Source of the DNA: Luteibacter yeojuensis
Lineage (GTDB): Bacteria; Pseudomonadota; Gammaproteobacteria; Xanthomonadales; Rhodanobacteraceae
Assembly (NCBI RefSeq): GCF_011742875.1
Contig: NZ_JAAQTL010000001.1
Coordinates: forward strand, 1,736,001-1,800,000
Direction of reading: 5' to 3'
DNA length: 64,000 nt
Under the pieces are notes generated by a model, which did not search any database, was not told where the DNA came from, and worked only from the letters and a program-made list of their open reading frames with translations. A program made the position numbers and the translations under genes. Shown here piece by piece: positions 1 through 64,000 of the stretch. Position 1 is the first letter of the stretch. Each line of letters begins with the position of its first letter.

Positions 1-275
1 GGGCGCAGGGTTCCAAGCTTCTGCACGAGCGTGCCGTGCACGGGAATCACCGCGACGTTACCGACCAGGTCGTAGCCGTTGTCACGATCCCGGTACTGGT
101 ACCCATCGTCCTCGTCGTAGAACGATGCGTTGGGGCGGATCGCCGCGCCATCGACGTTCACCATGCGCGTTACGCCGAGACGCTCGGCGAGCGCGGCCAT
201 GATGACCTCGGCCTTGTCGCGATGAATGGCCAGCGGGCGGTTGAACAGGCGCTGCGCCAGGTGGGCGAACTGCAT
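1..275 (-). CDS. Phage head maturation protease, S49/ClpP-like (partial, N-terminus)
   Basis: Only the first 91 codons lie in the window; the gene runs off the left edge. The start at 275 shares one base with the stop of the portal gene (TGATG), so the two are translationally coupled. The N-terminal segment followed by AVIPVHGTLVQK is the typical entry into the S49-type fold of lambda-gpC-like capsid proteases, which cleave scaffold and portal in the procapsid. The catalytic Ser lies outside the window. The position right after the portal gene supports the call. Confidence 0.75.
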   Translation of the reverse strand, partial: MQFAHLAQRLFNRPLAIHRDKAEVIMAALAERLGVTRMVNVDGAAIRPNASFYDEDDGYQYRDRDNGYDLVGNVAVIPVHGTLVQKLGTLR

Positions 276-1927
276 CAGGTCGGCTCCGGCTTGGAAATGG
301 TCTGGCTCGCCGGCGTGTAGCCGGGAACCTGCATACCGGCCCAGGTCGGGACGGGGATGCCGAGTTCCTCGAACTTCTCGATCTCACGGGCGCGCTGCTC
401 GAGCACCTCCTCGTAGTCGAGGCCCTGCTCCATGCACTCCAACTGGAGCGTCGACAGGCCAGCATCCATACCGAGGACGGAGCCCTGCTTTTCGGCGACT
501 GGGTCGATCCAGCCGCGAGCCGGACCCATCCATTCCGCTCGGCTGTACATCGCGCGACATTCGGCGAAGGGCGGAGCGCCAGCCGGCATGGGGTAGTCAT
601 CCACGTCCATGGATTCCTCGAGCCAGCACCCGACGACGGGCTGAGCGAAGCCGGTGCTGAAATCCGCCTGCCGGCGCTTGAGTGTCTTGAACGCTTCCAG
701 GAGCGCACCGCGAGCGGAGCTGTAATTCGTGTCCGACCAGTCCTGGCTGAACTGCTGCGACGAGAGGCCGGTCGCGGCGGAGAAATTCCGAAGGAACACC
801 TTTTCGAACTGGGCGAAGTTGGAGTTCGGACGCTCGGCCTTGACCGTGTTGATCTTCTCGCCCGGGAACAGGATCGGCACCTTCACATCGCCGAGCATGG
901 TGCGTCGGTCCGCGTGGAAGTCACTGCGGGCCGTCTGGTAGGCGGACATCTCCACGCTGTCGCCGATGGCCTGCTCGACGAGCTGCGGGTCGAACGGGCT
1001 CTCGAGATAGGCGCCGAACATCGAATTGATGACGGCCGCGTCCAACTCCGTCGAGTCCATTTTCGCGAGCATGCGCATCCGCTGAAGGATCGGCGTGAAA
1101 ATGCCGGCACCTCCGCGGTGCTGGCCTGCCCGGTCGTGGTCGAAGTCGTGCACGATGATCGGCCGGCCCCAATCGGTCTCGCGCGGGATCGATTCCCACG
1201 TCACGCTGTCGGCGGCCGCCCACCAGTCGCCTTGGTGCGCCTTGCGGATCCAGTACGCGTGGGCCGCGCCGTAACGGTCGATCTGGACGCCTCCGCGCGA
1301 GTCCGCGCTGTCGAATCGCAACTGCGGGTTCGAGAGGCGATCCGGGTCGAGGATCTGGACCGCGGTTGCGTACCGCGCGCGGCCGAGGCCGATGCGGTCG
1401 GGCAACCACACCATCTGGGCGAGACCATCCCCGTCGACGAGCTTATGGCGGAACGCCAGCCGCATCATCTGTGGGAACGTCAGGTTCCGCTGGGCGTCGC
1501 AGTAGTGGTTCGGGTCGAACGCCCAGCTGCGATAGTGGGCTTCGGCGACGCGGCCGAATTCGTGCGCCCACTGCGCGTCGAAGGTCGACTTTCCCGTGTA
1601 CGCCGCGAGGGCGCGGTAATCGGGACGGAACAACGGCCTGTAGTGGCCGCCGATCGCGTTGTCGAGGATGCGGGTAACCGCACCCGACGCCCATCCATCG
1701 TTCCGCACCAGGTCGCGCACGCGCGCGACGATGCGGTCGCGATACATGTTGAGCTCGCCATCCGGCGAGTACAGGTATGGCTGCCAGGCGGCCACATGGG
1801 CGCCGTAGTTGTCCGCGGCGTCGTACGGCGCATTTCCCCCGGGAGCGAGGGCACGCGCACGGTTCGGCGTGATCGGTTCGCCCCGAGCGTCGAGGATCAC
1901 CGGCGCGTTGTCGGAGCGGGCAGTCAT
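275..1927 (-). CDS. Phage portal protein, lambda gpB family
   Basis: A 550-aa protein of the size usual for lambda-type portals (about 530 aa). It would form the dodecameric ring at one capsid vertex through which DNA is packaged and to which the neck attaches. Family-like stretches include an early DNAIGGHYRP, the central SMFGAYLESPFDP and GLSSQQFSQDWSDTNYSSAR near residues 390-410. The start at 1927 overlaps the gpW stop (ATGA) and the stop overlaps the protease start, so it sits inside a coupled terminase-gpW-portal-protease block as in lambda. Confidence 0.9.
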   Translation of the reverse strand: MTARSDNAPVILDARGEPITPNRARALAPGGNAPYDAADNYGAHVAAWQPYLYSPDGELNMYRDRIVARVRDLVRNDGWASGAVTRILDNAIGGHYRPLFRPDYRALAAYTGKSTFDAQWAHEFGRVAEAHYRSWAFDPNHYCDAQRNLTFPQMMRLAFRHKLVDGDGLAQMVWLPDRIGLGRARYATAVQILDPDRLSNPQLRFDSADSRGGVQIDRYGAAHAYWIRKAHQGDWWAAADSVTWESIPRETDWGRPIIVHDFDHDRAGQHRGGAGIFTPILQRMRMLAKMDSTELDAAVINSMFGAYLESPFDPQLVEQAIGDSVEMSAYQTARSDFHADRRTMLGDVKVPILFPGEKINTVKAERPNSNFAQFEKVFLRNFSAATGLSSQQFSQDWSDTNYSSARGALLEAFKTLKRRQADFSTGFAQPVVGCWLEESMDVDDYPMPAGAPPFAECRAMYSRAEWMGPARGWIDPVAEKQGSVLGMDAGLSTLQLECMEQGLDYEEVLEQRAREIEKFEELGIPVPTWAGMQVPGYTPASQTISKPEPT

Positions 1928-2202
1928 CTGCGGTAGAGTGGCCGAATCGGGTTACGAGGACGCGTGACGATGCCAAGCTGCGCCTGCAGCGTCTGGATCA
2001 AGGCCGCGAGCTGAGCGAGGTTTCCCCGGGTATAGGTGACGGATTTGGCGCCGTCGCCCTGCGTGTAGCTGTAGCTCTCGCCCTTCGCACCCGTGGACAG
2101 ATCGACGTAGGCCTGCTGTGCATCGGCCAAGTTCTTGCGCAGGGTGTCCGTCGGCATCCCCGAGAGGAGACTCGACGCGGGATTGAAGGGTACACAGCGC
2201 AT
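1924..2202 (-). CDS. gpW-like head-tail joining protein
   Basis: A small protein between the large terminase subunit and portal, the place of lambda gpW, which closes the filled head before tail attachment. The core matches the gpW pattern: a helix from PTDTLRKNLADAQQAY, a glycine-rich beta hairpin ending KSVTYTRGN, then a helix LAQLAALIQTLQAQL. I chose the ATG at 2202 because GGAGA lies seven bases upstream (92 aa). An ATG at 2157 gives 77 aa, closer to the usual 68, and a TTG at 2226 would overlap the terminase stop. The start is therefore uncertain. Confidence 0.75.
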   Translation of the reverse strand: MRCVPFNPASSLLSGMPTDTLRKNLADAQQAYVDLSTGAKGESYSYTQGDGAKSVTYTRGNLAQLAALIQTLQAQLGIVTRPRNPIRPLYRR

Positions 2203-2222
2203 GCGGTTCTCCGCGCGACCCG

Positions 2223-4361
2223 TCAAGCGAGACGCGACGATAGGTTTTTCTTCGTGGCGGCCGCCGGCTTGGAGACCGATGGCCCGGTTTTCGATCTTGG
2301 CGGCGGAGTCGGTACGGCAGGCTCCTGCGGCTCGCCGCCCGGGACGTCGGACGGAAGTGCCACCGGCGGACCTGCCGTCATCGCTACTTCATCGGCGCGC
2401 CGATTGAGTTTCAGCCCCATGTGGAGCAGCCCGCATAGAGCGGCATAGGCGTAGACGCGGCAGTCGAGCGCCTCGTTAGCACGGCCGGGACGGGGTTCCC
2501 ATACGCGGTACCGCTGTCCACCCTTCGTCACCAGTACCGACCGTTCGGCCGTGAGCTGGGCGTAGTAGTTGATGTCGCGGTCTGTCGGGAAATGCATGTA
2601 GCCCGGTCCCGGCTCCGTCCGACCCAGGCGGCTCGCGATCGTGTCCTTCGCTGCATTCACGCCGATGATGACCGGCCGATACGACTTCTTGTTTCGGCTC
2701 GACGGGCGCGCCGTGGGCCATACCGGCGACCGCTTGCCGCTGCGCGCGGATTCGCCCTTGATCGCCCAGATCCGCCGGCCAATCCTCGCCTTGCAGAAGT
2801 TGTAAACGTCCTGCGTGTGGTGACCGCCCGAGTCGATACAGGCACCCATGACCTCGAATCCACGGCCGTCGGCGCGGTGCCAGAGACGGGAGAGGTACAT
2901 GTCCAGTTGCGTCTGAACCTTCGGGTCACTGAACTCGCCATCGATCACGTGGTAGGCGATGGACCAGGACTCCTCGTTCCGACCCCACACCACGATCTCG
3001 ATTTCGACGCGCCAGTCCTGCACGTCGACGCCGGCGGTTACGACGGCGCCCTTCTCGGGCACGTCTCCCGCCCAAATTTCGGCTCGGGCTGCAAGCGCCT
3101 CGATCTGGATCTCGCGACCCGAGTGGCGCCGGTATGGCAGGCCCAGCTGGGTATTCCAGAACGCCTGCTTTTTCTCTTCGTCGTCCTTGGCCAGCACCCA
3201 CTTTCGGGCGATGTCCGAGGGCTTGTCCTTCGACCAGGGGCTGTAGAGCTTGCTGGCCTGAAAGCCAGCATGCTCATTGTCGACCGGCATCAATCCGCAG
3301 TCGCGGCAGATACACCGGTACACCGCGAAGCGGTCGGATGACCACCAGCGCCAGATACGCTCGACCGCGCTGTTCTCGTCGGCCTTCCAGGCCTGTTCGT
3401 ACTCGTCCAATGGCACATGACGCTGGCCGCAACACGTGAACGGCTTCGTCTGGTGCCATCGAATGGACTGCAGTGCACGAAGGCGCTCGCCCTCGGACCA
3501 CATGCAGCCGCAGGCCTCGCAGAAGATCCGCGCGGTCTTCGTGTTGTGGGTCGTACCGTCCTTGTCCCACTCAACGTGCTTGAAGAAATCGAGAAACTGC
3601 CGGTGCCCGCAGTGCGGGCATGGCACCGATGCGCGGCGCTGGTCCGAATCCTCGTAGCTGGCCGCGATCCGGCTCTCGTCTTCCACCGTCGGCGAACAGG
3701 CGCGGACAGACAGCCAGTTCGCGCCGAAGCTGGCGGTGCGCTCCTCAGCGAGCGTAATCGGGTCACCCTCGCGGGTGACCGGGTACTTGTCGACCTCGTC
3801 AGCGAGCAGCACACGGATGGGGCGGCGTGCCAGATTGTCCGGGCTGCCTGCGCCCGCCATGGCCAGGAAGCCACCCGGGAATGGCTTGTAGAGGAGAGTC
3901 TCCTCGATGTTCCTCGCCTTCCCACTGCCCATCGTCTCCCGCAACACCGGGGTGACGCGGATCAGAGGGGCGATGCGCTCCTTCGAAAACTGCTCGGCGG
4001 CGTCCTCCTTCGGCTGAAGGAGAAGCATCGGGCACGGGTCCAGGTGCGCGAAATACCCGAACACGTTCTCTAACAGGGCCGTCTTCAGCAGCTGCGTGCT
4101 GACCTCGACCGTGATGACATGGACCCCGGGCTCGGTGACGGCGAGCATCGGGCCGCGCCCTACCTCGACCGTCGACGTGCGCCAGTTTCCCGACGTGCTG
4201 CCCGATTCCTTCGCCAGACGGCGAAACGTATCAGCCCATTCTGGAACGCTGATGCGCGGCGGCGGCGTGTAACCACGCCGGTACGCCTGGGCGAGGCGCT
4301 CAGCCTTGTCCAGTGAAGTCTGCGGAGGGCTCGCCGAGCTGGGCGATGTGCTGGTGGACAT
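2223..4361 (-). CDS. Terminase large subunit, GpA family
   Basis: A 712-aa packaging motor with N-terminal ATPase and C-terminal nuclease. The Walker-B-like IRVLLADEVDKYP lies at about residues 182-194; the degenerate Walker A area (TQLLKTALLEN) is near 89-99. The nuclease half shows VTAGVDVQDWRVE and ACIDSGGHHTQDVY, the acidic-residue segments of the family. Two Cys clusters near 245-285 (CPHCGHRQF, CEACGCMW) could bind zinc. It overlaps the small-subunit gene by 62 bases. A GpA-type terminase normally works with cos sites rather than headful pac sites. Confidence 0.92.
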   Translation of the reverse strand: MSTSTSPSSASPPQTSLDKAERLAQAYRRGYTPPPRISVPEWADTFRRLAKESGSTSGNWRTSTVEVGRGPMLAVTEPGVHVITVEVSTQLLKTALLENVFGYFAHLDPCPMLLLQPKEDAAEQFSKERIAPLIRVTPVLRETMGSGKARNIEETLLYKPFPGGFLAMAGAGSPDNLARRPIRVLLADEVDKYPVTREGDPITLAEERTASFGANWLSVRACSPTVEDESRIAASYEDSDQRRASVPCPHCGHRQFLDFFKHVEWDKDGTTHNTKTARIFCEACGCMWSEGERLRALQSIRWHQTKPFTCCGQRHVPLDEYEQAWKADENSAVERIWRWWSSDRFAVYRCICRDCGLMPVDNEHAGFQASKLYSPWSKDKPSDIARKWVLAKDDEEKKQAFWNTQLGLPYRRHSGREIQIEALAARAEIWAGDVPEKGAVVTAGVDVQDWRVEIEIVVWGRNEESWSIAYHVIDGEFSDPKVQTQLDMYLSRLWHRADGRGFEVMGACIDSGGHHTQDVYNFCKARIGRRIWAIKGESARSGKRSPVWPTARPSSRNKKSYRPVIIGVNAAKDTIASRLGRTEPGPGYMHFPTDRDINYYAQLTAERSVLVTKGGQRYRVWEPRPGRANEALDCRVYAYAALCGLLHMGLKLNRRADEVAMTAGPPVALPSDVPGGEPQEPAVPTPPPRSKTGPSVSKPAAATKKNLSSRLA

Positions 4362-4905
4362 ACCCTGTCAGGACCTCGGTGACGCGATCGGCCTCAAGGC
4401 CGAGGTCGGCGGCCACCAGCGGACCGACCCGGGAAGGCCAGTTCAGCCAGGAGTCCCGTGCGGCGCGTGAGGCATCGAAGAGCACTCGCACCGCCACGTC
4501 CATCTCGACGAGGCTTCCCTCCTTCTGTTCGAACTCGAGCTTCTTGAGGAGCGCGAGGAAGTTTTCTTTGATCCGCTCCGCCTCAGCCCGGGGGAACGGC
4601 GCCGTGGCCAGCGCGATGCGCATGGCCGCTTCGTCGATCGTTTCGCCGTCCTCGACGGTCAGCGAGGTGCGGACATCAGGGGTGCGGACATCGGTGCGGA
4701 CATTTTTCGAAGTGTCCGCAGCCTTCGCCGCTGCCGAGTCGCGACCTCGCCGGTTCGTTTTTCGCCAAGGGCCGCCCACCTGAGAAGCGTCGAGAAGGCC
4801 GGCCGAGTCCTTGACCAGCAAGCCTTTTTCGATCCCGCGACGCACTTGCTTCTCGTCGCACTGTTCACGCCTGGCGAACTCGCGGACGGTGATCAGCTCG
4901 GCCAT
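4300..4905 (-). CDS. Terminase small subunit, Nu1-like
   Basis: A 201-aa protein from the ATG at 4905; an in-frame TTG at 4929 is possible but less likely. The N-terminus ELITVREFARREQCDEKQVRRG is a winged-helix DNA-binding segment like that of Nu1/excisionase-type proteins. The middle is a hydrophilic linker containing a VRT-repeat, and the C-terminal half is helical and should contact the large subunit. It would recognise the packaging site. TGCGGACA octamers lie inside and just upstream of the gene. The 3' end overlaps the large subunit gene. Confidence 0.75.
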   Translation of the reverse strand: MAELITVREFARREQCDEKQVRRGIEKGLLVKDSAGLLDASQVGGPWRKTNRRGRDSAAAKAADTSKNVRTDVRTPDVRTSLTVEDGETIDEAAMRIALATAPFPRAEAERIKENFLALLKKLEFEQKEGSLVEMDVAVRVLFDASRAARDSWLNWPSRVGPLVAADLGLEADRVTEVLTGYVHQHIAQLGEPSADFTGQG

Positions 4906-4928
4906 GGGTGCGGACAATCCTGCGGACA
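4668..4928 (-). repeat. TGCGGACA octamer cluster, candidate terminase-binding sites
   Basis: Five direct copies of TGCGGACA start at 4668, 4683, 4695, 4909 and 4921, and one inverted copy (TGTCCGCA) lies at 4713-4720. Spacings are 15, 12, 18 and 12 bases within the two clusters, so sites fall roughly on one face of the helix. In lambda the small subunit binds repeated R sites next to cosN; this cluster could play that role. The binding function is inferred. Confidence 0.5.
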
Positions 4929-5034
4929 ACTTTTGGGGCCTAGAGCCGGTGACTCATCGCGGCGCGCAATGCCCACGATGCACGAGCGCGTAGGAAGGAC
5001 CCGCGATAGGGGGGGGTATGCCCACCCCAGGGCT
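4906..5034. other. Intergenic region upstream of terS, candidate cos region
   Basis: About 130 bases without a gene, between the gpZ-like gene and terS. It holds two TGCGGACA octamers at 4909 and 4921 and, at about 5008-5027, a run of G followed by TATGCCCACCCC. In lambda the cohesive-end site sits immediately upstream of the small terminase gene, which is the arrangement here. I cannot define the nick positions from sequence. Confidence 0.35.
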
Positions 5035-5658
5035 TCACCGGGCCGTCGCGAGGGCGCGGGCCATCGCCCGCTCGAACGCGCCGTGCCACCCCCGCTCGAG
5101 AATGCCCTTCGCGGTGGAGACCCATCCCAGCCGCTTCTTCACCGGCAGTGCATCGCCGAAGCGGATGAGCAGCTTTAGCCCTGCCGGCTGTCCACGCGCT
5201 GCCTTGGTCCTCTGCCACACACCGTTCACCGGACCATGCTTCGTATTCACTGGCCCGATGAACACGTCGCGGCGCGCCTTGAGGCGCTGCAACGTCGATC
5301 GCGTCAGCTGGCCGTATTGGTCGAGCCGGATGTTCTTCGGGTTCAGCAGCGCCCGGCCTGGCAGTTTATGCACTCCACCCTGCTCGTACGGCGCGAGGTA
5401 TTTCGCGGCGACCGGCCGCATGAAAACCGTCGCCGTCAGTGTGCGCTTCGTCGCACCCCTCACGCCAACCGCATTCACTGTGAAGGGTTTCGGCTTCTCG
5501 AAGGTCGCCTTGATGTTTTCCTTTTCAGCTGCGGCCACTTGCCGGGCCAAGTCGTTGATCGCCTGCGACGCTGCGAAATCAACCTGCTTGTACGCAAGCG
5601 CGGAAAGCTGCTTCGTCACCTGCTTGAGGTTCGAACGCAGAGAAATCTCGACAGCCAT
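5035..5658 (-). CDS. Phage minor tail protein Z-like protein
   Basis: A 207-aa basic protein. An N-terminal helical half (SQAINDLARQVAAAEKENI) is followed by a beta-rich half (KRTLTATVFMRPVAAKYLAPYEQGG), which resembles lambda tail-completion protein gpZ in layout. The similarity is judged by eye and is weak. If correct, it acts at the tail terminus in virion assembly. It is unusual in lying between the spanin genes and the terminase rather than among tail genes. The start at 5658 directly abuts the Rz1 stop. Confidence 0.45.
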   Translation of the reverse strand: MAVEISLRSNLKQVTKQLSALAYKQVDFAASQAINDLARQVAAAEKENIKATFEKPKPFTVNAVGVRGATKRTLTATVFMRPVAAKYLAPYEQGGVHKLPGRALLNPKNIRLDQYGQLTRSTLQRLKARRDVFIGPVNTKHGPVNGVWQRTKAARGQPAGLKLLIRFGDALPVKKRLGWVSTAKGILERGWHGAFERAMARALATAR

Positions 5659-5937
5659 TTACTGGGCCGGAGGAACAGCCAACGCCCGGATGGCCGCCTT
5701 ATCGGCATTGCAGTTCTTGAGTGCCACCTTCCGTGCATTGGCGACCCTTACAGCCTCCTCGACCATGAGGGAGGTGGCCTCGGCGATCGGGCAGTCCTTG
5801 GTCAACTCGGGCGGGACGGGCACGTAGACCGGCACCTGCACGCGGACCACCTGCGGGACCGGAACGGGCTTCACCGCCTCGGGGCAACCGGAAAGCAGCG
5901 GCAGGAGAGCGATCAGTACCCAGAGAGCGCGGGGCAT
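5659..5937 (-). CDS. Rz1-like outer-membrane spanin lipoprotein
   Basis: A 92-aa product with a short signal peptide and a lipobox ending LLSGC at about residue 18, followed by a proline/valine-rich stretch (KPVPVPQVVRVQVPVYVPVP). This composition is characteristic of Rz1 o-spanins, which join Rz across the periplasm to fuse inner and outer membranes at the end of lysis. The gene overlaps the 3' end of Rz by 25 bases in another frame, the usual partly nested arrangement. Confidence 0.8.
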   Translation of the reverse strand: MPRALWVLIALLPLLSGCPEAVKPVPVPQVVRVQVPVYVPVPPELTKDCPIAEATSLMVEEAVRVANARKVALKNCNADKAAIRALAVPPAQ

Positions 5938-6284
5938 AGCTGAGCCTCCAGTACGGCCTGGCAGTCCGGTGCCTTGGCGCTGTGGGTGACCTTCTCGGCG
6001 AACGCAGCGCCGTCGGCGTTGTTCTTGGCCTTATCGCTGGCGGCCGAATCGATCAGGGTCTGAGCCTGGCTCTGCATGAGCGCGGCCTTCTGTTCGGCCT
6101 TGGCCGTGGCGTCATTGGCGAGGGTAAGCGCGGTGGCGCAGCTGCTGGTCGCTGACTGGGCGGTCGCGAGATCCCTCCGGGCGGCGGCCACGTCAGCCTG
6201 GAGGCTGTCCACGTACCACCAGGTGCTACCCACGGCGATCACCACGAGCAGGATGGCCAGGGCCGGGGCGTAGAACCTGCTCAT
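5913..6284 (-). CDS. Rz-like inner-membrane spanin
   Basis: A 123-aa product starting at 6284, where ATGA couples it to the stop of the holin-like gene. Residues 5-25 form one N-terminal membrane segment (YAPALAILLVVIAVGSTWWY), followed by a long periplasmic helix rich in Ala and Gln, as in Rz i-spanins. It should pair with the lipoprotein encoded just downstream. Assignment rests on topology and position rather than a conserved motif. Confidence 0.75.
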   Translation of the reverse strand: MSRFYAPALAILLVVIAVGSTWWYVDSLQADVAAARRDLATAQSATSSCATALTLANDATAKAEQKAALMQSQAQTLIDSAASDKAKNNADGAAFAEKVTHSAKAPDCQAVLEAQLCPALSGY

Positions 6285-6532
6285 GCGGGCGGCAACCTCT
6301 CGTCGCGCGGAAGTATCGGCCGCGGCGGATCGATCTTTCGGCCCTGGGCACGGATGCGCAGGAAGAAGCCCAGGCCACCGATGAAGGGAGCTATCTTGGC
6401 CACGAGCCACACCGGCAGGAGCGCCTGCAGCTCGGGCGAGTTCAGCCATACCTCGGGCAGGATGGCGAGCGCGGCGAACACGTACGTGCTGTGCCACTTC
6501 CACCAATTCCGGGCATCGTCGACAAGTTTCAC
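6281..6532 (-). CDS. Holin-like small membrane protein
   Basis: An 83-aa protein with two hydrophobic segments (about residues 17-33 and 40-58) and a charged tail (RIRAQGRKIDPPRPILPRDE). Size, topology and placement before Rz fit a class II holin or a related phage membrane protein. ATGA overlaps link it to both neighbours. The protein encoded at 6529-6864 also has a membrane segment, so which of the two sets lysis timing is not decided by sequence. Confidence 0.6.
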   Translation of the reverse strand: MKLVDDARNWWKWHSTYVFAALAILPEVWLNSPELQALLPVWLVAKIAPFIGGLGFFLRIRAQGRKIDPPRPILPRDERLPPA

Positions 6533-6864
6533 TTGAGGTGCCTCACGGACTGGAGTTCGTGGATGTCCTGGGTGTTTCGCTCGGTTCGGACGTCAAGTTC
6601 GGCCATCTTCCGCGTGAGCCCGGGCACGTCTGAGAGCTGCTGTGACAAGGTCTGCAGCTGGGCATTGGTCACCGCCTGCGCGGTCACCACCGTCTGCATG
6701 GTCTTGTCCTGCGCCTCCAAGCGGCTGTCGAACGAGTGAAACACGTAGCCGATGAGGAATGTCAGCAGCGCGAAGCTCGCGCCCAGGCCGATGCGCTCCA
6801 CCGGGCCCAGCTTGAAATGCAGACTTCCATCGTCGCTACGCTTGATATCCATCAGGTCATCCAC
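6529..6864 (-). CDS. Lysis-cassette protein with one membrane segment and coiled coil
   Basis: A 111-aa product; GTG at 6864 and ATG at 6852 are both possible starts. A single membrane segment at about residues 27-46 (IGLGASFALLTFLIGYVF) precedes a Gln/Thr-rich predicted coiled coil that reaches the C-terminus. It lies between the endolysin and holin-like genes with overlaps of a few bases. It may be an antiholin or holin accessory protein; that is inference from position. Confidence 0.5.
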   Translation of the reverse strand: MDDLMDIKRSDDGSLHFKLGPVERIGLGASFALLTFLIGYVFHSFDSRLEAQDKTMQTVVTAQAVTNAQLQTLSQQLSDVPGLTRKMAELDVRTERNTQDIHELQSVRHLK

Positions 6865-6867
6865 TCG

Positions 6868-7359
6868 TCAGGCCACCGTGCCACCGGCGGCCTCGAAGGC
6901 GGCCTGCAAATGAGAAATGAGTTGCGTGTGCTGCCCGTAGGGAGAGCCCGGCAGGCTCGCCCATACCGGCGCGCACTTGGCGATCGCCACATCGAGGTGG
7001 CCCGCCTTGATGTCGTCCACTGCCCGGGCGCGCGCTATCAGGTAGATCGCCACCCGATCCTGGCTCAGCGGAGAGAAGTCCTTCGCTCCAGCGGCCCGGC
7101 TCGCCCAGTCCCACGTGTCCGTGCGGATCCGGCCCGGAATCGCTGCCATGATCTGGTACCGCCCCGCCGCGTCGCTCCATCCCCAATGGGTTCGGATGGC
7201 GATGCGCGGGTGGTTCTCGTAGCCGACGAATAGGTCGCCGCCCACGTTGACGTTGTATCCGTCATCGCCGATGCCGAACGTTCCTTCGGCGGTCGACAAC
7301 ATGTCGAGGAACGCGAGCACGTTCTGACCACCAGCCTCGTTTGCGGTGATCCTCGGCAT
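6868..7359 (-). CDS. Endolysin, lambda R-type lytic transglycosylase
   Basis: A 163-aa protein from the ATG at 7359, with GGAGG eight bases upstream. It aligns by eye along its length with lambda R: FLDMLSTAEGT carries the catalytic Glu (E25 here), and VGGDLFVGYENHPR, AAGRYQIM, KDFSPLSQDRVA and WASLPGSPYGQ match conserved blocks. This enzyme class cleaves the MurNAc-GlcNAc bond to give 1,6-anhydro ends. It has no signal sequence, so it needs a holin. It is the first protein gene after the late promoter region. Confidence 0.92.
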   Translation of the reverse strand: MPRITANEAGGQNVLAFLDMLSTAEGTFGIGDDGYNVNVGGDLFVGYENHPRIAIRTHWGWSDAAGRYQIMAAIPGRIRTDTWDWASRAAGAKDFSPLSQDRVAIYLIARARAVDDIKAGHLDVAIAKCAPVWASLPGSPYGQHTQLISHLQAAFEAAGGTVA

Positions 7360-7530
7360 CGCATTGCCTCCAAGGTGCCAGCGCGGCGCCGAATAGGTGA
7401 CCAGGCTCAGCGATCCGCGGCCGGCGTTGCTGCCAGCAGGCTCCAGGGGAGGAAAGCCATCATCGGAAGCACCGCAGCGGCTCACGCCGTGGCGGATAGG
7501 TGCATGTAGCGGACCTGGTCATGGTGAAAC

Positions 7531-7606
7531 TGGAGCGGGACGCCGGATTCGAACCGGCACCTCCAACCTTGGAAGGGTTGCACTCTGCCAGTTGAGCTAG
7601 CCCCGC
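7531..7606 (-). tRNA. tRNA-Gly(TCC), prophage-borne
   Basis: A 76-base tRNA on the minus strand. The acceptor arm GCGGGGC pairs with GTCCCGC (one G-U), the discriminator is T, and CCA is encoded. The anticodon stem-loop CAACC-CTTCCAA-GGTTG gives anticodon TCC, and the T loop contains GGTTCGAATCC. It would read GGA, a rare glycine codon in DNA of this composition. It lies between the Q-like gene and the lysis genes, just after a terminator, so it should be made on the late transcript. Confidence 0.95.
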
Positions 7607-7614
7607 TGAAACGC

Positions 7615-7643
7615 AAAAAGCCCAGCGCGTTGGCTGAGCTTTT
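7615..7643 (-). terminator. Intrinsic terminator downstream of the late promoter (tR'-like)
   Basis: AAAAGCCCAGC (7616-7626) pairs with GCTGAGCTTTT (7633-7643), with one mismatch and a 6-base loop. Read on the minus strand the stem is followed by TTTTTGCG. It lies between the candidate promoter at 7671-7699 and the tRNA, where lambda has tR', the terminator overridden by Q. Confidence 0.7.
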
Positions 7644-7670
7644 CGTGTGGTCGCATGTAGCGGCAGAGGC

Positions 7671-7699
7671 ATTGTACAAAGCAAAATAGAGGTCCGAAA
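7671..7699 (-). promoter_or_regulatory. Candidate late promoter (pR'-like)
   Basis: On the minus strand a strong -10 (TACAAT, 7676-7671) is preceded by 17 bases and a poor -35 (TTTCGG, 7699-7694). It lies directly after the Q-like gene and before a terminator, tRNA-Gly and the lysis genes. The layout copies lambda pR'-tR'. The weak -35 keeps confidence moderate. Confidence 0.45.
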
Positions 7700-7702
7700 C
7701 CT

Positions 7703-8386
7703 TCATTTCTCGTCGCGATGTAGCTTCCTCCTCAGTTCGTCGGCGGCGCCGCTCGCCATGTCGGTCACCGCGGCAAGCAGCCATTCGTACGGCTCATGCC
7801 AGGTCTGCTTGTACGACACCTCTTTCATCCCCAGCGCCGCCGCGCGCCATGTCGGACCCTGCTTCGTCGTCCCCTGCCCCAGGCATCGGTCGCACGGGGC
7901 TACACCCGCACGCGCGCGAACCTCGCCGGATCCACCACAGCACGAGCAGCGCCGAGGCTCGGCGATCTCCGTGAGCACCGCCTCGCGCAGGTGCTTGTAC
8001 GTCTCCGTGATCGTCACGGGCTCCAGCCTTTCGATCCACTTCGGCCAGCGACGGGCATGCGCTTCCGCATATTGCCGCTGCGCCGAAGCACGCTCGCCTG
8101 GTGAAACGGCTCCTGCGACGGCGCCGAGCGCCTTGTACATCGCCAGCTCTCGCTCGGTCCACTCCTTCAGGAGGAGGTCCATCAGAGCCCGATCGAGTTG
8201 CGAGGCGGTGAGCGCTGCGCCAGCGGGCCACCACAACCGGCACATGAGCTCGCGCGGCAGACCGGCGGGAACCATGCCTATCGCCGCGGCGATGTCCTGC
8301 GGCGTCAGTTCGGGGATACCACCGCGCCCGATGTCGTATCGGACCGTGGACGGGTTGAGGCGGGCCATCAGTTCGGCTGCGTGCAT
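7703..8386 (-). CDS. Q-like late antitermination protein
   Basis: A 227-aa protein from the ATG at 8386, with AGGGGAAA upstream. A zinc-finger-like pair CSCC (147-150) and CDRC (165-168) sits within Gly-rich loops, as in the lambda Q zinc motif. The downstream WRAAALGM and KQTWHEPYEWLLAAV also recall Q. The N-terminus has DIAAAIGMVP, comparable to Q's DVMAAMGM. It should load on RNA polymerase at the late promoter immediately downstream and let it read through the terminator into tRNA, lysis and packaging genes. It is the last gene of the early rightward operon. Confidence 0.75.
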   Translation of the reverse strand: MHAAELMARLNPSTVRYDIGRGGIPELTPQDIAAAIGMVPAGLPRELMCRLWWPAGAALTASQLDRALMDLLLKEWTERELAMYKALGAVAGAVSPGERASAQRQYAEAHARRWPKWIERLEPVTITETYKHLREAVLTEIAEPRRCSCCGGSGEVRARAGVAPCDRCLGQGTTKQGPTWRAAALGMKEVSYKQTWHEPYEWLLAAVTDMASGAADELRRKLHRDEK

Positions 8387-8400
8387 GGTGTTTCCCCTGC

Positions 8401-8619
8401 TCAGTTCTTCGTGTCGTTTGTGGCGCCAGCAACGCCGGTCTTCTTCTGCTGTCTTGCCGCACGGCGGAAATCGCCTGCGGCCTTGTTCAGCTCCCGTGCC
8501 GCGCGCTCGCATGCCTTCGCCATTTCGACGTACGCTTGTCCCGCCTCGTGCGACGCATCGATCAGTGAGCGCACGGCGTTAAGCCTTAACGATGCCCGGG
8601 TCGCGAAATGGATGGTCAT
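8401..8619 (-). CDS. Small hypothetical phage protein
   Basis: A 72-aa Ala/Arg/Lys-rich helical protein starting MTIHFATRASLRL. Its ATG at 8619 overlaps the stop of the VRR-NUC gene (ATGA) and it ends 15 bases before the Q-like start, so it belongs to the same transcript. I do not recognise a family; composition suggests a helical, possibly nucleic-acid-binding protein. Confidence 0.5.
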   Translation of the reverse strand: MTIHFATRASLRLNAVRSLIDASHEAGQAYVEMAKACERAARELNKAAGDFRRAARQQKKTGVAGATNDTKN

Positions 8620-9059
8620 GCGGGCGCACCTTCGATCAGGACTTCCCTGGTCAGGTACTGAAGGATTGCCGTACGTGCTTCCCACCAGCCATTGCAGCGA
8701 ATGGCGCAATAACCCTGGTCGGCAAGGCGGTGCAGCCACTCCTTCTGCTCAGGCGAGAGCATGCCGCCTTTGGTGCGCTTCATCTCAATGAAGAGCCCGT
8801 GGTACTGGCCACGAGCCACAGGCAGGCAAAGGTCAGGCACGCCCGACTTCATACCCTCCGCGCGCAGCTTCGCGCCCTGACGAGAGAACCGGCTGCGGCG
8901 GCCTGATCCCGTGTTCTTCGAAGCCAGCGCAGCACCGTTGGGAATGGCGAACAGGAGATGCAATTCCGGTAGCTTGGCGGCGGCGACCTCCGCCCATTCC
9001 ACCAGGGTCGCCTGCTCCTCGTGCTCGGTGGGCAGCGGCAACGCCCGCGCGCTCGTCAT
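8616..9059 (-). CDS. VRR-NUC domain nuclease
   Basis: A 147-aa single-domain protein. PNGAALASKN, GMKSGVPDLCLPVARG and LFIEMKRTKGGMLSPEQKEW match the VRR-NUC core of the PD-(D/E)XK superfamily, with catalytic Asp in VPDLCL and Glu-x-Lys in IEMKR. Stand-alone phage members act on branched or flapped DNA, for example Holliday junctions, and may replace lambda NinG/Rap. It overlaps the Ref-like gene by four bases. A role in phage recombination or packaging is inferred. Confidence 0.85.
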   Translation of the reverse strand: MTSARALPLPTEHEEQATLVEWAEVAAAKLPELHLLFAIPNGAALASKNTGSGRRSRFSRQGAKLRAEGMKSGVPDLCLPVARGQYHGLFIEMKRTKGGMLSPEQKEWLHRLADQGYCAIRCNGWWEARTAILQYLTREVLIEGAPA

Positions 9060-9595
9060 GCTGCCTCCGGGAAGCGCGCGGGCAGGTTCTCAATCATCCA
9101 GTCCTGCAGCGCCAGCAGGGCGTCGTCGTCCCGGTAGACCTCGCGGAAGCGGCGCGGCTCCCGCCCGAAGCTGGGTCCATACATCACAGCGTGATCCTGG
9201 TAACCAAGGTCCGCGAAGATCAAGCGCGCTGCCTGGTGATGATGCTCGCAGAGGCACACCGTGAACCGATGGCCACGCCGGCGACCGCCGCTGAGCAGGT
9301 GGTGGATCTCGAGGCTCTGGCCGTAGCTGGCACGGCAGCAGAACCGTTCCGTCTCATTGAGGTAGCACGCTACGCACCCCCGCACGCGAGCCGCGGCCCA
9401 GCGCTCCCGCTCCGCCTTCGTCGGCTTGGGCTTCGGCTTGGCCGTTAAGGTCTTACGGGGATATGCCGTCAGGGCCTTGCCCGACTCGTCGAAGGCCGCC
9501 GTTAAGCGCTTCTTCGCCTCGCGGATGACCGCAGTCGCTGCGAAACCGCGGCGAGCCTGGAGGGGTGTCTTCCGGATGAGAGGGGTGCGCTTCAT
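9056..9595 (-). CDS. Ref-family RecA-dependent nuclease
   Basis: A 179-aa protein. The C-terminal domain carries GCVACYLNE, SLEIHHLLSGGRRRGH and CLCEHHHQ, the Cys/His zinc and HNH-like catalytic pattern of the phage P1 Ref family. The N-terminal 60 residues are Lys/Arg/Pro-rich and disordered, also as in Ref, where they help DNA binding. P1 Ref cleaves DNA within RecA-made displacement loops. It overlaps its neighbours by four bases on each side. Confidence 0.8.
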   Translation of the reverse strand: MKRTPLIRKTPLQARRGFAATAVIREAKKRLTAAFDESGKALTAYPRKTLTAKPKPKPTKAERERWAAARVRGCVACYLNETERFCCRASYGQSLEIHHLLSGGRRRGHRFTVCLCEHHHQAARLIFADLGYQDHAVMYGPSFGREPRRFREVYRDDDALLALQDWMIENLPARFPEAA

Positions 9596-9990
9596 GCAGG
9601 GACCTTCTGCGAGGCTGCACCCGCGCGCCAGTCGTCCTCGAAGGGGACGCCCTCGGCCTGCAACTCAGCGATGATCTCTCGGCCGATCTGGGTTGCGGCA
9701 TCATCGGAAAGCCTGAAACAGCAAGCCGTGCTGTAGCGGCGTTCCTCGGTGAGGAAGCCTGCTGCGGCCAGCTTTCGAAGCCTGGACAGGGCAACCGCCC
9801 CGCTGCATCCGGCTATCTTCGCGAAATCCCATGAGTGGAGGCTGGTCAGATTGAGCGTATGCGAGGTCGGCTCTCGAACGGATATCGTCCGCATTCCGCT
9901 CGCATAGTTGTGCTGGTATGCCCAGGACGAAGACGTCTTCGCGGCCTCGGTGGCCATCTTCTTCGCACTTTCCAGGTCGATGCGCTTCAT
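9592..9990 (-). CDS. Hypothetical phage protein with winged-helix-like segment
   Basis: A 132-aa protein. LHSWDFAKIAGCSGAVALSRLRKLAAAGFLTEERR looks like a winged helix (helix-turn-helix plus wing) in about residues 52-86. The C-terminus is a short helix with acidic residues. It is coupled by ATGA to both neighbours. It may regulate or assist replication genes, but no family is recognised. Confidence 0.5.
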   Translation of the reverse strand: MKRIDLESAKKMATEAAKTSSSWAYQHNYASGMRTISVREPTSHTLNLTSLHSWDFAKIAGCSGAVALSRLRKLAAAGFLTEERRYSTACCFRLSDDAATQIGREIIAELQAEGVPFEDDWRAGAASQKVPA

Positions 9991-10325
9991 GCGGCCTTCC
10001 TCCCGCGCAGCCCCGCGATGTGGCAGACGAGGTCCTGCTCGATCTCCTGCAGGTCGGCCACGGTGAGACGCTCACCCTCGCGCTTGGCCTGGTAGATGCC
10101 CACCAGCTCGTTCCCATGGACGCGGCAGTGCCGGTCGTAGTCGACGTGGCGCCAGGAGTACGCGGCCACCTCGCCGTTAGCGCCGGCGAACAGGGCTATA
10201 CGGCCATGGTCGCCGACCGCGGCTTTCACCTTCTTCACCAGGTACTCGCCACCGACATGGTTGAAGTTGCCCAGGTAGGTGCGCATGGCGCTGACCTGGC
10301 GGCGGGGGTTGCGGATACAGCTCAT
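9987..10325 (-). CDS. Hypothetical phage protein
   Basis: A 112-aa protein in the replication operon, coupled by short overlaps. The alternative start MRTYLGNFN is at codon 14. It contains GRIALFAGANGEVAAYSWRHVDYDRHCRVHG, a beta-rich segment, then a helix. No known family is recognised and no catalytic motif is visible. Confidence 0.5.
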   Translation of the reverse strand: MSCIRNPRRQVSAMRTYLGNFNHVGGEYLVKKVKAAVGDHGRIALFAGANGEVAAYSWRHVDYDRHCRVHGNELVGIYQAKREGERLTVADLQEIEQDLVCHIAGLRGRKAA

Positions 10326-10738
10326 TCCTCGATGCCTCGCATGTGTGGCTTGATTCCGCGCTGGGCGCGCTCGTTGTAGGCCTTACGGTCGTCAGGTTGC
10401 TTTGCGTAGAACCGGCGCCAGCTCGCCTCGAATTCGGGAAGGTGCGCCAGCTTCTCGCCGTCGATGACCATGCCGCCGACGTCCCGCTCCGCACCCCACG
10501 CCTCGCCAGCATCGTTCCGGGCGAAGACCGGGCGGGCGCCGAGGGACTCACCGGGATTGCGCGCGTCGGACTCGCGGAACGTGTCCAGCATCGAGGCCAC
10601 GAGCGGGAACCGCTTGCGGTACTCGGCGCGGCGTTGCGCCTTGGCGGCGTCGTGCTCCGCGCGCTTATCGGCACGGTCGGGCGCCACCCGCGCCAGCAGA
10701 TCATCGGCCTTCAGCGACACGGGCGCGGCGGCGGCCAT
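10322..10738 (-). CDS. Hypothetical phage protein downstream of dnaB
   Basis: A 138-aa highly charged protein, with many Arg, Asp, Glu and Ala residues and no cysteine. Its start shares a base with the dnaB stop (TGATG). Position after the helicase would suit a helicase loader or primosome accessory like lambda P, but there is no sequence evidence for that. Confidence 0.5.
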   Translation of the reverse strand: MAAAAPVSLKADDLLARVAPDRADKRAEHDAAKAQRRAEYRKRFPLVASMLDTFRESDARNPGESLGARPVFARNDAGEAWGAERDVGGMVIDGEKLAHLPEFEASWRRFYAKQPDDRKAYNERAQRGIKPHMRGIEE

Positions 10739-12057
10739 CAGAAGTCCTCGCCCATCGCGGCGCCCCAGGCAGCGTCTGCGCGCGTCACGGCGTCGCTGGA
10801 CACGCCGACCGGGATTTTGTCCGTGACGTGGAAGGTCATGTACTTGTAGTCGGCCTGCAGGGCCAGCTTGATCGTCACACCGTTACGCTGCTTGCCGACG
10901 ATCAACTCGATGAACGTGAAGAACTTCGGCTTTGGCCGCCACAGGAACAGGATGACGTCGGCGTCCTGCTCGATGGAGCCGGAGTCGCGCAGGTGTGACA
11001 TGTTCGGCTCCTTGCCCTCGGCCTCGCGGTTTAGCTGCGAGAGCAGGATCACGACGATATTCAGTTCCTTCGCCAGGTTCTTCAGGGCCGCGGTTATATC
11101 GCCGATCGCCGTGGTCGTGTTCTCGGCCTTGCCCTTCTTAATCAGCTGCAGGTAGTCGATCGCGATGGCGCCCAGCGGCGTGTCGGTTTCGTCGAGTTGC
11201 GCCTTCAGCTGCCGCGTCCTGGCGCAGATGGCTTCCACCGAGACGCCCGCGGTGTCGTCGATGTAGATGGGCATGCCGCTGATCGCTTCGCATGCTCGGG
11301 CCCACCTGCCCCAGTCAGACTCGTCCATCGCCTTCGGGCGTCGCAGCAGCGTGCCGTCGATCACGCCCACGGCGGACGTCAGGCGGTCGGTCAGCTGCTT
11401 GCCGCTCATTTCAAGCGAGAAGACTGCCGTCGCCTTCCCCGCCGTCGCGATGGAACGGACCACCTGCAGCAACATGGCCGTCTTGCCTACCGACGGTCGG
11501 GCGGCGATCACGACGAGGTCGGGCGCCTGGAAGCCGCCAGTCACCTCGTCCAATTCCGGAATGCCCGTGGGAAGTCCTGTCAGTTCCTCGGTAGCCTCGT
11601 AGCGCGACTGGAGGTCGGCGACGGCTTCCTTGGCGAACTCGCGGATGTGGCGGACTGTGCCCTGGTTGCGCGGCGCGCACGCGGCGAGGATCTTCTGCGC
11701 CTGGCCGTAGGGGTCCTCGTCGTCGAGGTTCGCAATGCGGGCGCCGGCCTGGCGCAGCCGACGAACGAGCGACTGTGCAGCGACGCGCTCGGCGTAGCCG
11801 GCAACGTTGCTGACGCGCCAGCCCTCGGCGAGCATGGCATCCATGGCGAGGTCATTGAGTTCCGGCCGGTCGGTGCCGATGGTCACCGCGTCGAATAGCT
11901 GGCCAGCCTTCGCGCGGGCGGCGATCTCGGCGAACAGCGCGGCGCGGGCGGCGTGCGTGAAGTCCTCTGGCGCCAGCGAGGCGGCGATCTGCCAGTAGGC
12001 CTTCGGCTCGGCCATGCAGCAGCCCAAGACAGCGATTTCGGGGAGGATCGCGCTCAT
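10738..12057 (-). CDS. Replicative DNA helicase, DnaB family
   Basis: A 439-aa protein, slightly short for DnaB (about 470). The N-terminal domain (residues 5-100) is followed by the RecA-like motor with Walker A ARPSVGKTA (186-194), FSLEMSG, the Walker B-like AIAIDYLQLI, VILLSQLNREAE and DSGSIEQDADVILFLWR. It unwinds phage DNA at the fork. Encoding its own DnaB means the phage need not recruit the host helicase with a lambda-P-like loader. It is coupled to the initiator gene upstream. Confidence 0.93.
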   Translation of the reverse strand: MSAILPEIAVLGCCMAEPKAYWQIAASLAPEDFTHAARAALFAEIAARAKAGQLFDAVTIGTDRPELNDLAMDAMLAEGWRVSNVAGYAERVAAQSLVRRLRQAGARIANLDDEDPYGQAQKILAACAPRNQGTVRHIREFAKEAVADLQSRYEATEELTGLPTGIPELDEVTGGFQAPDLVVIAARPSVGKTAMLLQVVRSIATAGKATAVFSLEMSGKQLTDRLTSAVGVIDGTLLRRPKAMDESDWGRWARACEAISGMPIYIDDTAGVSVEAICARTRQLKAQLDETDTPLGAIAIDYLQLIKKGKAENTTTAIGDITAALKNLAKELNIVVILLSQLNREAEGKEPNMSHLRDSGSIEQDADVILFLWRPKPKFFTFIELIVGKQRNGVTIKLALQADYKYMTFHVTDKIPVGVSSDAVTRADAAWGAAMGEDF

Positions 12058-12941
12058 GCCGCAGCCGCCTCGCCGTCGCCGCGCTGCGCCCGCTCCATGC
12101 GATCCATGGCCTTCTCGTAGACCTTCGTCACGGTCTTACTGCGGATCAGGTAATCGAAGTCGGGGCGCCAGTTCGCGTGCTCACCGGTGTAAGGACCGGC
12201 GCCGTTGAGGAACTTCGTTGCGGCGCACTCAGCCCAGAACGCGGTCCAGAACGCCAGCGACTGTCGGCCCTTGCTGCCGTGCCAGGCGGTGCGGATGGCG
12301 GACTTGCGAGCGGGCGTCAGTTCCCGAACCTTCGGGAGGTTTACCATGGCCGAGTTGTAGCCGCGGACGATCTGCGAGTATGGAATCGGATCGGAACGGT
12401 TCGGTGCGTCGTCGCCAGACGATGCACCTTGCTGCTCTTTATCCTGCTCCTGTTCTTGCTCCTGTTCCTGTTCTTGGCTTCGAAGGGGCTTCGAAGGGGC
12501 TTCGTTTGCCCTCCCCTCTCCACGGCACGAGGTGAGGTGGAAAGCGTCTACGTAAAGGCAGAAAAACGGCGTCAGAAAGCGGTTTGCGGGCAGCGCGTCG
12601 TAGTCGGCCTGGATGCCTTTGCAACGGTTGTCACCAGCCTTGAGCGAGTCGGCCACCTGGAAGCGCGCCATCTGGTGCACCCAGACCACCTCGGCGTCCT
12701 CGTCATAGCTGCAAAAACCCACTTCGCAGCACCTTTGAAGGGCCTTTAAAGCCCCTTCAAAGGGGATTCCGGTCTCGTGAGCAAGGGTCGGCAAGGGGAG
12801 GTAATAGAGCCCCAGCATGTTCGCCGACGGGCACGTCATCAGGTACATCGCCACCACCAGCACATCAGGACCCGCCTTGCGCAGTGCCTTGCCGGTGTCG
12901 CCGATCCAGAACTTGGGTCCCACTTTCGCGTAGTCGCGCAT
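12054..12941 (-). CDS. Phage replication initiator (O-like) with Glu-Gln repeat
   Basis: A 295-aa protein from the ATG at 12941 (GGAG nearby). The N-terminal domain has a winged-helix look (DVLVVAMYLMTCPSANMLG, then TGIPFEGALKALQRCCEVGF). A low-complexity EQ run at about residues 155-170 separates it from a C-terminal helical domain (TPARKSAIRTAWHGSKGRQS). Placement just before dnaB fits an initiator that binds the origin and recruits the helicase. Repeats in its own coding sequence could be that origin, as in lambda O. A transcription factor is the alternative. Confidence 0.6.
   Translation of the reverse strand: MRDYAKVGPKFWIGDTGKALRKAGPDVLVVAMYLMTCPSANMLGLYYLPLPTLAHETGIPFEGALKALQRCCEVGFCSYDEDAEVVWVHQMARFQVADSLKAGDNRCKGIQADYDALPANRFLTPFFCLYVDAFHLTSCRGEGRANEAPSKPLRSQEQEQEQEQEQDKEQQGASSGDDAPNRSDPIPYSQIVRGYNSAMVNLPKVRELTPARKSAIRTAWHGSKGRQSLAFWTAFWAECAATKFLNGAGPYTGEHANWRPDFDYLIRSKTVTKVYEKAMDRMERAQRGDGEAAAA
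12432..12504. repeat. EQ-codon repeat plus tandem CTTCGAAGGGG copies, candidate origin repeats
   Basis: Inside the initiator gene, 12432-12476 is a purine-asymmetric low-complexity stretch. It is followed by two perfect tandem copies of CTTCGAAGGGG (12478-12488 and 12489-12499) and a partial third. Lambda's origin lies in the middle of the O gene and has repeats next to an asymmetric stretch; this resembles it. The origin role is inferred. Confidence 0.4.
12732..12765. repeat. Inverted repeat CCTTTGAAGGG / CCCTTCAAAGG in the initiator gene
   Basis: Perfect 11-base arms at 12732-12742 and 12753-12763 around a 10-base spacer, and CTTCAAAGGGG at 12755-12765 is one base away from the tandem repeat at 12478-12499. 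It could be a second initiator-binding cluster. It might also be a chance effect of the encoded FEGALKALQR. Confidence 0.3.
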
Positions 12942-12943
12942 GC

Positions 12944-13183
12944 CTACTCCGGTTTCCGGGTAAGTGCAGACACGCAACCGGCCGGATCCGGCTGTCCTCG
13001 GGCAGCTACTCCCGAGTTAGCGTGCTGCGGGTTGAACAACGAGCCTTGCGGCGATGGCGCCAGCGAGGCGAGGTGCATTTCGGCAGCGACGTGCTGCTCA
13101 GGGGTGGCCACGCGCTCGGCGACATCCACGCATTCGCGCAGGTGCGCGAGCAGGCGGTCGGGACGGCGCGGGCCAGGCGTCAT
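12944..13183 (-). CDS. Small hypothetical phage protein
   Basis: A 79-aa protein from the ATG at 13183, with TGATG coupling to the gene upstream; its stop lies two bases before the initiator start. It contains DRLLAHLRECVDVAERVATPEQHVAAEMHL, a likely helix pair, then an unstructured tail. No family recognised. Confidence 0.45.
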   Translation of the reverse strand: MTPGPRRPDRLLAHLRECVDVAERVATPEQHVAAEMHLASLAPSPQGSLFNPQHANSGVAARGQPDPAGCVSALTRKPE

Positions 13184-13371
13184 CGCGGCGGGCTCAGCAG
13201 CGGCGAGCAGGTGAACAGGCGGCCGTGCCACTTGTCCGTCGAGTCCAGCGCCAGCCGGTAGTAGCCGTTCTCTTCGGCCCAGGCCGGTCGCGGCGACGGG
13301 CATGGGATGCTCGGGTCGGTGAACCGGCACGCCATGTCGTCGCACCAGCACATCCGGGACGGTTGGCTCAT
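13180..13371 (-). CDS. Small cysteine-containing hypothetical phage protein
   Basis: A 63-aa protein starting MSQPSRMCWCDDMACRFTD. The three early Cys residues with a later Cys could bind metal. Coupled on both sides (ATGA at 13371, TGATG at 13183). Function unknown. Confidence 0.45.
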   Translation of the reverse strand: MSQPSRMCWCDDMACRFTDPSIPCPSPRPAWAEENGYYRLALDSTDKWHGRLFTCSPLLSPPR

Positions 13372-13445
13372 GGGGCGAATCCCCGCAGAGCGCGGAGTGT
13401 GGCGAACCACAGCTTCCATTCGGCGTGCGTGTACTGGACCTGCAT
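13368..13445 (-). CDS. 25-aa mini-protein in the early operon
   Basis: The ATG at 13445 overlaps the upstream stop (TAATG), and its own stop overlaps the next start (ATGA). It encodes MQVQYTHAEWKLWFATL and a short Arg/Leu tail, an amphipathic peptide rich in Trp. Perfect coupling on both sides is the reason to believe it is translated. Function unknown. Confidence 0.4.
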   Translation of the reverse strand: MQVQYTHAEWKLWFATLRALRGFAP

Positions 13446-14050
13446 TAGCCGGCGCTCCTCATCGAGACAACGTTCGGCGGCACCTCGTCGGGCAGCGCGC
13501 CCGCAAGCTGGGCCTGGATACCGGCGAGGCTGGCCATCAAGTGCGATACCGCCTCGAGCGCGGGCTTCAGGTGCGGCTGGTCACGTTCGTCCACCCGACC
13601 GTCGGCCACGATGGGCGCCATGGCATCGGTCACGGCCGCCACCCGGCCGAGCATCGCGCTGAAGCACGACAGGCCCTCTTCCGGATCCGCCTTCTTCGCC
13701 GGCAGGCGGTCATAGCGATCGAACAGCGCCAGCAGCGCACGCTCGCGGGATGCGTCCGGCAGCGCCATCACCCAGGGCTCGACGAACTCCACCGGGAACT
13801 CGCTCACCTTGCCGCTGAGCCAGCGATCGACGATCTGGCGGTTGTGCGCCCTGTCCTTCTCGTACTGCGCACCGTCGGTCGGATGCGGAATCCGCAGATT
13901 CGACTCGTCGAACGCCGCGGCGGCCATCGTGTGCGCCAGCATGACGAACGCGTCGGCGAACGCCGTGACGACCAGCTGCCGTTCGGCCTGCGCCTCGCGC
14001 GCGATCCGGCGAACCAACTCGACCTGGGTTTCGTGAAGACGCTTCGTCAT
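13445..14050 (-). CDS. Early-operon regulatory protein, possibly YdaT/CII-like
   Basis: A 201-aa protein starting MTKRLHETQVELVRRIAREAQ. It is mostly helical, with HNRQIVDRWLSGKVSEFPVEF near residues 70-90, which recalls the 'NRQ-x-RWL' stretch of YdaT-like prophage proteins that occupy the cII position. That likeness is weak. It lies upstream of the replication genes and opposite the divergent gene at 14173. A regulator such as CII is the best positional guess. Confidence 0.45.
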   Translation of the reverse strand: MTKRLHETQVELVRRIAREAQAERQLVVTAFADAFVMLAHTMAAAAFDESNLRIPHPTDGAQYEKDRAHNRQIVDRWLSGKVSEFPVEFVEPWVMALPDASRERALLALFDRYDRLPAKKADPEEGLSCFSAMLGRVAAVTDAMAPIVADGRVDERDQPHLKPALEAVSHLMASLAGIQAQLAGALPDEVPPNVVSMRSAG

Positions 14051-14172
14051 GGTGGTGAATCTCACTGGTTGCGACACTTGCGCCATGAACATCACGGCGA
14101 ACGAATTGGGCGGGTTTCCCTTCGTGGCAGAATCGAGCTGCGACACCACCATCCACACACGAAGGAGAACCC

Positions 14173-14469
14173 ATGGAAAAGAGTCCTGCGGGGCTGACCT
14201 ACACGCCCGACTTCACCAAGGACGCGCGCTTTCGCGCGTTGGAGCTATTACTGACGGGGGTCATCCGGCACCTTCCCGATGCGGATCGGTTCCGGCAGCA
14301 CATGGACACGTTGATCGACTTGGAGCAGACGCTGTACGAAACCGAGGCCCGAAAGATTCCGGCGCCGGCGCGAGTAAGCGCGCTGGAACTGGTCAATTCG
14401 CGCATGGAGGAGATCCGGGACGAGGTGAGCCGGATTTTTCAGAATCGCGTTCCACCCGCTGCGCAGTAG
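14173..14469 (+). CDS. Hypothetical helical protein, divergent from the early operon
   Basis: A 98-aa protein with a strong ribosome site (GAAGGAG, seven bases before ATG). It is all-helical and charged: KDARFRALELLLTGVIRHL, then RVSALELVNSRMEEIRDEVSRIF. A possible promoter upstream is TTGGGC (14106-14111) and CAGAAT (14128-14133). It runs against the early operon, and its last 77 bases overlap the convergent gene at 14393-14683. Function unknown; a regulator is possible from its place in the control region. Confidence 0.55.
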   Translation: MEKSPAGLTYTPDFTKDARFRALELLLTGVIRHLPDADRFRQHMDTLIDLEQTLYETEARKIPAPARVSALELVNSRMEEIRDEVSRIFQNRVPPAAQ

Positions 14470-14683
14470 CTATCCGGTTGGACAGGTCACCGATGAGGTC
14501 GGCAGCCAGCCGACCTTCATCGATAGCACGGCGCGAAACTTCCGCCACGCGCTTTCCGAATTCCGCCGCGTCCACCTTGACGTGGAGCTTGCCGATGCGC
14601 GTCGATCGACTGTTCAAACGCGCCAGCCACGCGAAGTTGGCGACGGTGATCGCGAGCGCGACCAGGGAAAGGATCAGGCTCAT
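14393..14683 (-). CDS. Small membrane protein of the early operon
   Basis: A 96-aa product with an N-terminal membrane segment (LILSLVALAITVANFAWL, residues 3-20) and a cytoplasmic basic helix (RSTRIGKLHVKVDAAEFGKR). Its start overlaps the stop of the 29-aa ORF upstream. Early membrane proteins of lambdoid phages often exclude other phages or alter the host envelope; no specific family is recognised here. The 3' end overlaps the opposing gene at 14173-14469. Confidence 0.45.
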   Translation of the reverse strand: MSLILSLVALAITVANFAWLARLNSRSTRIGKLHVKVDAAEFGKRVAEVSRRAIDEGRLAADLIGDLSNRIATAQRVERDSEKSGSPRPGSPPCAN

Positions 14684-14769
14684 GGATGCCTCGCGGTTCG
14701 ATTGGGGGATGTCGCCTTGAGCACCGTCCAGGCGATAGGTGCGGCGAAGGTCAGGAGAGACAGGGCCAT
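14680..14769 (-). CDS. 29-aa hydrophobic mini-protein after cro
   Basis: The ORF starts 10 bases after the cro stop and its stop overlaps the next ATG (ATGA). It encodes MALSLLTFAAPIAWTVLKA and a short basic tail, a likely single membrane helix. GTG at 14778 is an alternative start. The Shine-Dalgarno is weak, so this is a tentative gene. Confidence 0.35.
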   Translation of the reverse strand: MALSLLTFAAPIAWTVLKATSPNRTARHP

Positions 14770-14779
14770 GGCGAACACG

Positions 14780-15043
14780 TCAGCCCGCCCTCCCCGTCAG
14801 AACAGCTTCAGCTGCTTCGGCCGTCGCCCCTGCCGAGGCGGCCGAGGGTCGGTGTCGCCCTGGTTCATCCGACGGAAACAGGTCCGGCCTCTGTGCCCGC
14901 GCCTGCCACTGCCTACCCTCGGGCAGCGGTTCGTCCTCGGCCCAGTTCGAGACGGCGGCCTTGCCCACGCCAAACCAGGCGGCAAGCTGGATGTCCTTGG
15001 TGAACCCAAGGGCGGATCGGACAGCGGCTTTGGTCAGTTCCAT
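14780..15043 (-). CDS. Cro-like repressor
   Basis: An 87-aa protein. The helix-turn-helix is in residues 14-37 (LGFTKDIQLAAWFGVGKAAVSNW), followed by EDEPLPEGRQWQAR, which is the pattern of short Cro proteins. The C-terminal tail is Ala/Arg-rich. It is divergent from the CI-like gene, first in the early operon, and its ATG lies only eight bases after the PR -10 box, so the message is probably leaderless. Confidence 0.8.
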   Translation of the reverse strand: MELTKAAVRSALGFTKDIQLAAWFGVGKAAVSNWAEDEPLPEGRQWQARAQRPDLFPSDEPGRHRPSAASAGATAEAAEAVLTGRAG

Positions 15044-15051
15044 GAGGCGCG

Positions 15052-15092
15052 AGTCTAGAGCTATGAACTTTGTCGAGTCAAGCGCTCTGAAC
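15052..15092 (-). promoter_or_regulatory. PR promoter/operator between cro and cI
   Basis: On the minus strand TTGACT (15081-15076), an 18-base spacer and TAGACT (15057-15052). GTTCA half-sites lie 24 bases apart at 15092-15088 (upstream of -35) and 15068-15064 (in the spacer). The PL promoter at 17840-17869 has the same hexamers, spacer length and half-site placement. CI and Cro are the expected ligands. On the other strand TATCGT (15104-15109) may serve a weak cI promoter. Confidence 0.75.
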
Positions 15093-15116
15093 CGCTTCGT
15101 CCCTATCGTTCCGCTT

Positions 15117-15776
15117 ATGAGCATGGGGACCCGACTTCAAGAAGCACTGGAACTACGCCAGCGCACCGCGCCCGACGTGATCGCGGCCTGCCGCCTGTCG
15201 AAAGGCGCCGTTTACAACATCCTCAACGACCTTACGAAGCCGGAGAAGGTGCGCGCCGAGACCGTGAACAAGGTAGCCGGCTACCTCAACGTCAGCCGCG
15301 ATTGGCTGGTATGGGGCAAGGGATCCCCCGAGGACGTCGACGCCGTGGCCGAGGAGGGCTGGTCCGACATCGTCGGGGTGCGCCAGGCCGCCGCCCTGGG
15401 CGAAGGCGCCGTGGTCGACGACTATGCCGAGACCCACAAGCTGAAGTTCCGGGCCGAAAGCCTTCGCCGGAAGCATCTGCGCGCCGATCGGCTGGCTGTC
15501 CTCTATGGCAAGGGCGATTCCATGTCCCCCACCATCAAGAACGGGGACGCCATCCTCTTCGATACTTCAGATATCGAGCCCCGGGACGAAAAGATCTATG
15601 TGATCAGCTACGAAGGCGTGCTCATGGCCAAGCGCCTGGTGGATCTCGGCGGGCGGTGGTTCATCGCCAGCGACAACAAGGACGACCCGAAGTGGCGTAA
15701 GCCCGTCGCGGTCGACGAAACAAGGCAGTTCGCCATCCACGGTCGGGTCCGGTGGATCGGCAGCTGGGAAGACTGA
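15117..15776 (+). CDS. CI-like lysogeny repressor with S24 peptidase domain
   Basis: A 219-aa protein with an N-terminal HTH (about residues 18-40, VIAACRLSKGAVYNILNDLT) and a C-terminal LexA/S24 domain. The nucleophile Ser is in GKGDSMSPTIKNGD (S135) and the Lys base in VLMAKRL (K172). RecA-stimulated self-cleavage is expected, so the prophage should be SOS-inducible; I see no clear Ala-Gly scissile pair. An ATG at 15123 is also possible. There is no Shine-Dalgarno, which suggests a leaderless message as for lambda cI. Confidence 0.88.
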   Translation: MSMGTRLQEALELRQRTAPDVIAACRLSKGAVYNILNDLTKPEKVRAETVNKVAGYLNVSRDWLVWGKGSPEDVDAVAEEGWSDIVGVRQAAALGEGAVVDDYAETHKLKFRAESLRRKHLRADRLAVLYGKGDSMSPTIKNGDAILFDTSDIEPRDEKIYVISYEGVLMAKRLVDLGGRWFIASDNKDDPKWRKPVAVDETRQFAIHGRVRWIGSWED

Positions 15777-15802
15777 GACGAATCTTTACAGGGGGAAACG
15801 GG

Positions 15803-16291
15803 GTGTCGAAATCGAGGAAAGGGAAAGCCACGGCGGCCGAGTCGCCTGAGGTCGTCGATTCACATCCCGACGAGAACGGTCCGGAGCCACCGTGGCGGTG
15901 GCATTGTCGCCTCGATCACAGAAACATAGACGTTATAGATCAATGGGTTAAGGGCGATCTTAGTGTTAAGGCCCGTGCGAACTTCGACCGGAAACGAGAT
16001 CAGCTCCGTCAACTCCCTTTCCACTACTGGCAGCGGCCGGTCGCGTGTTCAATCGGCGATCACATTTATGTGATACATTTTCAAGATGAGGCGAGAAAGC
16101 AGTGGCGTGTCTTCGGGTTCGCTCAGGTAGCAACGAGCGCGTTCGTCATGACGAACACAGCATTTGAGAAGGACAATGTCTACCATCCCAGTGACGCAAA
16201 AAGTCGTGCCGGAGAGCATCGTGATCGGATTCGTGACGACTTCGATCGCTATGCAACCCAGTGTTTCAAGCCAAAAAAACGACTTATCTAG
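15803..16291 (+). CDS. HigB/RelE-like (Gp49 family) toxin
   Basis: A 162-aa product from a GTG with AGGGGGA upstream. After about 45 disordered residues, the segment VKARANFDRKRDQLRQLP, ACSIGDHIYVIHFQDEARKQWRVFGFA fits the RelE/HigB-type fold of ribosome-dependent mRNA endonucleases. The N-terminal extension is longer than usual. It precedes an overlapping HTH antitoxin, the toxin-first order of higBA. Local base composition is less GC-rich than the flanks, which suggests a moron. Confidence 0.65.
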   Translation: MSKSRKGKATAAESPEVVDSHPDENGPEPPWRWHCRLDHRNIDVIDQWVKGDLSVKARANFDRKRDQLRQLPFHYWQRPVACSIGDHIYVIHFQDEARKQWRVFGFAQVATSAFVMTNTAFEKDNVYHPSDAKSRAGEHRDRIRDDFDRYATQCFKPKKRLI

Positions 16292-16742
16292 AGAGGCGGT
16301 TGCGACCCGTACCCAATGGGTCAACTCGAGATTCAACAGTCACATATCCTCCAGAACGACGAAGCCAGCGCCTAGCGCCGCGGAGCTGCTTAAGTCAAAG
16401 GAAGAGTGGAGAGATCGCGAGTACAGAGCATGCTACGCCGAGGCAGCCGTCGAACAGGGTGTTGCGTTCCAAATACAGGTGAACAGGAAGCGGCGAGGAT
16501 GGAGCCAGAAGGAGCTGGCTGATCGTGTCGGCACACGGCAGAACGCAATATGTAGACTGGAAGATCCGGATTACGGGTCCCATTCTCTACGGATGCTTAT
16601 GAAGGTCGCTGCGGCTTTCGACGTTGCACTTATCGTGAAGCTTGCGAGCTTTTCCACGTTGGCGCGAGAGAGTGAGTCCCTGTCAGAGCACCAACTCTAC
16701 GCTGCTGGCTACGATGAAGAAATCGGGATGGATGAAACATGA
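16251..16742 (+). CDS. XRE-family antitoxin (HigA-like)
   Basis: A 163-aa product if it starts at the ATG at 16251, overlapping the toxin by 41 bases; the start is uncertain. A Xre-type HTH lies in the C-terminal half: QVNRKRRGWSQKELADRV, then GTRQNAICRLEDPDYGSHS. It should neutralise the upstream toxin and repress the operon. The N-terminal 60 residues look unstructured. ATGA couples it to the third gene. Confidence 0.65.
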   Translation: MQPSVSSQKNDLSREAVATRTQWVNSRFNSHISSRTTKPAPSAAELLKSKEEWRDREYRACYAEAAVEQGVAFQIQVNRKRRGWSQKELADRVGTRQNAICRLEDPDYGSHSLRMLMKVAAAFDVALIVKLASFSTLARESESLSEHQLYAAGYDEEIGMDET

Positions 16743-17074
16743 GCATGAAGAAGAGACCAGCCGAGGGATCGCCTTCCATAAAGAATGCGCCAAAGCCTCC
16801 TGAGGTCACTGCCGCGGATGTCGATGCTGCCGCGGCTGTATATACCGACTCCTTGGTGCACTTGGGCATAGGGCCATTCATCAGTAAGGCCACCTTCGCT
16901 TATCAAGGCCCAACCGGAACCAAGGTGACGCCAAACCTAGTGTTGACTATGCCGACCAACATGATGGTTGAGGCCGCAAAGCACATTCTTATGGGCGTGT
17001 CACCCCCCGATAGCGCTGAGGGATTTCAGCGTAGTTGGGATGCCTTCCTTGCGTCGATAAAATTCGGCGAATGA
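16739..17074 (+). CDS. Third gene of the toxin-antitoxin operon, unknown function
   Basis: A 111-aa protein. After a disordered lysine/proline N-terminus, residues 30-80 contain YTDSLVHLGIGPFISKATFAY and LVLTMPTNMMVEAAKHIL, a strand-strand-helix layout reminiscent of DUF3467-type proteins. The overlap with the antitoxin and the terminator right after it show that it is part of the operon. In toxin-antitoxin-chaperone systems the third gene is SecB-like, but I do not see SecB motifs here. Confidence 0.5.
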   Translation: MSMKKRPAEGSPSIKNAPKPPEVTAADVDAAAAVYTDSLVHLGIGPFISKATFAYQGPTGTKVTPNLVLTMPTNMMVEAAKHILMGVSPPDSAEGFQRSWDAFLASIKFGE

Positions 17075-17082
17075 AGTAGAAG

Positions 17083-17104
17083 AGCCCGCTCCGGCGGGCT
17101 TTTT
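17083..17104 (+). terminator. Intrinsic terminator after the toxin-antitoxin operon
   Basis: AGCCCGC (17083-17089), loop TCCG, GCGGGCT (17094-17100), then TTTT. A perfect 7-bp GC stem with a U run ends the cI-toxin-antitoxin transcript. Confidence 0.9.
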
Positions 17105-17139
17105 CGTATCATGGGGGCGCTCAACAACAGGGGAATGGA

Positions 17140-17352
17140 ATGCGTTACACATGGATTTTCGTGGCGGCCGCAATGGCTGCCCTCTCGGGATGCGGCCCTA
17201 TCCGGGCTCGGCCCGACCTGAAGGTCTCCACCCTGACCCAGCCGGATCAGGCCCACTGCGTTCGAGGCTACAAAACCCGCAGCACCGGTACGGTTGGCCA
17301 GTATGACGCTCAGGTGGTCGAGGTCACCGGCGAGCGCTGCCGGGAAGAATGA
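17140..17352 (+). CDS. Small lipoprotein, possible lysogenic conversion protein
   Basis: A 70-aa product with a good ribosome site (AGGGGAA). The signal peptide ends at lipobox ALSGC (Cys near residue 18), leaving a 53-aa periplasmic part with two more Cys residues. It is coupled by ATGA to the next exported protein. Exported lipoproteins beside cI often block superinfection; that is a guess from position. Confidence 0.55.
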   Translation: MRYTWIFVAAAMAALSGCGPIRARPDLKVSTLTQPDQAHCVRGYKTRSTGTVGQYDAQVVEVTGERCREE

Positions 17353-17789
17353 TCGTGTCGATGTTTAAGGCCGTAATAGCAGTATCCTTCGCCGCCATGA
17401 GCGGGCAAGTCGCGATCGACGCTCCCAGGCTTGTCGTCCCCAAGTTCAAAATGGGTCCGCCGGTGACAACGCCAGCGCTACCAAAATGCGGTTGCGCCAC
17501 AGAATGCGAAGCCGCCTGGGCGATAGCGACAAGCTCGGTTGAGGAGTTGAGTGGGATGCGCATTCGCCTCGCGACCCCTTCCCTGCTCGAGACGTATCCC
17601 CCATCAGACGCTGGCCGGTTCGAGGGCCGAGTGACGCGCCAGCCCGACGGCAATGGCACCTACACGCTCCGCGCTTCCTTCGTTCCCTGGGTAACCGGCG
17701 GCATGCAAGAGCAGGAAAGTCGTCGGCTGATTGGCGTGCTCCACGAGCGATTGCGCGCCAGCATTCAGGCTGAGACGTGCCATAGCTAA
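17349..17789 (+). CDS. Exported hypothetical protein
   Basis: A 146-aa product with an N-terminal signal-like segment (MFKAVIAVSFAAMSGQVA) and a Cys cluster PKCGCATECEAA soon after. The remainder has RFEGRVTRQPDGNGTYTLRASF, likely beta strands. It forms a pair with the lipoprotein upstream and is probably expressed in the lysogen. No family recognised. Confidence 0.5.
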   Translation: MIVSMFKAVIAVSFAAMSGQVAIDAPRLVVPKFKMGPPVTTPALPKCGCATECEAAWAIATSSVEELSGMRIRLATPSLLETYPPSDAGRFEGRVTRQPDGNGTYTLRASFVPWVTGGMQEQESRRLIGVLHERLRASIQAETCHS

Positions 17790-17796
17790 ACCAATC

Positions 17797-17869
17797 CTGA
17801 ACAGCGTTCAGTGCTCTGTACTGAATAAGTTCATTTCTCTTGACTGGTGATAGTTCAGAGAACTAGACT
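17797..17869 (+). promoter_or_regulatory. PL promoter with three palindromic operators
   Basis: Promoter TTGACT (17840-17845), 18-base spacer, TAGACT (17864-17869). Operators are CTGAAC-AGC-GTTCAG (17797-17811), CTGAATAAGTTCA (17821-17833) and AGTTC-AGA-GAACT (17852-17864), the last filling the spacer. The hexamers and half-site spacing equal those of PR. CI should silence it in the lysogen; it drives the long plus-strand operon to the integrase. Confidence 0.8.
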
Positions 17870-17901
17870 CTCTCCCATGCCGAACAACCGGCACGGGAGA
17901 G
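17870..17901 (+). promoter_or_regulatory. Hairpin at the start of the PL transcript, covering the ribosome site
   Basis: CTCTCCCATGCCG (17870-17882) pairs with CGGCACGGGAGAG (17889-17901) with one A-C mismatch and loop AACAAC. The 3' arm overlaps the GAGAGGA ribosome site of the first PL gene. If transcription starts near 17876, only the inner part of the stem is transcribed. It could control translation or act as an antitermination signal; both are inference. Confidence 0.4.
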
Positions 17902-17905
17902 GACC

Positions 17906-18148
17906 ATGGGCACCAACCAGCGCAAGCCGAACTGCCAGACGCTCGCCGACCGGGCGGGCGAACTGGTCAACATCGTCAACAACCTGATCGCAGACATCGA
18001 GTCGGATCTCTCGGCTCCCGGCGAAGCCGCGCTCCATACGAAGGACGCCTACCGCACGCTGTGCAGGGCCCATAACGCCCTGATCGATGCGGCGCGCGAG
18101 CAGACCGTCACGCACTACCAGGGCCTCGCCCAGCAGGCCGCGGCATGA
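17906..18148 (+). CDS. Hypothetical first gene of the PL operon
   Basis: An 80-aa helical protein (LADRAGELVNIVNNLIADIE; AYRTLCRAHNALIDAAREQ) with GAGAGGA upstream. It overlaps the next start by four bases. No family recognised. Early left-operon first genes in lambdoids often encode antiterminators or anti-host proteins, but this one lacks the arginine-rich motif of N. Confidence 0.5.
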   Translation: MGTNQRKPNCQTLADRAGELVNIVNNLIADIESDLSAPGEAALHTKDAYRTLCRAHNALIDAAREQTVTHYQGLAQQAAA

Positions 18149-18465
18149 ACACCGAGACGCAGAGGGTGGATGTGCTGGCCGTTATGGCGTACGCCGTCGC
18201 GACGTACAAACGCCTGAACCGCGAGGCGCGGTCGTCGGAAGATTACCGGCTCGACATCGAGGACGCGGAGTCGGCGCTCGCCGCCGTGGCCGATCTGATC
18301 GAGGCGGCCAGTCTCCGCGTCGATTACGTCAACCGCAGCTGGTACGTCCAGCATCCAAGTGGTGCGGCATGGTCGAACGTCGGCCATGGATCGGAACGCG
18401 AAGCGCGTGCCGAAGCTGACGAAGCCCTCAGGACCGCCCTCGCCCGCGTCGGGGGTGCCGCATGA
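18145..18465 (+). CDS. Hypothetical phage protein
   Basis: A 106-aa protein. The N-terminal half is helical with acidic residues; the C-terminal half has DYVNRSWYVQHPSGAAWSNV, a beta hairpin, then an Ala/Glu helix. Coupled by ATGA on both sides. No family recognised. Confidence 0.5.
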   Translation: MNTETQRVDVLAVMAYAVATYKRLNREARSSEDYRLDIEDAESALAAVADLIEAASLRVDYVNRSWYVQHPSGAAWSNVGHGSEREARAEADEALRTALARVGGAA

Positions 18466-18677
18466 GCGCCCTCACCGTCCGCCAGCGGCAGGCCCTGCGC
18501 TACGCCACGCTCAAGTCCGAAGGTGACCGGGATCTGCGGGCAGCCGAAGCGCACCAGCACGCCCAGTCGTCCACACCGAACCTGCAGCGCATCGTCGAGA
18601 GCCCTCGCGGCATCACCGTGCTGCTGATCGTCGGCCTCGCGCTCTTCGCCCTGTTCGCTCCCGTGGGGAACTGGTGA
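18462..18677 (+). CDS. Small membrane-anchored phage protein
   Basis: A 71-aa protein with a charged N-terminal helical part and a single C-terminal membrane segment (ITVLLIVGLALFALFAPV, residues 51-68), so it is probably tail-anchored. The stop shares a base with the next start. Function unknown. Confidence 0.5.
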   Translation: MSALTVRQRQALRYATLKSEGDRDLRAAEAHQHAQSSTPNLQRIVESPRGITVLLIVGLALFALFAPVGNW

Positions 18678-18802
18678 TGCGCCGCCTGATCGCCTGGTGG
18701 ATGTCTCGCCCATGCAGCGTGTGGGTCGCGCTGGCGGCCGTGTCTTCGCCTTCGCTGATCGTCACGGCGTGCGCCATGGCATCGCACGGATGCCCGCTGT
18801 GA
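18677..18802 (+). CDS. 41-aa membrane peptide
   Basis: The ATG overlaps the upstream stop (TGATG). It encodes MRRLIAWWMSRPCSVWVALA followed by a hydrophobic segment and ends SHGCPL, with three Cys residues. It is probably a short inner-membrane or exported peptide. Coupling to both neighbours supports translation. Confidence 0.4.
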   Translation: MRRLIAWWMSRPCSVWVALAAVSSPSLIVTACAMASHGCPL

Positions 18803-18915
18803 ACGCACGTCTTGCCGACTTTGGGGCGCTGACTACGTGCGCTTGTGCGGTCACCGGCGCCGCAGGGTTCCTCCTCTGGCTTGCCTGGGTGCTTACCGCC
18901 CCGCTTGCTTCCTAA
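18799..18915 (+). CDS. 38-aa membrane peptide
   Basis: A GTG start at 18799 gives GTGA coupling; an ATG at 18790 is an alternative. One membrane helix (TGAAGFLLWLAWVLTA) with two Cys residues before it. Tentative small gene with no known family. Confidence 0.35.
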   Translation: MNARLADFGALTTCACAVTGAAGFLLWLAWVLTAPLAS

Positions 18916-18956
18916 CCGTCCACACACGCGCCGGCTCGGCCGGCAAGGAATTTCCT

Positions 18957-19202
18957 ATGAAGCAGTTGCTCGCCGTGTTCCTCGTCCTCGCCGCACTGTC
19001 CGCCTGCTCCAGCAGCAGCGACGCAAGGAAGGCCCTCGAAGCCCAGGGCTTCACCGACATCCAGACACACGGACACGCCTTCTTCGGCTGCTCCGACAGC
19101 GACGACTTCGCGACCAAGTTCGAGGCCACCAGTCCCACCGGCCAGCACGTCACCGGCGTTGTCTGCTCCGGCTGGCTGAAGGGCGCCACCGTCCGTTTCT
19201 GA
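18957..19202 (+). CDS. Small lipoprotein of the PL operon
   Basis: An 81-aa product with a signal peptide ending at lipobox LSAC (Cys near residue 18), a Ser-rich linker and a compact domain with Cys pairs (FFGCSDSDDF, VVCSGWLKG). CAAGGA precedes the ATG. The same leader-like sequence (CCGGCAAGGAATTTC) recurs before the gene at 19351. Function unknown; an envelope role is implied. Confidence 0.55.
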   Translation: MKQLLAVFLVLAALSACSSSSDARKALEAQGFTDIQTHGHAFFGCSDSDDFATKFEATSPTGQHVTGVVCSGWLKGATVRF

Positions 19203-19237
19203 CCTCCCCGCCCCGTGGAGGAGCACGGGGCACAAGC

Positions 19238-19301
19238 AAGCCGCCTTTCGGCGCGGGGACTTCCCCTCTCCCCCCGTCAGGCCTCGCCCGAGAGGCGGCT
19301 T
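19238..19301 (+). other. Long-loop inverted repeat between the lipoprotein and repeat-protein genes
   Basis: AAGCCGCCTTTCGG (19238-19251) pairs with CCGAGAGGCGGCTT (19288-19301), 14 bp including one G-U, around a 36-base loop. There is no U run, so it is not a standard terminator. It could stabilise or process the polycistronic message. Confidence 0.4.
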
Positions 19302-19350
19302 CCTTGTCCATCTCACCAGCAAAGCCGGCTTGTCCGGCAAGGATTTCGTC

Positions 19351-20151
19351 ATGGCAAAGAAGGCGTCGAGCAAGGCCGCGAAGGCCAGCACGGATAAGCC
19401 GGCCGCAGTGGTGATCGACGCCTTCAAGGGCTTCGACTCGAACTGGCAGTGCCGCGGGTTCCAGTACGAGGTGGGCCAGACCTACTACACCCATGCCAGC
19501 ACGGTCGTGCGGTGCGCGTCGGGCGGGTTCCATTCCTGCGAGAACCCGCTGGACGTGTGGGGCTACTACGGCCCAGCCACGAGCAAGTTCGCCGCGGTCC
19601 AGGCCTCCGGCGCGATCGATAAGGCGGAGAACGAGGACACGAAGATCGCATCGGCGAACATCGCGATTCGGCTGGAGCTTCGCCTGCCGGAGTTCATTAA
19701 GCGCGGCGTGGAGTGGATCCTCGCTGCCGCAAAGAACAATGGAGCCGTGACGACGGGCTACCGCGCCCACGCGGCGAGCACGGGCAACTACGCCCACGCG
19801 GCGAGCACGGGCAACTACGCCCACGCGGCGAGCACGGGCAACTACGCCCACGCGGCGAGCACGGGCAACTACGCCCACGCGGCGAGCACGGGCGACGGCG
19901 CCCACGCGGCGAGCACGGGCGACGGCGCCCACGCGGCGAGCACGGGCGACGGCGCGGTAGCTGCCACCCTGGGGCATGGCGGGCGGGCTAAGGCGGGAAA
20001 GAACGGCGCGATCGTGCTGTCGCGCTGGGTTGAAGCCGAGTCGCGTTACCGCGTGGCTGTCGGCTATGTCGGCGAGAACGGCATCGAGGCCGATACCTGG
20101 TACGGACTGAACGACGAAGGCGAGATCGTCGCGGTGGTGGCCGAGGACTGA
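19351..20151 (+). CDS. DUF7666-like protein with nine-residue tandem repeats
   Basis: A 266-aa protein. Residues 20-120 carry FKGFDSNWQCRGFQYEVG and GGFHSCENPLDVWGYY, the conserved start of a phage protein group I know as DUF7666. Then come seven copies of the nonapeptide AHAASTG-NY/DG (from codon 139) and a degenerate eighth, then a C-terminal domain ending GIEADTWYGLNDEGEIV. The repeats would stack as a small beta-helix. Role unknown. The earliest ATG with a ribosome site is at 19351. Confidence 0.65.
   Translation: MAKKASSKAAKASTDKPAAVVIDAFKGFDSNWQCRGFQYEVGQTYYTHASTVVRCASGGFHSCENPLDVWGYYGPATSKFAAVQASGAIDKAENEDTKIASANIAIRLELRLPEFIKRGVEWILAAAKNNGAVTTGYRAHAASTGNYAHAASTGNYAHAASTGNYAHAASTGNYAHAASTGDGAHAASTGDGAHAASTGDGAVAATLGHGGRAKAGKNGAIVLSRWVEAESRYRVAVGYVGENGIEADTWYGLNDEGEIVAVVAED
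19765..19953 (+). repeat. 27-bp tandem repeat, seven copies
   Basis: Seven in-frame copies of a 27-base unit (GCCCACGCGGCGAGCACGGG plus seven bases) begin at 19765. Copies 1-4 end in the codons for Asn-Tyr and copies 5-7 in Asp-Gly; otherwise they are identical. The near-identity means copy number can change by slippage or recombination. Confidence 0.95.
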
Positions 20152-20157
20152 TCTGCC

Positions 20158-20355
20158 ATGCCGCGCACCCCCGACATGTTCTCCGGCTGGTTCGACAACC
20201 AGATCACGAGGCACCGCGAGTACTGGGACAACGGCCGGATGGGTCGGCATGCCCATCGCTCCGCCATCTGCCCGCACAGCGTGCACCCCGAACTGCGCCC
20301 CGCATGGGGAAGCAATCCGGACTTGCCCACGAATTCCTCGAAGGATGCGGCGTGA
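20158..20355 (+). CDS. Small hypothetical protein before the methyltransferase
   Basis: A 65-aa protein, MPRTPDMFSGWFDNQITRH then Arg/His-rich residues. Its stop overlaps the methyltransferase GTG (GTGA). There is no good ribosome site. Function unknown. Confidence 0.4.
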   Translation: MPRTPDMFSGWFDNQITRHREYWDNGRMGRHAHRSAICPHSVHPELRPAWGSNPDLPTNSSKDAA

Positions 20356-21329
20356 CGGCCTACTACAACGAAATCGAGCCATACGCCGCCCAGTGGCTGC
20401 GCAACCTCATCGACGCCGGGCATATCCCACACGGCGTCGTCGATACCAGGAGCATTGCGGATGTTCGACCCGAAGACCTCGCCGGATTCACCCAGTGCCA
20501 TTTCTTCGCCGGCATCGGCGGATGGGCTCTCGCAGCTCGACTTGCTGGGTGGCCCGACGACCGCCAACTCTGGACAGGCTCCCCGCCGTGCCAGCCGTTC
20601 TCGGTCGCAGGCAAAGGCAAAGCGCAGGCTGACGATCGGCACCTGTGGCCCCACCTTTTTCGACTCATCCGTGCCTGCCGGCCCCATGACTTCGTGGGAG
20701 AGCAGGTTGCGGCGGCGGTTGGCAAGGACTGGCTCGACGGAGTGTTTGCTGACCTGGAAAGCATCGACTACGCCGGGGGGCGGTCGTTGTCCCGGCTTGT
20801 GCCGTCGATGCGCCCCACCGGAGGGATCGCCTGTGGTATGTGGCCCACGCCGCCGACATGTACGGCCAAAGGATCGAGTCCGGCGGCGCTCACCCGAAAG
20901 TCGGGAGCATCGCGTGCGAACGACCGGCTGGATCATTGCGTGCTGGCGACGGCCCTCTGGCCCACGCCAACGAGCCTTGCGCCAGCGAGGGATGGGAACA
21001 ACGAGGCGGGGAACAGCGCAGGGCTCGTAGCGATACGGGCGCACGTTCTGGCCACGTGGCCGACTCCGACCGCATCGCTGGCGGACAAGGGCGTGCGATC
21101 CACTGCGGGAGCTATCAAGGAGGCCATGCGCAGCCACGGCCCGGACTTGGCCGCGATGGCAGTTTTTGGAGCGACGCCTCCTGGATCGTCGGCCACGACG
21201 GAAAAGCCCGGCGCGTTGAACCCAGCATTCGTCTCCTGGCTCATGGGGTTCCCGCCCGAGTGGGACGCCTGCGCGCCGACGGCAATGCCATCGTCCCGCA
21301 AGTCGCGGCCGAAGTCATCGGTGCCCTGA
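20352..21329 (+). CDS. Phage DNA (cytosine-5) methyltransferase
   Basis: A 325-aa product from a GTG at 20352 (VTAYYNEIEPYAAQWLR is the usual start of this phage group). Motif I is CHFFAGIGGWALA, motif IV TGSPPCQPFSVAGKG with the catalytic Cys, and the motif VI area is FVGEQVAAAVG. It would transfer a methyl group from SAM to C5 of cytosine, probably to evade host restriction. After the G6 run at 20775-20780 this frame gives a WPTPT-rich C-terminus ending SWLMGFPPEWDACAP; the other frame gives the remaining classical motifs (see 20780-21367). Confidence 0.8.
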   Translation: MTAYYNEIEPYAAQWLRNLIDAGHIPHGVVDTRSIADVRPEDLAGFTQCHFFAGIGGWALAARLAGWPDDRQLWTGSPPCQPFSVAGKGKAQADDRHLWPHLFRLIRACRPHDFVGEQVAAAVGKDWLDGVFADLESIDYAGGRSLSRLVPSMRPTGGIACGMWPTPPTCTAKGSSPAALTRKSGASRANDRLDHCVLATALWPTPTSLAPARDGNNEAGNSAGLVAIRAHVLATWPTPTASLADKGVRSTAGAIKEAMRSHGPDLAAMAVFGATPPGSSATTEKPGALNPAFVSWLMGFPPEWDACAPTAMPSSRKSRPKSSVP

Positions 21330-21367
21330 TGGACTGCTATCCGGACTACATGGCGGTGGCGGCATGA
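20780..21367 (+). other. Alternative-frame C-terminus of the cytosine methyltransferase
   Basis: One extra base in the G6 run would continue the gene in this frame with AVVVPACAVDAPHRRDRLWY, then HDGKARRVEP, HGVPARVGRLRADGNAIVPQVAAEV. These are the classical motif VIII-like, TRD-side and motif X segments of phage m5C methyltransferases. The frame ends at 21367, where TGA overlaps the ATG of the next gene (ATGA), as expected for the true end of the gene. Whether it is made by slippage, restored by phase variation, or lost is unknown. Confidence 0.6.
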
Positions 21368-21939
21368 AGACCACCACCATCACCCCCGAAGAGTTCGAGA
21401 AGGCCGTGGCCCGCGCGTGCATGAGGGCAATCAACGCCTGGGCGATCATCGACCCCTTGCGCCACGGGGATAAGACGGCCGTCCTCATTGGGCCGCACCT
21501 GCGCGACATCGCCCGCGAGGCCGGGATCTCGATTCCCCAGACGCGCCGGCGCATGCAGAAGCTGATGGAGGCCGGCAAGGTGCTGCGACACGACACCAGC
21601 GGCGGGTCAACGTGCTGGTGGCTCATCGGCCTTGCCGAGGCACCGGGCAACACGGCCACCGCCGTGAAGCAGGCAGCGCCCATGACGATCATGTTGAGCG
21701 CGACCACGCCGGAGCAGAAGGCATCGATCGACGCGCTCCGTCAAGCCGTGACGCCCGCACGCCAGCACTGGAGCGACGTCCTGGGCGTGGCCCGCGACTG
21801 CTCCACCAGCGAAGCGCGCGAAGCCTTCCAGTCCGCCCTTGCCGCGGTGGACGACCTCGACCTCGACGCGGAGCAGCAGCGCCGGCGCATCCGCGATGCC
21901 TACAACGCCCGTCTCGTTGAAGACGGTATTTCGGAGTGA
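21364..21939 (+). CDS. Winged-helix protein with a J-domain-like C-terminus
   Basis: A 191-aa protein. Residues 40-80 (LRDIAREAGISIPQTRRRMQKLMEAGKVL) form a clear winged HTH. Residues 135-185 (HWSDVLGVARDCSTSEAREAF, then RRIRDAYNARL) follow the helix pattern of a DnaJ domain but lack the HPD loop. It might regulate transcription or bind DnaK weakly; this is inference. Its ATG overlaps the stop of the alternative methyltransferase frame. Confidence 0.55.
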   Translation: MKTTTITPEEFEKAVARACMRAINAWAIIDPLRHGDKTAVLIGPHLRDIAREAGISIPQTRRRMQKLMEAGKVLRHDTSGGSTCWWLIGLAEAPGNTATAVKQAAPMTIMLSATTPEQKASIDALRQAVTPARQHWSDVLGVARDCSTSEAREAFQSALAAVDDLDLDAEQQRRRIRDAYNARLVEDGISE

Positions 21940-21941
21940 CC

Positions 21942-22718
21942 ATGGGAGCCGCAGATATCACCGCACAACTCGAGGCCGCGCTGCTCAAGGCGTTCCCGAT
22001 TCCTGAGTACGCCACGTTCTTCGAGGTCGGAGACGCCACCGGCGGACGTCATTCGCGCTGGGCCGATGCCGTCTCCATGGCGTGCTGGCCGAGCCGCGGG
22101 CTCATCGTGACGGGCTTCGAACTGAAGGCCTCTCGATCCGACTGGCTGCGCGAGAAGAAGTCGCCCACGAAGTCATCGGCGATCCAGAAATACTGCGACA
22201 AGTGGGTGCTCGTGACGGCTCCTGGTGTGTTGCTCGATGGCGAGCTGCCCGAAACGTGGGGCCACATGGAGTTGTCAGGGTCGCGCCTGGTGACGAAGGT
22301 GAAAGCCCCCGTCCTGACGCCTGAGCCGTTGGACCGCCCGTTCCTTGCGGCTCTTCTCCGGCGTGCCGGGCAGGCCAGTGAGGCGCTGATCTCAACTCGC
22401 GTGGCCGAGGCCACCGAGGAAGCGAGGAAGCGCGCAAACGAACGGGCCGAGCAGGAGATCAAACGCCGGACTGAAGACCGTGCCGTGGCTGTTGCCGCAA
22501 TCGAGGAATTCGAAAAGGCATCAGGTATCCGAATCCAGAGCTACCAAGCCGAAGAAATCGGCAGGGCGGTCGCCGCCCTGATGCGCCTTCGGTCCTCAGC
22601 CGAAGGCTGGAACGGCCTCACGAAGATTGCCGACAACCTCGCGCAGCTCGCGGAGTCTGCGCGCACCGTGCACGCGGAACTCGACGCCATCGGCGCCACC
22701 GAAAACACGGAGGCCTGA
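21942..22718 (+). CDS. PD-(D/E)XK-like phage protein with coiled-coil C-terminus
   Basis: A 258-aa protein from the ATG at 21942 (GGAG upstream); a GTG at 21936 is in frame. The N-terminal half has RWADAVSMACWPSRGLIVTGFELKASRSDWLRE, where Asp and Glu-x-Lys fit a PD-(D/E)XK nuclease core of the kind seen in other phage proteins. The C-terminal half (about residues 145-250) is a long charged helix. A nuclease function is inferred from spacing, not shown. Confidence 0.5.
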   Translation: MGAADITAQLEAALLKAFPIPEYATFFEVGDATGGRHSRWADAVSMACWPSRGLIVTGFELKASRSDWLREKKSPTKSSAIQKYCDKWVLVTAPGVLLDGELPETWGHMELSGSRLVTKVKAPVLTPEPLDRPFLAALLRRAGQASEALISTRVAEATEEARKRANERAEQEIKRRTEDRAVAVAAIEEFEKASGIRIQSYQAEEIGRAVAALMRLRSSAEGWNGLTKIADNLAQLAESARTVHAELDAIGATENTEA

Positions 22719-22720
22719 CC

Positions 22721-22909
22721 ATGGACCTGCCCATCCGCCCCAAGCCCAGCAACGCGCACAAGCCACGCATCAAGCCTATCCGCGACGAGAACGGCTTCAC
22801 TCGCTACGAGGTTTCGCGGGGTGACAGCATCTTCGTCCAGTCCTGGACCTTCAATGGTGCTTGGAAGTGGGCTGTCATCTACGCCAAGCAACAGGCGGCC
22901 TTCGCATGA
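22721..22909 (+). CDS. Small hypothetical phage protein
   Basis: A 62-aa basic protein; RYEVSRGDSIFVQSWTFNG and AWKWAVIYAKQQA suggest a small beta sheet with a terminal helix. ATGA coupling to the next gene. No family recognised. Confidence 0.5.
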   Translation: MDLPIRPKPSNAHKPRIKPIRDENGFTRYEVSRGDSIFVQSWTFNGAWKWAVIYAKQQAAFA

Positions 22910-23073
22910 AACCCAGCACCGACCGCCCCGAGGCCTGCGCCATCGCCGGCAGCGTCCACGTCTTCGTGGGCGGCTACCACCAGGTGATGTCGATCGCAGC
23001 CGCAGAAACCCTCGTCAACAAGATCGCCGATGCCATCGAGCAGGCGAAGCAGCAGGAGGCCGAAAAGGCATGA
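22906..23073 (+). CDS. Small hypothetical phage protein
   Basis: A 55-aa protein. SVHVFVGGYHQVMSIAAAETLVNKIADAIE looks like a strand followed by an amphipathic helix. Coupled by ATGA to both neighbours. Function unknown. Confidence 0.45.
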   Translation: MKPSTDRPEACAIAGSVHVFVGGYHQVMSIAAAETLVNKIADAIEQAKQQEAEKA

Positions 23074-23336
23074 GCACCGAACTGAAAGCTTTCCAGTGCG
23101 ACGAAACCGAGCTTTTCGCCGCGGTCAGCGCCGAGCAGGCCGCTGAGTTGTACGAGGATTGGACGGGTGAGGCGCCGGAAGCGCCTTATCCGGCCGAACT
23201 CACCGATGCCCAACTGGACGAGCCGATTCCCGATTTCGACGAGGACGAGAATCCCACCGGCGAGATGACGAGCGTGCGGCAGTTTCTCGCCGAGCACGGC
23301 GACGAGCCGGGCTGGCTTGCGGGGAGCATGGGCTGA
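23070..23336 (+). CDS. Small acidic hypothetical phage protein
   Basis: An 88-aa strongly acidic protein (DEPIPDFDEDENPTGEM), a charge pattern shared with DNA-mimic proteins but also with many phage orphans. TGATG couples it to the next gene. No family recognised. Confidence 0.45.
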   Translation: MSTELKAFQCDETELFAAVSAEQAAELYEDWTGEAPEAPYPAELTDAQLDEPIPDFDEDENPTGEMTSVRQFLAEHGDEPGWLAGSMG

Positions 23337-24661
23337 TGAGCACGAAAGAGACGATGACGCTGAAGCAGCTTCGCGACCAGATACAGGCGTTCGCCACTCA
23401 GAAGCCGCGCGATACGGAATCCACGAACTACTACGTCGAGATGAACGTCTTGCTCTTGGACGACTGGTGGAAGTCTATCGACGCCCACCTCGCCTCCCAG
23501 CCTGCCGAGCAGCCGAGGGGCTTGCGTAATTACATCCTAAAGGCGTTGGGCGGCTACTTGGAACGGCATTGGCCCGATAGCCCGGTGAATTATGACGATA
23601 TGGCCGACTACATTACGCAAGCTTTGCCTGCTGACCAGCCGAAGCCCGAGCAGGCGAAATGCGTCGTGTGCGACGAGCCGAACACCTACGACCCCGAGAG
23701 CGGCGTCTGCCTCCGCTGCCAAGGCATCGAGGAACGGAAGCCCGAGCAGGTGGTGGGCGATGGGGTGGTGGTCGGATACATCCGCGAACAGGATGTTGCG
23801 CACCTGAAAGGCGGAAACCGCAATGACTGGCGATGGTCGTACATTGCGAGCGCCCCGAATGAAAGTCACACACTACCCGTCTACACCGCCCCTCGCCCGG
23901 CTGTCGCCACTCCTGCCGAGGTGACGGAGGAAAGCGAGATTTGCGTGAAAGACTTGAAGGTGTTGCCGGCTTACACCGTCTCGTGGAATTACGAAGAGCT
24001 ACGGCCGACTTCCGCTCCTGCTGCTGATTCTGCTGTAGGCGCTACCGTAGTCATTCGCTGGGAGGATTACGATGCCGCCCTCACCGCCCAATGCCAGGTC
24101 CGCAAGGATGGGCAGGGGGTGGCGAGTTGCGATTGGCCTGCTGGAAATTCCTTCACCGTACTGGACGACCCGGACGAGCATAAGCCGTGCTATCTGGTCA
24201 TGCCTGACGGCGCTGCATTGCCCTTGTGCCACCACGCAACGAACGGCGTCGATCAAGCGCGGGCGAAATTTATCGCCGACGCGTGCAACGCCGCCCTCGC
24301 CTCGCCCAGCGCCGGGGCGGTGGTGCCGGAGGATCTGGCTCGCGACGCGACCAGGTATCGGAAACTGTGCAATTCGCAGATGGGGGTTCCCGGCGTTGCC
24401 TGCATCGCGCTTCCTTCCGGCCCCCGTAGCGGGGACTACGTGACCGCGGAAGACGCCGATGCTGCTGTCGATGGTCTTCCGTTGCCCGACCCACGCGATG
24501 CAATTGAATCGAAGCTCCGCGATGCCCTGATCCCCTTCGAAATCGCGCACAACGTTGCTGGCCCAGAGACCGAATACGCGCGTGGATATGGGGACGCTTG
24601 CGGGGACATTGTAGCGGCCATGCGACCTCTGCTCGCCGCCGCGCCGGAGGTGCAGTCGTGA
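23336..24661 (+). CDS. Modular Ead/Ea22-like phage protein
   Basis: A 441-aa mosaic protein. Residues 108-128 form a zinc ribbon (CVVCDEPNTYDPESGVCLRC). Other blocks, such as ADACNAAL near residue 318 and ARDATRYRKLCNSQMGVPG near 338, occur in many phage Ead/Ea22-like mosaics. Low-complexity linkers join the blocks. The cell role of this group is unknown. It overlaps the next gene (GTGA). Confidence 0.5.
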   Translation: MSTKETMTLKQLRDQIQAFATQKPRDTESTNYYVEMNVLLLDDWWKSIDAHLASQPAEQPRGLRNYILKALGGYLERHWPDSPVNYDDMADYITQALPADQPKPEQAKCVVCDEPNTYDPESGVCLRCQGIEERKPEQVVGDGVVVGYIREQDVAHLKGGNRNDWRWSYIASAPNESHTLPVYTAPRPAVATPAEVTEESEICVKDLKVLPAYTVSWNYEELRPTSAPAADSAVGATVVIRWEDYDAALTAQCQVRKDGQGVASCDWPAGNSFTVLDDPDEHKPCYLVMPDGAALPLCHHATNGVDQARAKFIADACNAALASPSAGAVVPEDLARDATRYRKLCNSQMGVPGVACIALPSGPRSGDYVTAEDADAAVDGLPLPDPRDAIESKLRDALIPFEIAHNVAGPETEYARGYGDACGDIVAAMRPLLAAAPEVQS

Positions 24662-24894
24662 GCCTGGACTGGATTCGCCGCAACTACATCGTGCCCGCGC
24701 GCCGTGGTGCGCGTGTGGCGTACGACGGCGCCATTGGCTCTCCGCGGCACGGGACGATCGTCGGCGCGAGACAGCAGTACCTGAAGATCCTGATGGACGG
24801 CGATGCCAAGCCGGGGTTATACCACCCAACGTGGATGATCCGTTTCCTTCCGACGGACACCCGCACGGCGGGGGATGGGGAGGTGCGGTCGTGA
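24658..24894 (+). CDS. Small phage protein with a beta-barrel-like domain
   Basis: A 78-aa product from a GTG coupled to the upstream stop. DWIRRNYIVPARRGARVAY, HGTIVGARQQYLKILMDGD and HPTWMIRFLP are typical of a small conserved phage protein group with an SH3-like look. Function unknown. Confidence 0.55.
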   Translation: MSLDWIRRNYIVPARRGARVAYDGAIGSPRHGTIVGARQQYLKILMDGDAKPGLYHPTWMIRFLPTDTRTAGDGEVRS

Positions 24895-25139
24895 GTGCAA
24901 CCTTCTTTCACCGTATCGGCGAGGCGGTAGAGGCGGCCTGCCGCGATCTCCCTGACGGCTACATCATCGAACTTGCTCTGGAGCGCGGCGCAGCAGTGCC
25001 CACGCTATACGATCCCGATGGAGAGCAGATCAGCCCCGAGGTGGGGAACGGCCTGGAGCTTCCCGACGAGATCGCCGACTTCGTTGTGCTCGCGAATGCG
25101 CACGCCGCCGGCGAGAAGGCCAAGGCGGTGCAGTCGTGA
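24891..25139 (+). CDS. Small hypothetical phage protein
   Basis: An 82-aa acidic product from a GTG with GTGA coupling. It has an amphipathic helix at the start (FFHRIGEAVEAACRDL) and a beta segment (IIELALERGAAVPTLYDPDG). No family recognised. Confidence 0.45.
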   Translation: MSATFFHRIGEAVEAACRDLPDGYIIELALERGAAVPTLYDPDGEQISPEVGNGLELPDEIADFVVLANAHAAGEKAKAVQS

Positions 25140-25453
25140 ACGGGCCTTCGATTTGCTGCGTAGCCTGCGGGCGCGTGACGAACAACATCATGTCTCCGCT
25201 CTGCGCGAAGTGCCGCCGGAGCCTACCCTTCGATGATTTCGCGCGATCGCGCGTGCCCGGCGTCGAAAGCCTCGTCGAGGCTAGCGTACCGAGCACCCTC
25301 TGCAATCTTGGCGACGGGCAATCCCTCAACGGCGACCTCTTCGAGGCTGTAGCGGCCGCTGCCGCTAGCCCAGACGGTGACGGTGTATGCCGTCCCGCTG
25401 TGGCGCCCATCACGAACGAAGACCCTGACGTCCCGGTAATCAACCATGCGTGA
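25136..25453 (+). CDS. Zinc-ribbon phage protein
   Basis: A 105-aa product from a GTG coupled to the previous gene. The N-terminus has CCVACGRVTNNIMSPLCAKC, a four-Cys zinc ribbon, then an unconvincing low-complexity tail. The tail overlaps, on the other strand, the more protein-like ORF at 25223-25447, so only the N-terminal part may be functional. Confidence 0.4.
   Translation: MNGPSICCVACGRVTNNIMSPLCAKCRRSLPFDDFARSRVPGVESLVEASVPSTLCNLGDGQSLNGDLFEAVAAAAASPDGDGVCRPAVAPITNEDPDVPVINHA
25223..25447 (-). CDS. Antisense small protein candidate
   Basis: A 74-aa minus-strand ORF with a good ribosome site (GGGGAG nine bases before the ATG). YRDVRVFVRDGRHSGTAYTV, then GRYSLEEVAVEGLPVAKI and YASLDEAFDAGHARSREIIEG read like a beta-sheet domain ending in a helix, similar in pattern to DUF6566-type small proteins. 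Its ATG and that of the plus-strand gene at 25446 share the same CATG. It would be the only minus-strand gene in the PL operon. Confidence 0.4.
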   Translation of the reverse strand: MVDYRDVRVFVRDGRHSGTAYTVTVWASGSGRYSLEEVAVEGLPVAKIAEGARYASLDEAFDAGHARSREIIEG

Positions 25454-26144
25454 ACTCCCCATCCTTTTCAATGCGCCGATGGTGCGCGCCATCCTCGAAG
25501 GCCGCAAGACCGTGACGCGGCGGGTGGCCAAAGGCATGGCCCTCGACTGGCTCGCCGAAGGTATGTTCACGCCCGCGTACGTCGCGGACCCGGGTAACGG
25601 CCTCTGCCCGTACGGCCAGGTCGGCGACCGGCTGTGGGTGAAGGAGGGACACGCGCTCGAGCACGCCGTCGACGGTGCAGAGCCGCCGCATGCCGATGGC
25701 CGGCCTATCCTCCACCGACCCGACGACGACGTCGACGGTGTCCACCCCCTGTGGACCCAACCACACTACCGCGCCACGGACCCGGCGCCGGACCTGACGT
25801 GCGAGCGCCCGGCCTGCGCGCAGTGCCGCGATCACGACATGGGGCCTCACTGGCGTTCGCCCATCCACATGCCCCGCTGGGCCAGCCGGATCACCCTTGA
25901 GGTGACCGCCGTGCGCGTGGAGCGGTTGCAGGACATCACCGAGGACGAGGCGCAGGCGGAAGGCGTGGCCCCCGGCTTCCTCTGTGAGGATGACGTCGTG
26001 CGCGCTTCAGCGCGGTACGTCAACGGCTTTCGGATGCTGTGGGATGACCTTGCGAAGGACGGCACCCGCTGGGCCGACAACCCATGGGTGTGGGTGGTGG
26101 AGTTTCGACGAATCGAGACGGAGGTGCCCTATGGGGGCGGCTGA
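25446..26144 (+). CDS. ASCH-domain phage protein
   Basis: A 232-aa protein. LFNAPMVRAILEGRKTVTRR near the start and PRWASRITLEVTAVRVERLQDITEDEAQAEGV match the ASCH (PUA-like) fold, split by a His/Asp/Cys-rich insertion (residues 90-135). ASCH proteins bind RNA or modified nucleosides; some act as hydrolases. Common in phage accessory regions. Its exact substrate is unknown. Confidence 0.75.
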   Translation: MRELPILFNAPMVRAILEGRKTVTRRVAKGMALDWLAEGMFTPAYVADPGNGLCPYGQVGDRLWVKEGHALEHAVDGAEPPHADGRPILHRPDDDVDGVHPLWTQPHYRATDPAPDLTCERPACAQCRDHDMGPHWRSPIHMPRWASRITLEVTAVRVERLQDITEDEAQAEGVAPGFLCEDDVVRASARYVNGFRMLWDDLAKDGTRWADNPWVWVVEFRRIETEVPYGGG

Positions 26145-26460
26145 AGACCTGAACCTCGCCGGGAAAGACTGGCTGACCGTCGAGGAGAGCGCCCACTACT
26201 GCGGCGTGTCAGTGAGCCAGTTCCGAGAGCACGCCCTCGCCTACGGCCTCACGCCGCGGCGATTCATGGGCAAGCAGTTGTACGAACGAGCGGAACTCTA
26301 CGCAGCGATTCACGGGGCTGAACCTTGGCGACGATCTACTGGCGCGGCGACCGTGCCTACCTCAACTGGCGGGAAAACGGGCGTCAGGTCCGGCTCTCTC
26401 TCGGGGCGGTTGACGCCCGAGAGGCGGAGAGAATTCGTGCCGCGAAAGAAGCCGAGCTGA
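26131..26460 (+). CDS. Excisionase-like HTH protein
   Basis: A 109-aa ORF starting MGAAEDLNLAGKDWLTVEES. Residues 10-65 (WLTVEESAHYCGVSVSQFREH, then KQLYERAELYAAI) match the MerR/HTH_17-type fold of excisionases, with the position typical of xis just upstream of int. The C-terminal half overlaps the integrase gene by 136 bases and looks like low-complexity readthrough. Confidence 0.6.
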   Translation: MGAAEDLNLAGKDWLTVEESAHYCGVSVSQFREHALAYGLTPRRFMGKQLYERAELYAAIHGAEPWRRSTGAATVPTSTGGKTGVRSGSLSGRLTPERRREFVPRKKPS

Positions 26461-27305
26461 CGCATGGTGTCCGTATTCTCGCTCGCCTCCCGACTGTTCG
26501 TGCGTACCTGGAGTGGTATTTGGACTGGTACGAGAGCGAGCACCCCACCACCGCCGGCAAGGCCAAGAGCGAGGTGAAGCGCTTTATCGAGCGATTCGGG
26601 GCCAGGCCGATCGACACCCTTCGGCCGACGGAGATGGAGGGCTACAAGCGGGACCGCCTCAAGATCGATCGCGCAGCGGCGGAGACGGTGGGAAAGGAAA
26701 TGCGGAGACTGAAGGCGGCATTCCGCCGCGGCGTCGAGTGGGAAGAGATCGACGCGAACCCGCTGGAGAAGGTGAAGGCGCCACGCGGCGTTCGAAGCGT
26801 AGCTGTGCGCTTCTACGGAGCCGAGGACATGGCCGCCCTGTATGCGGCGAGGCCGGCGCGCGCGGCGCTATGGGCATTCATGGCCCACACCGGGCTGCGG
26901 CGCGGCGAGATGTGCAAGATGCGCAAGGCCGATGTCTTCGCCGGCGTGCTCCGTGTCGAGTCCGATCCGGACGAGGACGGCGACGGCCGCACGAAATCGG
27001 CCCGGTGGCGGGAGGTTCCCCTGAATGAAAAGGCTCGAGCAGCACTCGATCTGCTGCCAGACCCGCCCGTGGGTGTGCACCCTGATACCCTCTCGGACTG
27101 GTTTGCGGCCGACGCGAAGCTCGCCGGGATCGGAGGGTCGCTCCACCGGCTCCGCCATACCTTCTGCGCCCACCTGGCCATGGCCGGCGTACCGCTACGC
27201 CGCATCCAGATCTTGGCCGGGCACAGCGACTACAAGATCACTGAGAAATATGCCCATCTGGCGCCCGGTGGCGCCGACGCCGCGGTCGCCAAGCTCACCT
27301 TCTGA
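26325..27305 (+). CDS. Tyrosine integrase of the prophage
   Basis: A 326-aa product from a TTG at 26325. The N-terminal half includes a SAM-like core-binding domain (residues 57-150). Catalytic residues are visible: Arg in HTGLRRGEMC (R192), HRLRH (H274, R277), H300 in LAGHSDYK and the nucleophile Y309 in TEKYAHL. It recombines attP with the tRNA-Arg gene 78 bases downstream. It is the last gene of the PL operon. Confidence 0.93.
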   Translation: MATIYWRGDRAYLNWRENGRQVRLSLGAVDAREAERIRAAKEAELTHGVRILARLPTVRAYLEWYLDWYESEHPTTAGKAKSEVKRFIERFGARPIDTLRPTEMEGYKRDRLKIDRAAAETVGKEMRRLKAAFRRGVEWEEIDANPLEKVKAPRGVRSVAVRFYGAEDMAALYAARPARAALWAFMAHTGLRRGEMCKMRKADVFAGVLRVESDPDEDGDGRTKSARWREVPLNEKARAALDLLPDPPVGVHPDTLSDWFAADAKLAGIGGSLHRLRHTFCAHLAMAGVPLRRIQILAGHSDYKITEKYAHLAPGGADAAVAKLTF

Positions 27306-27440
27306 GGGTGTGCTTACTGTGCTCAAACGGCGGCGATTTGTGGCGGAATATGGAATTCACGCCAGCCGGAAACGGCTTGAAATGGTGACCCCGGCCCGAT
27401 TCGAACGGGCGACCTTCCCCTTAGGAGGGGGACGCTCTAT
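27306..27440. other. Right attachment-site region of the prophage
   Basis: The prophage ends between the integrase stop and the tRNA-Arg. The tRNA 3' end (27383 onwards) faces the prophage and is intact, so the crossover core should lie within the 3' half of the tRNA gene, about 27383-27425. The partner copy is outside the window, and the exact core cannot be fixed. Confidence 0.6.
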
Positions 27441-27459
27441 CCAGCTGAGCTACGGGGCC
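27383..27459 (-). tRNA. tRNA-Arg(CCT), prophage integration target
   Basis: A 77-base tRNA on the minus strand. GGCCCCG pairs with CGGGGTC, CCA is encoded, the anticodon loop CTCCTAA gives CCT (reads AGG), and the T arm has GGTTCGAATC-type sequence CGTTCGAATCG. The integrase beside its 3' end marks it as the attachment gene, and the prophage has preserved its function. Confidence 0.95.
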
Positions 27460-27567
27460 AATCCGGGCAAGGATACCGTAACGGCCTCCGCCGTAGGAAC
27501 CCGACGGCGACGCCACGGGGTGCCTGAAAACCACTTCGCAACGAACGATTTCCGTTGCGGCGCGCAG

Positions 27568-28002
27568 CTACGCGGGAACGTACCGAAGGAACCCGGCAGG
27601 CCCTGCCGAGGGCACGCCGTCCGCCGGATGGTTCACCCCATCCAGCACCGGCACCTCGGCGAAATCGAACGGGCTGATGCCTTCCAGGCAGGCGACGTTG
27701 ACACCGTACTGACCCGGATTCGAGCGGCGCTGGTGGAAGGTATAAATGCCGCACTTCGAACAGAAATAATGCTTTGCGCTGCCGGTGTTGAACTGGTAGA
27801 CGCTCAGCATGTCTTCGCCCTGCTCCACCACGATACCGTCCAGCTGGGCGGACACGGCGACCGCACCGCGCATGCGGCAGTAGGAGCAGTTGCAGCGCCG
27901 GGCGGTGCGGAGCCCATCGGTGAGCGTCACGGAAAAACGCACCGCGCCGCAGTGGCAGGACGCGCGGGAAGTCGTGATGTCGATGTCGATGTCGGGAAGC
28001 AT
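27568..28002 (-). CDS. GFA/CENP-V family zinc protein
   Basis: A 144-aa protein with the Cys motifs of the Gfa fold: CHCGAVRF, CNCSYC and YFCSKCGIYTFH, which bind two zinc ions. The prototype is glutathione-dependent formaldehyde-activating enzyme, but most members have no proven substrate. It is a single gene on the chromosomal side of the attachment site. Confidence 0.85.
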   Translation of the reverse strand: MLPDIDIDITTSRASCHCGAVRFSVTLTDGLRTARRCNCSYCRMRGAVAVSAQLDGIVVEQGEDMLSVYQFNTGSAKHYFCSKCGIYTFHQRRSNPGQYGVNVACLEGISPFDFAEVPVLDGVNHPADGVPSAGPAGFLRYVPA

Positions 28003-28048
28003 GCGATCCGTCCGGGGTGGTGGGATCGCACGATTCTATCCCCGGCGT

Positions 28049-28306
28049 TCACCTGACGACCGAGAACCGCTGCGGAAGTGGGGGTACCGCGACCGGCCGC
28101 TTGGCGTCGCTGCCGAAAGGCCTCCAGATGCCGTCGGCGCCTTCCACGTCGATGCGCACATCGCCGCCTTCCGCCGAGGCACGGTTGACCATCGCACGCA
28201 GGGCCTCGAAGCGGGAGGAAAACCGTCCGATGGGGAGCCCATCGACGCGAACCGTCCAGGAAGCCCCATCGTCGGGCTGATAGGGAATCTCGTAGACGCG
28301 GGTCAT
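28049..28306 (-). CDS. DUF2188-like small protein
   Basis: An 85-aa protein from the ATG at 28306. RVYEIPYQPDDGASWTVRVD, RFSSRFEALRAMVNRASAEGG and VRIDVEGADGIWRPF follow the short beta-alpha-beta pattern of DUF2188. Function unknown. It is divergent from the aldehyde dehydrogenase, with a 174-base shared upstream region. Confidence 0.55.
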   Translation of the reverse strand: MTRVYEIPYQPDDGASWTVRVDGLPIGRFSSRFEALRAMVNRASAEGGDVRIDVEGADGIWRPFGSDAKRPVAVPPLPQRFSVVR

Positions 28307-28480
28307 AAGGTCGGCTCGCTCTCTCGATAAGTTCAAGCGGAGCATAGACTTGCGCGCGTCATTGAGAGGTCGTCGCAAGTGTGAACGATGCAGACGCCCC
28401 CGCGACATCCGTCCCGCGCCGCACAACGGGCCGTGAAGGGGGTGTTTGCTAGAATCGGCGTTTTACCAGGAGCAGTCTCC

Positions 28481-30016
28481 ATGTCCGCCAAGATCCTTGC
28501 CGCGCTCGGCCTCAACGCCACCGAGTCGGGTACCTACCTCGGCCGCGGCCAGTGGGCCGGCACCAGCGACGCCGGCACGCTCATGCCGGTGAACCCGGCG
28601 ACCGGCGAGGTCATCGCGACGGTGCAGGCATCCAGCGCGGCCGATTACGAGACGATCGTCCAGCGCGCACAGGAAGCCTTCGCGATCTGGCGCACCATCC
28701 CCGCCCCGCGCCGCGGCGAAGCCGTGCGCCTGTGCGGCGACGCCCTGCGCAGGCACAAGGACGCCCTGGGTTCGCTGGTCGCCCTCGAAATGGGCAAGAT
28801 CAAGCCGGAGGGCGACGGCGAAGTGCAGGAGATGATCGACATCGCCGATTTCGCGGTGGGCCAGAGCCGCATGCTCTACGGCAACACCATGCATTCGGAG
28901 CGTCCGGGCCATCGCATGTACGAGCAGTGGCACCCGGTGGGCCTCGTCGGCATCGTCAGCGCCTTCAACTTCCCGGTGGCGGTGTGGGCCTGGAACGCCT
29001 TCCTCGCCGCCATCTGCGGCGACATCTGCATCTGGAAGCCCTCGCCGAAGACGCCGCTGTCCGCCATCGCCACGATGAAGATCTGCAACGAGGCGCTGAA
29101 GGAAGGCGGCTTCCCGGATATTTTCTTCCTCTTCAACGATGCCGGCAGCGATCTCGCCCAGGCTTTCGTGGACGACAAGCGCATTCCGCTCATCAGCTTC
29201 ACCGGCTCCACCAAGGTCGGCCGCATGGTCGGCGAGCGCGTGGCGAAGCGCATGGGCCGCAGCCTCCTCGAGCTGGGCGGCAACAACGCCATCATCCTCG
29301 ACAAGTCGGCCGACCTGAAGCTGGCCATTCCCGCGATCGTCTTCGGCGCCGTCGGCACCGCCGGCCAGCGCTGCACGACCACGCGCCGCCTGCTGGTGCA
29401 TTCGTCCATCCACGATGCCGTGGTGGATACGCTCGTGAAGGCCTATGGCCAGGTGGAACAGAAGATCGGCGATCCGACGCTCGCCACCACGCTCATGGGT
29501 CCGCTGAACAGCCCGGAAGCCGTGCAGGCGTTCCTCGCCGCCGTCGAGAAGGCCAAGGCCTCGGGCGGCACCGTGCGCACCGGTGGCAAGGCGCTCACCG
29601 ACCGCAAGGGCAACTTCGTGCTCCCGACCATCGTCACCGGCCTGGGCAACACCGACGAGGTCGTGCAGACCGAAACCTTCGCGCCGATCCTCTACGTGAT
29701 GCCGTTCGACTCGCTGGACGACGCCATCGCCCAGCAGAACGCGGTACCGCAGGGCCTGTCCTCCGCCATCTTCACGCAGGACCTCAAGGCGGCCGAGCAG
29801 TACCTCTCCGCGGCCGGCTCCGACTGCGGCATCGCCAACGTGAACATCGGCACCTCGGGTGCGGAGATCGGCGGCGCCTTCGGTGGCGAGAAGGAAACCG
29901 GTGGCGGACGCGAGTCGGGCTCGGACGCGTGGAAGGTCTACATGCGCCGCCAGACCAACACCATCAACTACTCCGACGCGCTGCCGCTGGCCCAGGGCAT
30001 CAAGTTCGAGTTCTGA
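28481..30016 (+). CDS. Aldehyde dehydrogenase, ALDH7 type (aminoadipate-semialdehyde dehydrogenase)
   Basis: A 511-aa protein with CCAGGAGC upstream. [10 protein letters not shown] binds NAD, the general base Glu is in [11 protein letters not shown] and the nucleophile Cys in [26 protein letters not shown] is typical of ALDH7. Members oxidise alpha-aminoadipic semialdehyde in lysine catabolism, or related aldehydes. TAGAAT at 28449-28454 is a possible -10. The methyltransferase gene follows after 15 bases. Confidence 0.85.
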
Positions 30017-30031
30017 TCACCGGGTGACGCC

Positions 30032-30799
30032 ATGACCGACCTGCGCTCAACGGAACGTTTCTCCGACCGTGTCGAGGACTATGTCCGCTACCGCCCGGAC
30101 TATCCGCAGGCGCTGGTCGGCTGGCTGCATGGCCTTGGCGTCCACGCGGACTGGACCGTGGCCGATATCGGCGCCGGTACCGGCATTTCCAGCAAGCTGT
30201 TCCTGGACGCCGGTCACCGCGTCACCGCCGTCGAGCCGAACGCGGCGATGCGCGCCGCGGCGGAACGCTGGCTCGGAAGCGAAGGACGCTTCGACGCCGT
30301 CGACGGCAGCGCGGAAGCCACCGGCCTGGCCGGTGGTTCGGTGGACCTCGTCGTCGCCGCGCAGGCGTTCCACTGGTTCGACAAGGAAAAGGTGCGCGCC
30401 GAGTTCGCGCGCATCCTCTCGCCGCAGGGCCTCGTCGCCGTGTTCTGGAACTCGCGCCGGCTGGTCGGCACGCCGTTCCTCGAAGGCTACGAGCGCCTGT
30501 TGCTCGAATACGGCCTCGATTACCGCGGCGTTGCCGAACGCTACACCGACGACGAGTCCATGGCCCGCTGGTTCGGCCAGGGCTATCGCGGCATGGCCAG
30601 CATCCCGCACAGCCAGAAACTCGATCACGAAGGACTGCTCGGCCGCCTGATGTCGTCGTCGTACGCGCCGAAGCCGGGACACCCCAACCACGAACCGATG
30701 CTCCACGCCCTGCGCGCGCTCTTCGATGCGACGCAGGAAGGCGGCACGGTGGATTTCGATTACGACACCCGCGTCTTCGCGGGCCGCCCGGACGCCTGA
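30032..30799 (+). CDS. SAM-dependent class I methyltransferase
   Basis: A 255-aa protein. Motif [20 protein letters not shown], motif [12 protein letters not shown] and [17 protein letters not shown] show the UbiE/type-11 methyltransferase fold. [17 protein letters not shown] at the N-terminus is common in this group, sometimes named after yeast trans-aconitate methyltransferase-like proteins. Substrate unknown. Its stop overlaps the pyrD start. Confidence 0.8.
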
Positions 30800-31827
30800 T
30801 GTACGACCTGATTCGCCCCCTGCTCTTCATGCTGGATGCCGAGACGGCGCACGGCCTCACGCTTTACGCCTCGGACGTCGCGCAGCGCAGCGGCATATCC
30901 GGATGGATCGCGAAGCCTCCTGCCGACCTGCCGGTGCGTGTCTTCGGCATCGACTTCCCGAACCCCGTCGGTCTTGCCGCCGGCCTGGACAAGAACGGCG
31001 AGCACCTCGACGGCCTTGCGGCGCTCGGTTTCGGCTTCGTGGAAATCGGCACCGTCACGCCACGCCCGCAGGCGGGCAACGACAAACCGCGCATGTTCCG
31101 GCTGCCCGCGCACGAGGCGGTGATCAACCGCCTGGGCTTCAACAACGGCGGCATCGACGCGCTGGTACGCAACGTGGAGAAGGCCGCGTTCCGCGGCGTG
31201 CTTGGCATCAACATCGGCAAGAACAGGGACACGCCGAACGAGCGCGCCATCGACGACTATCTGCTGTGCCTCGAGCGTGCCTATCCGCTCGCCAGCTACG
31301 TCACGGTGAACATCTCGTCGCCCAATACGCAAGGGCTGCGCGACCTGCAGGAAGAAGAGACCCTGCGCCGCTTCGTCGGCGCCCTGCGCGAAGCGCAGGA
31401 ACGCCTCGCCGGCCAGCACGGCAAGCGCAAGCCCATGCTGCTGAAGATCGCGCCCGACCTTTCCGAGGCCGAACTCGACGGTATCGCGGAGGTGCTGCTC
31501 GCTTCCGGCATCGACGGCGTCATCTGCACGAACACGACCATCGACCGCCCGGACGTCGCGAGCGACCCGAACGCGCACCAGGCCGGCGGCCTTTCCGGCC
31601 GTCCGCTGTTCGAGAAATCCACCGCCGTGCTGCGCGGCATGCGCGCCCGCGTGGGGGACAAGCTGCCGATCGTCGGCGTCGGCGGCATCCTCGACGGCGA
31701 CACGGCGGCCGAAAAGATCGAGGCCGGCGCCTCGCTGGTGCAGGTCTACACGGGCCTGGTATACCGGGGGCCGAAGCTGATCGCGGAAGCGGTCGCGGAA
31801 ATCCGTCGCCGCGGAATCCTGGCATGA
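30799..31827 (+). CDS. pyrD: Dihydroorotate dehydrogenase (quinone), class 2
   Basis: A 342-aa protein of normal length. It oxidises dihydroorotate to orotate in pyrimidine synthesis using FMN and quinone at the inner membrane. [43 protein letters not shown] (catalytic Ser region), LLKIAPDLS and VGVGGILDG are the class 2 blocks. It overlaps murB by four bases and the methyltransferase by one, so the three are one transcript. Confidence 0.95.
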
Positions 31828-32864
31828 ACAACGCCGCGGTGGACATGGGCGGGTTCACGCTCGCCAGCGACGCCCCATTGGGTGGACGCAACACGCTGCG
31901 CGTGGACGCGCGCGCGAAGCTGCTCGCGGAGGTGCGCGACCCGACGAAGATTCCGGAACTGCTGGCCTACCCCGCCGTGAAAGCGGGAAAGGTCCTCGTG
32001 CTGGGCGAGGGCAGCAATGTGCTCATCAAGGGCGACTTCGAGGGCACGGTCCTCGCCATGGCGACGCGCGGCGTGGAAACCTTCCAGCGCGACGACCGCG
32101 TGCTGATCCGGGTGGCGGCGGGCGAGCGTTGGGACGACTTCGTGCGCTGGTCGCTTGGCCAGGGTTATGCCGGTCTCGAGAACCTCATCCTCATCCCCGG
32201 CACGGTCGGCGCATCGCCGATCCAGAACATCGGCGCCTACGGCGTCGAGGTCGCCGAGTTCATCGACACGGTGGAAGCCTGGGATACGCACACGGGTGAA
32301 TTCGTCGTGCTCGACAAGGCGGCCTGCGCGTTCTCGTATCGCGATTCCGCGTTCAAGCAGCAGGCCGGACGCTGGATCGTCGTGGCGGTGACCTTCGCGC
32401 TCCCGCGCGAACGGCCGCTGTCGCTGGACTATGCCGGCATCCGCGACGAAGTGGAGAAGATGGGTGTCGCTCGTGCCACGCCCTACCACGTGGCCGAGGC
32501 CGTCGTGCGCCTGCGTTCGCGCAAGCTGCCCGATCCCGCCGTCATCGGCAACGCCGGCAGTTTTTTCAAGAACCCGATCGTGCCCGTGGCACAGGCGGAA
32601 GCGCTGGCCCTCGCCCACCCCGGCCTTCCGGTGTGGCCGCATGCGGATGGCACGGCGAAGGTCTCCGCCGGCTGGCTCATCGAGGCCGCGGGCTTCAAGG
32701 GCGAACGTGACGGCGACGCCGGCATGTCGAATCGCCATGCCCTGGTCCTGGTGAATCACGGCAAGGCCACGGGCCCGCAACTCTGGGCCTTCGCGCAGAA
32801 GGTGATCGCCGGGGTCCAGGCGACATTCGGGGTATCGCTGGAACCCGAGCCGCTCGTCGTCTGA
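31824..32864 (+). CDS. murB: UDP-N-acetylenolpyruvoylglucosamine reductase
   Basis: A 346-aa type I MurB (E. coli-like length). It reduces enolpyruvyl-UDP-GlcNAc to UDP-MurNAc with NADPH and [27 protein letters not shown] and [12 protein letters not shown] (catalytic Ser) are visible, and [13 protein letters not shown] is near the end. The ATG overlaps the pyrD stop (ATGA). A partial REP-like palindrome follows. Confidence 0.95.
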
Positions 32865-32878
32865 TCCGCGACATCCTC

Positions 32879-32900
32879 ATGCAGGAGCCGCCATAGCGGC
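32879..32900. repeat. Partial REP-like element after murB
   Basis: TGCAGGAGCCGCCATAGCGGC at about 32879-32900 is a single degenerate copy of the GTAGGAGCCGCTATAGCGGC element found as inverted pairs elsewhere in the window. It lies between murB and ppk. Confidence 0.6.
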
Positions 32901-33026
32901 ACCCGCAGCCATCGGGCAGGCCCGGGCCCGTGTCACGCGGATGTAAGGGGACCGTCATACGCTCCCGCCGGCGGCGTACCATTGGGGAGCGTCGCCACAC
33001 GCGACGAGGACGCCGTTCTGGATACC

Positions 33027-35186
33027 ATGACGCCACCCACCGACTCCGCCAGTCTCCCCGCGAAGGCCGCCGCCCGGCAGGCCGCGCCGGCGGACGTACC
33101 GGAAGTCGACCTCAACGACCCCGCGCTCTACGTCCACCGCGAGCTGTCGCAGCTCCAGTTCAACGTCCGCGTGCTCGACCAGGCGCTGGACGAGTCCAAG
33201 CCGCTCATCGAGCGCCTCAAGTTCCTGCTGATCTTCTCGTCCAACATGGACGAGTTCTTCGAGATCCGCGTGGCGGGCCTGAAACAGCAGATCGCCTTCG
33301 ATCATGAAATGATCGGCGCGGACGGCATCCCTCCGCGACGCGCCCTCGCCGAGATTTCGGAAGTCGCACACCGGCAGATCGAGCGCCAGTACGCCATCCT
33401 CAACGAAAAGATCCTTCCCGCGCTGGCGGAGGAAGGCATCCGCATCGTTCGCCGCAACCAGTGGACGCACAAGCAGAAGCTCTGGGTGCGCCGCTATTTC
33501 CGCCACGAGGTCGCACCGCTGGTCACGCCCATCGGGCTGGACCCGACGCATCCGTTCCCGCGGCTGGTGAACAAGAGCCTCAACTTCATCGTCCAGCTGG
33601 AAGGTACCGATGCCTTCGGTCGCGATTCGGGCCTGGCGATCGTGCCGGCGCCGCGCATCCTGCCGCGCCTGATCCGCCTGCCGGAAGAAGCGTGCGAGGG
33701 CGGCGACAACTACGTGCTGCTGTCCTCCATCATCCATGCGCACGCGGACGACCTCTTTCCCGGCATGCGCGTGCTCGGCTCCTACCAGTTCCGCCTCACC
33801 CGCAACGCCGACCTCACCATCGATCCGGAAGACGTCGAAGACCTGGCGCGCACGCTCCGCGGCGAGTTGTTCTCGCGCCGCTACGGCGACGCCGTGCGTC
33901 TCGAGGTCGCCGACAACTGCCCGAAGCCGCTGGTCGATTACCTCCTGAAGCAGTACTCGCTGGAGGCGGATGCGCTCTATGAGGTGAACGGGCCGGTGAA
34001 CCTCGCCCGCCTGTTCGAGATGACCTTGCAGCCTGCGTATGCGCGCCTGCAGTTCCCGGCTTTCGTACCCGCATTGCCCAAGGCGCTGGCCGATGCCGAG
34101 GACATGTTCACGGTGATCGGCAAGCAGGACATCCTGCTTTACCACCCGTTCGAATCGTTCTCCCCGGTGGTGGACTTCCTGCGCCAGGCGGCGAAGGACC
34201 CGCAGGTGCTCACGATCAAGCAGACGCTTTACCGCAGCGGCGCCAATTCCGAGATCGTCGACGCCCTGGTGGAAGCGGCGCGGGCCGGCAAGGAAGTCAC
34301 CGCGGTGGTGGAACTGCGCGCCCGCTTCGACGAAGAGTCCAATCTCAGCCTGGCCTCGCGCCTGCAACAGGCCGGCGCCGTGGTGACCTACGGCGTGGTC
34401 GGCGTGAAGACGCACGCGAAACTGATGCTCGTGCAGCGCCGCGAAGCCGGCAAGCTGGTGAGCTACGCCCATCTCGGCACCGGCAACTACCATTCGGGCA
34501 ACGCGCGGCTCTACACCGATTACAGCCTGCTCACGTCGGACGAAGCGTTGTGCGACGACGTGCACCGCCTGTTCCGCCTGCTCACCGGTATGGGCAAGGC
34601 GTTGAAGATGAAACGCATGCTCTACGCGCCCTTTACGCTGAAGAAGGGCCTGCTCGACCTGATCGCCCGCGAGGTGGCCCATGCCGCGGCGGGGAAGAAG
34701 GCGGAGATCGTCTGCAAGATCAACGCGATCACCGATCCGAAGGTGATCCGCGCGCTCTATCGCGCCAGCCAGGCCGGCGTGAAGATCGACCTGATCGTGC
34801 GCGGCATGTGCTGCCTGCGGGCGGGTATCCCCGGCGTGTCGCAGAACATCCGGGTCCGCTCTGTCGTGGGCCGCTTCCTCGAGCACAGCCGCGTCTACTG
34901 GTTCCTCAACGACGGCGAGCCCGACCTCTACCTGGCCAGCGCCGACCTGATGGAACGTAACCTCGAACGCCGCGTGGAGACCTGCTTCCCCGTCGAGGGC
35001 AAGAAGCTGCGCCAGCGCATCCGGCGCGAGCTGGACCTCTACCTGACCGACAATCACTCGGCCTGGGTCCAGCAGCCCGACGGCGGGTATGCCCTCCTCC
35101 AGCCCCCTTCGAGCCAGCCGGTCCGGGACGCGCAGACCCAGCTCCTGGAGCGCTTCGGCGGCATCGCGGCCCCCGATCCTTCCTGA
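33027..35186 (+). CDS. ppk: Polyphosphate kinase 1
   Basis: A 719-aa protein of normal length that polymerises the gamma phosphate of ATP into polyphosphate. HRELSQLQFNVRVLDQA and SSNMDEFFEIRVAGLK mark the N-terminal domain. The autophosphorylated His is in VGVKTHAKLMLVQR and the second His in VVGRFLEHSRVYWFLN. I chose the ATG at 33027, although AGGA is rather far upstream. Confidence 0.95.
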   Translation: MTPPTDSASLPAKAAARQAAPADVPEVDLNDPALYVHRELSQLQFNVRVLDQALDESKPLIERLKFLLIFSSNMDEFFEIRVAGLKQQIAFDHEMIGADGIPPRRALAEISEVAHRQIERQYAILNEKILPALAEEGIRIVRRNQWTHKQKLWVRRYFRHEVAPLVTPIGLDPTHPFPRLVNKSLNFIVQLEGTDAFGRDSGLAIVPAPRILPRLIRLPEEACEGGDNYVLLSSIIHAHADDLFPGMRVLGSYQFRLTRNADLTIDPEDVEDLARTLRGELFSRRYGDAVRLEVADNCPKPLVDYLLKQYSLEADALYEVNGPVNLARLFEMTLQPAYARLQFPAFVPALPKALADAEDMFTVIGKQDILLYHPFESFSPVVDFLRQAAKDPQVLTIKQTLYRSGANSEIVDALVEAARAGKEVTAVVELRARFDEESNLSLASRLQQAGAVVTYGVVGVKTHAKLMLVQRREAGKLVSYAHLGTGNYHSGNARLYTDYSLLTSDEALCDDVHRLFRLLTGMGKALKMKRMLYAPFTLKKGLLDLIAREVAHAAAGKKAEIVCKINAITDPKVIRALYRASQAGVKIDLIVRGMCCLRAGIPGVSQNIRVRSVVGRFLEHSRVYWFLNDGEPDLYLASADLMERNLERRVETCFPVEGKKLRQRIRRELDLYLTDNHSAWVQQPDGGYALLQPPSSQPVRDAQTQLLERFGGIAAPDPS

Positions 35187-35349
35187 CCCCCGGCCTTTCA
35201 CCTAACCCGAACGGCCAAGGCGACATTCTGTTGCGGTCAAGGCACAATAGCCTTGCTGTTAAAGGGGGAGACGGGCTTTCTCTCGAAACGCTTCCGGATC
35301 CACGCCGCGCCCCCGCTGGGTGCGCCGTTCGCTTGGCACGGGTATCGGA

Positions 35350-37062
35350 ATGCGCTCCTGCAACCGGCAGCACGGATGGATGCTTCGTCTCCTGCAGGCG
35401 ACCCTCGTCTGTGGGCTATGGTTCGCCGGGGCCGCAGGTGCCTCGGCGCTCCTGACCAACATGCGGGAAGTACGGCCCGGCGAGCAGCCTGCGGATGTCC
35501 TCGCGCAAGCCGCCCAGCGCCCTTTCCCCTCCTTCGACCCCACCCGCCTGCAGATCCTTCCGAACTCGCCAGGCGGCAGCTGGGTGGTCGTGCGCACCCC
35601 GCCGCCCTGGACTCCCGGCGAGCGTGTCCTCAGCGTCCGTCATCCCGGCATGGGTGCCGTGTCGCTGTACGACGGGAACACCCTGATCGCCACCACGTCG
35701 CTGGAAGACTTTGGCCCGCCGTTGCATGGCCATGGCCGCCTCATCTTCAACGTGCCCGCCTCCATCCCCGCGTCGCGACCGCTCCTGTTGAAGTTCGAAG
35801 GTACGTCGGCGCCGCCGGGCGCCGTGACGATATCGATGGACTCCTGGCCCGATTACCTTCGCGAGGACGGGAGCTGGATGGTGTTCGCGGCGGGCTCCTT
35901 CGCCGTGATGATGACGATGGCGCTGATGGCGCTGTGCTTCGCTCTCATCCTGCGCGACATGACCTTCGGGTGGTACGCCGCGTACCTGGTCTGCTACGCC
36001 CTCATCCAGGGCCTGCGCTCCGGGTTCGTTTTCCACCCGCTGGAGATCCAGTCGCTGGCGGGCATGGCCGACAACCTGGGTGCCGCTGCCACGGCGCTGT
36101 CCGTGTCGTTCGCCGCGCTCTTCATGCTGCGTTTCGCCCGCGTCGACGAATACGTGCCGCTGCTCCGCACGCCGGTGCTTTCCTTCGCGGTGGTGATGCC
36201 CCTGCTCGTCATCCTGCGCGCCACCGGTATCGGGTTGTTCGTGGGCATGGCGCAGCTGCTGCTGCAGCCGCTCGTCCTCCTGGGCGCCCTCCTCCTGCTG
36301 GCGGCGGGCACGCTGGCGGCGGCGCGTGGCTCGCGGCATGCCTGGTTCTTCCTCGTCGGCTGGACCCCCCTGCTGATCCTCACCGCGCTCTGCGGAGCGC
36401 AACAGCAGGGCATGCTGGCGGGGGCACCGTGGTTGCCGGATGCGGCGATCGCCATGGGCGCGTTCGAGGCCATCGTCCTTTCCATCGGCCTTTCCGATCG
36501 CGCGCTCACCATCCGGCACGATCGCGACCGCGCGCGCGAACTCGCCGACAGCGATCCGCTCACGGGCCTGCTCAACCGCCGTGCCTGGACCGAAGCGGCG
36601 ATCGAGGTACTGGAACAGGGCCTCGCACGTCCCGTGGCCATGCTGTTCTTCGACCTCGATCACTTCAAGGCGCTCAACGACCGTCACGGCCATGCGGCGG
36701 GCGACAAGGCGCTCGTCGCCGTGGCCGCCGCCCTGCGCCAGGAACTGCGTCCGTCGGACCTGCTCGGCCGTTACGGCGGCGAGGAATTCGTGGCGTTGCT
36801 GCAAGGCGTGGACCGGGAAAACGCCACACTGATCGCCTCGCGACTGTGCCGGCGCGTGCATCGGCTTGACGTGCACGTGAGCACGTCGGACATGCTCACG
36901 GTGTCGATCGGCGTGGCCATGCGCACGCCGGCGGACTCCGTCCAGTCGCTCATCGAACGGGCCGACGCGGCGATGTACCAGGCGAAACTGGCCGGGCGCA
37001 ACCGCGTGGTATGCGCGAACCATGTCGGTCCGGTGCTGGTCCGCCGCTCCGACGTCAGGTAA
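35350..37062 (+). CDS. Membrane diguanylate cyclase (7TMR-DISM type, GGDEF)
   Basis: A 570-aa protein with a signal peptide (LLQATLVCGLWFAGAAG), a periplasmic sensory domain, seven hydrophobic segments (about residues 175-380) and a C-terminal GGDEF domain. Key residues are DSDPLTGLLNRRAW, FFDLDHFKALND and the active-site GGEEF in RYGGEEFVALL. It should make cyclic di-GMP in response to a periplasmic ligand. I see no RxxD inhibitory site directly before GGEEF. GTG at 35320 or ATG at 35380 are other possible starts. Confidence 0.88.
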   Translation: MRSCNRQHGWMLRLLQATLVCGLWFAGAAGASALLTNMREVRPGEQPADVLAQAAQRPFPSFDPTRLQILPNSPGGSWVVVRTPPPWTPGERVLSVRHPGMGAVSLYDGNTLIATTSLEDFGPPLHGHGRLIFNVPASIPASRPLLLKFEGTSAPPGAVTISMDSWPDYLREDGSWMVFAAGSFAVMMTMALMALCFALILRDMTFGWYAAYLVCYALIQGLRSGFVFHPLEIQSLAGMADNLGAAATALSVSFAALFMLRFARVDEYVPLLRTPVLSFAVVMPLLVILRATGIGLFVGMAQLLLQPLVLLGALLLLAAGTLAAARGSRHAWFFLVGWTPLLILTALCGAQQQGMLAGAPWLPDAAIAMGAFEAIVLSIGLSDRALTIRHDRDRARELADSDPLTGLLNRRAWTEAAIEVLEQGLARPVAMLFFDLDHFKALNDRHGHAAGDKALVAVAAALRQELRPSDLLGRYGGEEFVALLQGVDRENATLIASRLCRRVHRLDVHVSTSDMLTVSIGVAMRTPADSVQSLIERADAAMYQAKLAGRNRVVCANHVGPVLVRRSDVR

Positions 37063-37066
37063 ATAG

Positions 37067-37146
37067 GTGGGAGCCGCTTCAGCGGCGATGGGCGCTCGCG
37101 GAGACGGTGCCCGCTGCCGCGGGATCGCCGGCGTAGCCGGCCCCCA
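37067..37146. repeat. REP-like inverted pair, divergent variant
   Basis: GTGGGAGCCGCTTCAGCGGC near 37067 faces GCCGGCGTAGCCGGCCCCCAC near 37126-37146. This is a variant of the palindrome family seen at 42830, 44822 and 61849. It lies between the convergent cyclase and E1 genes, where it could act as a terminator for both. Confidence 0.65.
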
Positions 37147-37151
37147 CAAGG

Positions 37152-39416
37152 TCAGGCCAGGGTGTTCGCCGCGGCCACGATGTCGTCGTCGCCCGGCAGG
37201 ACCAGGAACGCCGCGCCGGCCAGCGGCGTGAACGTGTCGGCGCCGACCACGCGACGCAGCGGGAGGTGGCCGAGGCCCGCCTCGACGACGGCCGTGATCA
37301 CGCCCTCGCCCACCCCCGCGCTCTTTCGGCCCTCGTCGACGACGAGGATGCGCTTCGCGCTCGCCGCCTGCTTCGCGATGAAGGCGTCGTTGAGGGGCAC
37401 CAGCCAGCGAAGGTCCACCACGCGCACCTTCCAGCCGTTCGCGGCCTCGATGCGGCGTGCGGCGCGCAGGCTCATCGGCACGCCGTTGCCGAAGGTGAAG
37501 ATGACGAGGTCGTCGGCCGCCTCGGCGTAGACGCGGCCCTCGCCCAGCGGCATCGCCTCGCCCGGCGCCGGGTAACCGAATTGCCACTGGCCGTCGCCGG
37601 CTTCGTACAAGTCCTTGGTCATGTACAGCGCGATGGGCTCGAGGAAGGCGGTGACCCGGCCGTCGACCTTCGCCAGCGCCGCCAGCGTGCGCAGCATCGT
37701 CGCCGCGTCGTCGCCGCGGCTGGGGCAGCCCACCACGAGCCCGGGAATGTCGCGCAGCGCGGCAATCGAATTGTCGTTGTGGAAGTGTCCGCCGAAACCG
37801 CGCTGGTAACCGAGCGATGCCACGCGCATCAGCATCGGATTGCGGTACTGGCCGTTGGAGAAGAACTGGAGCGATGCCGCTTCGCCGCGAATCTGGTCGC
37901 AGGCGTTGTGGAAATACGCCAGGTACTGGATTTCCGGCAGGGGCAGCATGCCCATGTTGGCGTAACCCTGGGCCAGGCCCAGGATCATCGTCTCGTCGAG
38001 CAGCGTGTTGAACACGCGCGCGTTGCGGAACGCTTTGTGCAGCCCCTTGGTGACGGTGTAGACGCCACCCTTCTGCGCCACGTCCTCGCCGAACAGGAGG
38101 CTCTCCGGATACTTCGCCATCAGGTCGTGCAGCGCCTGGCCGATCTGGATGGCGAGATGGCGCGGCGGTTGCTTCTCCGGCAGTTTCTCCGCGCCACCGA
38201 ACACGCGCTCGCGCTCCGCCGCATCGCCGGCGCGCTCCGCTTCCGCACGCACGGCCTCGGGCGTATAGGGCGCCAGCGGTGCCATGACGTCCGCGAGCGA
38301 GGTCAGGCGCGGCCGGCGGTCCGCATCTTCCGCGGCCTCGAAGCAGCGCTTGCGGATGGACTCGTAGAGATCCATCAGGCCGTCGCGGTCGTACAGCCCC
38401 GAGGCGAGCGCGATGGCCGCGCTGCGCAGCAGCGGATCGGTGGCTTCCAGCGCCACCAGCTCCTCCACGGAACGCCATTCGATCTCGAAGTCGGTACCCG
38501 CATGACCCATGATGCGGGTGGTGCCGAGGTGCAGGAAGGTCGGCCGGCGCGTGGCGCGGCAGTGTTCCACCGCACGCTGCACGTCGGCATAGCCTCCGGC
38601 GAGGTCGAGGCCGTCGGCATAGAAATAGTCCAGGCCGGGACGATGCCTGAAGTTGCTCGCCACCCAGCCGCTCGGCGTCTTCACCGAGATGCCGATGCCG
38701 TTGTCCTCGCAGACGAAGAGCACGGGGGCGGGCAGCTTCTGGTAGGCGGTCCAGGCGGCGGCGTTGAAGGCCGTCTGGGCGGTGGCGTGGTTGGACGAGG
38801 CATCGCCGAACGAACACACGGCGATGGCGTCGCCGGGGATGGGCAGCGCATGGCCGATGCGCGCGGCCTGCTCGATGGCGATGGCCGTGCCCAGCGCCTT
38901 GGGCAGGTGCGAAGCGATCGTCGAGGTCTGCGGCAGCACCCACAACGGCTTGCTGCCCCATACCTTGTGCCTGCCGCCCGATGCGGGATCCTCGCTGCTC
39001 GCCGCGAACGACAGCGCCGAATCCATCACCGGGTCCATGCCCGGCAGCTTGCGGAAGCGCTCCGCCATGAAGCCGCCGCTGCGGTAATGAAGGAAGGCGG
39101 GATCGGTATGCCGCGTGAGCCGCGCCACCATCGCATTGCCTTCGTGACCCGACGAGCCGATGGTGTAGAACACCTTGTTCTGCACGCGCAGTACGCGCGC
39201 CATGAGGTCGAGGTGGCGGCTGATCAGCTGCGATTCGAACAGCTCGCGGAAGCCGCGCGCATCGAGCCCGCTGCCCGGCAGCACGGGTTCGTCGTCGCGC
39301 GGCGCGCGGGCGACGTCGCCCTGCCAGGAGCGCACGAACTCGGCGAAATTCTGGTCGACGATCTCGGCGCGGTTGAAGCCCTTGTGGCGGGCGGCGATGG
39401 GTTGCGGAACGGACAT
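37152..39416 (-). CDS. 2-oxoacid dehydrogenase E1, fused alpha and beta subunits
   Basis: A 754-aa protein. The N-terminal half is the E1 alpha unit (GSSGHEGNAMVARL, then the thiamin-diphosphate motif CSFGDASSNHA with a downstream Asn). The C-terminal half is E1 beta (LLFGEDVAQKGGVYTVTKGL, MILGLAQGYANMGM). It decarboxylates branched-chain or similar 2-oxoacids. Single-chain alpha/beta E1 proteins occur in Xanthomonadales and some other groups. No E2 or E3 gene is adjacent. Confidence 0.88.
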   Translation of the reverse strand: MSVPQPIAARHKGFNRAEIVDQNFAEFVRSWQGDVARAPRDDEPVLPGSGLDARGFRELFESQLISRHLDLMARVLRVQNKVFYTIGSSGHEGNAMVARLTRHTDPAFLHYRSGGFMAERFRKLPGMDPVMDSALSFAASSEDPASGGRHKVWGSKPLWVLPQTSTIASHLPKALGTAIAIEQAARIGHALPIPGDAIAVCSFGDASSNHATAQTAFNAAAWTAYQKLPAPVLFVCEDNGIGISVKTPSGWVASNFRHRPGLDYFYADGLDLAGGYADVQRAVEHCRATRRPTFLHLGTTRIMGHAGTDFEIEWRSVEELVALEATDPLLRSAAIALASGLYDRDGLMDLYESIRKRCFEAAEDADRRPRLTSLADVMAPLAPYTPEAVRAEAERAGDAAERERVFGGAEKLPEKQPPRHLAIQIGQALHDLMAKYPESLLFGEDVAQKGGVYTVTKGLHKAFRNARVFNTLLDETMILGLAQGYANMGMLPLPEIQYLAYFHNACDQIRGEAASLQFFSNGQYRNPMLMRVASLGYQRGFGGHFHNDNSIAALRDIPGLVVGCPSRGDDAATMLRTLAALAKVDGRVTAFLEPIALYMTKDLYEAGDGQWQFGYPAPGEAMPLGEGRVYAEAADDLVIFTFGNGVPMSLRAARRIEAANGWKVRVVDLRWLVPLNDAFIAKQAASAKRILVVDEGRKSAGVGEGVITAVVEAGLGHLPLRRVVGADTFTPLAGAAFLVLPGDDDIVAAANTLA

Positions 39417-39440
39417 GGGAGGCTCGGCGGGGAAAGGGAG

Positions 39441-40064
39441 TCAGGCGATCATCGGCGAGAAGCCGGGCTGCGCGCGCACGCGCTCCAGCCAGGCGGCGAC
39501 GCCCGGCCAGCGCGGAAGCTCGAAGCCGGCCTCGGAGGCGCAATGGGTATACGCGAACAGCGCGATGTCGGCGATGCCGAACGCGCCGCCGCTGAACCAG
39601 CCCTCGCGGGCAAGGTGGTCTTCCATCACGTCGAGCGCCACGGCGCCGCGCTCGCGCAGGCGCGGCAGTTCGGCCTGGCGTTCATGGTCCGCGGGCAGCC
39701 AGCGGGCGATGAAACGCGCCACCGCGATGCAGGGTTCGTGGCTGTACTGCTCGAAGAACAGCCATTGCAAGGTACGGGCCCTGTCCCATGCGTCGTCAGG
39801 CAGGTACGGCGTGCCTTCGGCGAGGTAGCAGAGGATGGCGTTGGACTCCGCGAGCCGGCGGCCGTCCTCCAGTACGAGGAGCGGCACCTTGCCGTTCGGA
39901 TTCAGCGCGAGGAACTCGGGCGTGCGCGTGGCGCCGGCCGTGGTCACCGTGTCGATCCATCGATAGGGGCGGCCGAGCATGTCCAGCAAGAGCTGCAGCT
40001 TGTAGCAGTTGCCCGAGGCGCGCCAGCCGTAGACGGTGGGCCCGGTGGATGCGGAATGAGTCAA
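39441..40064 (-). CDS. Glutathione S-transferase family protein
   Basis: A 207-aa protein with an N-terminal thioredoxin-like domain (VYGWRASGNCYKLQLLLDML; NPNGKVPLLVLEDGRRLAESNAILCYLA) and a helical C-terminal domain (GAFGIADIALFAYTH). The ESNAI segment binds the glutathione gamma-glutamyl group. Substrate unknown. It lies 24 bases upstream of the E1 gene on the same strand. Confidence 0.88.
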   Translation of the reverse strand: MTHSASTGPTVYGWRASGNCYKLQLLLDMLGRPYRWIDTVTTAGATRTPEFLALNPNGKVPLLVLEDGRRLAESNAILCYLAEGTPYLPDDAWDRARTLQWLFFEQYSHEPCIAVARFIARWLPADHERQAELPRLRERGAVALDVMEDHLAREGWFSGGAFGIADIALFAYTHCASEAGFELPRWPGVAAWLERVRAQPGFSPMIA

Positions 40065-40088
40065 GGCGGTGTGCTCGCGTGGATGGAT

Positions 40089-40628
40089 TCAACGGCGACG
40101 GCGAGCGAGCCACTGCTCACGCGTCTGCCCCCAGAGGTCGACGACATCGTCCTCGAACGGCGCCGGCAACGTACCCGGCCCCTGCAGCGCGGAACCGAGC
40201 TTCTTCGCCACGCCGATGGACGCGAGGTTTTCCGGATTGATCGAATGGATGACCTGGCTCCAGCCGAGGTGGTCGAAGGCCCAGTCCATCGAGGCGGCGG
40301 CGCCTTCGGTAGCGTAGCCCTTGCCCCAGGTCTCGCGCTTGAGACCCCAGCCGATCTCGTGGCCGGGCCAGCCCTCGGGCTGCCACGGACCCAGGCGACC
40401 CACCCAGCGCCCCGTGGCGCGCTCGATCACCGAGAACATGCCGAACCCCTGGATACTCCAGCAGCCGGCCATCGTCATGAAGTTGCGCCAGGCCACCGCA
40501 CGCGGCTGCGGGCCGCCGAGGAAGCGGTTCACCTCGGGGTCGGCCATGCATTCGGCCCACGCGTCGAAATCTTCCGCGGCGGTGGGCCGCAGGATCAGGC
40601 GGTCCGTCTCGATGCGCAGGCCGTGCAT
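40089..40628 (-). CDS. GNAT acetyltransferase, RimJ/RimL-like
   Basis: A 179-aa protein from the ATG at 40628. LRIETDRLILRPTAAEDFDAW is the usual RimJ/L start, and the acetyl-CoA loop region is in EIGWGLKRETWGKGYATEGA (acceptor of the pyrophosphate). The C-terminus is arginine-rich. Substrate could be a protein N-terminus or a small molecule. Confidence 0.85.
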   Translation of the reverse strand: MHGLRIETDRLILRPTAAEDFDAWAECMADPEVNRFLGGPQPRAVAWRNFMTMAGCWSIQGFGMFSVIERATGRWVGRLGPWQPEGWPGHEIGWGLKRETWGKGYATEGAAASMDWAFDHLGWSQVIHSINPENLASIGVAKKLGSALQGPGTLPAPFEDDVVDLWGQTREQWLARRRR

Positions 40629-40635
40629 GCTTGCC

Positions 40636-41805
40636 TCAGAACGCGTTGATACCGGTGAGTTCGCGGCCGACCACGAGCTGGTGGACGGTCTCGGTGCCTT
40701 CGTAGGTGATGACCGATTCGAGGTTGAGCGCGTGGCGGATGGCCGAATGCTCGGTGGTGATGCCGGCGCCGCCGAGGATGTCGCGGCATTCACGCGCGAT
40801 GTCCAGCGCCATGCGCACGTTGTTCCACTTCGCCAGCGATACCTGGGTGGGCTGGAGGCGCCCGGCGTCCTTCAGCCGGCCCAGCTGCAGCGAGAGCAGC
40901 TGCGCGGTGGTGATGCGGCGGGCCATGTCGGCCATCTTCACCTGCACCGCCTGGTTGGCCGCGAGCGGACGGCCGAACAACACGCGCTGCGCGGTGTAAT
41001 CGAGCACTTCCTTCAGGCAGGCCTGTGCGGCGCCGATCGGGCCCCAGGTGATGCCGTAGCGCGCCTGGTTGAGGCAGCCGAGCGGCCCCTTGAGTCCCTT
41101 CACGTTCGGCAGCCGCGCGCTGTCGGGCACGCGTACGTCGTCGAAGAACAGCGCGGAGGTCACCGAGGCGCGCAGGCTCATCTTCTTGTGCACTTCCTGC
41201 GCCGCGAAGCCCTTCGTGGAGGTGGGCACGATGAAACCCTGAATGCCGTCGTCGGTCTGCGCCCAGACGATGGCGATATGGGCAAGGTTGCCGTTGGTGA
41301 TCCACATCTTGGCGCCGTTGATCACCCAGTCCCCGCCGTCCTTGCGCGCGACCGTCTTCATGTTCGCCGGATCGGAGCCGCCATGCGGCTCGGTCAGGCC
41401 GAAGCATCCGATGACTTCACCCGCGGCCATCTTCGGCAGGTATTCGCGCTTCTGCTCTTCCGAGCCGTAGGCGAAGATCGGATACATGCACAGCGAGCTC
41501 TGCACGGAAGCGAAGCTGCGCAGACCGGAATCGCCGCGCTCCAGTTCCTGGCAGATGAGGCCGTAGCTCACGCCGTTCATGCCGGCGCAGCCGTACTCCT
41601 CGGGCAGCGTGGCGCCGAGCAGGCCCAGGGAGGCGATCTCGGGCACCAGTTCGGCCGGGAAGCGCCCCTGGTCGAACGCGTCGCCGATGATCGGCAGCAC
41701 CTTTTCGTCGACGAAACGGCCGACGGCATCCTGCACGGCGCGCTCCTCGTCGGTGAGCAGCGAGCGGACGTCGTAGAGATCGAGCGGGTCGAGGCGGTGG
41801 GCCAT
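40636..41805 (-). CDS. Acyl-CoA dehydrogenase, glutaryl-CoA dehydrogenase type
   Basis: A 389-aa flavoprotein. GCFGLTEPHGGSDP and WITNGNLAHIAIVWAQ contact FAD, RYGITWGPIGAAQACL and GRPLAANQAVQVKMADM are glutaryl-CoA dehydrogenase-like, and the catalytic Glu is in SVITYEGTETVHQL. The C-terminus GRELTGINAF also fits GcdH. It would convert glutaryl-CoA to crotonyl-CoA in lysine and tryptophan breakdown. Confidence 0.85.
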   Translation of the reverse strand: MAHRLDPLDLYDVRSLLTDEERAVQDAVGRFVDEKVLPIIGDAFDQGRFPAELVPEIASLGLLGATLPEEYGCAGMNGVSYGLICQELERGDSGLRSFASVQSSLCMYPIFAYGSEEQKREYLPKMAAGEVIGCFGLTEPHGGSDPANMKTVARKDGGDWVINGAKMWITNGNLAHIAIVWAQTDDGIQGFIVPTSTKGFAAQEVHKKMSLRASVTSALFFDDVRVPDSARLPNVKGLKGPLGCLNQARYGITWGPIGAAQACLKEVLDYTAQRVLFGRPLAANQAVQVKMADMARRITTAQLLSLQLGRLKDAGRLQPTQVSLAKWNNVRMALDIARECRDILGGAGITTEHSAIRHALNLESVITYEGTETVHQLVVGRELTGINAF

Positions 41806-41942
41806 GCTTGGGACTCTTACTTGGGCAGCCGGAAACGTCCGATTGTAGCCACGGCGCGGGGCGCGGTCATGGCGGGGCGCAACAATCCAGGCACCCGGCC
41901 AGCCCCCATAATGGCCCCTCCCCCCACCACCGGATGCCAGCC

Positions 41943-42818
41943 ATGTTCAAGGGCGTACTCCTGGGTTTCGCCTGCTACGCGGCCTACGCGTGGAGCGACG
42001 CCTTCGTGAAGTCGCTCGAGGGCAGCCTGCCCGCCTACGAGGCGGTCTTCTTCGGCGCGATCCTGGCCATGGCGGCCTTCCCCTTCCTGAAGAAGCCCGG
42101 GGACCGCTGGAGCGAGGTGGTGGTATCGAAACTGCCCGGCCTCTGGCTGCTGCGTGCGGTGGCCGGCGCCATCGGCAACGTCACCGCGGTGATGGCCTTC
42201 ACGGCCCTGCCGATGGCGGAGGCCTTCTCGCTGATCTTCCTGCTGCCGATCTTCGTGACCATCCTCTCGGTGGTCTTCCTCCGCGAACACGTGGGCTGGC
42301 GGCGCTGGTCGGCCGTGATCGTCGGTTTCCTGGGCGTACTGGTGGTGCTGCGGCCCGGTTTTCGCCACCTGGGTACCGGACATGTGGCCGCGATCGTCTG
42401 CGGCCTCGCCGGCGCGCTGTCGATCGTGGCGCTGCGCATGGCGGGGGCGACGGAGAAGCGCATCACCCTGTACGGCGCCGGCGCGATCGGGCCGATGGTG
42501 GCCGGCTTCATCATGATGCTGCCGCATTTCGTGTGGCCGGATGCGCACCAGTGGTTCCTGCTGCTGGGCTACGGGTTGTTCGCCGCGGCAGGTGCCGTGC
42601 TGCTGATGCTGGCGACGCAGCACGCCCCGGCCAATCGCGTCGCGCCCACGCAATACAGCCAGATGCTGTGGGCGATCCTGTTCGGCTACCTCCTCTTCCA
42701 CGACCGCCTGGACTGGCCGATGCTCATCGGCATCACGATGATCCTCGGCGCGGGGTTGTTCACCTTCGTCCGCGAGGAAAAGAAGACCCAGTGGTGGCGC
42801 TGGACGAATATCGTCTGA
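41943..42818 (+). CDS. EamA/DMT family transporter
   Basis: A 291-aa protein with about ten hydrophobic segments arranged as two EamA repeats. LPMAEAFSLIFLLPIFVTIL and ANRVAPTQYSQMLWAILFGY are the typical repeat ends. Likely an inner-membrane metabolite exporter; substrate unknown. A REP-like pair follows it. Confidence 0.85.
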   Translation: MFKGVLLGFACYAAYAWSDAFVKSLEGSLPAYEAVFFGAILAMAAFPFLKKPGDRWSEVVVSKLPGLWLLRAVAGAIGNVTAVMAFTALPMAEAFSLIFLLPIFVTILSVVFLREHVGWRRWSAVIVGFLGVLVVLRPGFRHLGTGHVAAIVCGLAGALSIVALRMAGATEKRITLYGAGAIGPMVAGFIMMLPHFVWPDAHQWFLLLGYGLFAAAGAVLLMLATQHAPANRVAPTQYSQMLWAILFGYLLFHDRLDWPMLIGITMILGAGLFTFVREEKKTQWWRWTNIV

Positions 42819-42829
42819 CCCTGTTCCTC

Positions 42830-42906
42830 TGTAGGAGCCGCTATAGCGGCGAGGGCGATCTTGCGGGGTGTCGCGAGGTTTTCTCGCCGCTATGGCGGCT
42901 CCTACA
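42830..42906. repeat. REP-like inverted pair (BIME)
   Basis: TGTAGGAGCCGCTATAGCGG at 42830 and its inverted mate ending CTATGGCGGCTCCTACA at 42906 face each other across about 30 bases. Each half is itself palindromic (GCCGCTATAGCGGC). It lies between convergent genes. Confidence 0.85.
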
Positions 42907-42937
42907 GTCGATCGCCGGCTCAACCCTCACGACGACG

Positions 42938-43990
42938 TCAAGGGTTGGACACGCCATGGGGCACGTGGCCGGTGGCCACATGCTTGCGCGCCGACTCCAC
43001 GTTCGCCGGCGAATCGTCGAAGAAGATGTCGGCGCCGAAGGCATCCAGGAACGGACCCTTGTCGCGACCGCCCAGGAACAGCGCCTCGTCGATGCGCACG
43101 CCCCAGCGGCGCAAGGTGAGGATCACGCGCTTGTGCGCCGGTGCGGAACGCGCCGTGACCAGCGCGGTGCGGATCGGCGACGTCTCGGCGGGGAACGCCG
43201 CCTGCAACCGGTGCAACGCGGCCAGGAAGCCGCGGAACGGGCCGCCGGACAAGGGCTCCGCCCAGCGTTCGGTCTCGTTGCGGTGGAAGGCGTCGAGGCC
43301 CTGCTCCTTCGACACCCGCTCCCCTTCGTCGCCGAAGATGACCGCGTCCCCGTCGAAGGCGATGCGTAGCTGCTCGCTGGAACGCTGCGGTGCCGTGGAC
43401 GGCAGGATCGTCGCCGCCGCCACGCCGGCGCGAAGCGCGCGACCCACGTCCTCCGCGTTCGCGGAAAGGAAGAGATCGGCGCGGAACGGTGCGATGTAAT
43501 CGGAAGTCGGCGCGCCGCTGGTGAAGGCCGCGCGCGAGATGCCCAGCGCGTAGTGCTGGATGGCGTTGAAGATGCGCAGGCCCGTGTCGCCCGAATTGCG
43601 CGACAGCAGGATCACTTCGACCGCCGGCACGTCGCCGGAGAGCGCATTGAGCCCCAGCAGCTTCTTCACCAGCGGGAATGCGACACCCGGCTTCAGCAAT
43701 TCGTCCTCGTGTTCGATCTGGTACGCGCGATACGCATCGAGACCTTCGCGCTCGAACAGGTCGTGGCTGTCGCCCATGTCGAACAGCGCCCGCGAGGAAA
43801 TCGCCACGACGAGACGGTTGTCGCGAACCGAGGCATCCGAGTGAGCGCCATGGGTGGGCCGTTCGGGCGCCGGCGCGCTTCCCGCATCGTCCGGCGCAGC
43901 GGCGACGGCATGGTCCGGATCGGCAGCGCCCGGGACAGCGGGCCTGTCGTCGGGACCGTTCGGCGTGTCGTGGCTATCGGGGGCGGTCAT
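42938..43990 (-). CDS. 5'-nucleotidase, PF06189 type
   Basis: A 350-aa protein. After a Pro/Ala/Asp-rich tail of about 55 residues, NRLVVAISSRALFDMGDSHD, VEVILLSRNSGDTG, RIAFDGDAVIFGDE and FFDDSPANVESA show the HAD-like core, with Asp nucleophile in the FDGDAV segment. It would dephosphorylate nucleoside monophosphates. It overlaps the NAD kinase gene by four bases, and the pairing suggests joint nucleotide metabolism. Confidence 0.82.
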   Translation of the reverse strand: MTAPDSHDTPNGPDDRPAVPGAADPDHAVAAAPDDAGSAPAPERPTHGAHSDASVRDNRLVVAISSRALFDMGDSHDLFEREGLDAYRAYQIEHEDELLKPGVAFPLVKKLLGLNALSGDVPAVEVILLSRNSGDTGLRIFNAIQHYALGISRAAFTSGAPTSDYIAPFRADLFLSANAEDVGRALRAGVAAATILPSTAPQRSSEQLRIAFDGDAVIFGDEGERVSKEQGLDAFHRNETERWAEPLSGGPFRGFLAALHRLQAAFPAETSPIRTALVTARSAPAHKRVILTLRRWGVRIDEALFLGGRDKGPFLDAFGADIFFDDSPANVESARKHVATGHVPHGVSNP

Positions 43991-44760
43991 GGGGCGAACT
44001 GCTCGTCGAGGATACGTTGCTGAAGGTTGTGCTCGGGATCGAACAGCAGCCGCACGGCGTTGCGGCGCGACTGCCGGATCTCCACCATGCGCACGTCGCG
44101 CACCTCGTGGAAGTCGGCCGTGGCGCTGATGGGGCGCTTGTTCGGGTCCTTCGTGTCGAAGCCGACCCGCGTCGCATGGGGAAGGATGGCGCCGCGCCAG
44201 CGGCGCGGGCGGAACGGGCTGATCGGAGTGAGCGCCAGCACGTTGGCGTCCAGCGGAAGGATGGGACCGTGGGCGGACAGGTTATAGGCCGTGGAACCGG
44301 CGGGCGTGCACACGAGGATGCCATCGCAGACGAGTTCGTCGAGTTTCACTTCGCCGTTGAGGCGAACCCGCAGGTGCGCCGCCTGGTTGCTCTGCCGCAG
44401 CAGCGCGACCTCGTTGAAGGCGAGCGCGCGATGCTCCACGCCGTCGCAGCAGGTGCTGTGCATTTCCAGCGGATGCAGCACGGCCGGGTGCGCCTTCTCG
44501 ATGCGCTCGGGCAGGTGGTCCACATCGTGCTGGTTCATGAGGAAACCGAGGCGCCCGAGCTTCATGCCGTAGAACGGCACGCCGAGGGTCCGGTGTGCGT
44601 GCAGGGTGCGCAGCATGAAGCCGTCGCCACCCAGGGACACGATGATATCGGCCTCGCCCGGCTCCACGCCGGCATAGCGCTTGATGAGGGCGGCGCGGGC
44701 ACGTTGGGCGACTTCGGTTTCGCTGGCGACGAAGGCTAGGCGCATTGGGGAGTTGGGCAT
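43987..44760 (-). CDS. nadK: NAD kinase
   Basis: A 257-aa protein that phosphorylates NAD to NADP. The GGDG motif is in IIVSLGGDGFMLR, the NE motif in LAFNEVALLRQ and a glycine-rich PAGSTAYNLSAHG follows. The length is short but within the family's range. A REP-like pair precedes the glutamate dehydrogenase gene upstream. Confidence 0.93.
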   Translation of the reverse strand: MPNSPMRLAFVASETEVAQRARAALIKRYAGVEPGEADIIVSLGGDGFMLRTLHAHRTLGVPFYGMKLGRLGFLMNQHDVDHLPERIEKAHPAVLHPLEMHSTCCDGVEHRALAFNEVALLRQSNQAAHLRVRLNGEVKLDELVCDGILVCTPAGSTAYNLSAHGPILPLDANVLALTPISPFRPRRWRGAILPHATRVGFDTKDPNKRPISATADFHEVRDVRMVEIRQSRRNAVRLLFDPEHNLQQRILDEQFAP

Positions 44761-44821
44761 CCGGGTCCAACCCGGAGCTTAGTCCCTAACGCGGCAGGTC
44801 GGATAGTCGGCGGGCGCGACA

Positions 44822-44910
44822 CCTGTAGGAGCCGCTATAGCGGCGAGGGGAATCTACCTCGCCGCTTCATGGCTTCGTTGGCTTCTCGCCGCTCTAGCGG
44901 CTCCTACAGG
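44822..44910. repeat. REP-like inverted pair (BIME)
   Basis: CCTGTAGGAGCCGCTATAGC at 44822 and its mate ending CTAGCGGCTCCTACAGG at 44910, with an internal extra half-copy (CTCGCCGCTTCATGGC). It lies between the nadK start and the glutamate dehydrogenase stop. Confidence 0.85.
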
Positions 44911-44941
44911 TGATCGCGGCCCTCTCGGCCAGGTATCTGCG

Positions 44942-47900
44942 TCAGACCGGAATCTGCGCCAGCTGGGCCAGGCGGCGGACGGCGACCGAGGCGATCGGGT
45001 AGTCCGCGTTCTGGGTGAGGATTTCCGCAAGCATCGCGCGGGTGTACTTCAGCGTCGCGTCGTCGCGGTCCAGCCAGGCCTTGACCGGGCTGACGTCGGT
45101 GCGATCGCCGGCGACGCCGAGCACCTGCAGGGCCAGGGCGCGATGCTGGGCGTTCAACTCGTCCAGCAGCGAGCCGCGTGCCTGCGCGTGCCACGCGCCT
45201 TCCACCGGCAGCGCCTCGATCTGGCCGCGCAGCCAGTCGAGGTCGAGCGCCTCGGCCAGTTCGTAGAAGACCGTGGCGACCGTGGCGATGCCCTTGCCGC
45301 TCTGCTTCGAGACCTCGACCATGTCCAGCGCCGAGCGCAGCACCGGAACGCGGGCCAGGCGCACGGCCAGGGTATTGGGCACGCCGAGGCCTTCCCACTT
45401 CTCCTGGCTGGCGGCGAAGTCGCCACGACCGGTGTTGGTCAGCGCGTCCGGCAGCGCCTCGCGCAGCTTCGTGACCTCGCTGGCGTAACGATCGACGTTC
45501 GCGGCGATGTCCAGGGAACCGCCCGGACGGTTCAGCAGCCAGCGCGTGAGATGGCGCAGCAGCGACCAGATCTGCAGGATCGCGTCGATCTGCGTATCCT
45601 CGGCCACCTTGCCGTCGAGCGCCTCGATCTCGGCCCACAGGTCGCGGGCGTCCAGGATCTCGCGTGCCGCCGTATAAGCCTTGGCGATGGACGCCGGACC
45701 GTGGCCGGTGTCCTCCTGCATGCGCATCATGAACGTGGCGCCCATGCGGTTGATGGTCGAGTTGGTCACCGCCGTGGCGATGATCTCGCGCTTCAGGCGA
45801 TGGCGCTGCATGTGCTCGGCGTATTTCTCGTGCAGCGGCACGGGGAAGTAGCGCACCAGCTCGCGCGACAGGTACGGATCTTCCGGCACGTCCGACTCCA
45901 GCAGCTGCTGGAACAGGCGGATCTTGTCGTAGGAGAGCAGCACCGACAGTTCGGGACGCGTCATGCCCTGGCCGCGCTGCTTGCGCTCGGCCAGTTCGGC
46001 GGCCGTCGGCAGCGACTCCACCTGGCGATCGAGAAGGCCTTCGGCTTCCAGCGTGCCGATGAAGTGGGCCATCGAACCCAGGCGGCGCACCGACTGGTGC
46101 TCCATCATCGTGATGGCCTGGTTCTGCCGGTAGTTGTCCCAAAGCACGAGGCGCGCCACTTCGTCGGTCATTTCCGCCAGCTGGCGGTTGCGGCCGTCGA
46201 AGCTGAGCTCGCCGCGCTGCACGGCGTCGTTGAGCAGGATCTTGATGTTCACCTCGTGGTCGGAGGTGTCCACGCCCGCGGAGTTGTCGATGAAGTCGGT
46301 GTTGAGCAACACGCCGGCCTGGCCGGCCTCGATGCGACCCTTCTGGGTCATGCCCAGGTTTCCGCCCTCGCCCACCACCTTGCAGCGCAGCTCGTTGCCG
46401 TTCACGCGCAGCGAATTGTTCGCGCGATCGCCGACGTCGGCATGCGTTTCGGAGGTGGCCTTCACGTAGGTGCCGATGCCGCCGTTCCAGAGCAGGTCCA
46501 CCGGCGCCCTCAGGATCGCCGAGAGGAGATCGCTGGGCGCCATGTGGGCGACGTCGGCACGGATACCGAGCGCCGCGCGGATTTCCGGGGACACCGGGAT
46601 CGACTTCGCGCTACGCGGATAGACGCCGCCGCCGGCGGAGATCAGCGACTTGTCGTAATCGTCCCACGAGGAGCGCGGCAGGGCGAACATGCGCTGGCGT
46701 TCCGCGAACGACTTCGCCGCGTCCGGATTCGGGTCGAGGAATACATGGCGGTGGTCGAACGCGGCCAGCAGGCGGATGTGCTCCGAGAGCAGCATGCCGT
46801 TGCCGAACACGTCGCCGGACATGTCGCCCACACCCACCACGGTGAAATCCTGGGTCTGGCAGTCGCGGCCCAGCGCGCGGAAGTGGCGTTTCACCGACTC
46901 CCAGGCGCCCTTGGCCGTGATGCCCATGCCCTTGTGGTCGTAACCGTAGGAGCCGCCGGAGGCGAAGGCATCGTCGAGCCAGAAGCCATGCTCGGTCGAG
47001 ATGGCGTTGGCGATGTCGGAGAACGTGGCCGTGCCCTTGTCCGCGGCGACCACCAGGTACGGGTCGTCTTCGTCATGCCGCACGACGTCGTGCGGCGGGA
47101 CGACCTTGCCCTCGACGAGGTTGTCGGTGATGTCGAGCAGGCCGTTGATGAACATGCGGTAGCAGGCGATGCCCTCGGCCAGCTGCGCATCGCGGTCGCC
47201 GCCCGCCGGCGGACGCTTCACGAAGAACCCGCCCTTGGAACCGACCGGCACGATGACGGTGTTCTTCACCATCTGCGCCTTCACCAGGCCCAGCACCTCG
47301 GTGCGGAAGTCTTCGCGGCGATCGGACCAGCGCAGGCCGCCGCGGGCCACGGAGCCGAAGCGCAGGTGGATGCCTTCCACGCGCGGCGCATAGACGAAGA
47401 TCTCGCGGAACGGCACCGGCTTGGCCAGGTCCGGCACGCGATGCGAATCGAACTTGAAGCTGAGGTACGGACGGTAGGCGCCGTCCCAGGCCTGGAAGAA
47501 GTTCGTGCGCAACGTGGCATGCACCAGCGCGATGAAGCTGCGCAGGATGCGGTCCTCGTCGAGGCTGGACACATTGTCGAGCAGGGCGTTGATGGCCTCT
47601 TCCACCGCCGCGACCTGCTCGCCGCGCGGACGGCCGAGCGAGGACACCAGATTGCCGATGAGGCCCGGCTGCGCGGCGAGCGTTTCCGCGTCCAACAGGG
47701 CATGCATCTCGTGCGAGAGCAGGCTCTCGGCGCGCTCGCGCTCCGCACCGTCGAGGCTTTCCCGGCGTGGATCGAAGCGGGCGTTGAACAGTTCGACGAT
47801 GAGGCCGGCGATGGCCGGGTAACGGTTGAGCGCGTCTTCCATATACGCCTGCGAGAACGCCACCCCGGTCTGCAGCAGGTACTTGCAGTAGCTGCGCAGC

Positions 47901-49861
47901 ACCGCCACCTGGCGCCAGCCGAGTTTCGCGCCGAGGACGAGGCGGTTGAAGCCGTCGTTCTCCGCGCTGCCGCGCCAGATGTGCTCGAACGCATCCTCGA
48001 AGATCGTGCCGACCTGCTCCACCTCGAACACGAGGCGGCCCACCGGCTGCACCTCGAAATCCTGCACGAAGAGGTGGCCCTCGCCGAGCTTCACCTCGTA
48101 CATGTGCTCGGTGAGCACGCGCAGGCCCAGGTTCTCGAGCTGCGGCATCACCTCGGACAGCGCGATGTCGGAACCGGAACGGTAGACCTTGAAGCGCAGC
48201 TCCTCCCGACGGTGCGGCGGATGGTAGAACGACATGCTGATGGCGTCGGGGCCGTCGAGGCCGGCCAGCGCGCGCACGTCGGCGGCCGCGACCTCGGGTG
48301 ATACCTCGTCGACGTAGCCCGCCGGAAGCGCCTTGCCGTAGCGGTTGGCGAGGATGATGCCCTGCTGCTCGCCGGCCAGTTCGATCAGGCGGTCGCGCAG
48401 GTCGTCGTACCAGTTGCGCGCGATCGACACGATCTGCGCTTCGATGGAGGCCGCGTCGTACACCGGGTGGTCGCCGATACGCGGACGCACCACCACGTGC
48501 AGGCGGACCAGGGCGGCTTCGCCCATCAGGACCGCGGAATCGAGGTGCTCGCCATGGAAGGCATCGCGCAGCACGTTCTCCACGCGCTCGCGCACGCTCG
48601 TGTTGAAGCGGTCGCGCGGTATGTAGACGAGGCAGGAGAAGAATCGGCCGTAGCTGTCGCGACGGATGAACAGGCGCGTGCGCGTGCGCTGGGCCAGTTC
48701 GAGCAAGCCCATGGAGAGCGCGTAAAGCTCGTCGGTGCTGCACTGGAACAGCTCGTCGCGCGGCAGGGTGTCGAGGATGTGGCGCAGGGCCTTGCCCGAA
48801 TGCGAATCGCGCTTCAGGCCGGAGCGGTTCATCACCGCCTCGCACTTGTCGCGCACCAGCGGCACGTGCTGCGGGTGGGCCATGTATGCGTTGGAGGAGA
48901 ACAGGCCGAGGAAACGCTGCTCGGCGGTGGGACGGCCCTGCTCGTCGAACTTGAGCACGCCCACATAATCCATGTAGCCCGGGCGATGGATCGGCGAACG
49001 GGCGTTGGTCTTGGTGAGGATGATGGCGTCGGTCGCGCCCGAGCGCGGCAGTTCGCTCGCCACCAGGGTACGCAGCGACCGCGGCGCCACCGAGCGCTCG
49101 GCGCCGCGGAGGATGCCGAGACCGGAGCCGTCGACGGCCTTCAGGACCTGGTCGCCCGCGTCCGCGGCCACTTCGTACTCGCGGTAGCCCATGAAGGTGA
49201 AATGGTCGTCCGCCACCCAGCGCAGGAACTCGGTGGCCTCGCCCACTTCCTCGGCCGTGTACGGCAGGGACCGCTTGCCGAGCTCGTCCGCGATCTCCAC
49301 CATCTTGCCGCGCATCGCGCGCCAGTCGCCCACGGCCTCGCGCACGTCGGCAAGGGCGGCCTCGACGTTCGCCTTCAGCGTCTCGAGTTCGGCCTCGTCG
49401 ATGCGGTCGATCTCGAAGCGCATCACGGATTCGGTCTTCTCCCCCGCGCCCATGGATTCGAGGACGCCCGAGGCCGAGCGCACCACCGGCACCACCGGAT
49501 GGATGATCGCGTGGATGTCCGCGTGGGCGGCGGCGACCATGGACACCGTGTCCACCAGGAAGGGCATGTCGTCGGTGACGACCTCGACCACCGCCCGGCT
49601 ACCGGACTGACCGGGGTTGTAGACACGGACCTTCGCCTTGCCCGCCGTGCGCTCGCGGACGAAGGCGAGCAGGTCGGCGATCAACGCGGCCCAGCGCTCG
49701 GGCGCGTGCAGCGCGTGGTCGGCCGGGGCGATCCGCTCGAAAAAGGCCTCGATAAAAAAGCGCGCCTCGTTGAGGCGCTCCGCGGGGTAGTCCAGCTTAT
49801 TCAGTTCATCGAAGACAACGGCGTGGAACGGGCCGTTTTCGGCAGCGCGAATCGCATTCAT
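44942..49861 (-). CDS. NAD-specific glutamate dehydrogenase, large (180 kDa) class
   Basis: A 1639-aa protein from the ATG at 49861; an in-frame start at 49933 is less likely. The N-terminal 700 residues carry the ACT-like regulatory region. The catalytic core includes IVPVGSKGGFFVKRPPAGG with the active Lys, GMGITAKGAWESVKRHF and VVGVGDMSGDVFGNGMLLS for NAD binding. It catabolises glutamate to 2-oxoglutarate and ammonia. Members are allosteric tetramers or hexamers. Confidence 0.93.
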   Translation of the reverse strand: MNAIRAAENGPFHAVVFDELNKLDYPAERLNEARFFIEAFFERIAPADHALHAPERWAALIADLLAFVRERTAGKAKVRVYNPGQSGSRAVVEVVTDDMPFLVDTVSMVAAAHADIHAIIHPVVPVVRSASGVLESMGAGEKTESVMRFEIDRIDEAELETLKANVEAALADVREAVGDWRAMRGKMVEIADELGKRSLPYTAEEVGEATEFLRWVADDHFTFMGYREYEVAADAGDQVLKAVDGSGLGILRGAERSVAPRSLRTLVASELPRSGATDAIILTKTNARSPIHRPGYMDYVGVLKFDEQGRPTAEQRFLGLFSSNAYMAHPQHVPLVRDKCEAVMNRSGLKRDSHSGKALRHILDTLPRDELFQCSTDELYALSMGLLELAQRTRTRLFIRRDSYGRFFSCLVYIPRDRFNTSVRERVENVLRDAFHGEHLDSAVLMGEAALVRLHVVVRPRIGDHPVYDAASIEAQIVSIARNWYDDLRDRLIELAGEQQGIILANRYGKALPAGYVDEVSPEVAAADVRALAGLDGPDAISMSFYHPPHRREELRFKVYRSGSDIALSEVMPQLENLGLRVLTEHMYEVKLGEGHLFVQDFEVQPVGRLVFEVEQVGTIFEDAFEHIWRGSAENDGFNRLVLGAKLGWRQVAVLRSYCKYLLQTGVAFSQAYMEDALNRYPAIAGLIVELFNARFDPRRESLDGAERERAESLLSHEMHALLDAETLAAQPGLIGNLVSSLGRPRGEQVAAVEEAINALLDNVSSLDEDRILRSFIALVHATLRTNFFQAWDGAYRPYLSFKFDSHRVPDLAKPVPFREIFVYAPRVEGIHLRFGSVARGGLRWSDRREDFRTEVLGLVKAQMVKNTVIVPVGSKGGFFVKRPPAGGDRDAQLAEGIACYRMFINGLLDITDNLVEGKVVPPHDVVRHDEDDPYLVVAADKGTATFSDIANAISTEHGFWLDDAFASGGSYGYDHKGMGITAKGAWESVKRHFRALGRDCQTQDFTVVGVGDMSGDVFGNGMLLSEHIRLLAAFDHRHVFLDPNPDAAKSFAERQRMFALPRSSWDDYDKSLISAGGGVYPRSAKSIPVSPEIRAALGIRADVAHMAPSDLLSAILRAPVDLLWNGGIGTYVKATSETHADVGDRANNSLRVNGNELRCKVVGEGGNLGMTQKGRIEAGQAGVLLNTDFIDNSAGVDTSDHEVNIKILLNDAVQRGELSFDGRNRQLAEMTDEVARLVLWDNYRQNQAITMMEHQSVRRLGSMAHFIGTLEAEGLLDRQVESLPTAAELAERKQRGQGMTRPELSVLLSYDKIRLFQQLLESDVPEDPYLSRELVRYFPVPLHEKYAEHMQRHRLKREIIATAVTNSTINRMGATFMMRMQEDTGHGPASIAKAYTAAREILDARDLWAEIEALDGKVAEDTQIDAILQIWSLLRHLTRWLLNRPGGSLDIAANVDRYASEVTKLREALPDALTNTGRGDFAASQEKWEGLGVPNTLAVRLARVPVLRSALDMVEVSKQSGKGIATVATVFYELAEALDLDWLRGQIEALPVEGAWHAQARGSLLDELNAQHRALALQVLGVAGDRTDVSPVKAWLDRDDATLKYTRAMLAEILTQNADYPIASVAVRRLAQLAQIPV

Positions 49862-50305
49862 GGGCGGATTGTCGATGTGGGGAGGACGGAAATCCGTGAA
49901 AGCATAGCTCTCACCGGTGCCAACTAGCCACACCGCGAGCGAGTGCGCGTTGGCGTTTTTTCACTGCGTTGCCGCATGGGCCTCCACGCGCCTACGAATT
50001 GAGTCGGCGCTAACGGATAAGGGCATCGTGTGCATCGCAGCAATTCGCGTGCGAATGCGTAAACGGCCCGTTGACGATAGTGCACCCGAGATTCTAAACT
50101 GGACGGTATACTTACGTGTTGAATCAGCACACGGCGGCGCTGCGCACCAAGACAGCGTCACGGGCGTCCTATACACGCAAGAGGCCGTAAGGCACAGGAC
50201 GGGTGGGCTGGGTACGCGGTAACACTAGCGATGCATGCGAGCGGCATCCTTCCCCGGTGCGGCGGCGCGAACGAACAAGAAACCTGGAAAAGGAACGAAG
50301 TTCTC
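49862..50305. other. Divergent control region between glutamate dehydrogenase and RND operon
   Basis: About 440 bases without a convincing gene. Rightward promoter candidates are TTGACG (50071-50076) with TCTAAA after 17 bases, and TATACT at 50107-50112. This region is less GC-rich than its flanks. AAGGAACGAAG before 50306 is the ribosome site of the adaptor gene. I see no regulator gene for the pump. Confidence 0.5.
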
Positions 50306-51529
50306 ATGAATCCCCTGCCCTTGCGCTCGTCCCTGCTGGCCCTCGGCCTCGCCGCGGCGCTTGCCGCCTGCCATAAGCAGGAAGCTCCCCAGCAGCCGCC
50401 TCCGCCGGAAGTGGGCGTCATCACCGCCCAGCCGCAGGACGCGCCGCTGGTCCAGGACCAGGTCGGCCGCCTCTCCGCCTACCGTACGGCCGACGTGCGT
50501 GCGCGCGTGCCCGGCATCCTGCTGCACCGTCTGTATGAGGAAGGCACGGACGTGAAGGCCGGCCAGAAGCTGTTCCAGATCGACCCCCAGCCGCTCAAGG
50601 CCGAACTGGACGCCCAGCTCGCCAACCTTGCCTCCACCCGTGCCTCGGCGGTCAATGCCAAGGCGCAGGCGGATCGGGCGCGCGGCCTCATCGGCAAGAA
50701 CTACGTATCCCGCCAGGACCTCGACACGGCCGAAGCGAACGAGCGGACCGCGAACGCCGCGGTCAAGCAGGCCCAGGCGAACGCCGAGGCGGCGCGAATC
50801 AACCTCGGCTTTACCGATGTGGTCTCGCCGATCGACGGTCGCGCCGGGCAGCAGCAGGTGACCGAAGGCGCGCTGGTGGGCCAGGGCGAGACCACCCTGC
50901 TCACCCGCGTCGACCAGATCGACAAGCTGTACGTGAACTTCAGCGTCTCGGTGTCCGACCTCGACGCGATGCGCCGCGCCGCGGCCGCCGGCGCCGCCAC
51001 GCTGTCGCCGACGGACAAGGCCACCGTGCGCATCCAGCTCCCGGACGGCTCCGACTTCGGCGAGGAAGGAACGCTCGATTTCTCCTCGGCGACGGTGAAT
51101 CCGCAGACGGGCACGGTGAACCTGCGCGCGCTGCTGAACAATCCAGGCGAGCGCCTGCTTCCGGGCCAGTTCGTGACGGTGAAGGCCACCCTCGGCGACC
51201 TGCACAACGTCTACCTGGTGCCGCAGGCCGCCGTGCTGCGCGACGCCAACGACGCCTATGTGATGGTCGTCGGCGAAGGCCATGCCAAGAACCCACAGAC
51301 CGGTGCCGAAACGGCCGTACCTTCGGCGGCCGTGCGCCGCCCGATCAAGGCCGATCGCATCAGCGGCTCCAACTGGGTGGTCACCGACGGCCTCAAGCCG
51401 GGTGACCGGATCATCGTCCAGGGCCTGCCCAAGGCGAGGGAGAACGCGCCGGTGAAGGCGTCCCCCGCGCAGGCCGCACCCGCGGCAGCGGCCGGCCCCG
51501 GTGCCGCCGCTCCCGCCGGCAAGCAGTAA
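50306..51529 (+). CDS. RND efflux periplasmic adaptor, AcrA/MexA type
   Basis: A 407-aa lipoprotein with the lipobox at ALAAC (residue 22). The barrel-sandwich region has VRARVPGILLHRLYEEGTDV and TDVVSPIDGRAGQQ around a helical hairpin; the beta barrel and membrane-proximal domain follow. The C-terminus is Ala/Pro-rich. It links the inner-membrane pump encoded 12 bases downstream to an outer-membrane channel. Confidence 0.92.
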   Translation: MNPLPLRSSLLALGLAAALAACHKQEAPQQPPPPEVGVITAQPQDAPLVQDQVGRLSAYRTADVRARVPGILLHRLYEEGTDVKAGQKLFQIDPQPLKAELDAQLANLASTRASAVNAKAQADRARGLIGKNYVSRQDLDTAEANERTANAAVKQAQANAEAARINLGFTDVVSPIDGRAGQQQVTEGALVGQGETTLLTRVDQIDKLYVNFSVSVSDLDAMRRAAAAGAATLSPTDKATVRIQLPDGSDFGEEGTLDFSSATVNPQTGTVNLRALLNNPGERLLPGQFVTVKATLGDLHNVYLVPQAAVLRDANDAYVMVVGEGHAKNPQTGAETAVPSAAVRRPIKADRISGSNWVVTDGLKPGDRIIVQGLPKARENAPVKASPAQAAPAAAAGPGAAAPAGKQ

Positions 51530-51541
51530 AAGGAAACCGAC

Positions 51542-54500
51542 ATGCCGAGTTTCTTCATCGACCGCCCCATCTTCGCGTGGGTGGTGGCGATCCTGATCAG
51601 CCTGTGCGGCACGATCGCCCTGCTCAACATGGGTATCGAGTCGTATCCGAACATCGCCCCGCCGCAGGTCGTCGTCTCGGCGACCTACCCGGGCGCGAGT
51701 GCGGACACGACCGAAAAGACCGTGACGCAGGTCATCGAGCAGCAGCTGACCGGTATCGACCACCTGCTGTACTTCAGTTCCTCGTCGAGCTCCAGCGGTA
51801 CCGCGCAGGTCACGCTGACCTTCGAGTCCGGCACCGATCCCGACATCGCCCAGGTGCAGGTGCAGAACAAGGTGGCGCTGGCCACGCCGCGCCTGCCGTC
51901 GGAAGTGACCCAGCAGGGCGTCGTGGTGGCGAAGTCCAACCCCGACTTCCTGATGTTCATCGCGCTGACCTCGTCGAACCCGGCGATCGACGGCGACCGC
52001 CTGACCGACATCGTGTCGTCGCAGGTGCTCGACCAGATCGCCCGTATCCCCGGCGTGGGCAACACCCGCCAGCTGGGTGCCGAGTACGCCATGCGTGTCT
52101 GGCTCAATCCGGACAAGCTGCGCGGCTACGGCCTCTCCGCCACCGACCTGCGCAACGCGCTCAGCACGCAGAACGTGCAGTTCGCCGCGGGCTCCATCGG
52201 CACCGATCCGGCCGTGAAGGGCCAGGGCTTCAGCGCCACGGTGTCCGCGGAAGGCCGCTTCACCACGCCTGAGCAGTTCTCCGAGATCATCCTGCGCGCC
52301 AACAACGACGGCACCGTCGTCCGCCTGAAGGACGTGGCCCGGGTGGAGCTCGGCCCGCAGAATTACGGCTTCAATGCGCAGTGGAACGGCACGGCCACGG
52401 GTTCGTTCGGCGTGCAGTTGCTGCCCGGCGCGAACGCGCTGGACGTCGCGAACGCCGTGCGCGCGAAGATGAACGAGCTGGCCAGGAGCTTCCCGGACGG
52501 CGTGACCTGGTTCGCGCCGTACGACACGACGAAGTTCGTGACCATCTCGATCGAGGAAGTGGTGCACACGCTGATCGAGGCGATCATCCTCGTCTTCCTC
52601 GTGATGCTGCTGTTCCTGCAGAACTTCCGCGCCACGATCATCCCGACCCTGGTCATCCCGGTGGCCCTGCTCGGCACCTTCCTGGGCCTCTCGCCGCTCG
52701 GCTTCACGATCAACCAGCTGACCCTGTTCGGCATGGTGCTCGCCATCGGCATCGTCGTCGACGACGCCATCGTGGTGATCGAGAACGTCGAGCGCATCAT
52801 GTCCGAGGAAGGACTGTCGCCGAAGGAAGCCACGCGCAAGGCCATGGGCCAGATCACCGGCGCCGTCATCGCGATCACCGTGGTGCTGACGGCCGTGTTC
52901 GTGCCTTCGGCGCTGCAGCCCGGCGCCTCGGGCATCATTTACAAGCAGTTCGCGCTGACGATCGCGGTGTCGATGGGCTTCTCGGCCTTCCTCGCCCTGA
53001 CCTTCACCCCGGCCCTCTGCGCGACGATCCTCCGGCACGAGCACGCGCACAAGAAGAACGTCGTCTACCGCAAGTTCAACCAGCTGTTCGACTGGGTCAC
53101 GCATACCTACTCCGGCCACATCGGCGGCGCGATCCGCCATGCACCGCGCTGGATGGTCTTGTTCGTGCTGATCGCCGTACTCTGCGGCTTCCTGTTCGCC
53201 AGGCTGCCGACCAGCTTCGTGCCGGACGAGGACCAGGGTTATGCGCTGGCCATCGTGCAGCTGCCTCCGGGTTCCAGCCTTGCCCGCACCGAGAAGGTGA
53301 TGGCCGAACAGCGCGGGATTCTGCTGAAGGATCCGGCCGTGGACGGCATCTTCCAGATCTCCGGCTTCAGCTTCGTGGGCCAGGGCGAGAACGTGGGCAT
53401 GACCTTCATCCGCCTGAAGGACTGGGGCGACCGCGACCTGACCGCCACCCAGTTCATCCAGCAGGCGAACGGCAAGATGCAGGCCGTGCGCGATGCCACG
53501 ATCTTCGTCGTCAACCTGCCGACGATCCGCGGTCTCTCGCAGTTCGGCGGTATCGACATGTACCTGCAGGCCCGCGCCGGCCAGTCGCGCGATCAGCTCA
53601 CCGCGGCGCGCAACATGCTGCTGGGCGCCGCCGCGCAGAACAGCGCGCTGGTAGGCGTGCGCCCGAACACCCTGGAAGACGCGCCGCTGCTGCAACTGCA
53701 CGTGGACCGTACCCAGGCGCAGACGATGGGCCTCTCGGTCAGCGACATCTACACGGCCATCCAGCTCACGCTGGCGCCGGTATACGTCAACGACTTCTCC
53801 TACGAGGGCCGTGTGAAGCGCGTGATGCTGCAGGCCGACGCGCCCTACCGCATGGGCACGGACGCGTTCTCGCACATCTTCACGCCGAGCACGCTTGCCG
53901 CGGCTTCGTCGGCCACGTCGCCGGATACGAACGTGGCCAGCACCACGTCGTCGGTGGACAACGCGATGATCCCGCTGTCCACGGTGGTGGACTCGAAGTG
54001 GGCGATGGCGGCACCGACACTCAATCGCTACAACGGCTACTCGGCGGTGGAAATCGTCGGTAACCAGGCGCCGGGGTATTCCACCGGCCAGGCGATGCAG
54101 ATCGTCGAAGGTATCGTCAACGACAAGCTGCCGAAGGGCTTCGGTTACGACTGGACCGGCCAGTCGTACCAGGAAATCCTCTCCGGCAACTCGGCGACGA
54201 TGCTGCTGGCCCTGTCGGTGGTGATCGTATTCCTCTGCCTCGCCGCCCTGTACGAGAGCTGGTCGATCCCGGTCGCGGTGCTGCTGGTGGTGCCGCTGGG
54301 CATCCTGGGCACGGTGGTGTTCTCGATGCTGCGCGGCCTGCCGAACGACATCTACTTCAAGATCGGCATGATCACCGTCATCGGCCTCGCGGCGAAGAAC
54401 GCGATCCTGATCGTGGAATTCGCGGTCGAACAGCAGCAGGCAGGAAAAACGCTGCGCGAAGGCGTCGTCGAGGCCGCCCGTCTCCGACTGCGCCCCATCC

Positions 54501-54868
54501 TGATGACCTCGCTGGCCTTCATCCTCGGCGTGTTCCCGCTGGCGATCTCCACCGGCGCGGGTGCGAACTCCCGCCACGCGATCGGCACCGGCGTCATCGG
54601 CGGCATGCTCTTCGCCACGTTCCTGGGCCTGCTGCTGATCCCGGTGTTCTACGTGACGGTGCGCCGCATGCTGGGCGACAAGATGGACGAGGTGTCGCAG
54701 ACCATCCGCCACACGCACGGCCCGGACGGCGACGGCCACGGTCCGCACGGCGGCGGCGATGGCCCGCAAGGCGGTAACCCGTCGACCAACGTCGGCCCGC
54801 ACGCCCCGAACGTCGGCGACGTGAGCGCCTTCGATTCGGATCCTCGACGAGGCACCGACCGACCGTAA
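51542..54868 (+). CDS. RND multidrug efflux transporter, AcrB/MexB (HAE1) type
   Basis: A 1108-aa inner-membrane pump, about 55 residues longer than AcrB. FFIDRPIFAWVVAI is the usual first helix; proton-relay Asp pair lies in GIVVDDAIVVIENVER, and GLAAKNAILIVEFAVE marks TM10. The extra length includes a Ser/Thr/Ala-rich insert near residues 782-812 and a His/Gly/Pro-rich tail (HTHGPDGDGHGPHGGGDGP). No outer-membrane factor gene follows, so a channel encoded elsewhere must be used. Confidence 0.93.
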   Translation: MPSFFIDRPIFAWVVAILISLCGTIALLNMGIESYPNIAPPQVVVSATYPGASADTTEKTVTQVIEQQLTGIDHLLYFSSSSSSSGTAQVTLTFESGTDPDIAQVQVQNKVALATPRLPSEVTQQGVVVAKSNPDFLMFIALTSSNPAIDGDRLTDIVSSQVLDQIARIPGVGNTRQLGAEYAMRVWLNPDKLRGYGLSATDLRNALSTQNVQFAAGSIGTDPAVKGQGFSATVSAEGRFTTPEQFSEIILRANNDGTVVRLKDVARVELGPQNYGFNAQWNGTATGSFGVQLLPGANALDVANAVRAKMNELARSFPDGVTWFAPYDTTKFVTISIEEVVHTLIEAIILVFLVMLLFLQNFRATIIPTLVIPVALLGTFLGLSPLGFTINQLTLFGMVLAIGIVVDDAIVVIENVERIMSEEGLSPKEATRKAMGQITGAVIAITVVLTAVFVPSALQPGASGIIYKQFALTIAVSMGFSAFLALTFTPALCATILRHEHAHKKNVVYRKFNQLFDWVTHTYSGHIGGAIRHAPRWMVLFVLIAVLCGFLFARLPTSFVPDEDQGYALAIVQLPPGSSLARTEKVMAEQRGILLKDPAVDGIFQISGFSFVGQGENVGMTFIRLKDWGDRDLTATQFIQQANGKMQAVRDATIFVVNLPTIRGLSQFGGIDMYLQARAGQSRDQLTAARNMLLGAAAQNSALVGVRPNTLEDAPLLQLHVDRTQAQTMGLSVSDIYTAIQLTLAPVYVNDFSYEGRVKRVMLQADAPYRMGTDAFSHIFTPSTLAAASSATSPDTNVASTTSSVDNAMIPLSTVVDSKWAMAAPTLNRYNGYSAVEIVGNQAPGYSTGQAMQIVEGIVNDKLPKGFGYDWTGQSYQEILSGNSATMLLALSVVIVFLCLAALYESWSIPVAVLLVVPLGILGTVVFSMLRGLPNDIYFKIGMITVIGLAAKNAILIVEFAVEQQQAGKTLREGVVEAARLRLRPILMTSLAFILGVFPLAISTGAGANSRHAIGTGVIGGMLFATFLGLLLIPVFYVTVRRMLGDKMDEVSQTIRHTHGPDGDGHGPHGGGDGPQGGNPSTNVGPHAPNVGDVSAFDSDPRRGTDRP

Positions 54869-54875
54869 CGAGAGG

Positions 54876-54902
54876 AGCCCGGCGCAAGCCGGGCTTCTTT
54901 TT
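54876..54902 (+). terminator. Intrinsic terminator of the RND operon
   Basis: AGCCCGGC (54876-54883), loop GCAA, GCCGGGCT (54888-54895), then TCTTTTT. A perfect 8-bp stem with a U run, immediately after the pump gene. Confidence 0.93.
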
Positions 54903-55016
54903 GGGGCGGAACTGACAGCGCGCAGAGTGTCGATCCGGCCGACACGCGCCGTGCCGTCACTCAGGCTTTCCGAATGGCTAGACCACAGGAATGCCGTCAT
55001 GACAAGTATTGGGTTC

Positions 55017-55051
55017 TTGCAGTTCAACTACTTTTGTAGCTACATTTGTAG
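55017..55051 (+). promoter_or_regulatory. brnTA promoter with two adjacent palindromic operators
   Basis: TTGCAG (55017-55022), 18-base spacer, TACATT (55041-55046). Two abutting 12-bp palindromes, CTACTTTTGTAG (55028-55039) and CTACATTTGTAG (55040-55051), cover the spacer and -10. BrnA-type antitoxins repress their own operon through such inverted sites. Confidence 0.7.
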
Positions 55052-55060
55052 TGCCTCCGA

Positions 55061-55351
55061 ATGAAGGCGCTGACGTTCGAGTGGGACGCTGCGAAAGCCG
55101 TCGCCAACAAAGCGAAACACGGCGTCTCCTTTCGAGCTGCGACGAAAGTGTTCTTCGATCCCTGTTACGTCGAGCACCACGATGGTGGCGATCATGCAGA
55201 AGACAGGTACGTCGCCTTCGGACTTGTTCGAGGGCGAGTTCTGTTGGTCGTCTACACAATGCGCGACAAGGTCATCCGTTTGATTTCAGCCCGCGAGGCA
55301 CCCCGTCATGAAGCGACCCACTACTGGAAAAACCGTTCGCTATACCATTGA
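55061..55351 (+). CDS. brnT: BrnT family toxin
   Basis: A 96-aa protein. FEWDAAKAVANKAKHGVSF, ATKVFFDPCYVEHHDGGDH, EDRYVAFGLVRGRVLLVVYT and IRLISAREAPRHEATHY match the RelE-like BrnT ribonuclease family along its length, including the C-terminal Arg-rich catalytic segment. The toxin gene comes first and overlaps the antitoxin by 44 bases. Confidence 0.9.
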   Translation: MKALTFEWDAAKAVANKAKHGVSFRAATKVFFDPCYVEHHDGGDHAEDRYVAFGLVRGRVLLVVYTMRDKVIRLISAREAPRHEATHYWKNRSLYH

Positions 55352-55643
55352 TCTGGACGCTCCTCCGTCCTTCACTCCCGAGGAAATCGCGGAACTCGAT
55401 GCCCTGGAGGGCCGCCCCGTCGACTTCAGCGATATCCCCGAGCAGGTCGACGACGGCAAGTGGTATCGTCCGGGCAAGTTCGAAGAAGTGATCAACAAGC
55501 AGCAGGTCACCCTGCGTATCGATCGCGACGTGCTGGAATTCTTTCGCAGCAGCGGCCAGCGCTACCAGACCCGCATCAACAACGTGTTGCGCGACTACAT
55601 GCTGGCGCATCAGGCGACGCCCCCGCAGAAGCGTAGTCGCTGA
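55308..55643 (+). CDS. brnA: BrnA family antitoxin
   Basis: A 111-aa protein. The C-terminal ribbon-helix-helix (QQVTLRIDRDVLEFFRSSGQ, then YQTRINNVLRDYM) binds DNA, and the N-terminal half is acidic and should embrace BrnT. It overlaps the toxin gene and most likely represses the promoter at 55017-55051. Confidence 0.9.
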   Translation: MKRPTTGKTVRYTIDLDAPPSFTPEEIAELDALEGRPVDFSDIPEQVDDGKWYRPGKFEEVINKQQVTLRIDRDVLEFFRSSGQRYQTRINNVLRDYMLAHQATPPQKRSR

Positions 55644-55692
55644 TTCCCCCTTCGCATGGTGAAGGAACACATGCGAGGCGCTGTCCGATCCT

Positions 55693-55901
55693 CCGAAACA
55701 TCTGAAGCCGCGACTTAATCGCACTCGCTGCGGGTGATCGATGAAATCGCCGTCCGGCGTGGCCTACAACACATGTCAGCAATAGATTATTGCCAGGCCG
55801 CGCCACTTATTTGAGCATCCTTGCCCACCTCGCAAGGAACACCCTCATGCGCTCACGGAAGGCGACCGTCGCCGTCACCGCTCCACTCGCTGCCGCGGTT
55901 G
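55693..55901. repeat. 0.2-kb direct repeat, copy 1
   Basis: About 205 bases, from CCGAAACATCTGAAGCC to the first codons of the small protein at 55847, recur at 57657-57865 with about 11 mismatches by eye (near 95% identity). The spacing is 1964 bases and the two copies bracket the phospholipid gene pair. Confidence 0.92.
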
Positions 55902-56026
55902 CCGCGGTTGCCGCGGTTGCCGCGGTTGCCGCAGCCTACGGCCCGGCCTGTTGCATCAACCTGTTTCTTGGTTTCGACGGCTGTTCTGGCGGCTGTAGCT
56001 CCACGGCGAAGGAAATCTGCAGGTAG
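55847..56026 (+). CDS. Cys-rich small exported protein
   Basis: A 59-aa product, MRSRKATVAVTAPLAAAVAA, extended by four 9-base repeats (GCCGCGGTT, 55892-55927) and then ACCINLFLGFDGCSGGCSS with five Cys residues in the last third. The signal-like hydrophobic part suggests export; the Cys-rich end could be disulfide-bonded. CAAGGAACACCCTC precedes the ATG. The N-terminus is duplicated at 57811. Function unknown. Confidence 0.45.
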   Translation: MRSRKATVAVTAPLAAAVAAVAAVAAVAAAYGPACCINLFLGFDGCSGGCSSTAKEICR

Positions 56027-56038
56027 AAGGAATTCTTC

Positions 56039-56704
56039 ATGCACCGACGACCCATCAGAAGCCGCGACACGCGCGCTGTTCGGGGGATTGCACGTATCCT
56101 TGCCCTGCGCAGCATTACACCCAACCAGATCTCGGCGCTATCAGTGGTCTTCGCACTGATCGGAACAGTCTTATTCGGAGCGTCCCCTCATTCTCCAGCG
56201 GCTCTTGTTGGCGTCATCGTCGCCATCCAACTGCGCCTGCTATGCAACCTGCTGGACGGCATGATTGCTATCGAGGGTGACAAGGCGGAAAGCTCCGGAC
56301 GGTTCTTCAACGAGGTACCCGATCGTCTCGCGGACGTACTTCTTCTGGTGCCACTGGGATACGCGGTCGACCAGGATTATCTCGGATGGTTGATTGCCTG
56401 TCTGGCATTGAGCACGGCCTACCTACGCGCCTTTGGCGCCTCGCTCGGGTTCGGTGAGGACTTTCGAGGCCCCGGTGCCAAGCCTCATCGCATGGCTATG
56501 CTGACCGCCACCTGCGCCGCTGCCGCGCTTGAGTCGATCTGGCGGGCGCCCTTCTGGAGCTTCTGGCTGGGCGCGGTGGCTCTGATTTTGTTGACGAGCC
56601 TGACCCTGGTCCGACGATCGCAACACATCGTCCGCAGTCTTCGAGAGAAGCCCCGTCGGTCCTCATTCCAGGTGACCTCGGCCTTTATAAGAGAAAAGGA
56701 ATGA
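56039..56704 (+). CDS. CDP-alcohol phosphatidyltransferase family protein
   Basis: A 221-aa membrane protein with a good ribosome site (GAAGGAA). RSITPNQISALSVVFALIG starts the domain. The metal motif reads LLDGMIAIEGDKAESSGRFF-NEVPDRLAD: the first DG and the two late Asp residues are present, but the usual AR after DG is AI. This variant occurs in a known subgroup. It should join a CDP-lipid to an alcohol. It overlaps the cytidylyltransferase gene, which supplies CDP-diacylglycerol. Confidence 0.75.
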   Translation: MHRRPIRSRDTRAVRGIARILALRSITPNQISALSVVFALIGTVLFGASPHSPAALVGVIVAIQLRLLCNLLDGMIAIEGDKAESSGRFFNEVPDRLADVLLLVPLGYAVDQDYLGWLIACLALSTAYLRAFGASLGFGEDFRGPGAKPHRMAMLTATCAAAALESIWRAPFWSFWLGAVALILLTSLTLVRRSQHIVRSLREKPRRSSFQVTSAFIREKE

Positions 56705-57633
56705 ACCGGCTCTTGGTAGTGACGGCCCTGATCCTGAGTGTACTGCTGATAGCCAGCCTCATAGGTTGGCGCCTCGACCGAAGGACACCTGAAGGAGCTC
56801 GCTCGACGATGGTGGCGAACCTTAACCAGCGCATCCGGGCTTGGTGGGTGATGGCCTTGATACTGGGCATCTGCCTGTGGGCCGGAAAGAGCGTGACGCT
56901 GGCGTTCTTCGCGATCTTGTCGGCTTTGTCACTGAAGGAATTCATGGCGCTTTCGCCACCTTCACGTGCGGATCGCTGGCCACTGGCGCTGTCGTTCTGT
57001 GTCCTGATAACGCTGCAATACGGGTTGATTGGAATCGGATGGTATGGACTCTTTTCGATCTTGATCCCCCTTTACGGCTTCCTGCTCCTGCCTGCAATAT
57101 CCGCGCTTCGTGGCGAAACCGATCGATTTCTCGATCGATGTGCCAAGGTTCAGTTCGGACTCCTCCTAAGCGCTTACTGCATCAGCCATGTACCGGCGCT
57201 CTGGTTGATTCGGATTCCGGGCCATGACGACCAAACCATCCTGCTCATAATTTATCTCTTGCTGGTCGCCCAGATGAGCGATGTGTTCCAGTTCGTCTTT
57301 GGCAGGATCGTGGGTAAACACCCGCTCGCACCACGGGTCAGCCCGTCAAAGACGATCGAAGGCCTGGTCGGAGGCGGCCTTTCTGCTGTGGTCATCGGCG
57401 GATTGATGTGGTGGATAACACCCTTTTCGCCGATGGCTTCCCTCGCCATGTCCGTGCTGATCGTTCTTTGCGGATTCCTTGGCGGGCTAACCCTCTCGGC
57501 CATCAAACGGAGCCATGGAGTCAAGGACTGGGGTTCGTTGATCGGAGGCCATGGAGGCGTGCTCGATCGACTGGATTCCGTGTATTTCTCCGCGCCTGTC
57601 TTTTTCCATACGGTGAGATTCTTCTACGAATAA
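56701..57633 (+). CDS. Phosphatidate cytidylyltransferase, CdsA-like
   Basis: A 310-aa membrane protein with eight or so hydrophobic segments. The signature is nearly complete: SAIKRSHGVKDWGSLIGGHGGVLDRLDS (57508-57591 region) and SPSKTIEGLVGGG upstream. It makes CDP-diacylglycerol from phosphatidate and CTP. It is probably a second copy beside a housekeeping cdsA, devoted to the neighbouring phosphatidyltransferase. Confidence 0.85.
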   Translation: MNRLLVVTALILSVLLIASLIGWRLDRRTPEGARSTMVANLNQRIRAWWVMALILGICLWAGKSVTLAFFAILSALSLKEFMALSPPSRADRWPLALSFCVLITLQYGLIGIGWYGLFSILIPLYGFLLLPAISALRGETDRFLDRCAKVQFGLLLSAYCISHVPALWLIRIPGHDDQTILLIIYLLLVAQMSDVFQFVFGRIVGKHPLAPRVSPSKTIEGLVGGGLSAVVIGGLMWWITPFSPMASLAMSVLIVLCGFLGGLTLSAIKRSHGVKDWGSLIGGHGGVLDRLDSVYFSAPVFFHTVRFFYE

Positions 57634-57656
57634 CCAGACAACTCAGACTGTCGATT

Positions 57657-57865
57657 CCGAAACATCTGAAGCCCCGGCTTAACCGCACTCGCCGCAGGTG
57701 ATCGATGAAATCGCCGTCCGGCGCGGCCTACAACACATGTCAGCAACAGATTATTGCCAGGTCGCGCCACTTATTTGAGCATCCTTGCCCACCTCGCAAG
57801 GAACACCCTCATGCGCTCACGGAAGGCGGCCGTCGCCGTCATCGCTCCACTCGCCGCCGCTGTTG
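57657..57865. repeat. 0.2-kb direct repeat, copy 2
   Basis: Second copy of the repeat at 55693-55901. It includes a ribosome site and the start of a small ORF at 57811 (MRSRKAAVAVIAPLAAAVAS), which soon runs into foreign sequence and stops at 57966. The copy ends where the truncated DUF2235 gene begins, so it marks the recombination junction. Confidence 0.92.
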
Positions 57866-57869
57866 CCTC

Positions 57870-58688
57870 CGTGTGGTTGGCGTCGGCTACAGTCGTGGTG
57901 CCGTCCTGGTCCCCGGATTCGCCCGCCTTGTCGACGAGTTTGGCATCGCCCATCCCGAAGGTTTGAAATTCGGCCGCGACGCTCATGGCAACCTCACCGT
58001 GGAATCGTCGCAAATCCTCGTGCCTCCCGGCGAGGTGGCTCAGGCCGTCGGCCTGTTCGACCCGGTCGGCACCAACCTGCCGAAGAACTACGACGCACGC
58101 TTACCCAAATCCGTGCTGTCCGGCTTCTCGCAGATCGCCCGCGACGAACAGCGCGAGCTGTTTCTGCACCAGACCATCCTCGATCCGGACTGGTCCGACG
58201 ATGGCCGTTTCCTGAGTGCCACCCTTCCGGGCGGGCATTCGAACATCGGCGGGGGCAACGACGAGGCGGGGCTGGAAACGCTGGCCTTCAATGGCATGGC
58301 CGACTACCTCAACGCGCTGACCGACCGGCCGCTGTTCACGCATCGTGTGGTGCCGTCCGATCCCGCGCAATTCACCATCTTCCAGGCCACCGGCGCGACC
58401 GCCGCCTTCGGCCTGCGCATGGACAAGGACGGCCAGCGCAACCTGCGCGACGAGTTGGCGAACTGCAAGATCGTCGATATCTGTCGCGACGCCGATCCGG
58501 TGGATCAAGCACTGGCAAACCGGTTCAACTGGCAACGTGTTACGCCACAACTCACCGAATCACTGCCGCGACTGCCGGACCCCATTTCCATCACGCCACC
58601 GGCAGAAGCGCCGCCCTGGTCGTTGCCACCCGTTCCGATGGCCTCGGCCGCATCGACCGCATCGACCGCATCGACCGCATTGAACTAA
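57870..58688 (+). pseudogene. 5'-truncated DUF2235 (Tle1-like) hydrolase fragment
   Basis: The frame becomes protein-like at about 57870 with VVGVGYSRGAVLVPGFARLV; GYSRGA is the nucleophile elbow of DUF2235 alpha/beta hydrolases, which include antibacterial phospholipase effectors. PSDPAQFTIFQATGATAAFG and similar blocks continue to about 58550. The usual N-terminal half is missing: it begins right at the end of repeat copy 2. The frame ends at 58688 in a 9-base repeat, while the C-terminal domain continues in another frame. Confidence 0.6.
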
Positions 58689-59290
58689 GCAAGGACGCCG
58701 CCACGATCACGGCTGTCGAAACACCGTTCGATGGGCCGGAAAAGCGTATCGAGGTGCCAGTCGTCGCTTCACTGAACACGACGATGGCGCGCAGCTCTGA
58801 CCATTGGTCGACTGCTATACATGACTTCGAACAAGAGCAGGCCCCGTCGCGCGGCAGGGCGCAGGAAGCCACCCCGAGCCTGACGGAAGCGCCGGCCTAT
58901 ATCCGAGGCCTCACCATGGCGCTGGACTCCAGACTTGGCCTCGAGGACCCGCGCCATCCGGAAAATCCCAACCACCGGCTCTATAAGGAACTGGAGCGCT
59001 GCGTCCCCCAGGCGTCGGAAGACCGTCTGATGCAATTCACCGTCGCCTGCCACGCGAGCCGGATCACCGCCGACAATCTTTCGGAAGTGCGTCTGGACGA
59101 GGAGAAATCGACCATCGAATTCATAGGGACAGGCGTACTGACCAGGCCGGCGAAGATCGACCTCGACAGTGAGCCACCCTACCCCGAGCAAGCCATCGCC
59201 CAGATCCAACAATACGACCAGCGGCAGGCGCAGATGCAGGAAGAGGTACGCATGCAGCAGGCGCAGATGAGCATGGGGCGTTCGCTTTAG
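58595..59290 (+). pseudogene. XVIPCD-like effector C-terminus in a shifted frame
   Basis: Frame-shifted relative to the hydrolase fragment. ALVVATRSDGLGRIDRI and ELSKDAATITAVET, then LEDPRHPENPNHRLYKELER and a Gln/Met-rich tail (QIQQYDQRQAQMQEE) match the pattern of XVIPCD, the C-terminal signal of Xanthomonas-type T4SS effectors. The likeness is by eye. A GACCGCATC triple repeat at about 58651-58680 lies near the frame change. With the hydrolase it looks like a broken effector gene. Confidence 0.5.
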
Positions 59291-59362
59291 GTGAAAACGA
59301 TGCCGGCACGCCTTCCAAACATGAAGGTAAGCCTTTGTTTTAACAGATATTCGCCCTCAACA

Positions 59363-59414
59363 TACCACGGCCATGGTATTTAACATGGCCGTGGTATATA
59401 ACATGGCCACGGTA
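59363..59414 (+). promoter_or_regulatory. Operator repeats upstream of the AbiE-type operon
   Basis: Two tandem 18-base units, GGTATTTAACATGGCCGT (59375-59392) and GGTATATAACATGGCCAC (59393-59410), plus an inverted copy that forms TACCACGGCCATGGTA (59363-59378). TATATA inside the second unit can serve as -10. AbiEi-type antitoxins repress their own promoter by binding repeats, which fits. Binding is inferred. Confidence 0.55.
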
Positions 59415-59432
59415 ACTGACTCTGTCTCGATC

Positions 59433-60566
59433 ATGGCCTCTTCGCTGAACCAGAACAATGTCGCGGCCGATGCCCACTTGGCCAGCCTTTTTCGCGAGCA
59501 TGGCTGGGCCGTAGACGCAGAACCCGCTGAAAAGGATTTCCGACCGGATCTCGTGATCAGCAAAGGCTCTCTGCACTACGTTGTCGAAATTAAATCTGCT
59601 GGGGAAGGCCGCCCCGATCGTGTCCTACCGCTGCTGTCGCAGGCCATCCTAGAGGCGCGCCGATATGCCGAACTCGGTGTCATGTCCCCCCTTGCGGTTG
59701 TACAGGTGAACCACGCCTCCTCTTCGCTTCTCCGCAAAGTCGAGCAGTTCCAGCGCGACTATGCCCGTGACGTCGCGGTGGGTCTGGTGTCGGAAGTAGG
59801 CGCAAGCCAGTTCATCGGCAGCCCCGACCTGGAGAGCATGAATGTCGAGGCACCGCATCACCCCGGCAAGGACAAGTCGGTGCGCAAGGCCTCGGACCTC
59901 TTCTCCGACCTCAACCAATGGATGCTCAAGGTGCTTCTGGCGCCCGAACTACCAGAGGGCCTGTTGAATGCCCCCCGTGGCGAATATCGTTCGGCATCGG
60001 ACCTGGCCGATGCCGCACAGGTATCTGCCATGAGCGCATCGCGCTTCGTGCGCCGCCTGAAGGAAGACGGCTTCCTTGAAGACGCGGGACGCTCATTTCA
60101 GCTTGTCCGCCGTCGCGAGCTTTTTCACCGCTGGCAGTCGGCTGCCGTGCGGTCATCGTCCGAATTGCGCATGTCTTATCTGATTCCGGGAGGGGGTGCG
60201 CGCCAACTCCATAAGGTAGTGAAGCGCTTGGATGGATGCATTGGCCTGTTTTCCGCGGCGGACCTCTTGCACATCGGTCATGTCAGCGGCGTGGTGCCAT
60301 ATGTCTATGTTCGGCAGATCTCGGCTGCTTTCGGTGACTGGAGCGACCTCGTGCCGGCTAGAGACGGAGAACCGGCACAGATCATACTCAAGCAGTCGAA
60401 TGCGCCTCAATCATTGTTCCGAGGCGCGGTGCGCGTCGACGACGTTCTGGTGTCCGATGTTCTCCAAATCTGGCTCGATGTATCGGCGAATCCTTCGCGC
60501 GGCGCCGAACAGGCCGATCTCCTGAAGCACAAGGTACTGTCGAACGTCCTGGGATATTCCGAATGA
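59433..60566 (+). CDS. AbiEi-like antitoxin with N-terminal PD-(D/E)XK-type domain
   Basis: A 377-aa product if it starts at 59433; in-frame ATGs at 59373 and 59403 lie within the operator repeats. Residues 15-85 resemble a restriction-endonuclease-like fold: FRPDLVIS (D39) and YVVEIKSAG (E52, K54). A helix-turn-helix follows (SASDLADAAQVSAMSASRFVRRL). The C-terminal part, ending VLVSDVLQIWLDVSANPSRG, resembles the AbiEi_2 antitoxin family. It overlaps the nucleotidyltransferase gene by four bases. A nuclease activity is not proven. Confidence 0.6.
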   Translation: MASSLNQNNVAADAHLASLFREHGWAVDAEPAEKDFRPDLVISKGSLHYVVEIKSAGEGRPDRVLPLLSQAILEARRYAELGVMSPLAVVQVNHASSSLLRKVEQFQRDYARDVAVGLVSEVGASQFIGSPDLESMNVEAPHHPGKDKSVRKASDLFSDLNQWMLKVLLAPELPEGLLNAPRGEYRSASDLADAAQVSAMSASRFVRRLKEDGFLEDAGRSFQLVRRRELFHRWQSAAVRSSSELRMSYLIPGGGARQLHKVVKRLDGCIGLFSAADLLHIGHVSGVVPYVYVRQISAAFGDWSDLVPARDGEPAQIILKQSNAPQSLFRGAVRVDDVLVSDVLQIWLDVSANPSRGAEQADLLKHKVLSNVLGYSE

Positions 60567-61372
60567 ATGATCGCGCCGCTTTCGCAAAGCTGGTCGAAAC
60601 GTTATCTCCATGGGGCCACCAACTCGTATTCATCGGCGGCTGGGCCCATCGCCTTTATCGGCTTCATCCCAAAGCCGACGCGCCTGCCTATCAGCCCCTG
60701 GCCACGCTGGATGCCGACGTAGCGTTCTCGGAAGGTGAGCGACTCGAAGGCAGCATCAAAGCATGTCTACAGGAAGCGGGCTTCGAAGAGCAATTGACTG
60801 GCAATCATCGCCCTCCAGTCTCGCAGTACACATTGGGTGACGATGACGCGGGTGGTTTCTATGCCGAATTCCTGACCCCTCTTATCGGCCGTGAAACCAC
60901 ACGGGAGGGCAAGCGGATCGTTACGCTGGAAAAGGCGGGCATCACGGCCCAGCGGCTGCGTTACCTGGACATTCTTCTCCAGTCTCCCTGGACGGTAGCG
61001 TTGCCCCCCGACTGGGGTGCGCCCGCACTATCGGACCTGCGAATTCCGAATCCCGTCAGTTTCATCGTGCAGAAGCTGCTGATCCACGATGACCGCCACG
61101 GTAGCAAGAAAGCTCAAGACCTCCTTTACATTCACGACACGCTCGAACTTTTCGGGCCGGAACTTGAGCATCTGACCCTGCTCTGGCGCGACGAAGTGCG
61201 ACCTTCGATGCACGAGAAATGGGTGCAACGTGCGTTACAGGCGAAGGAGGAAATGTTCGCAACTATGAATGACCGGATCCGCGATGCGGCGGCGATCCCC
61301 GTGGATCGCGACCTAGCTCCGGAACGGATGCGGGCAATGTGCGCTGCGATATTGGCCGAAGTATTGACATGA
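60563..61372 (+). CDS. AbiEii-like nucleotidyltransferase toxin
   Basis: A 269-aa protein. FIGGWAHRLYR (GG at 25-26) and TLDADVAFS (D50, D52) are the glycine and metal-binding motifs of a minimal nucleotidyltransferase; a helical region follows with VSFIVQKLLIHDDRHGSKKAQDL. In type IV AbiE systems such enzymes transfer nucleotides to tRNA or protein and stop growth after phage infection. Coupling to the AbiEi-like gene supports the pair. Confidence 0.65.
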   Translation: MNDRAAFAKLVETLSPWGHQLVFIGGWAHRLYRLHPKADAPAYQPLATLDADVAFSEGERLEGSIKACLQEAGFEEQLTGNHRPPVSQYTLGDDDAGGFYAEFLTPLIGRETTREGKRIVTLEKAGITAQRLRYLDILLQSPWTVALPPDWGAPALSDLRIPNPVSFIVQKLLIHDDRHGSKKAQDLLYIHDTLELFGPELEHLTLLWRDEVRPSMHEKWVQRALQAKEEMFATMNDRIRDAAAIPVDRDLAPERMRAMCAAILAEVLT

Positions 61373-61419
61373 AGACCGGGGCTGTTGGCCCAGGCGTCCG
61401 TCGGGGCGACGGCGGGGCT

Positions 61420-61803
61420 TTAAGGAGCCTGGTAGACCGCCTCGATGTTGTGTCCATCCGGGTCGAGCACGAAGGCGCCGTAATACCCCGCGCTGTAGTG
61501 CGAGCGCGGGCCGGGCGGACCGTTGTCGCGGCCACCGGCGGCGAGGGCCGCCTCATGGAACGCGCGGACGAGCTGCTGCGAGGCGACACGGAAGGCGACG
61601 TGCACGGGCGGCCGGTTCGGCTCGCCCTGGGTGATCCAGAAATCGGCCTTGTCGTCTTCGCCAAAGCCGGCGACATCGGTGCGGCCGGTAGTCGAGGCCG
61701 GGAAGATCATCAGCAACTCGTAACCGATGGCGCCGAGCGCCGCCTGGTAGAACTGCTTGCTGCGCTCGAAGTCGCTGACGGTGACGCCGGTGTGGTCGAT
61801 CAT
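61420..61803 (-). CDS. VOC (glyoxalase/bleomycin-resistance) family protein
   Basis: A 127-aa single-domain-pair protein. IDHTGVTVSDFERSKQFYQ, PVHVAFRVASQQLVRAFHEAA and AFVLDPDGHNIEAVYQAP are typical, with metal ligands His4 and Glu near the C-terminus. Substrate unknown. It converges on the AbiE pair, separated by 47 bases. Confidence 0.88.
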   Translation of the reverse strand: MIDHTGVTVSDFERSKQFYQAALGAIGYELLMIFPASTTGRTDVAGFGEDDKADFWITQGEPNRPPVHVAFRVASQQLVRAFHEAALAAGGRDNGPPGPRSHYSAGYYGAFVLDPDGHNIEAVYQAP

Positions 61804-61848
61804 GAGAAGCCCCAGGCAAGTTTGTGCCGAGGGAGCTTAGCGCCACGA

Positions 61849-61927
61849 CTGTAGGAGCCGCTATAGCGGCGAGGAAAGCTCGCCGCGGAATGGCAAGATT
61901 GCTCTCGCCGCTATAGCGGCTCCTACA
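61849..61927. repeat. REP-like inverted pair (BIME)
   Basis: CTGTAGGAGCCGCTATAGCG at 61849 faces CCGCTATAGCGGCTCCTACA ending 61927, with an internal half-copy (CTCGCCGCGGAATGGC). This is the most exact pair in the window and lies between two genes on the same strand. Confidence 0.88.
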
Positions 61928-61954
61928 AGGAGGCCGGGGACGGGACCCGGGGCC

Positions 61955-63115
<1,161 letters not shown>

Positions 63116-63261
63116 GGGGTGTTCCTCTCGCCGGCCTGGCGGGCGGCAGTCTTGGGGTGGAGACAAGCCCGCCATTCTAACGGGCGTTCGGCTGCTTGCC
63201 GCCGTGCACTGCAACATCCGACCTTGACGCTGACCGCTGGCGGACGCATCCTATGTATCTC

Positions 63262-63275
63262 TATATCGCGATATA
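63262..63275. promoter_or_regulatory. Perfect palindrome TATATCGCGATATA
   Basis: A 14-base perfect inverted repeat 10 bases before the ATG of the ArsR-methyltransferase gene. ArsR-family proteins bind such AT-rich palindromes over their own promoter, so this is the likely operator. It overlaps the ribosome-site side of the leader. Confidence 0.6.
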
Positions 63276-63285
63276 AGGATGTTGG

Positions 63286-64000
63286 ATGGACCTGTCGACG
63301 GCCTCCACGGCGCTCCGGCTCCTGGCCGACCCTACCCGTGTCCGCCTCCTCGCCCTGCTGGATCGCGAAGAACTGACGGTCGCGGAACTGGCCGCCGTCC
63401 TGCATCTGGCCCAGCCGCGTGTCTCCACCCACCTCGCCAAACTGAAGGAGGCGGAACTGGTGCGCGATCGCCGCGCAGGCGTGTCGGCCTATTATCGGGC
63501 CAACGCCGAGGCCGATCCCACCCTCGCGGCCCTGGTCGCCTCCTTGCGCGACACCTTGAGCGACGCCCTGCTCCGCGAGGATGCGGAGCGGCTGCCCGCC
63601 GTGCTGGCCCAGCGCGCCCGCGCCGAAGGCTGGGCCGATACCGTCGCCGGCGACATGGAACGCCATTACTCACCGGGACGGACTTGGGAAACCCTCGCGC
63701 GCTCGCTTCTGCAGCTCCTCGCCACCGGCGACGTCCTGGACATCGCCTCCGGCGACGGCGTCACCGCCGAACTGCTTGCCCCGCATGCCCATTCCATCGT
63801 CTGCATCGACAGCTCCGAGCGCGTCGTCGAGGCGGCCCGCCAGCGCCTCTCCGGCTTTGCCAATGTGGAGGTCCGCACCGGCGACATGCATGCCCTCGAT
63901 CTCGCCGAGCACCGCTTCGACCTTGTCCTGCTGCTGCACGCCCTCACCTACTCGACCGAACCGCAGAAGGTGTTCGACGAAGTCGCCCGCGTGCTGAAAC
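63286..64000 (+). CDS. ArsR regulator fused to SAM methyltransferase (partial)
   Basis: 238 codons are present and the gene runs off the right edge. Residues 1-85 form an ArsR-type winged helix (LADPTRVRLLALLDREELTV, LAQPRVSTHLAKLKEAELVR). Residues 115 on are a class I methyltransferase (VLDIASGDGVTAELLAP; IVCIDSSERVVEAAR). Such fusions in related bacteria sit beside S-adenosylhomocysteine or methionine-cycle genes (SahR type). AAGGA precedes the ATG, and a perfect palindrome lies just upstream. Confidence 0.88.
   Translation, partial: MDLSTASTALRLLADPTRVRLLALLDREELTVAELAAVLHLAQPRVSTHLAKLKEAELVRDRRAGVSAYYRANAEADPTLAALVASLRDTLSDALLREDAERLPAVLAQRARAEGWADTVAGDMERHYSPGRTWETLARSLLQLLATGDVLDIASGDGVTAELLAPHAHSIVCIDSSERVVEAARQRLSGFANVEVRTGDMHALDLAEHRFDLVLLLHALTYSTEPQKVFDEVARVLK

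Follow-up and report, generated by a model that had tools for sequence, protein, structure and literature searches.

The two genes of M.EcoHK31I reportedly overlap in different reading frames. This C5 methyltransferase of E. coli (YGGCCR) is formed by two polypeptides (Lee, Kam and Shaw 1995, as given in an excerpt of PMC3404938); in the same excerpt the large polypeptide carries motifs I to VIII and X, together with the predicted recognition domain, and the small polypeptide carries motif IX. The locus is placed in an E. coli island in an excerpt of PMC6174562. M.AquI, a split C5 methyltransferase, likewise makes one enzyme of two polypeptides but, unlike the phage pairs described here, has its break inside the variable region, so that the small subunit holds both motif IX and motif X (PMC3404938, excerpt). 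Here, we analyzed a 64,000-nucleotide stretch of a Luteibacter yeojuensis genome (contig NZ_JAAQTL010000001.1, positions 1,736,001 to 1,800,000; hereafter, the window). We hold with considerable confidence that it contains a prophage-borne locus for a cytosine-5 DNA methyltransferase whose family is built from two nested genes, alpha and beta, presumed to encode two subunits, and that the copy in the window is frame-disrupted as assembled.

A run of six G residues occupies positions 20775-20780. The frame that is open across it starts at ATG 20304 or GTG 20352, ends at the stop codon 21327-21329 and encodes, in order, a methyltransferase N-terminus, WPTPT and LNPAFVSWLMGFPPEWDACAP. The second frame, read natively from 20780, gives VDAPHRRDRLWYVAHA, then GHDGKARRVEP and GNAIVPQVAAEVIG, and ends at a stop codon (21365-21367) that overlaps the ATG at 21364 as ATGA. 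In profile searches, the N-terminal piece (20304-20780) matched PF00145 (8.9e-11) and phrog_363 (3.3e-57), the family that was also matched by the second-frame tail with its GNAIVPQ (phrog_363, 1e-18; phrog_32758, 1.7e-9); the open-frame tail, with WPTP and LMGFPPEW, matched phrog_1008 (5.8e-17) and phrog_31772 (4.3e-14). These matches bear out the first-pass annotation of this DNA, which had recognized a methylase N-terminus in one frame up to the G6 run, an m5C methyltransferase C-terminus in the second frame, with its stop overlapping the next start, and a phage DNA methylase C-terminus in the WPTPT tail of the open frame. A tblastn search with both translated tails, which it had suggested, returned homologues of each (185 phage records for the GNAIV tail and 122 for the WLMGFP tail), so that the possibility that just one of the two frames has homologues falls away. 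Among the matches listed (best 60 per tail), both tails were found at overlapping sites of one record, for example in phiEc3, H5 and H78. Moreover, and unnoticed in the first-pass annotation, the protein of the second family is encoded 5' of the G run too, from an ATG at 20461 in the +1 frame. The features of the locus are as follows:

20352..20780, + strand: alpha N-terminal part, matching the m5C methyltransferase catalytic core (GTG start at 20352, in-frame ATG at 20304; alpha profile 2-142, E 1.7e-90)
20448..20453, + strand: AGGAGC, presumed ribosome-binding site of beta, formed by Arg-Ser codons of alpha (GGAG arises from the same codon pair in relatives)
20461..20463, + strand: ATG, presumed beta start, 13 nt past the first base of AGGAGC (like spacing in 252/334 relatives)
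20461..20778, + strand: beta N-terminal part, +1 frame relative to alpha (beta profile 1-105, E 5.5e-50)
20775..20780, + strand: G6 run, the frame-change point of both alpha and beta (from the sequence and the profile boundaries)
20780..21367, + strand: alpha C-terminal part in the other frame, with GAPHxRxR-like (motif VIII) and GNAIVPQ (motif X) stretches and stop 21365-21367 (alpha profile 144-312, E 1e-39; phrog_363, 1e-18)
20781..21329, + strand: beta C-terminal part, with WPTP modules and LNPAFVSWLMGFPPEW, as assembled in frame with the alpha N-terminus (beta profile 108-273, E 1.3e-49; phrog_1008, 5.8e-17)
20352..21329, + strand: merged ORF as assembled, alpha N-terminus plus beta C-terminus (ORF reading; database protein P0003 is identical)

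By profile, alpha and beta of the window are both nearly complete, and each is divided between two frames at the G6 run, so that the merged ORF joins the alpha N-terminus to the beta tail. The merged ORF lacks the alpha segments that bear the motif VIII-like and motif X stretches, and no unbroken protein of the window holds all ten C5 motifs, the alpha profile being split at the run; the numbers given to the alpha segments (VIII, X) and the labels of the ten motifs are those that we take to apply. As assembled, and judging from the sequence, both genes look broken and the merged ORF is probably inactive. Protein P0003 very likely comes from the same assembly as the window.

Relatives were gathered with an N-terminal alpha query only, so that neither tail was favoured. 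In nearly all of the first 160 loci (80 viral and 80 genome loci, the best 80 per scan), the N-terminal frame runs towards GNAIV, and the +1 frame is open alongside it, with WPTP repeats and LMGFP; in the 60 loci inspected for this, the +1 frame was open upstream to typically 58-115 nt past the alpha start. Alpha and beta profiles (A1, A2), built from alignments of both genes, were used to classify the loci from seven N-terminal scans (best 80 each; 560 loci in all, from which 97 duplicates by alpha DNA, 29 loci without a readable C end and 2 alpha-only loci were removed). Both frames are intact and nested in 418 of the 432 distinct evaluable loci; the other 14 comprise eight joint shifts of both frames and six others, including single-frame or divergent forms. 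Thus, the two tails in the window are the ends of two nested genes and not alternative tails of one protein. The earlier view that one stretch encodes two family C-termini stands insofar as both families are real, but the two are not ends of one enzyme.

Alpha (phrog_363, PF00145) is the catalytic m5C methyltransferase; nested in it, in the +1 frame, is beta (phrog_1008, without a Pfam family). Both PHROG families carry the name 'DNA methyltransferase', which gives no hint that they share DNA in two frames. All 71 alpha proteins of relatives that were searched matched PF00145, and the HhaI methylase was also matched by profile. The nested arrangement was found by profile in 17 named records, including three E. 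coli prophages, epsilon15, BcepC6B, K1ind1, Krischvirus Aragogtheria, Paenibacillus phage Toothless, and a Synechococcus, an Acinetobacter and a Tunturiibacter phage. As a separate observation, two nested alpha/beta pairs stand in tandem on one phage contig in L030 (903-1892 and 2998-3984) and in L099 (1281-2057 and 2759-3644).

The window is 65.5% GC, a composition at which open alternative frames are common, and the second frame could be seen as a by-product of GC-rich codon usage. We regard this explanation as almost certainly wrong, as it is contradicted by synonymous shuffles, by a selection contrast, by embedded start signals and by nesting at 46-50% GC, and we rejected it on the shuffle and selection tests. 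In 155 loci, the beta frame contains 20 stops against 586 expected from synonymous shuffles (third frame, 1846), and WPTP-like motifs occur in it at 2.5 per locus against 0.52. In 14 named loci, the observed open length was reached by 0-35 of 1000 shuffles (for L198 and L209 we placed the coordinates by hand, guided by profile hits, and L198 so delimited includes one alpha stop in its interior); for the three loci of 46-50% GC, the figures were 0, 0 and 1 of 1000.

Beta is also under purifying selection. Over 51 pairs, its dNN/dNS was 0.63 in the N half and 0.57 in the C half, against 1.17 and 1.07 in the control third frame; the 140 loci of this first test had passed filters biased towards long open beta frames. 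Alpha itself gave 0.57 in the C half, so that beta is about as constrained as alpha there. Four further sets (28, 15, 23 and 10 pairs) gave 0.27, 0.71, 0.39 and 0.41 for beta and 1.83, 1.08, 1.52 and 1.29 for the control; they were deduplicated among themselves and not against the first set, and are thus not fully independent of it. The estimator is a simplified one of our own, with no transition/transversion correction, and since the control frame rose to 1.83 in one set, only the contrast between beta and control is used.

The start of beta is marked as well. The Arg-Ser codons of alpha ahead of the beta ATG form GGAG in 187 of 334 loci, against 51.5 expected from codon usage, and AGG makes up 122 of the 334 Arg codons at this site, against 10% overall. 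The first beta-frame ATG follows 13 nt on in 252 of the 334 loci, and SD-like signals lie ahead of 201 of 278 such beta-frame ATGs, against 19% of control positions. Beta is predicted from these signals to have its own ribosome-binding site and ATG inside alpha. This bears on programmed ribosomal frameshifting, in which an alpha-beta fusion would be the normal product of the family. In most relatives the second frame is indeed +1 and stays open through the junction, but beta is conserved and selected far 5' of the junction and has its own SD and ATG, and no constant slippery site was seen by eye in the junction DNA of 40 relatives; we give frameshifting a very slim chance.

Searched against Pfam, beta had no convincing match (best E 0.026, each family in just 1 of 80 members); searched against PDB, the whole of beta matched no methylase and had no convincing relative. 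In the relatives, alpha contains motifs I to VIII and X (profile, conserved columns), and most relatives have a motif IX-like segment in the beta frame. The phage pairs would share the division of motifs described for M.EcoHK31I in the excerpt of PMC3404938, I to VIII and X on the large polypeptide or alpha and the IX-like segment on the small one or beta, a likeness of motif layout taken from that description. An overlap in different frames, as is said of M.EcoHK31I, is found in the 418 of 432 phage loci; the window has both frames too, in switched form. The likeness has limits. The WPTP modules lie in beta, whereas the recognition domain of M.EcoHK31I is assigned to the large subunit (PMC3404938, excerpt), and M.EcoHK31I is part of a restriction-modification system, whereas the two ORFs following the window locus contain no restriction gene. 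No copy of M.EcoHK31I was identified among the E. coli and plasmid hits.

The position of the motif IX-like segment itself varies. LMG.P is present in beta of 125 of 155 loci, but in 11 of 80 divergent loci (duplicates not removed) a motif IX-like LNPxFVE(W/Y)MMGLP lies in the alpha frame, with a motif X-like match in the same ORF (L509, L510, L513, L515-L518, L521, L522, L524 and L526); the pattern used missed 41 of the 80. L509 and L521 were read through and show the motifs in the order VIII-like, IX, X, and the beta profile still matches in the +1 frame in all 11 loci except L509, weakly in L521. These loci lend support to a motif IX in beta. Motif IX may thus be carried by either frame, the body of beta keeping to the second, and these loci are possible intermediates in the evolution of the overlap. 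On the other side, a profile of the motif IX-like segment matched no methylase in PDB. Beta being without a clear Pfam or PDB relative, the assignment of motif IX rests on position and on what we take to be its consensus.

The first-pass annotation had further proposed a single methylase gene with alternative C-termini, whose specificity or activity could be switched by slippage at the G run. Both tails do match real families, and joint shifts of alpha and beta (8 of 432 loci) go together with G runs: a run of at least six G lies in the overlap in 5 of the 8, against 51-66 of the 418 kept loci depending on the size of the segment considered (Fisher p 0.001-0.004 over three sizes; small numbers, uncorrected). 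The run sits at the shift in L043 (G7), L149 (G7) and L159 (two G6); L282 has no run of at least five in the stretch examined and L357 has T6. Junctions were read at these five of the eight loci, the other three being L539, which carries G8 and G9 runs, L543 and L599. Set against a switch between two tails, beta starts on its own as a separate gene, and its N-terminal half, 5' of the junction, is conserved; on these grounds we rejected one gene with two tails as the main reading. Nor is there a conserved G tract at the junction: over 160 relatives, the longest run at the place of the G6 run has a mode of 4 (range 1-6), and no conserved long repeat tract of the phase-variable type was seen there. 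Runs of at least six G number 30 in alpha against 39.7 expected from synonymous shuffles; their density is twice that of the flanking DNA (0.189 against 0.090 per kb). A conserved slippery tract at the junction is rejected on the modal length of 4 and on G runs not exceeding shuffles, and as the relatives keep no G tract there, an evolved specificity switch finds no support; we judge the two-tail switch very unlikely. The window resembles the phasevarion methyltransferases (PMC3711429, as excerpted) in having a homopolymer at the frame-change point but differs in that no long conserved tract is kept at the junction in relatives and in that two overlapping genes change together.

Since the joint shifts are enriched for G runs, slippage, biological or technical, is a likely cause of the frame changes, and it is a plausible cause of the one in the window. 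The technical variant, in which the pair is intact in the isolate and changed only by an assembly or sequencing error, concerns the cause and not the nested genes. It has a real chance of being correct, if somewhat short of even: the frame change of the window sits in a homopolymer, and nearly all of both profiles is still encoded, as expected of an error or of a very recent change, but joint shifts also occur in 8 of 432 other loci, some of which may be errors as well. No close copy of the window prophage in which to read the G run was found in 22 other genomes of the genus or in 232 others of the family, and a search of viral contigs by exact flank gave none close enough.

Proteins merged in the manner of the window ORF are found elsewhere. 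Among the best 120 of 7999 database matches, 39 are chimeras of an alpha N-terminus and a beta C-terminus, the window's own included, a count biased by the query being itself chimeric. The joins are scattered, and one cluster (P0023, P0024, P0026, P0030 and P0034) reads GGRMRDGKISTDTL at the join. Might the merged protein be a working single-chain enzyme? Speaking for it, 38 of the 119 other listed proteins are chimeric and several are joined after the motif VIII-like segment; against it stand the bias of the list, joins that scatter along the gene in chimeras that are mostly represented by one member on one contig, and the absence from the window chimera of the motif VIII-like and motif X segments of alpha. 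We consider a single-chain enzyme quite unlikely, and keep to a nested pair disrupted by the frame change. Separately, a G-rich beta module (GGRMRD...) with G runs of 8-9 is present in L046, L539, L548 and proteins P0023-P0034. In L046, which keeps both frames, the module that reads GGRMRDGKISTDTL in the P0023-type proteins carries G8, and P0030 has one Gly more than P0023 at this module. Run length may thus vary in that lineage, near-identical chimeric proteins differing by one Gly.

The window includes part of a temperate prophage, as judged by PHROG profiles on 20 chosen ORFs: genes for a portal protein, terminase, minor tail protein, endolysin, Q-like antiterminator, DnaB-like helicase, CII-like and CI-like regulators and an integrase were recognized, and the methylase sits between repressor and integrase. 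The integrase ORF (26574-27305) adjoins a tRNA-Arg gene (27383-27459, minus strand), and this junction is likely an attachment-site edge of the prophage. ORF 19351-20151 (phrog_4433, function unknown) contains a 27-bp tandem array (19753-19947; 7.2 copies, 96% matches). Two ORFs beside the methylase (21364-21939 and 23336-24661) had no PHROG match at E 0.001. The first ORF after the methylase had no PHROG match and the second matches phrog_14517 and a DNA-repair family; neither of the two had a PADLOC match.

Existing records annotate the pair unevenly. Both genes are annotated in Escherichia phages K1ind1 and fTaEco01, in PhiXhv-28 and in Paenibacillus phage Toothless. The nested CDS of K1ind1 and fTaEco01, named 'Mte8-like' or 'putative methyltransferase', and the nested 'DNA-cytosine methyltransferase' of Toothless are the same nested beta gene, the name 'Mte8-like' being taken from annotation only; in these three phages both frames are intact, unlike in the window. 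Alpha only is annotated in, for example, BcepC6B, epsilon15 and the three E. coli prophages, and beta only in, for example, PMG1 and W5_chr3; most beta relatives are nameless among the 120 matches listed. In the record of Pseudomonas phage PMG1, where beta alone is annotated, alpha shifts frame near its own N-terminus, 5' of the beta start. In the literature searched, mostly open-licence, we found no paper on nested beta/methylase genes in phages.

In our reading, alpha carries the catalytic core, with motifs I to VIII and X. Beta would start some 110 nt into alpha, from a ribosome-binding site that belongs to it alone; it extends in the +1 frame almost as far as alpha does and carries the WPTP modules and the motif IX-like segment. 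By analogy with M.EcoHK31I, alpha and beta may form a two-subunit methylase, in which beta would supply or complete the target-recognition small domain; we infer that the two bind and methylate jointly, and such an enzyme could protect phage DNA from restriction. Since alpha and beta overlap side by side and beta has its own start signals, a single frame change breaks the two proteins together. A bolder scheme, in which many phage C5 methylases are coupled two-subunit enzymes with a nested recognition subunit and a frame-mobile motif IX, and slippage at G runs flips both proteins or makes an active chimera, seems to us rather improbable.

As assembled, the window locus represents a widespread methylase of two nested genes in a frame-disrupted copy. 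Of modest interest on its own, it led to the finding proper, a conserved hidden gene: a gene of a few hundred codons, conserved and selected inside a common phage methylase, and often either missing from the annotation or entered there instead of its host gene. One frame change in such a pair hits two proteins and yet leaves a long ORF that resembles an intact gene. Should both halves be required, many of the phage methylases now annotated would be only half described, a cloned alpha may look inactive, and methylation motifs could not be predicted from alpha alone. The family also constitutes a large natural data set for two proteins evolving on the same DNA.
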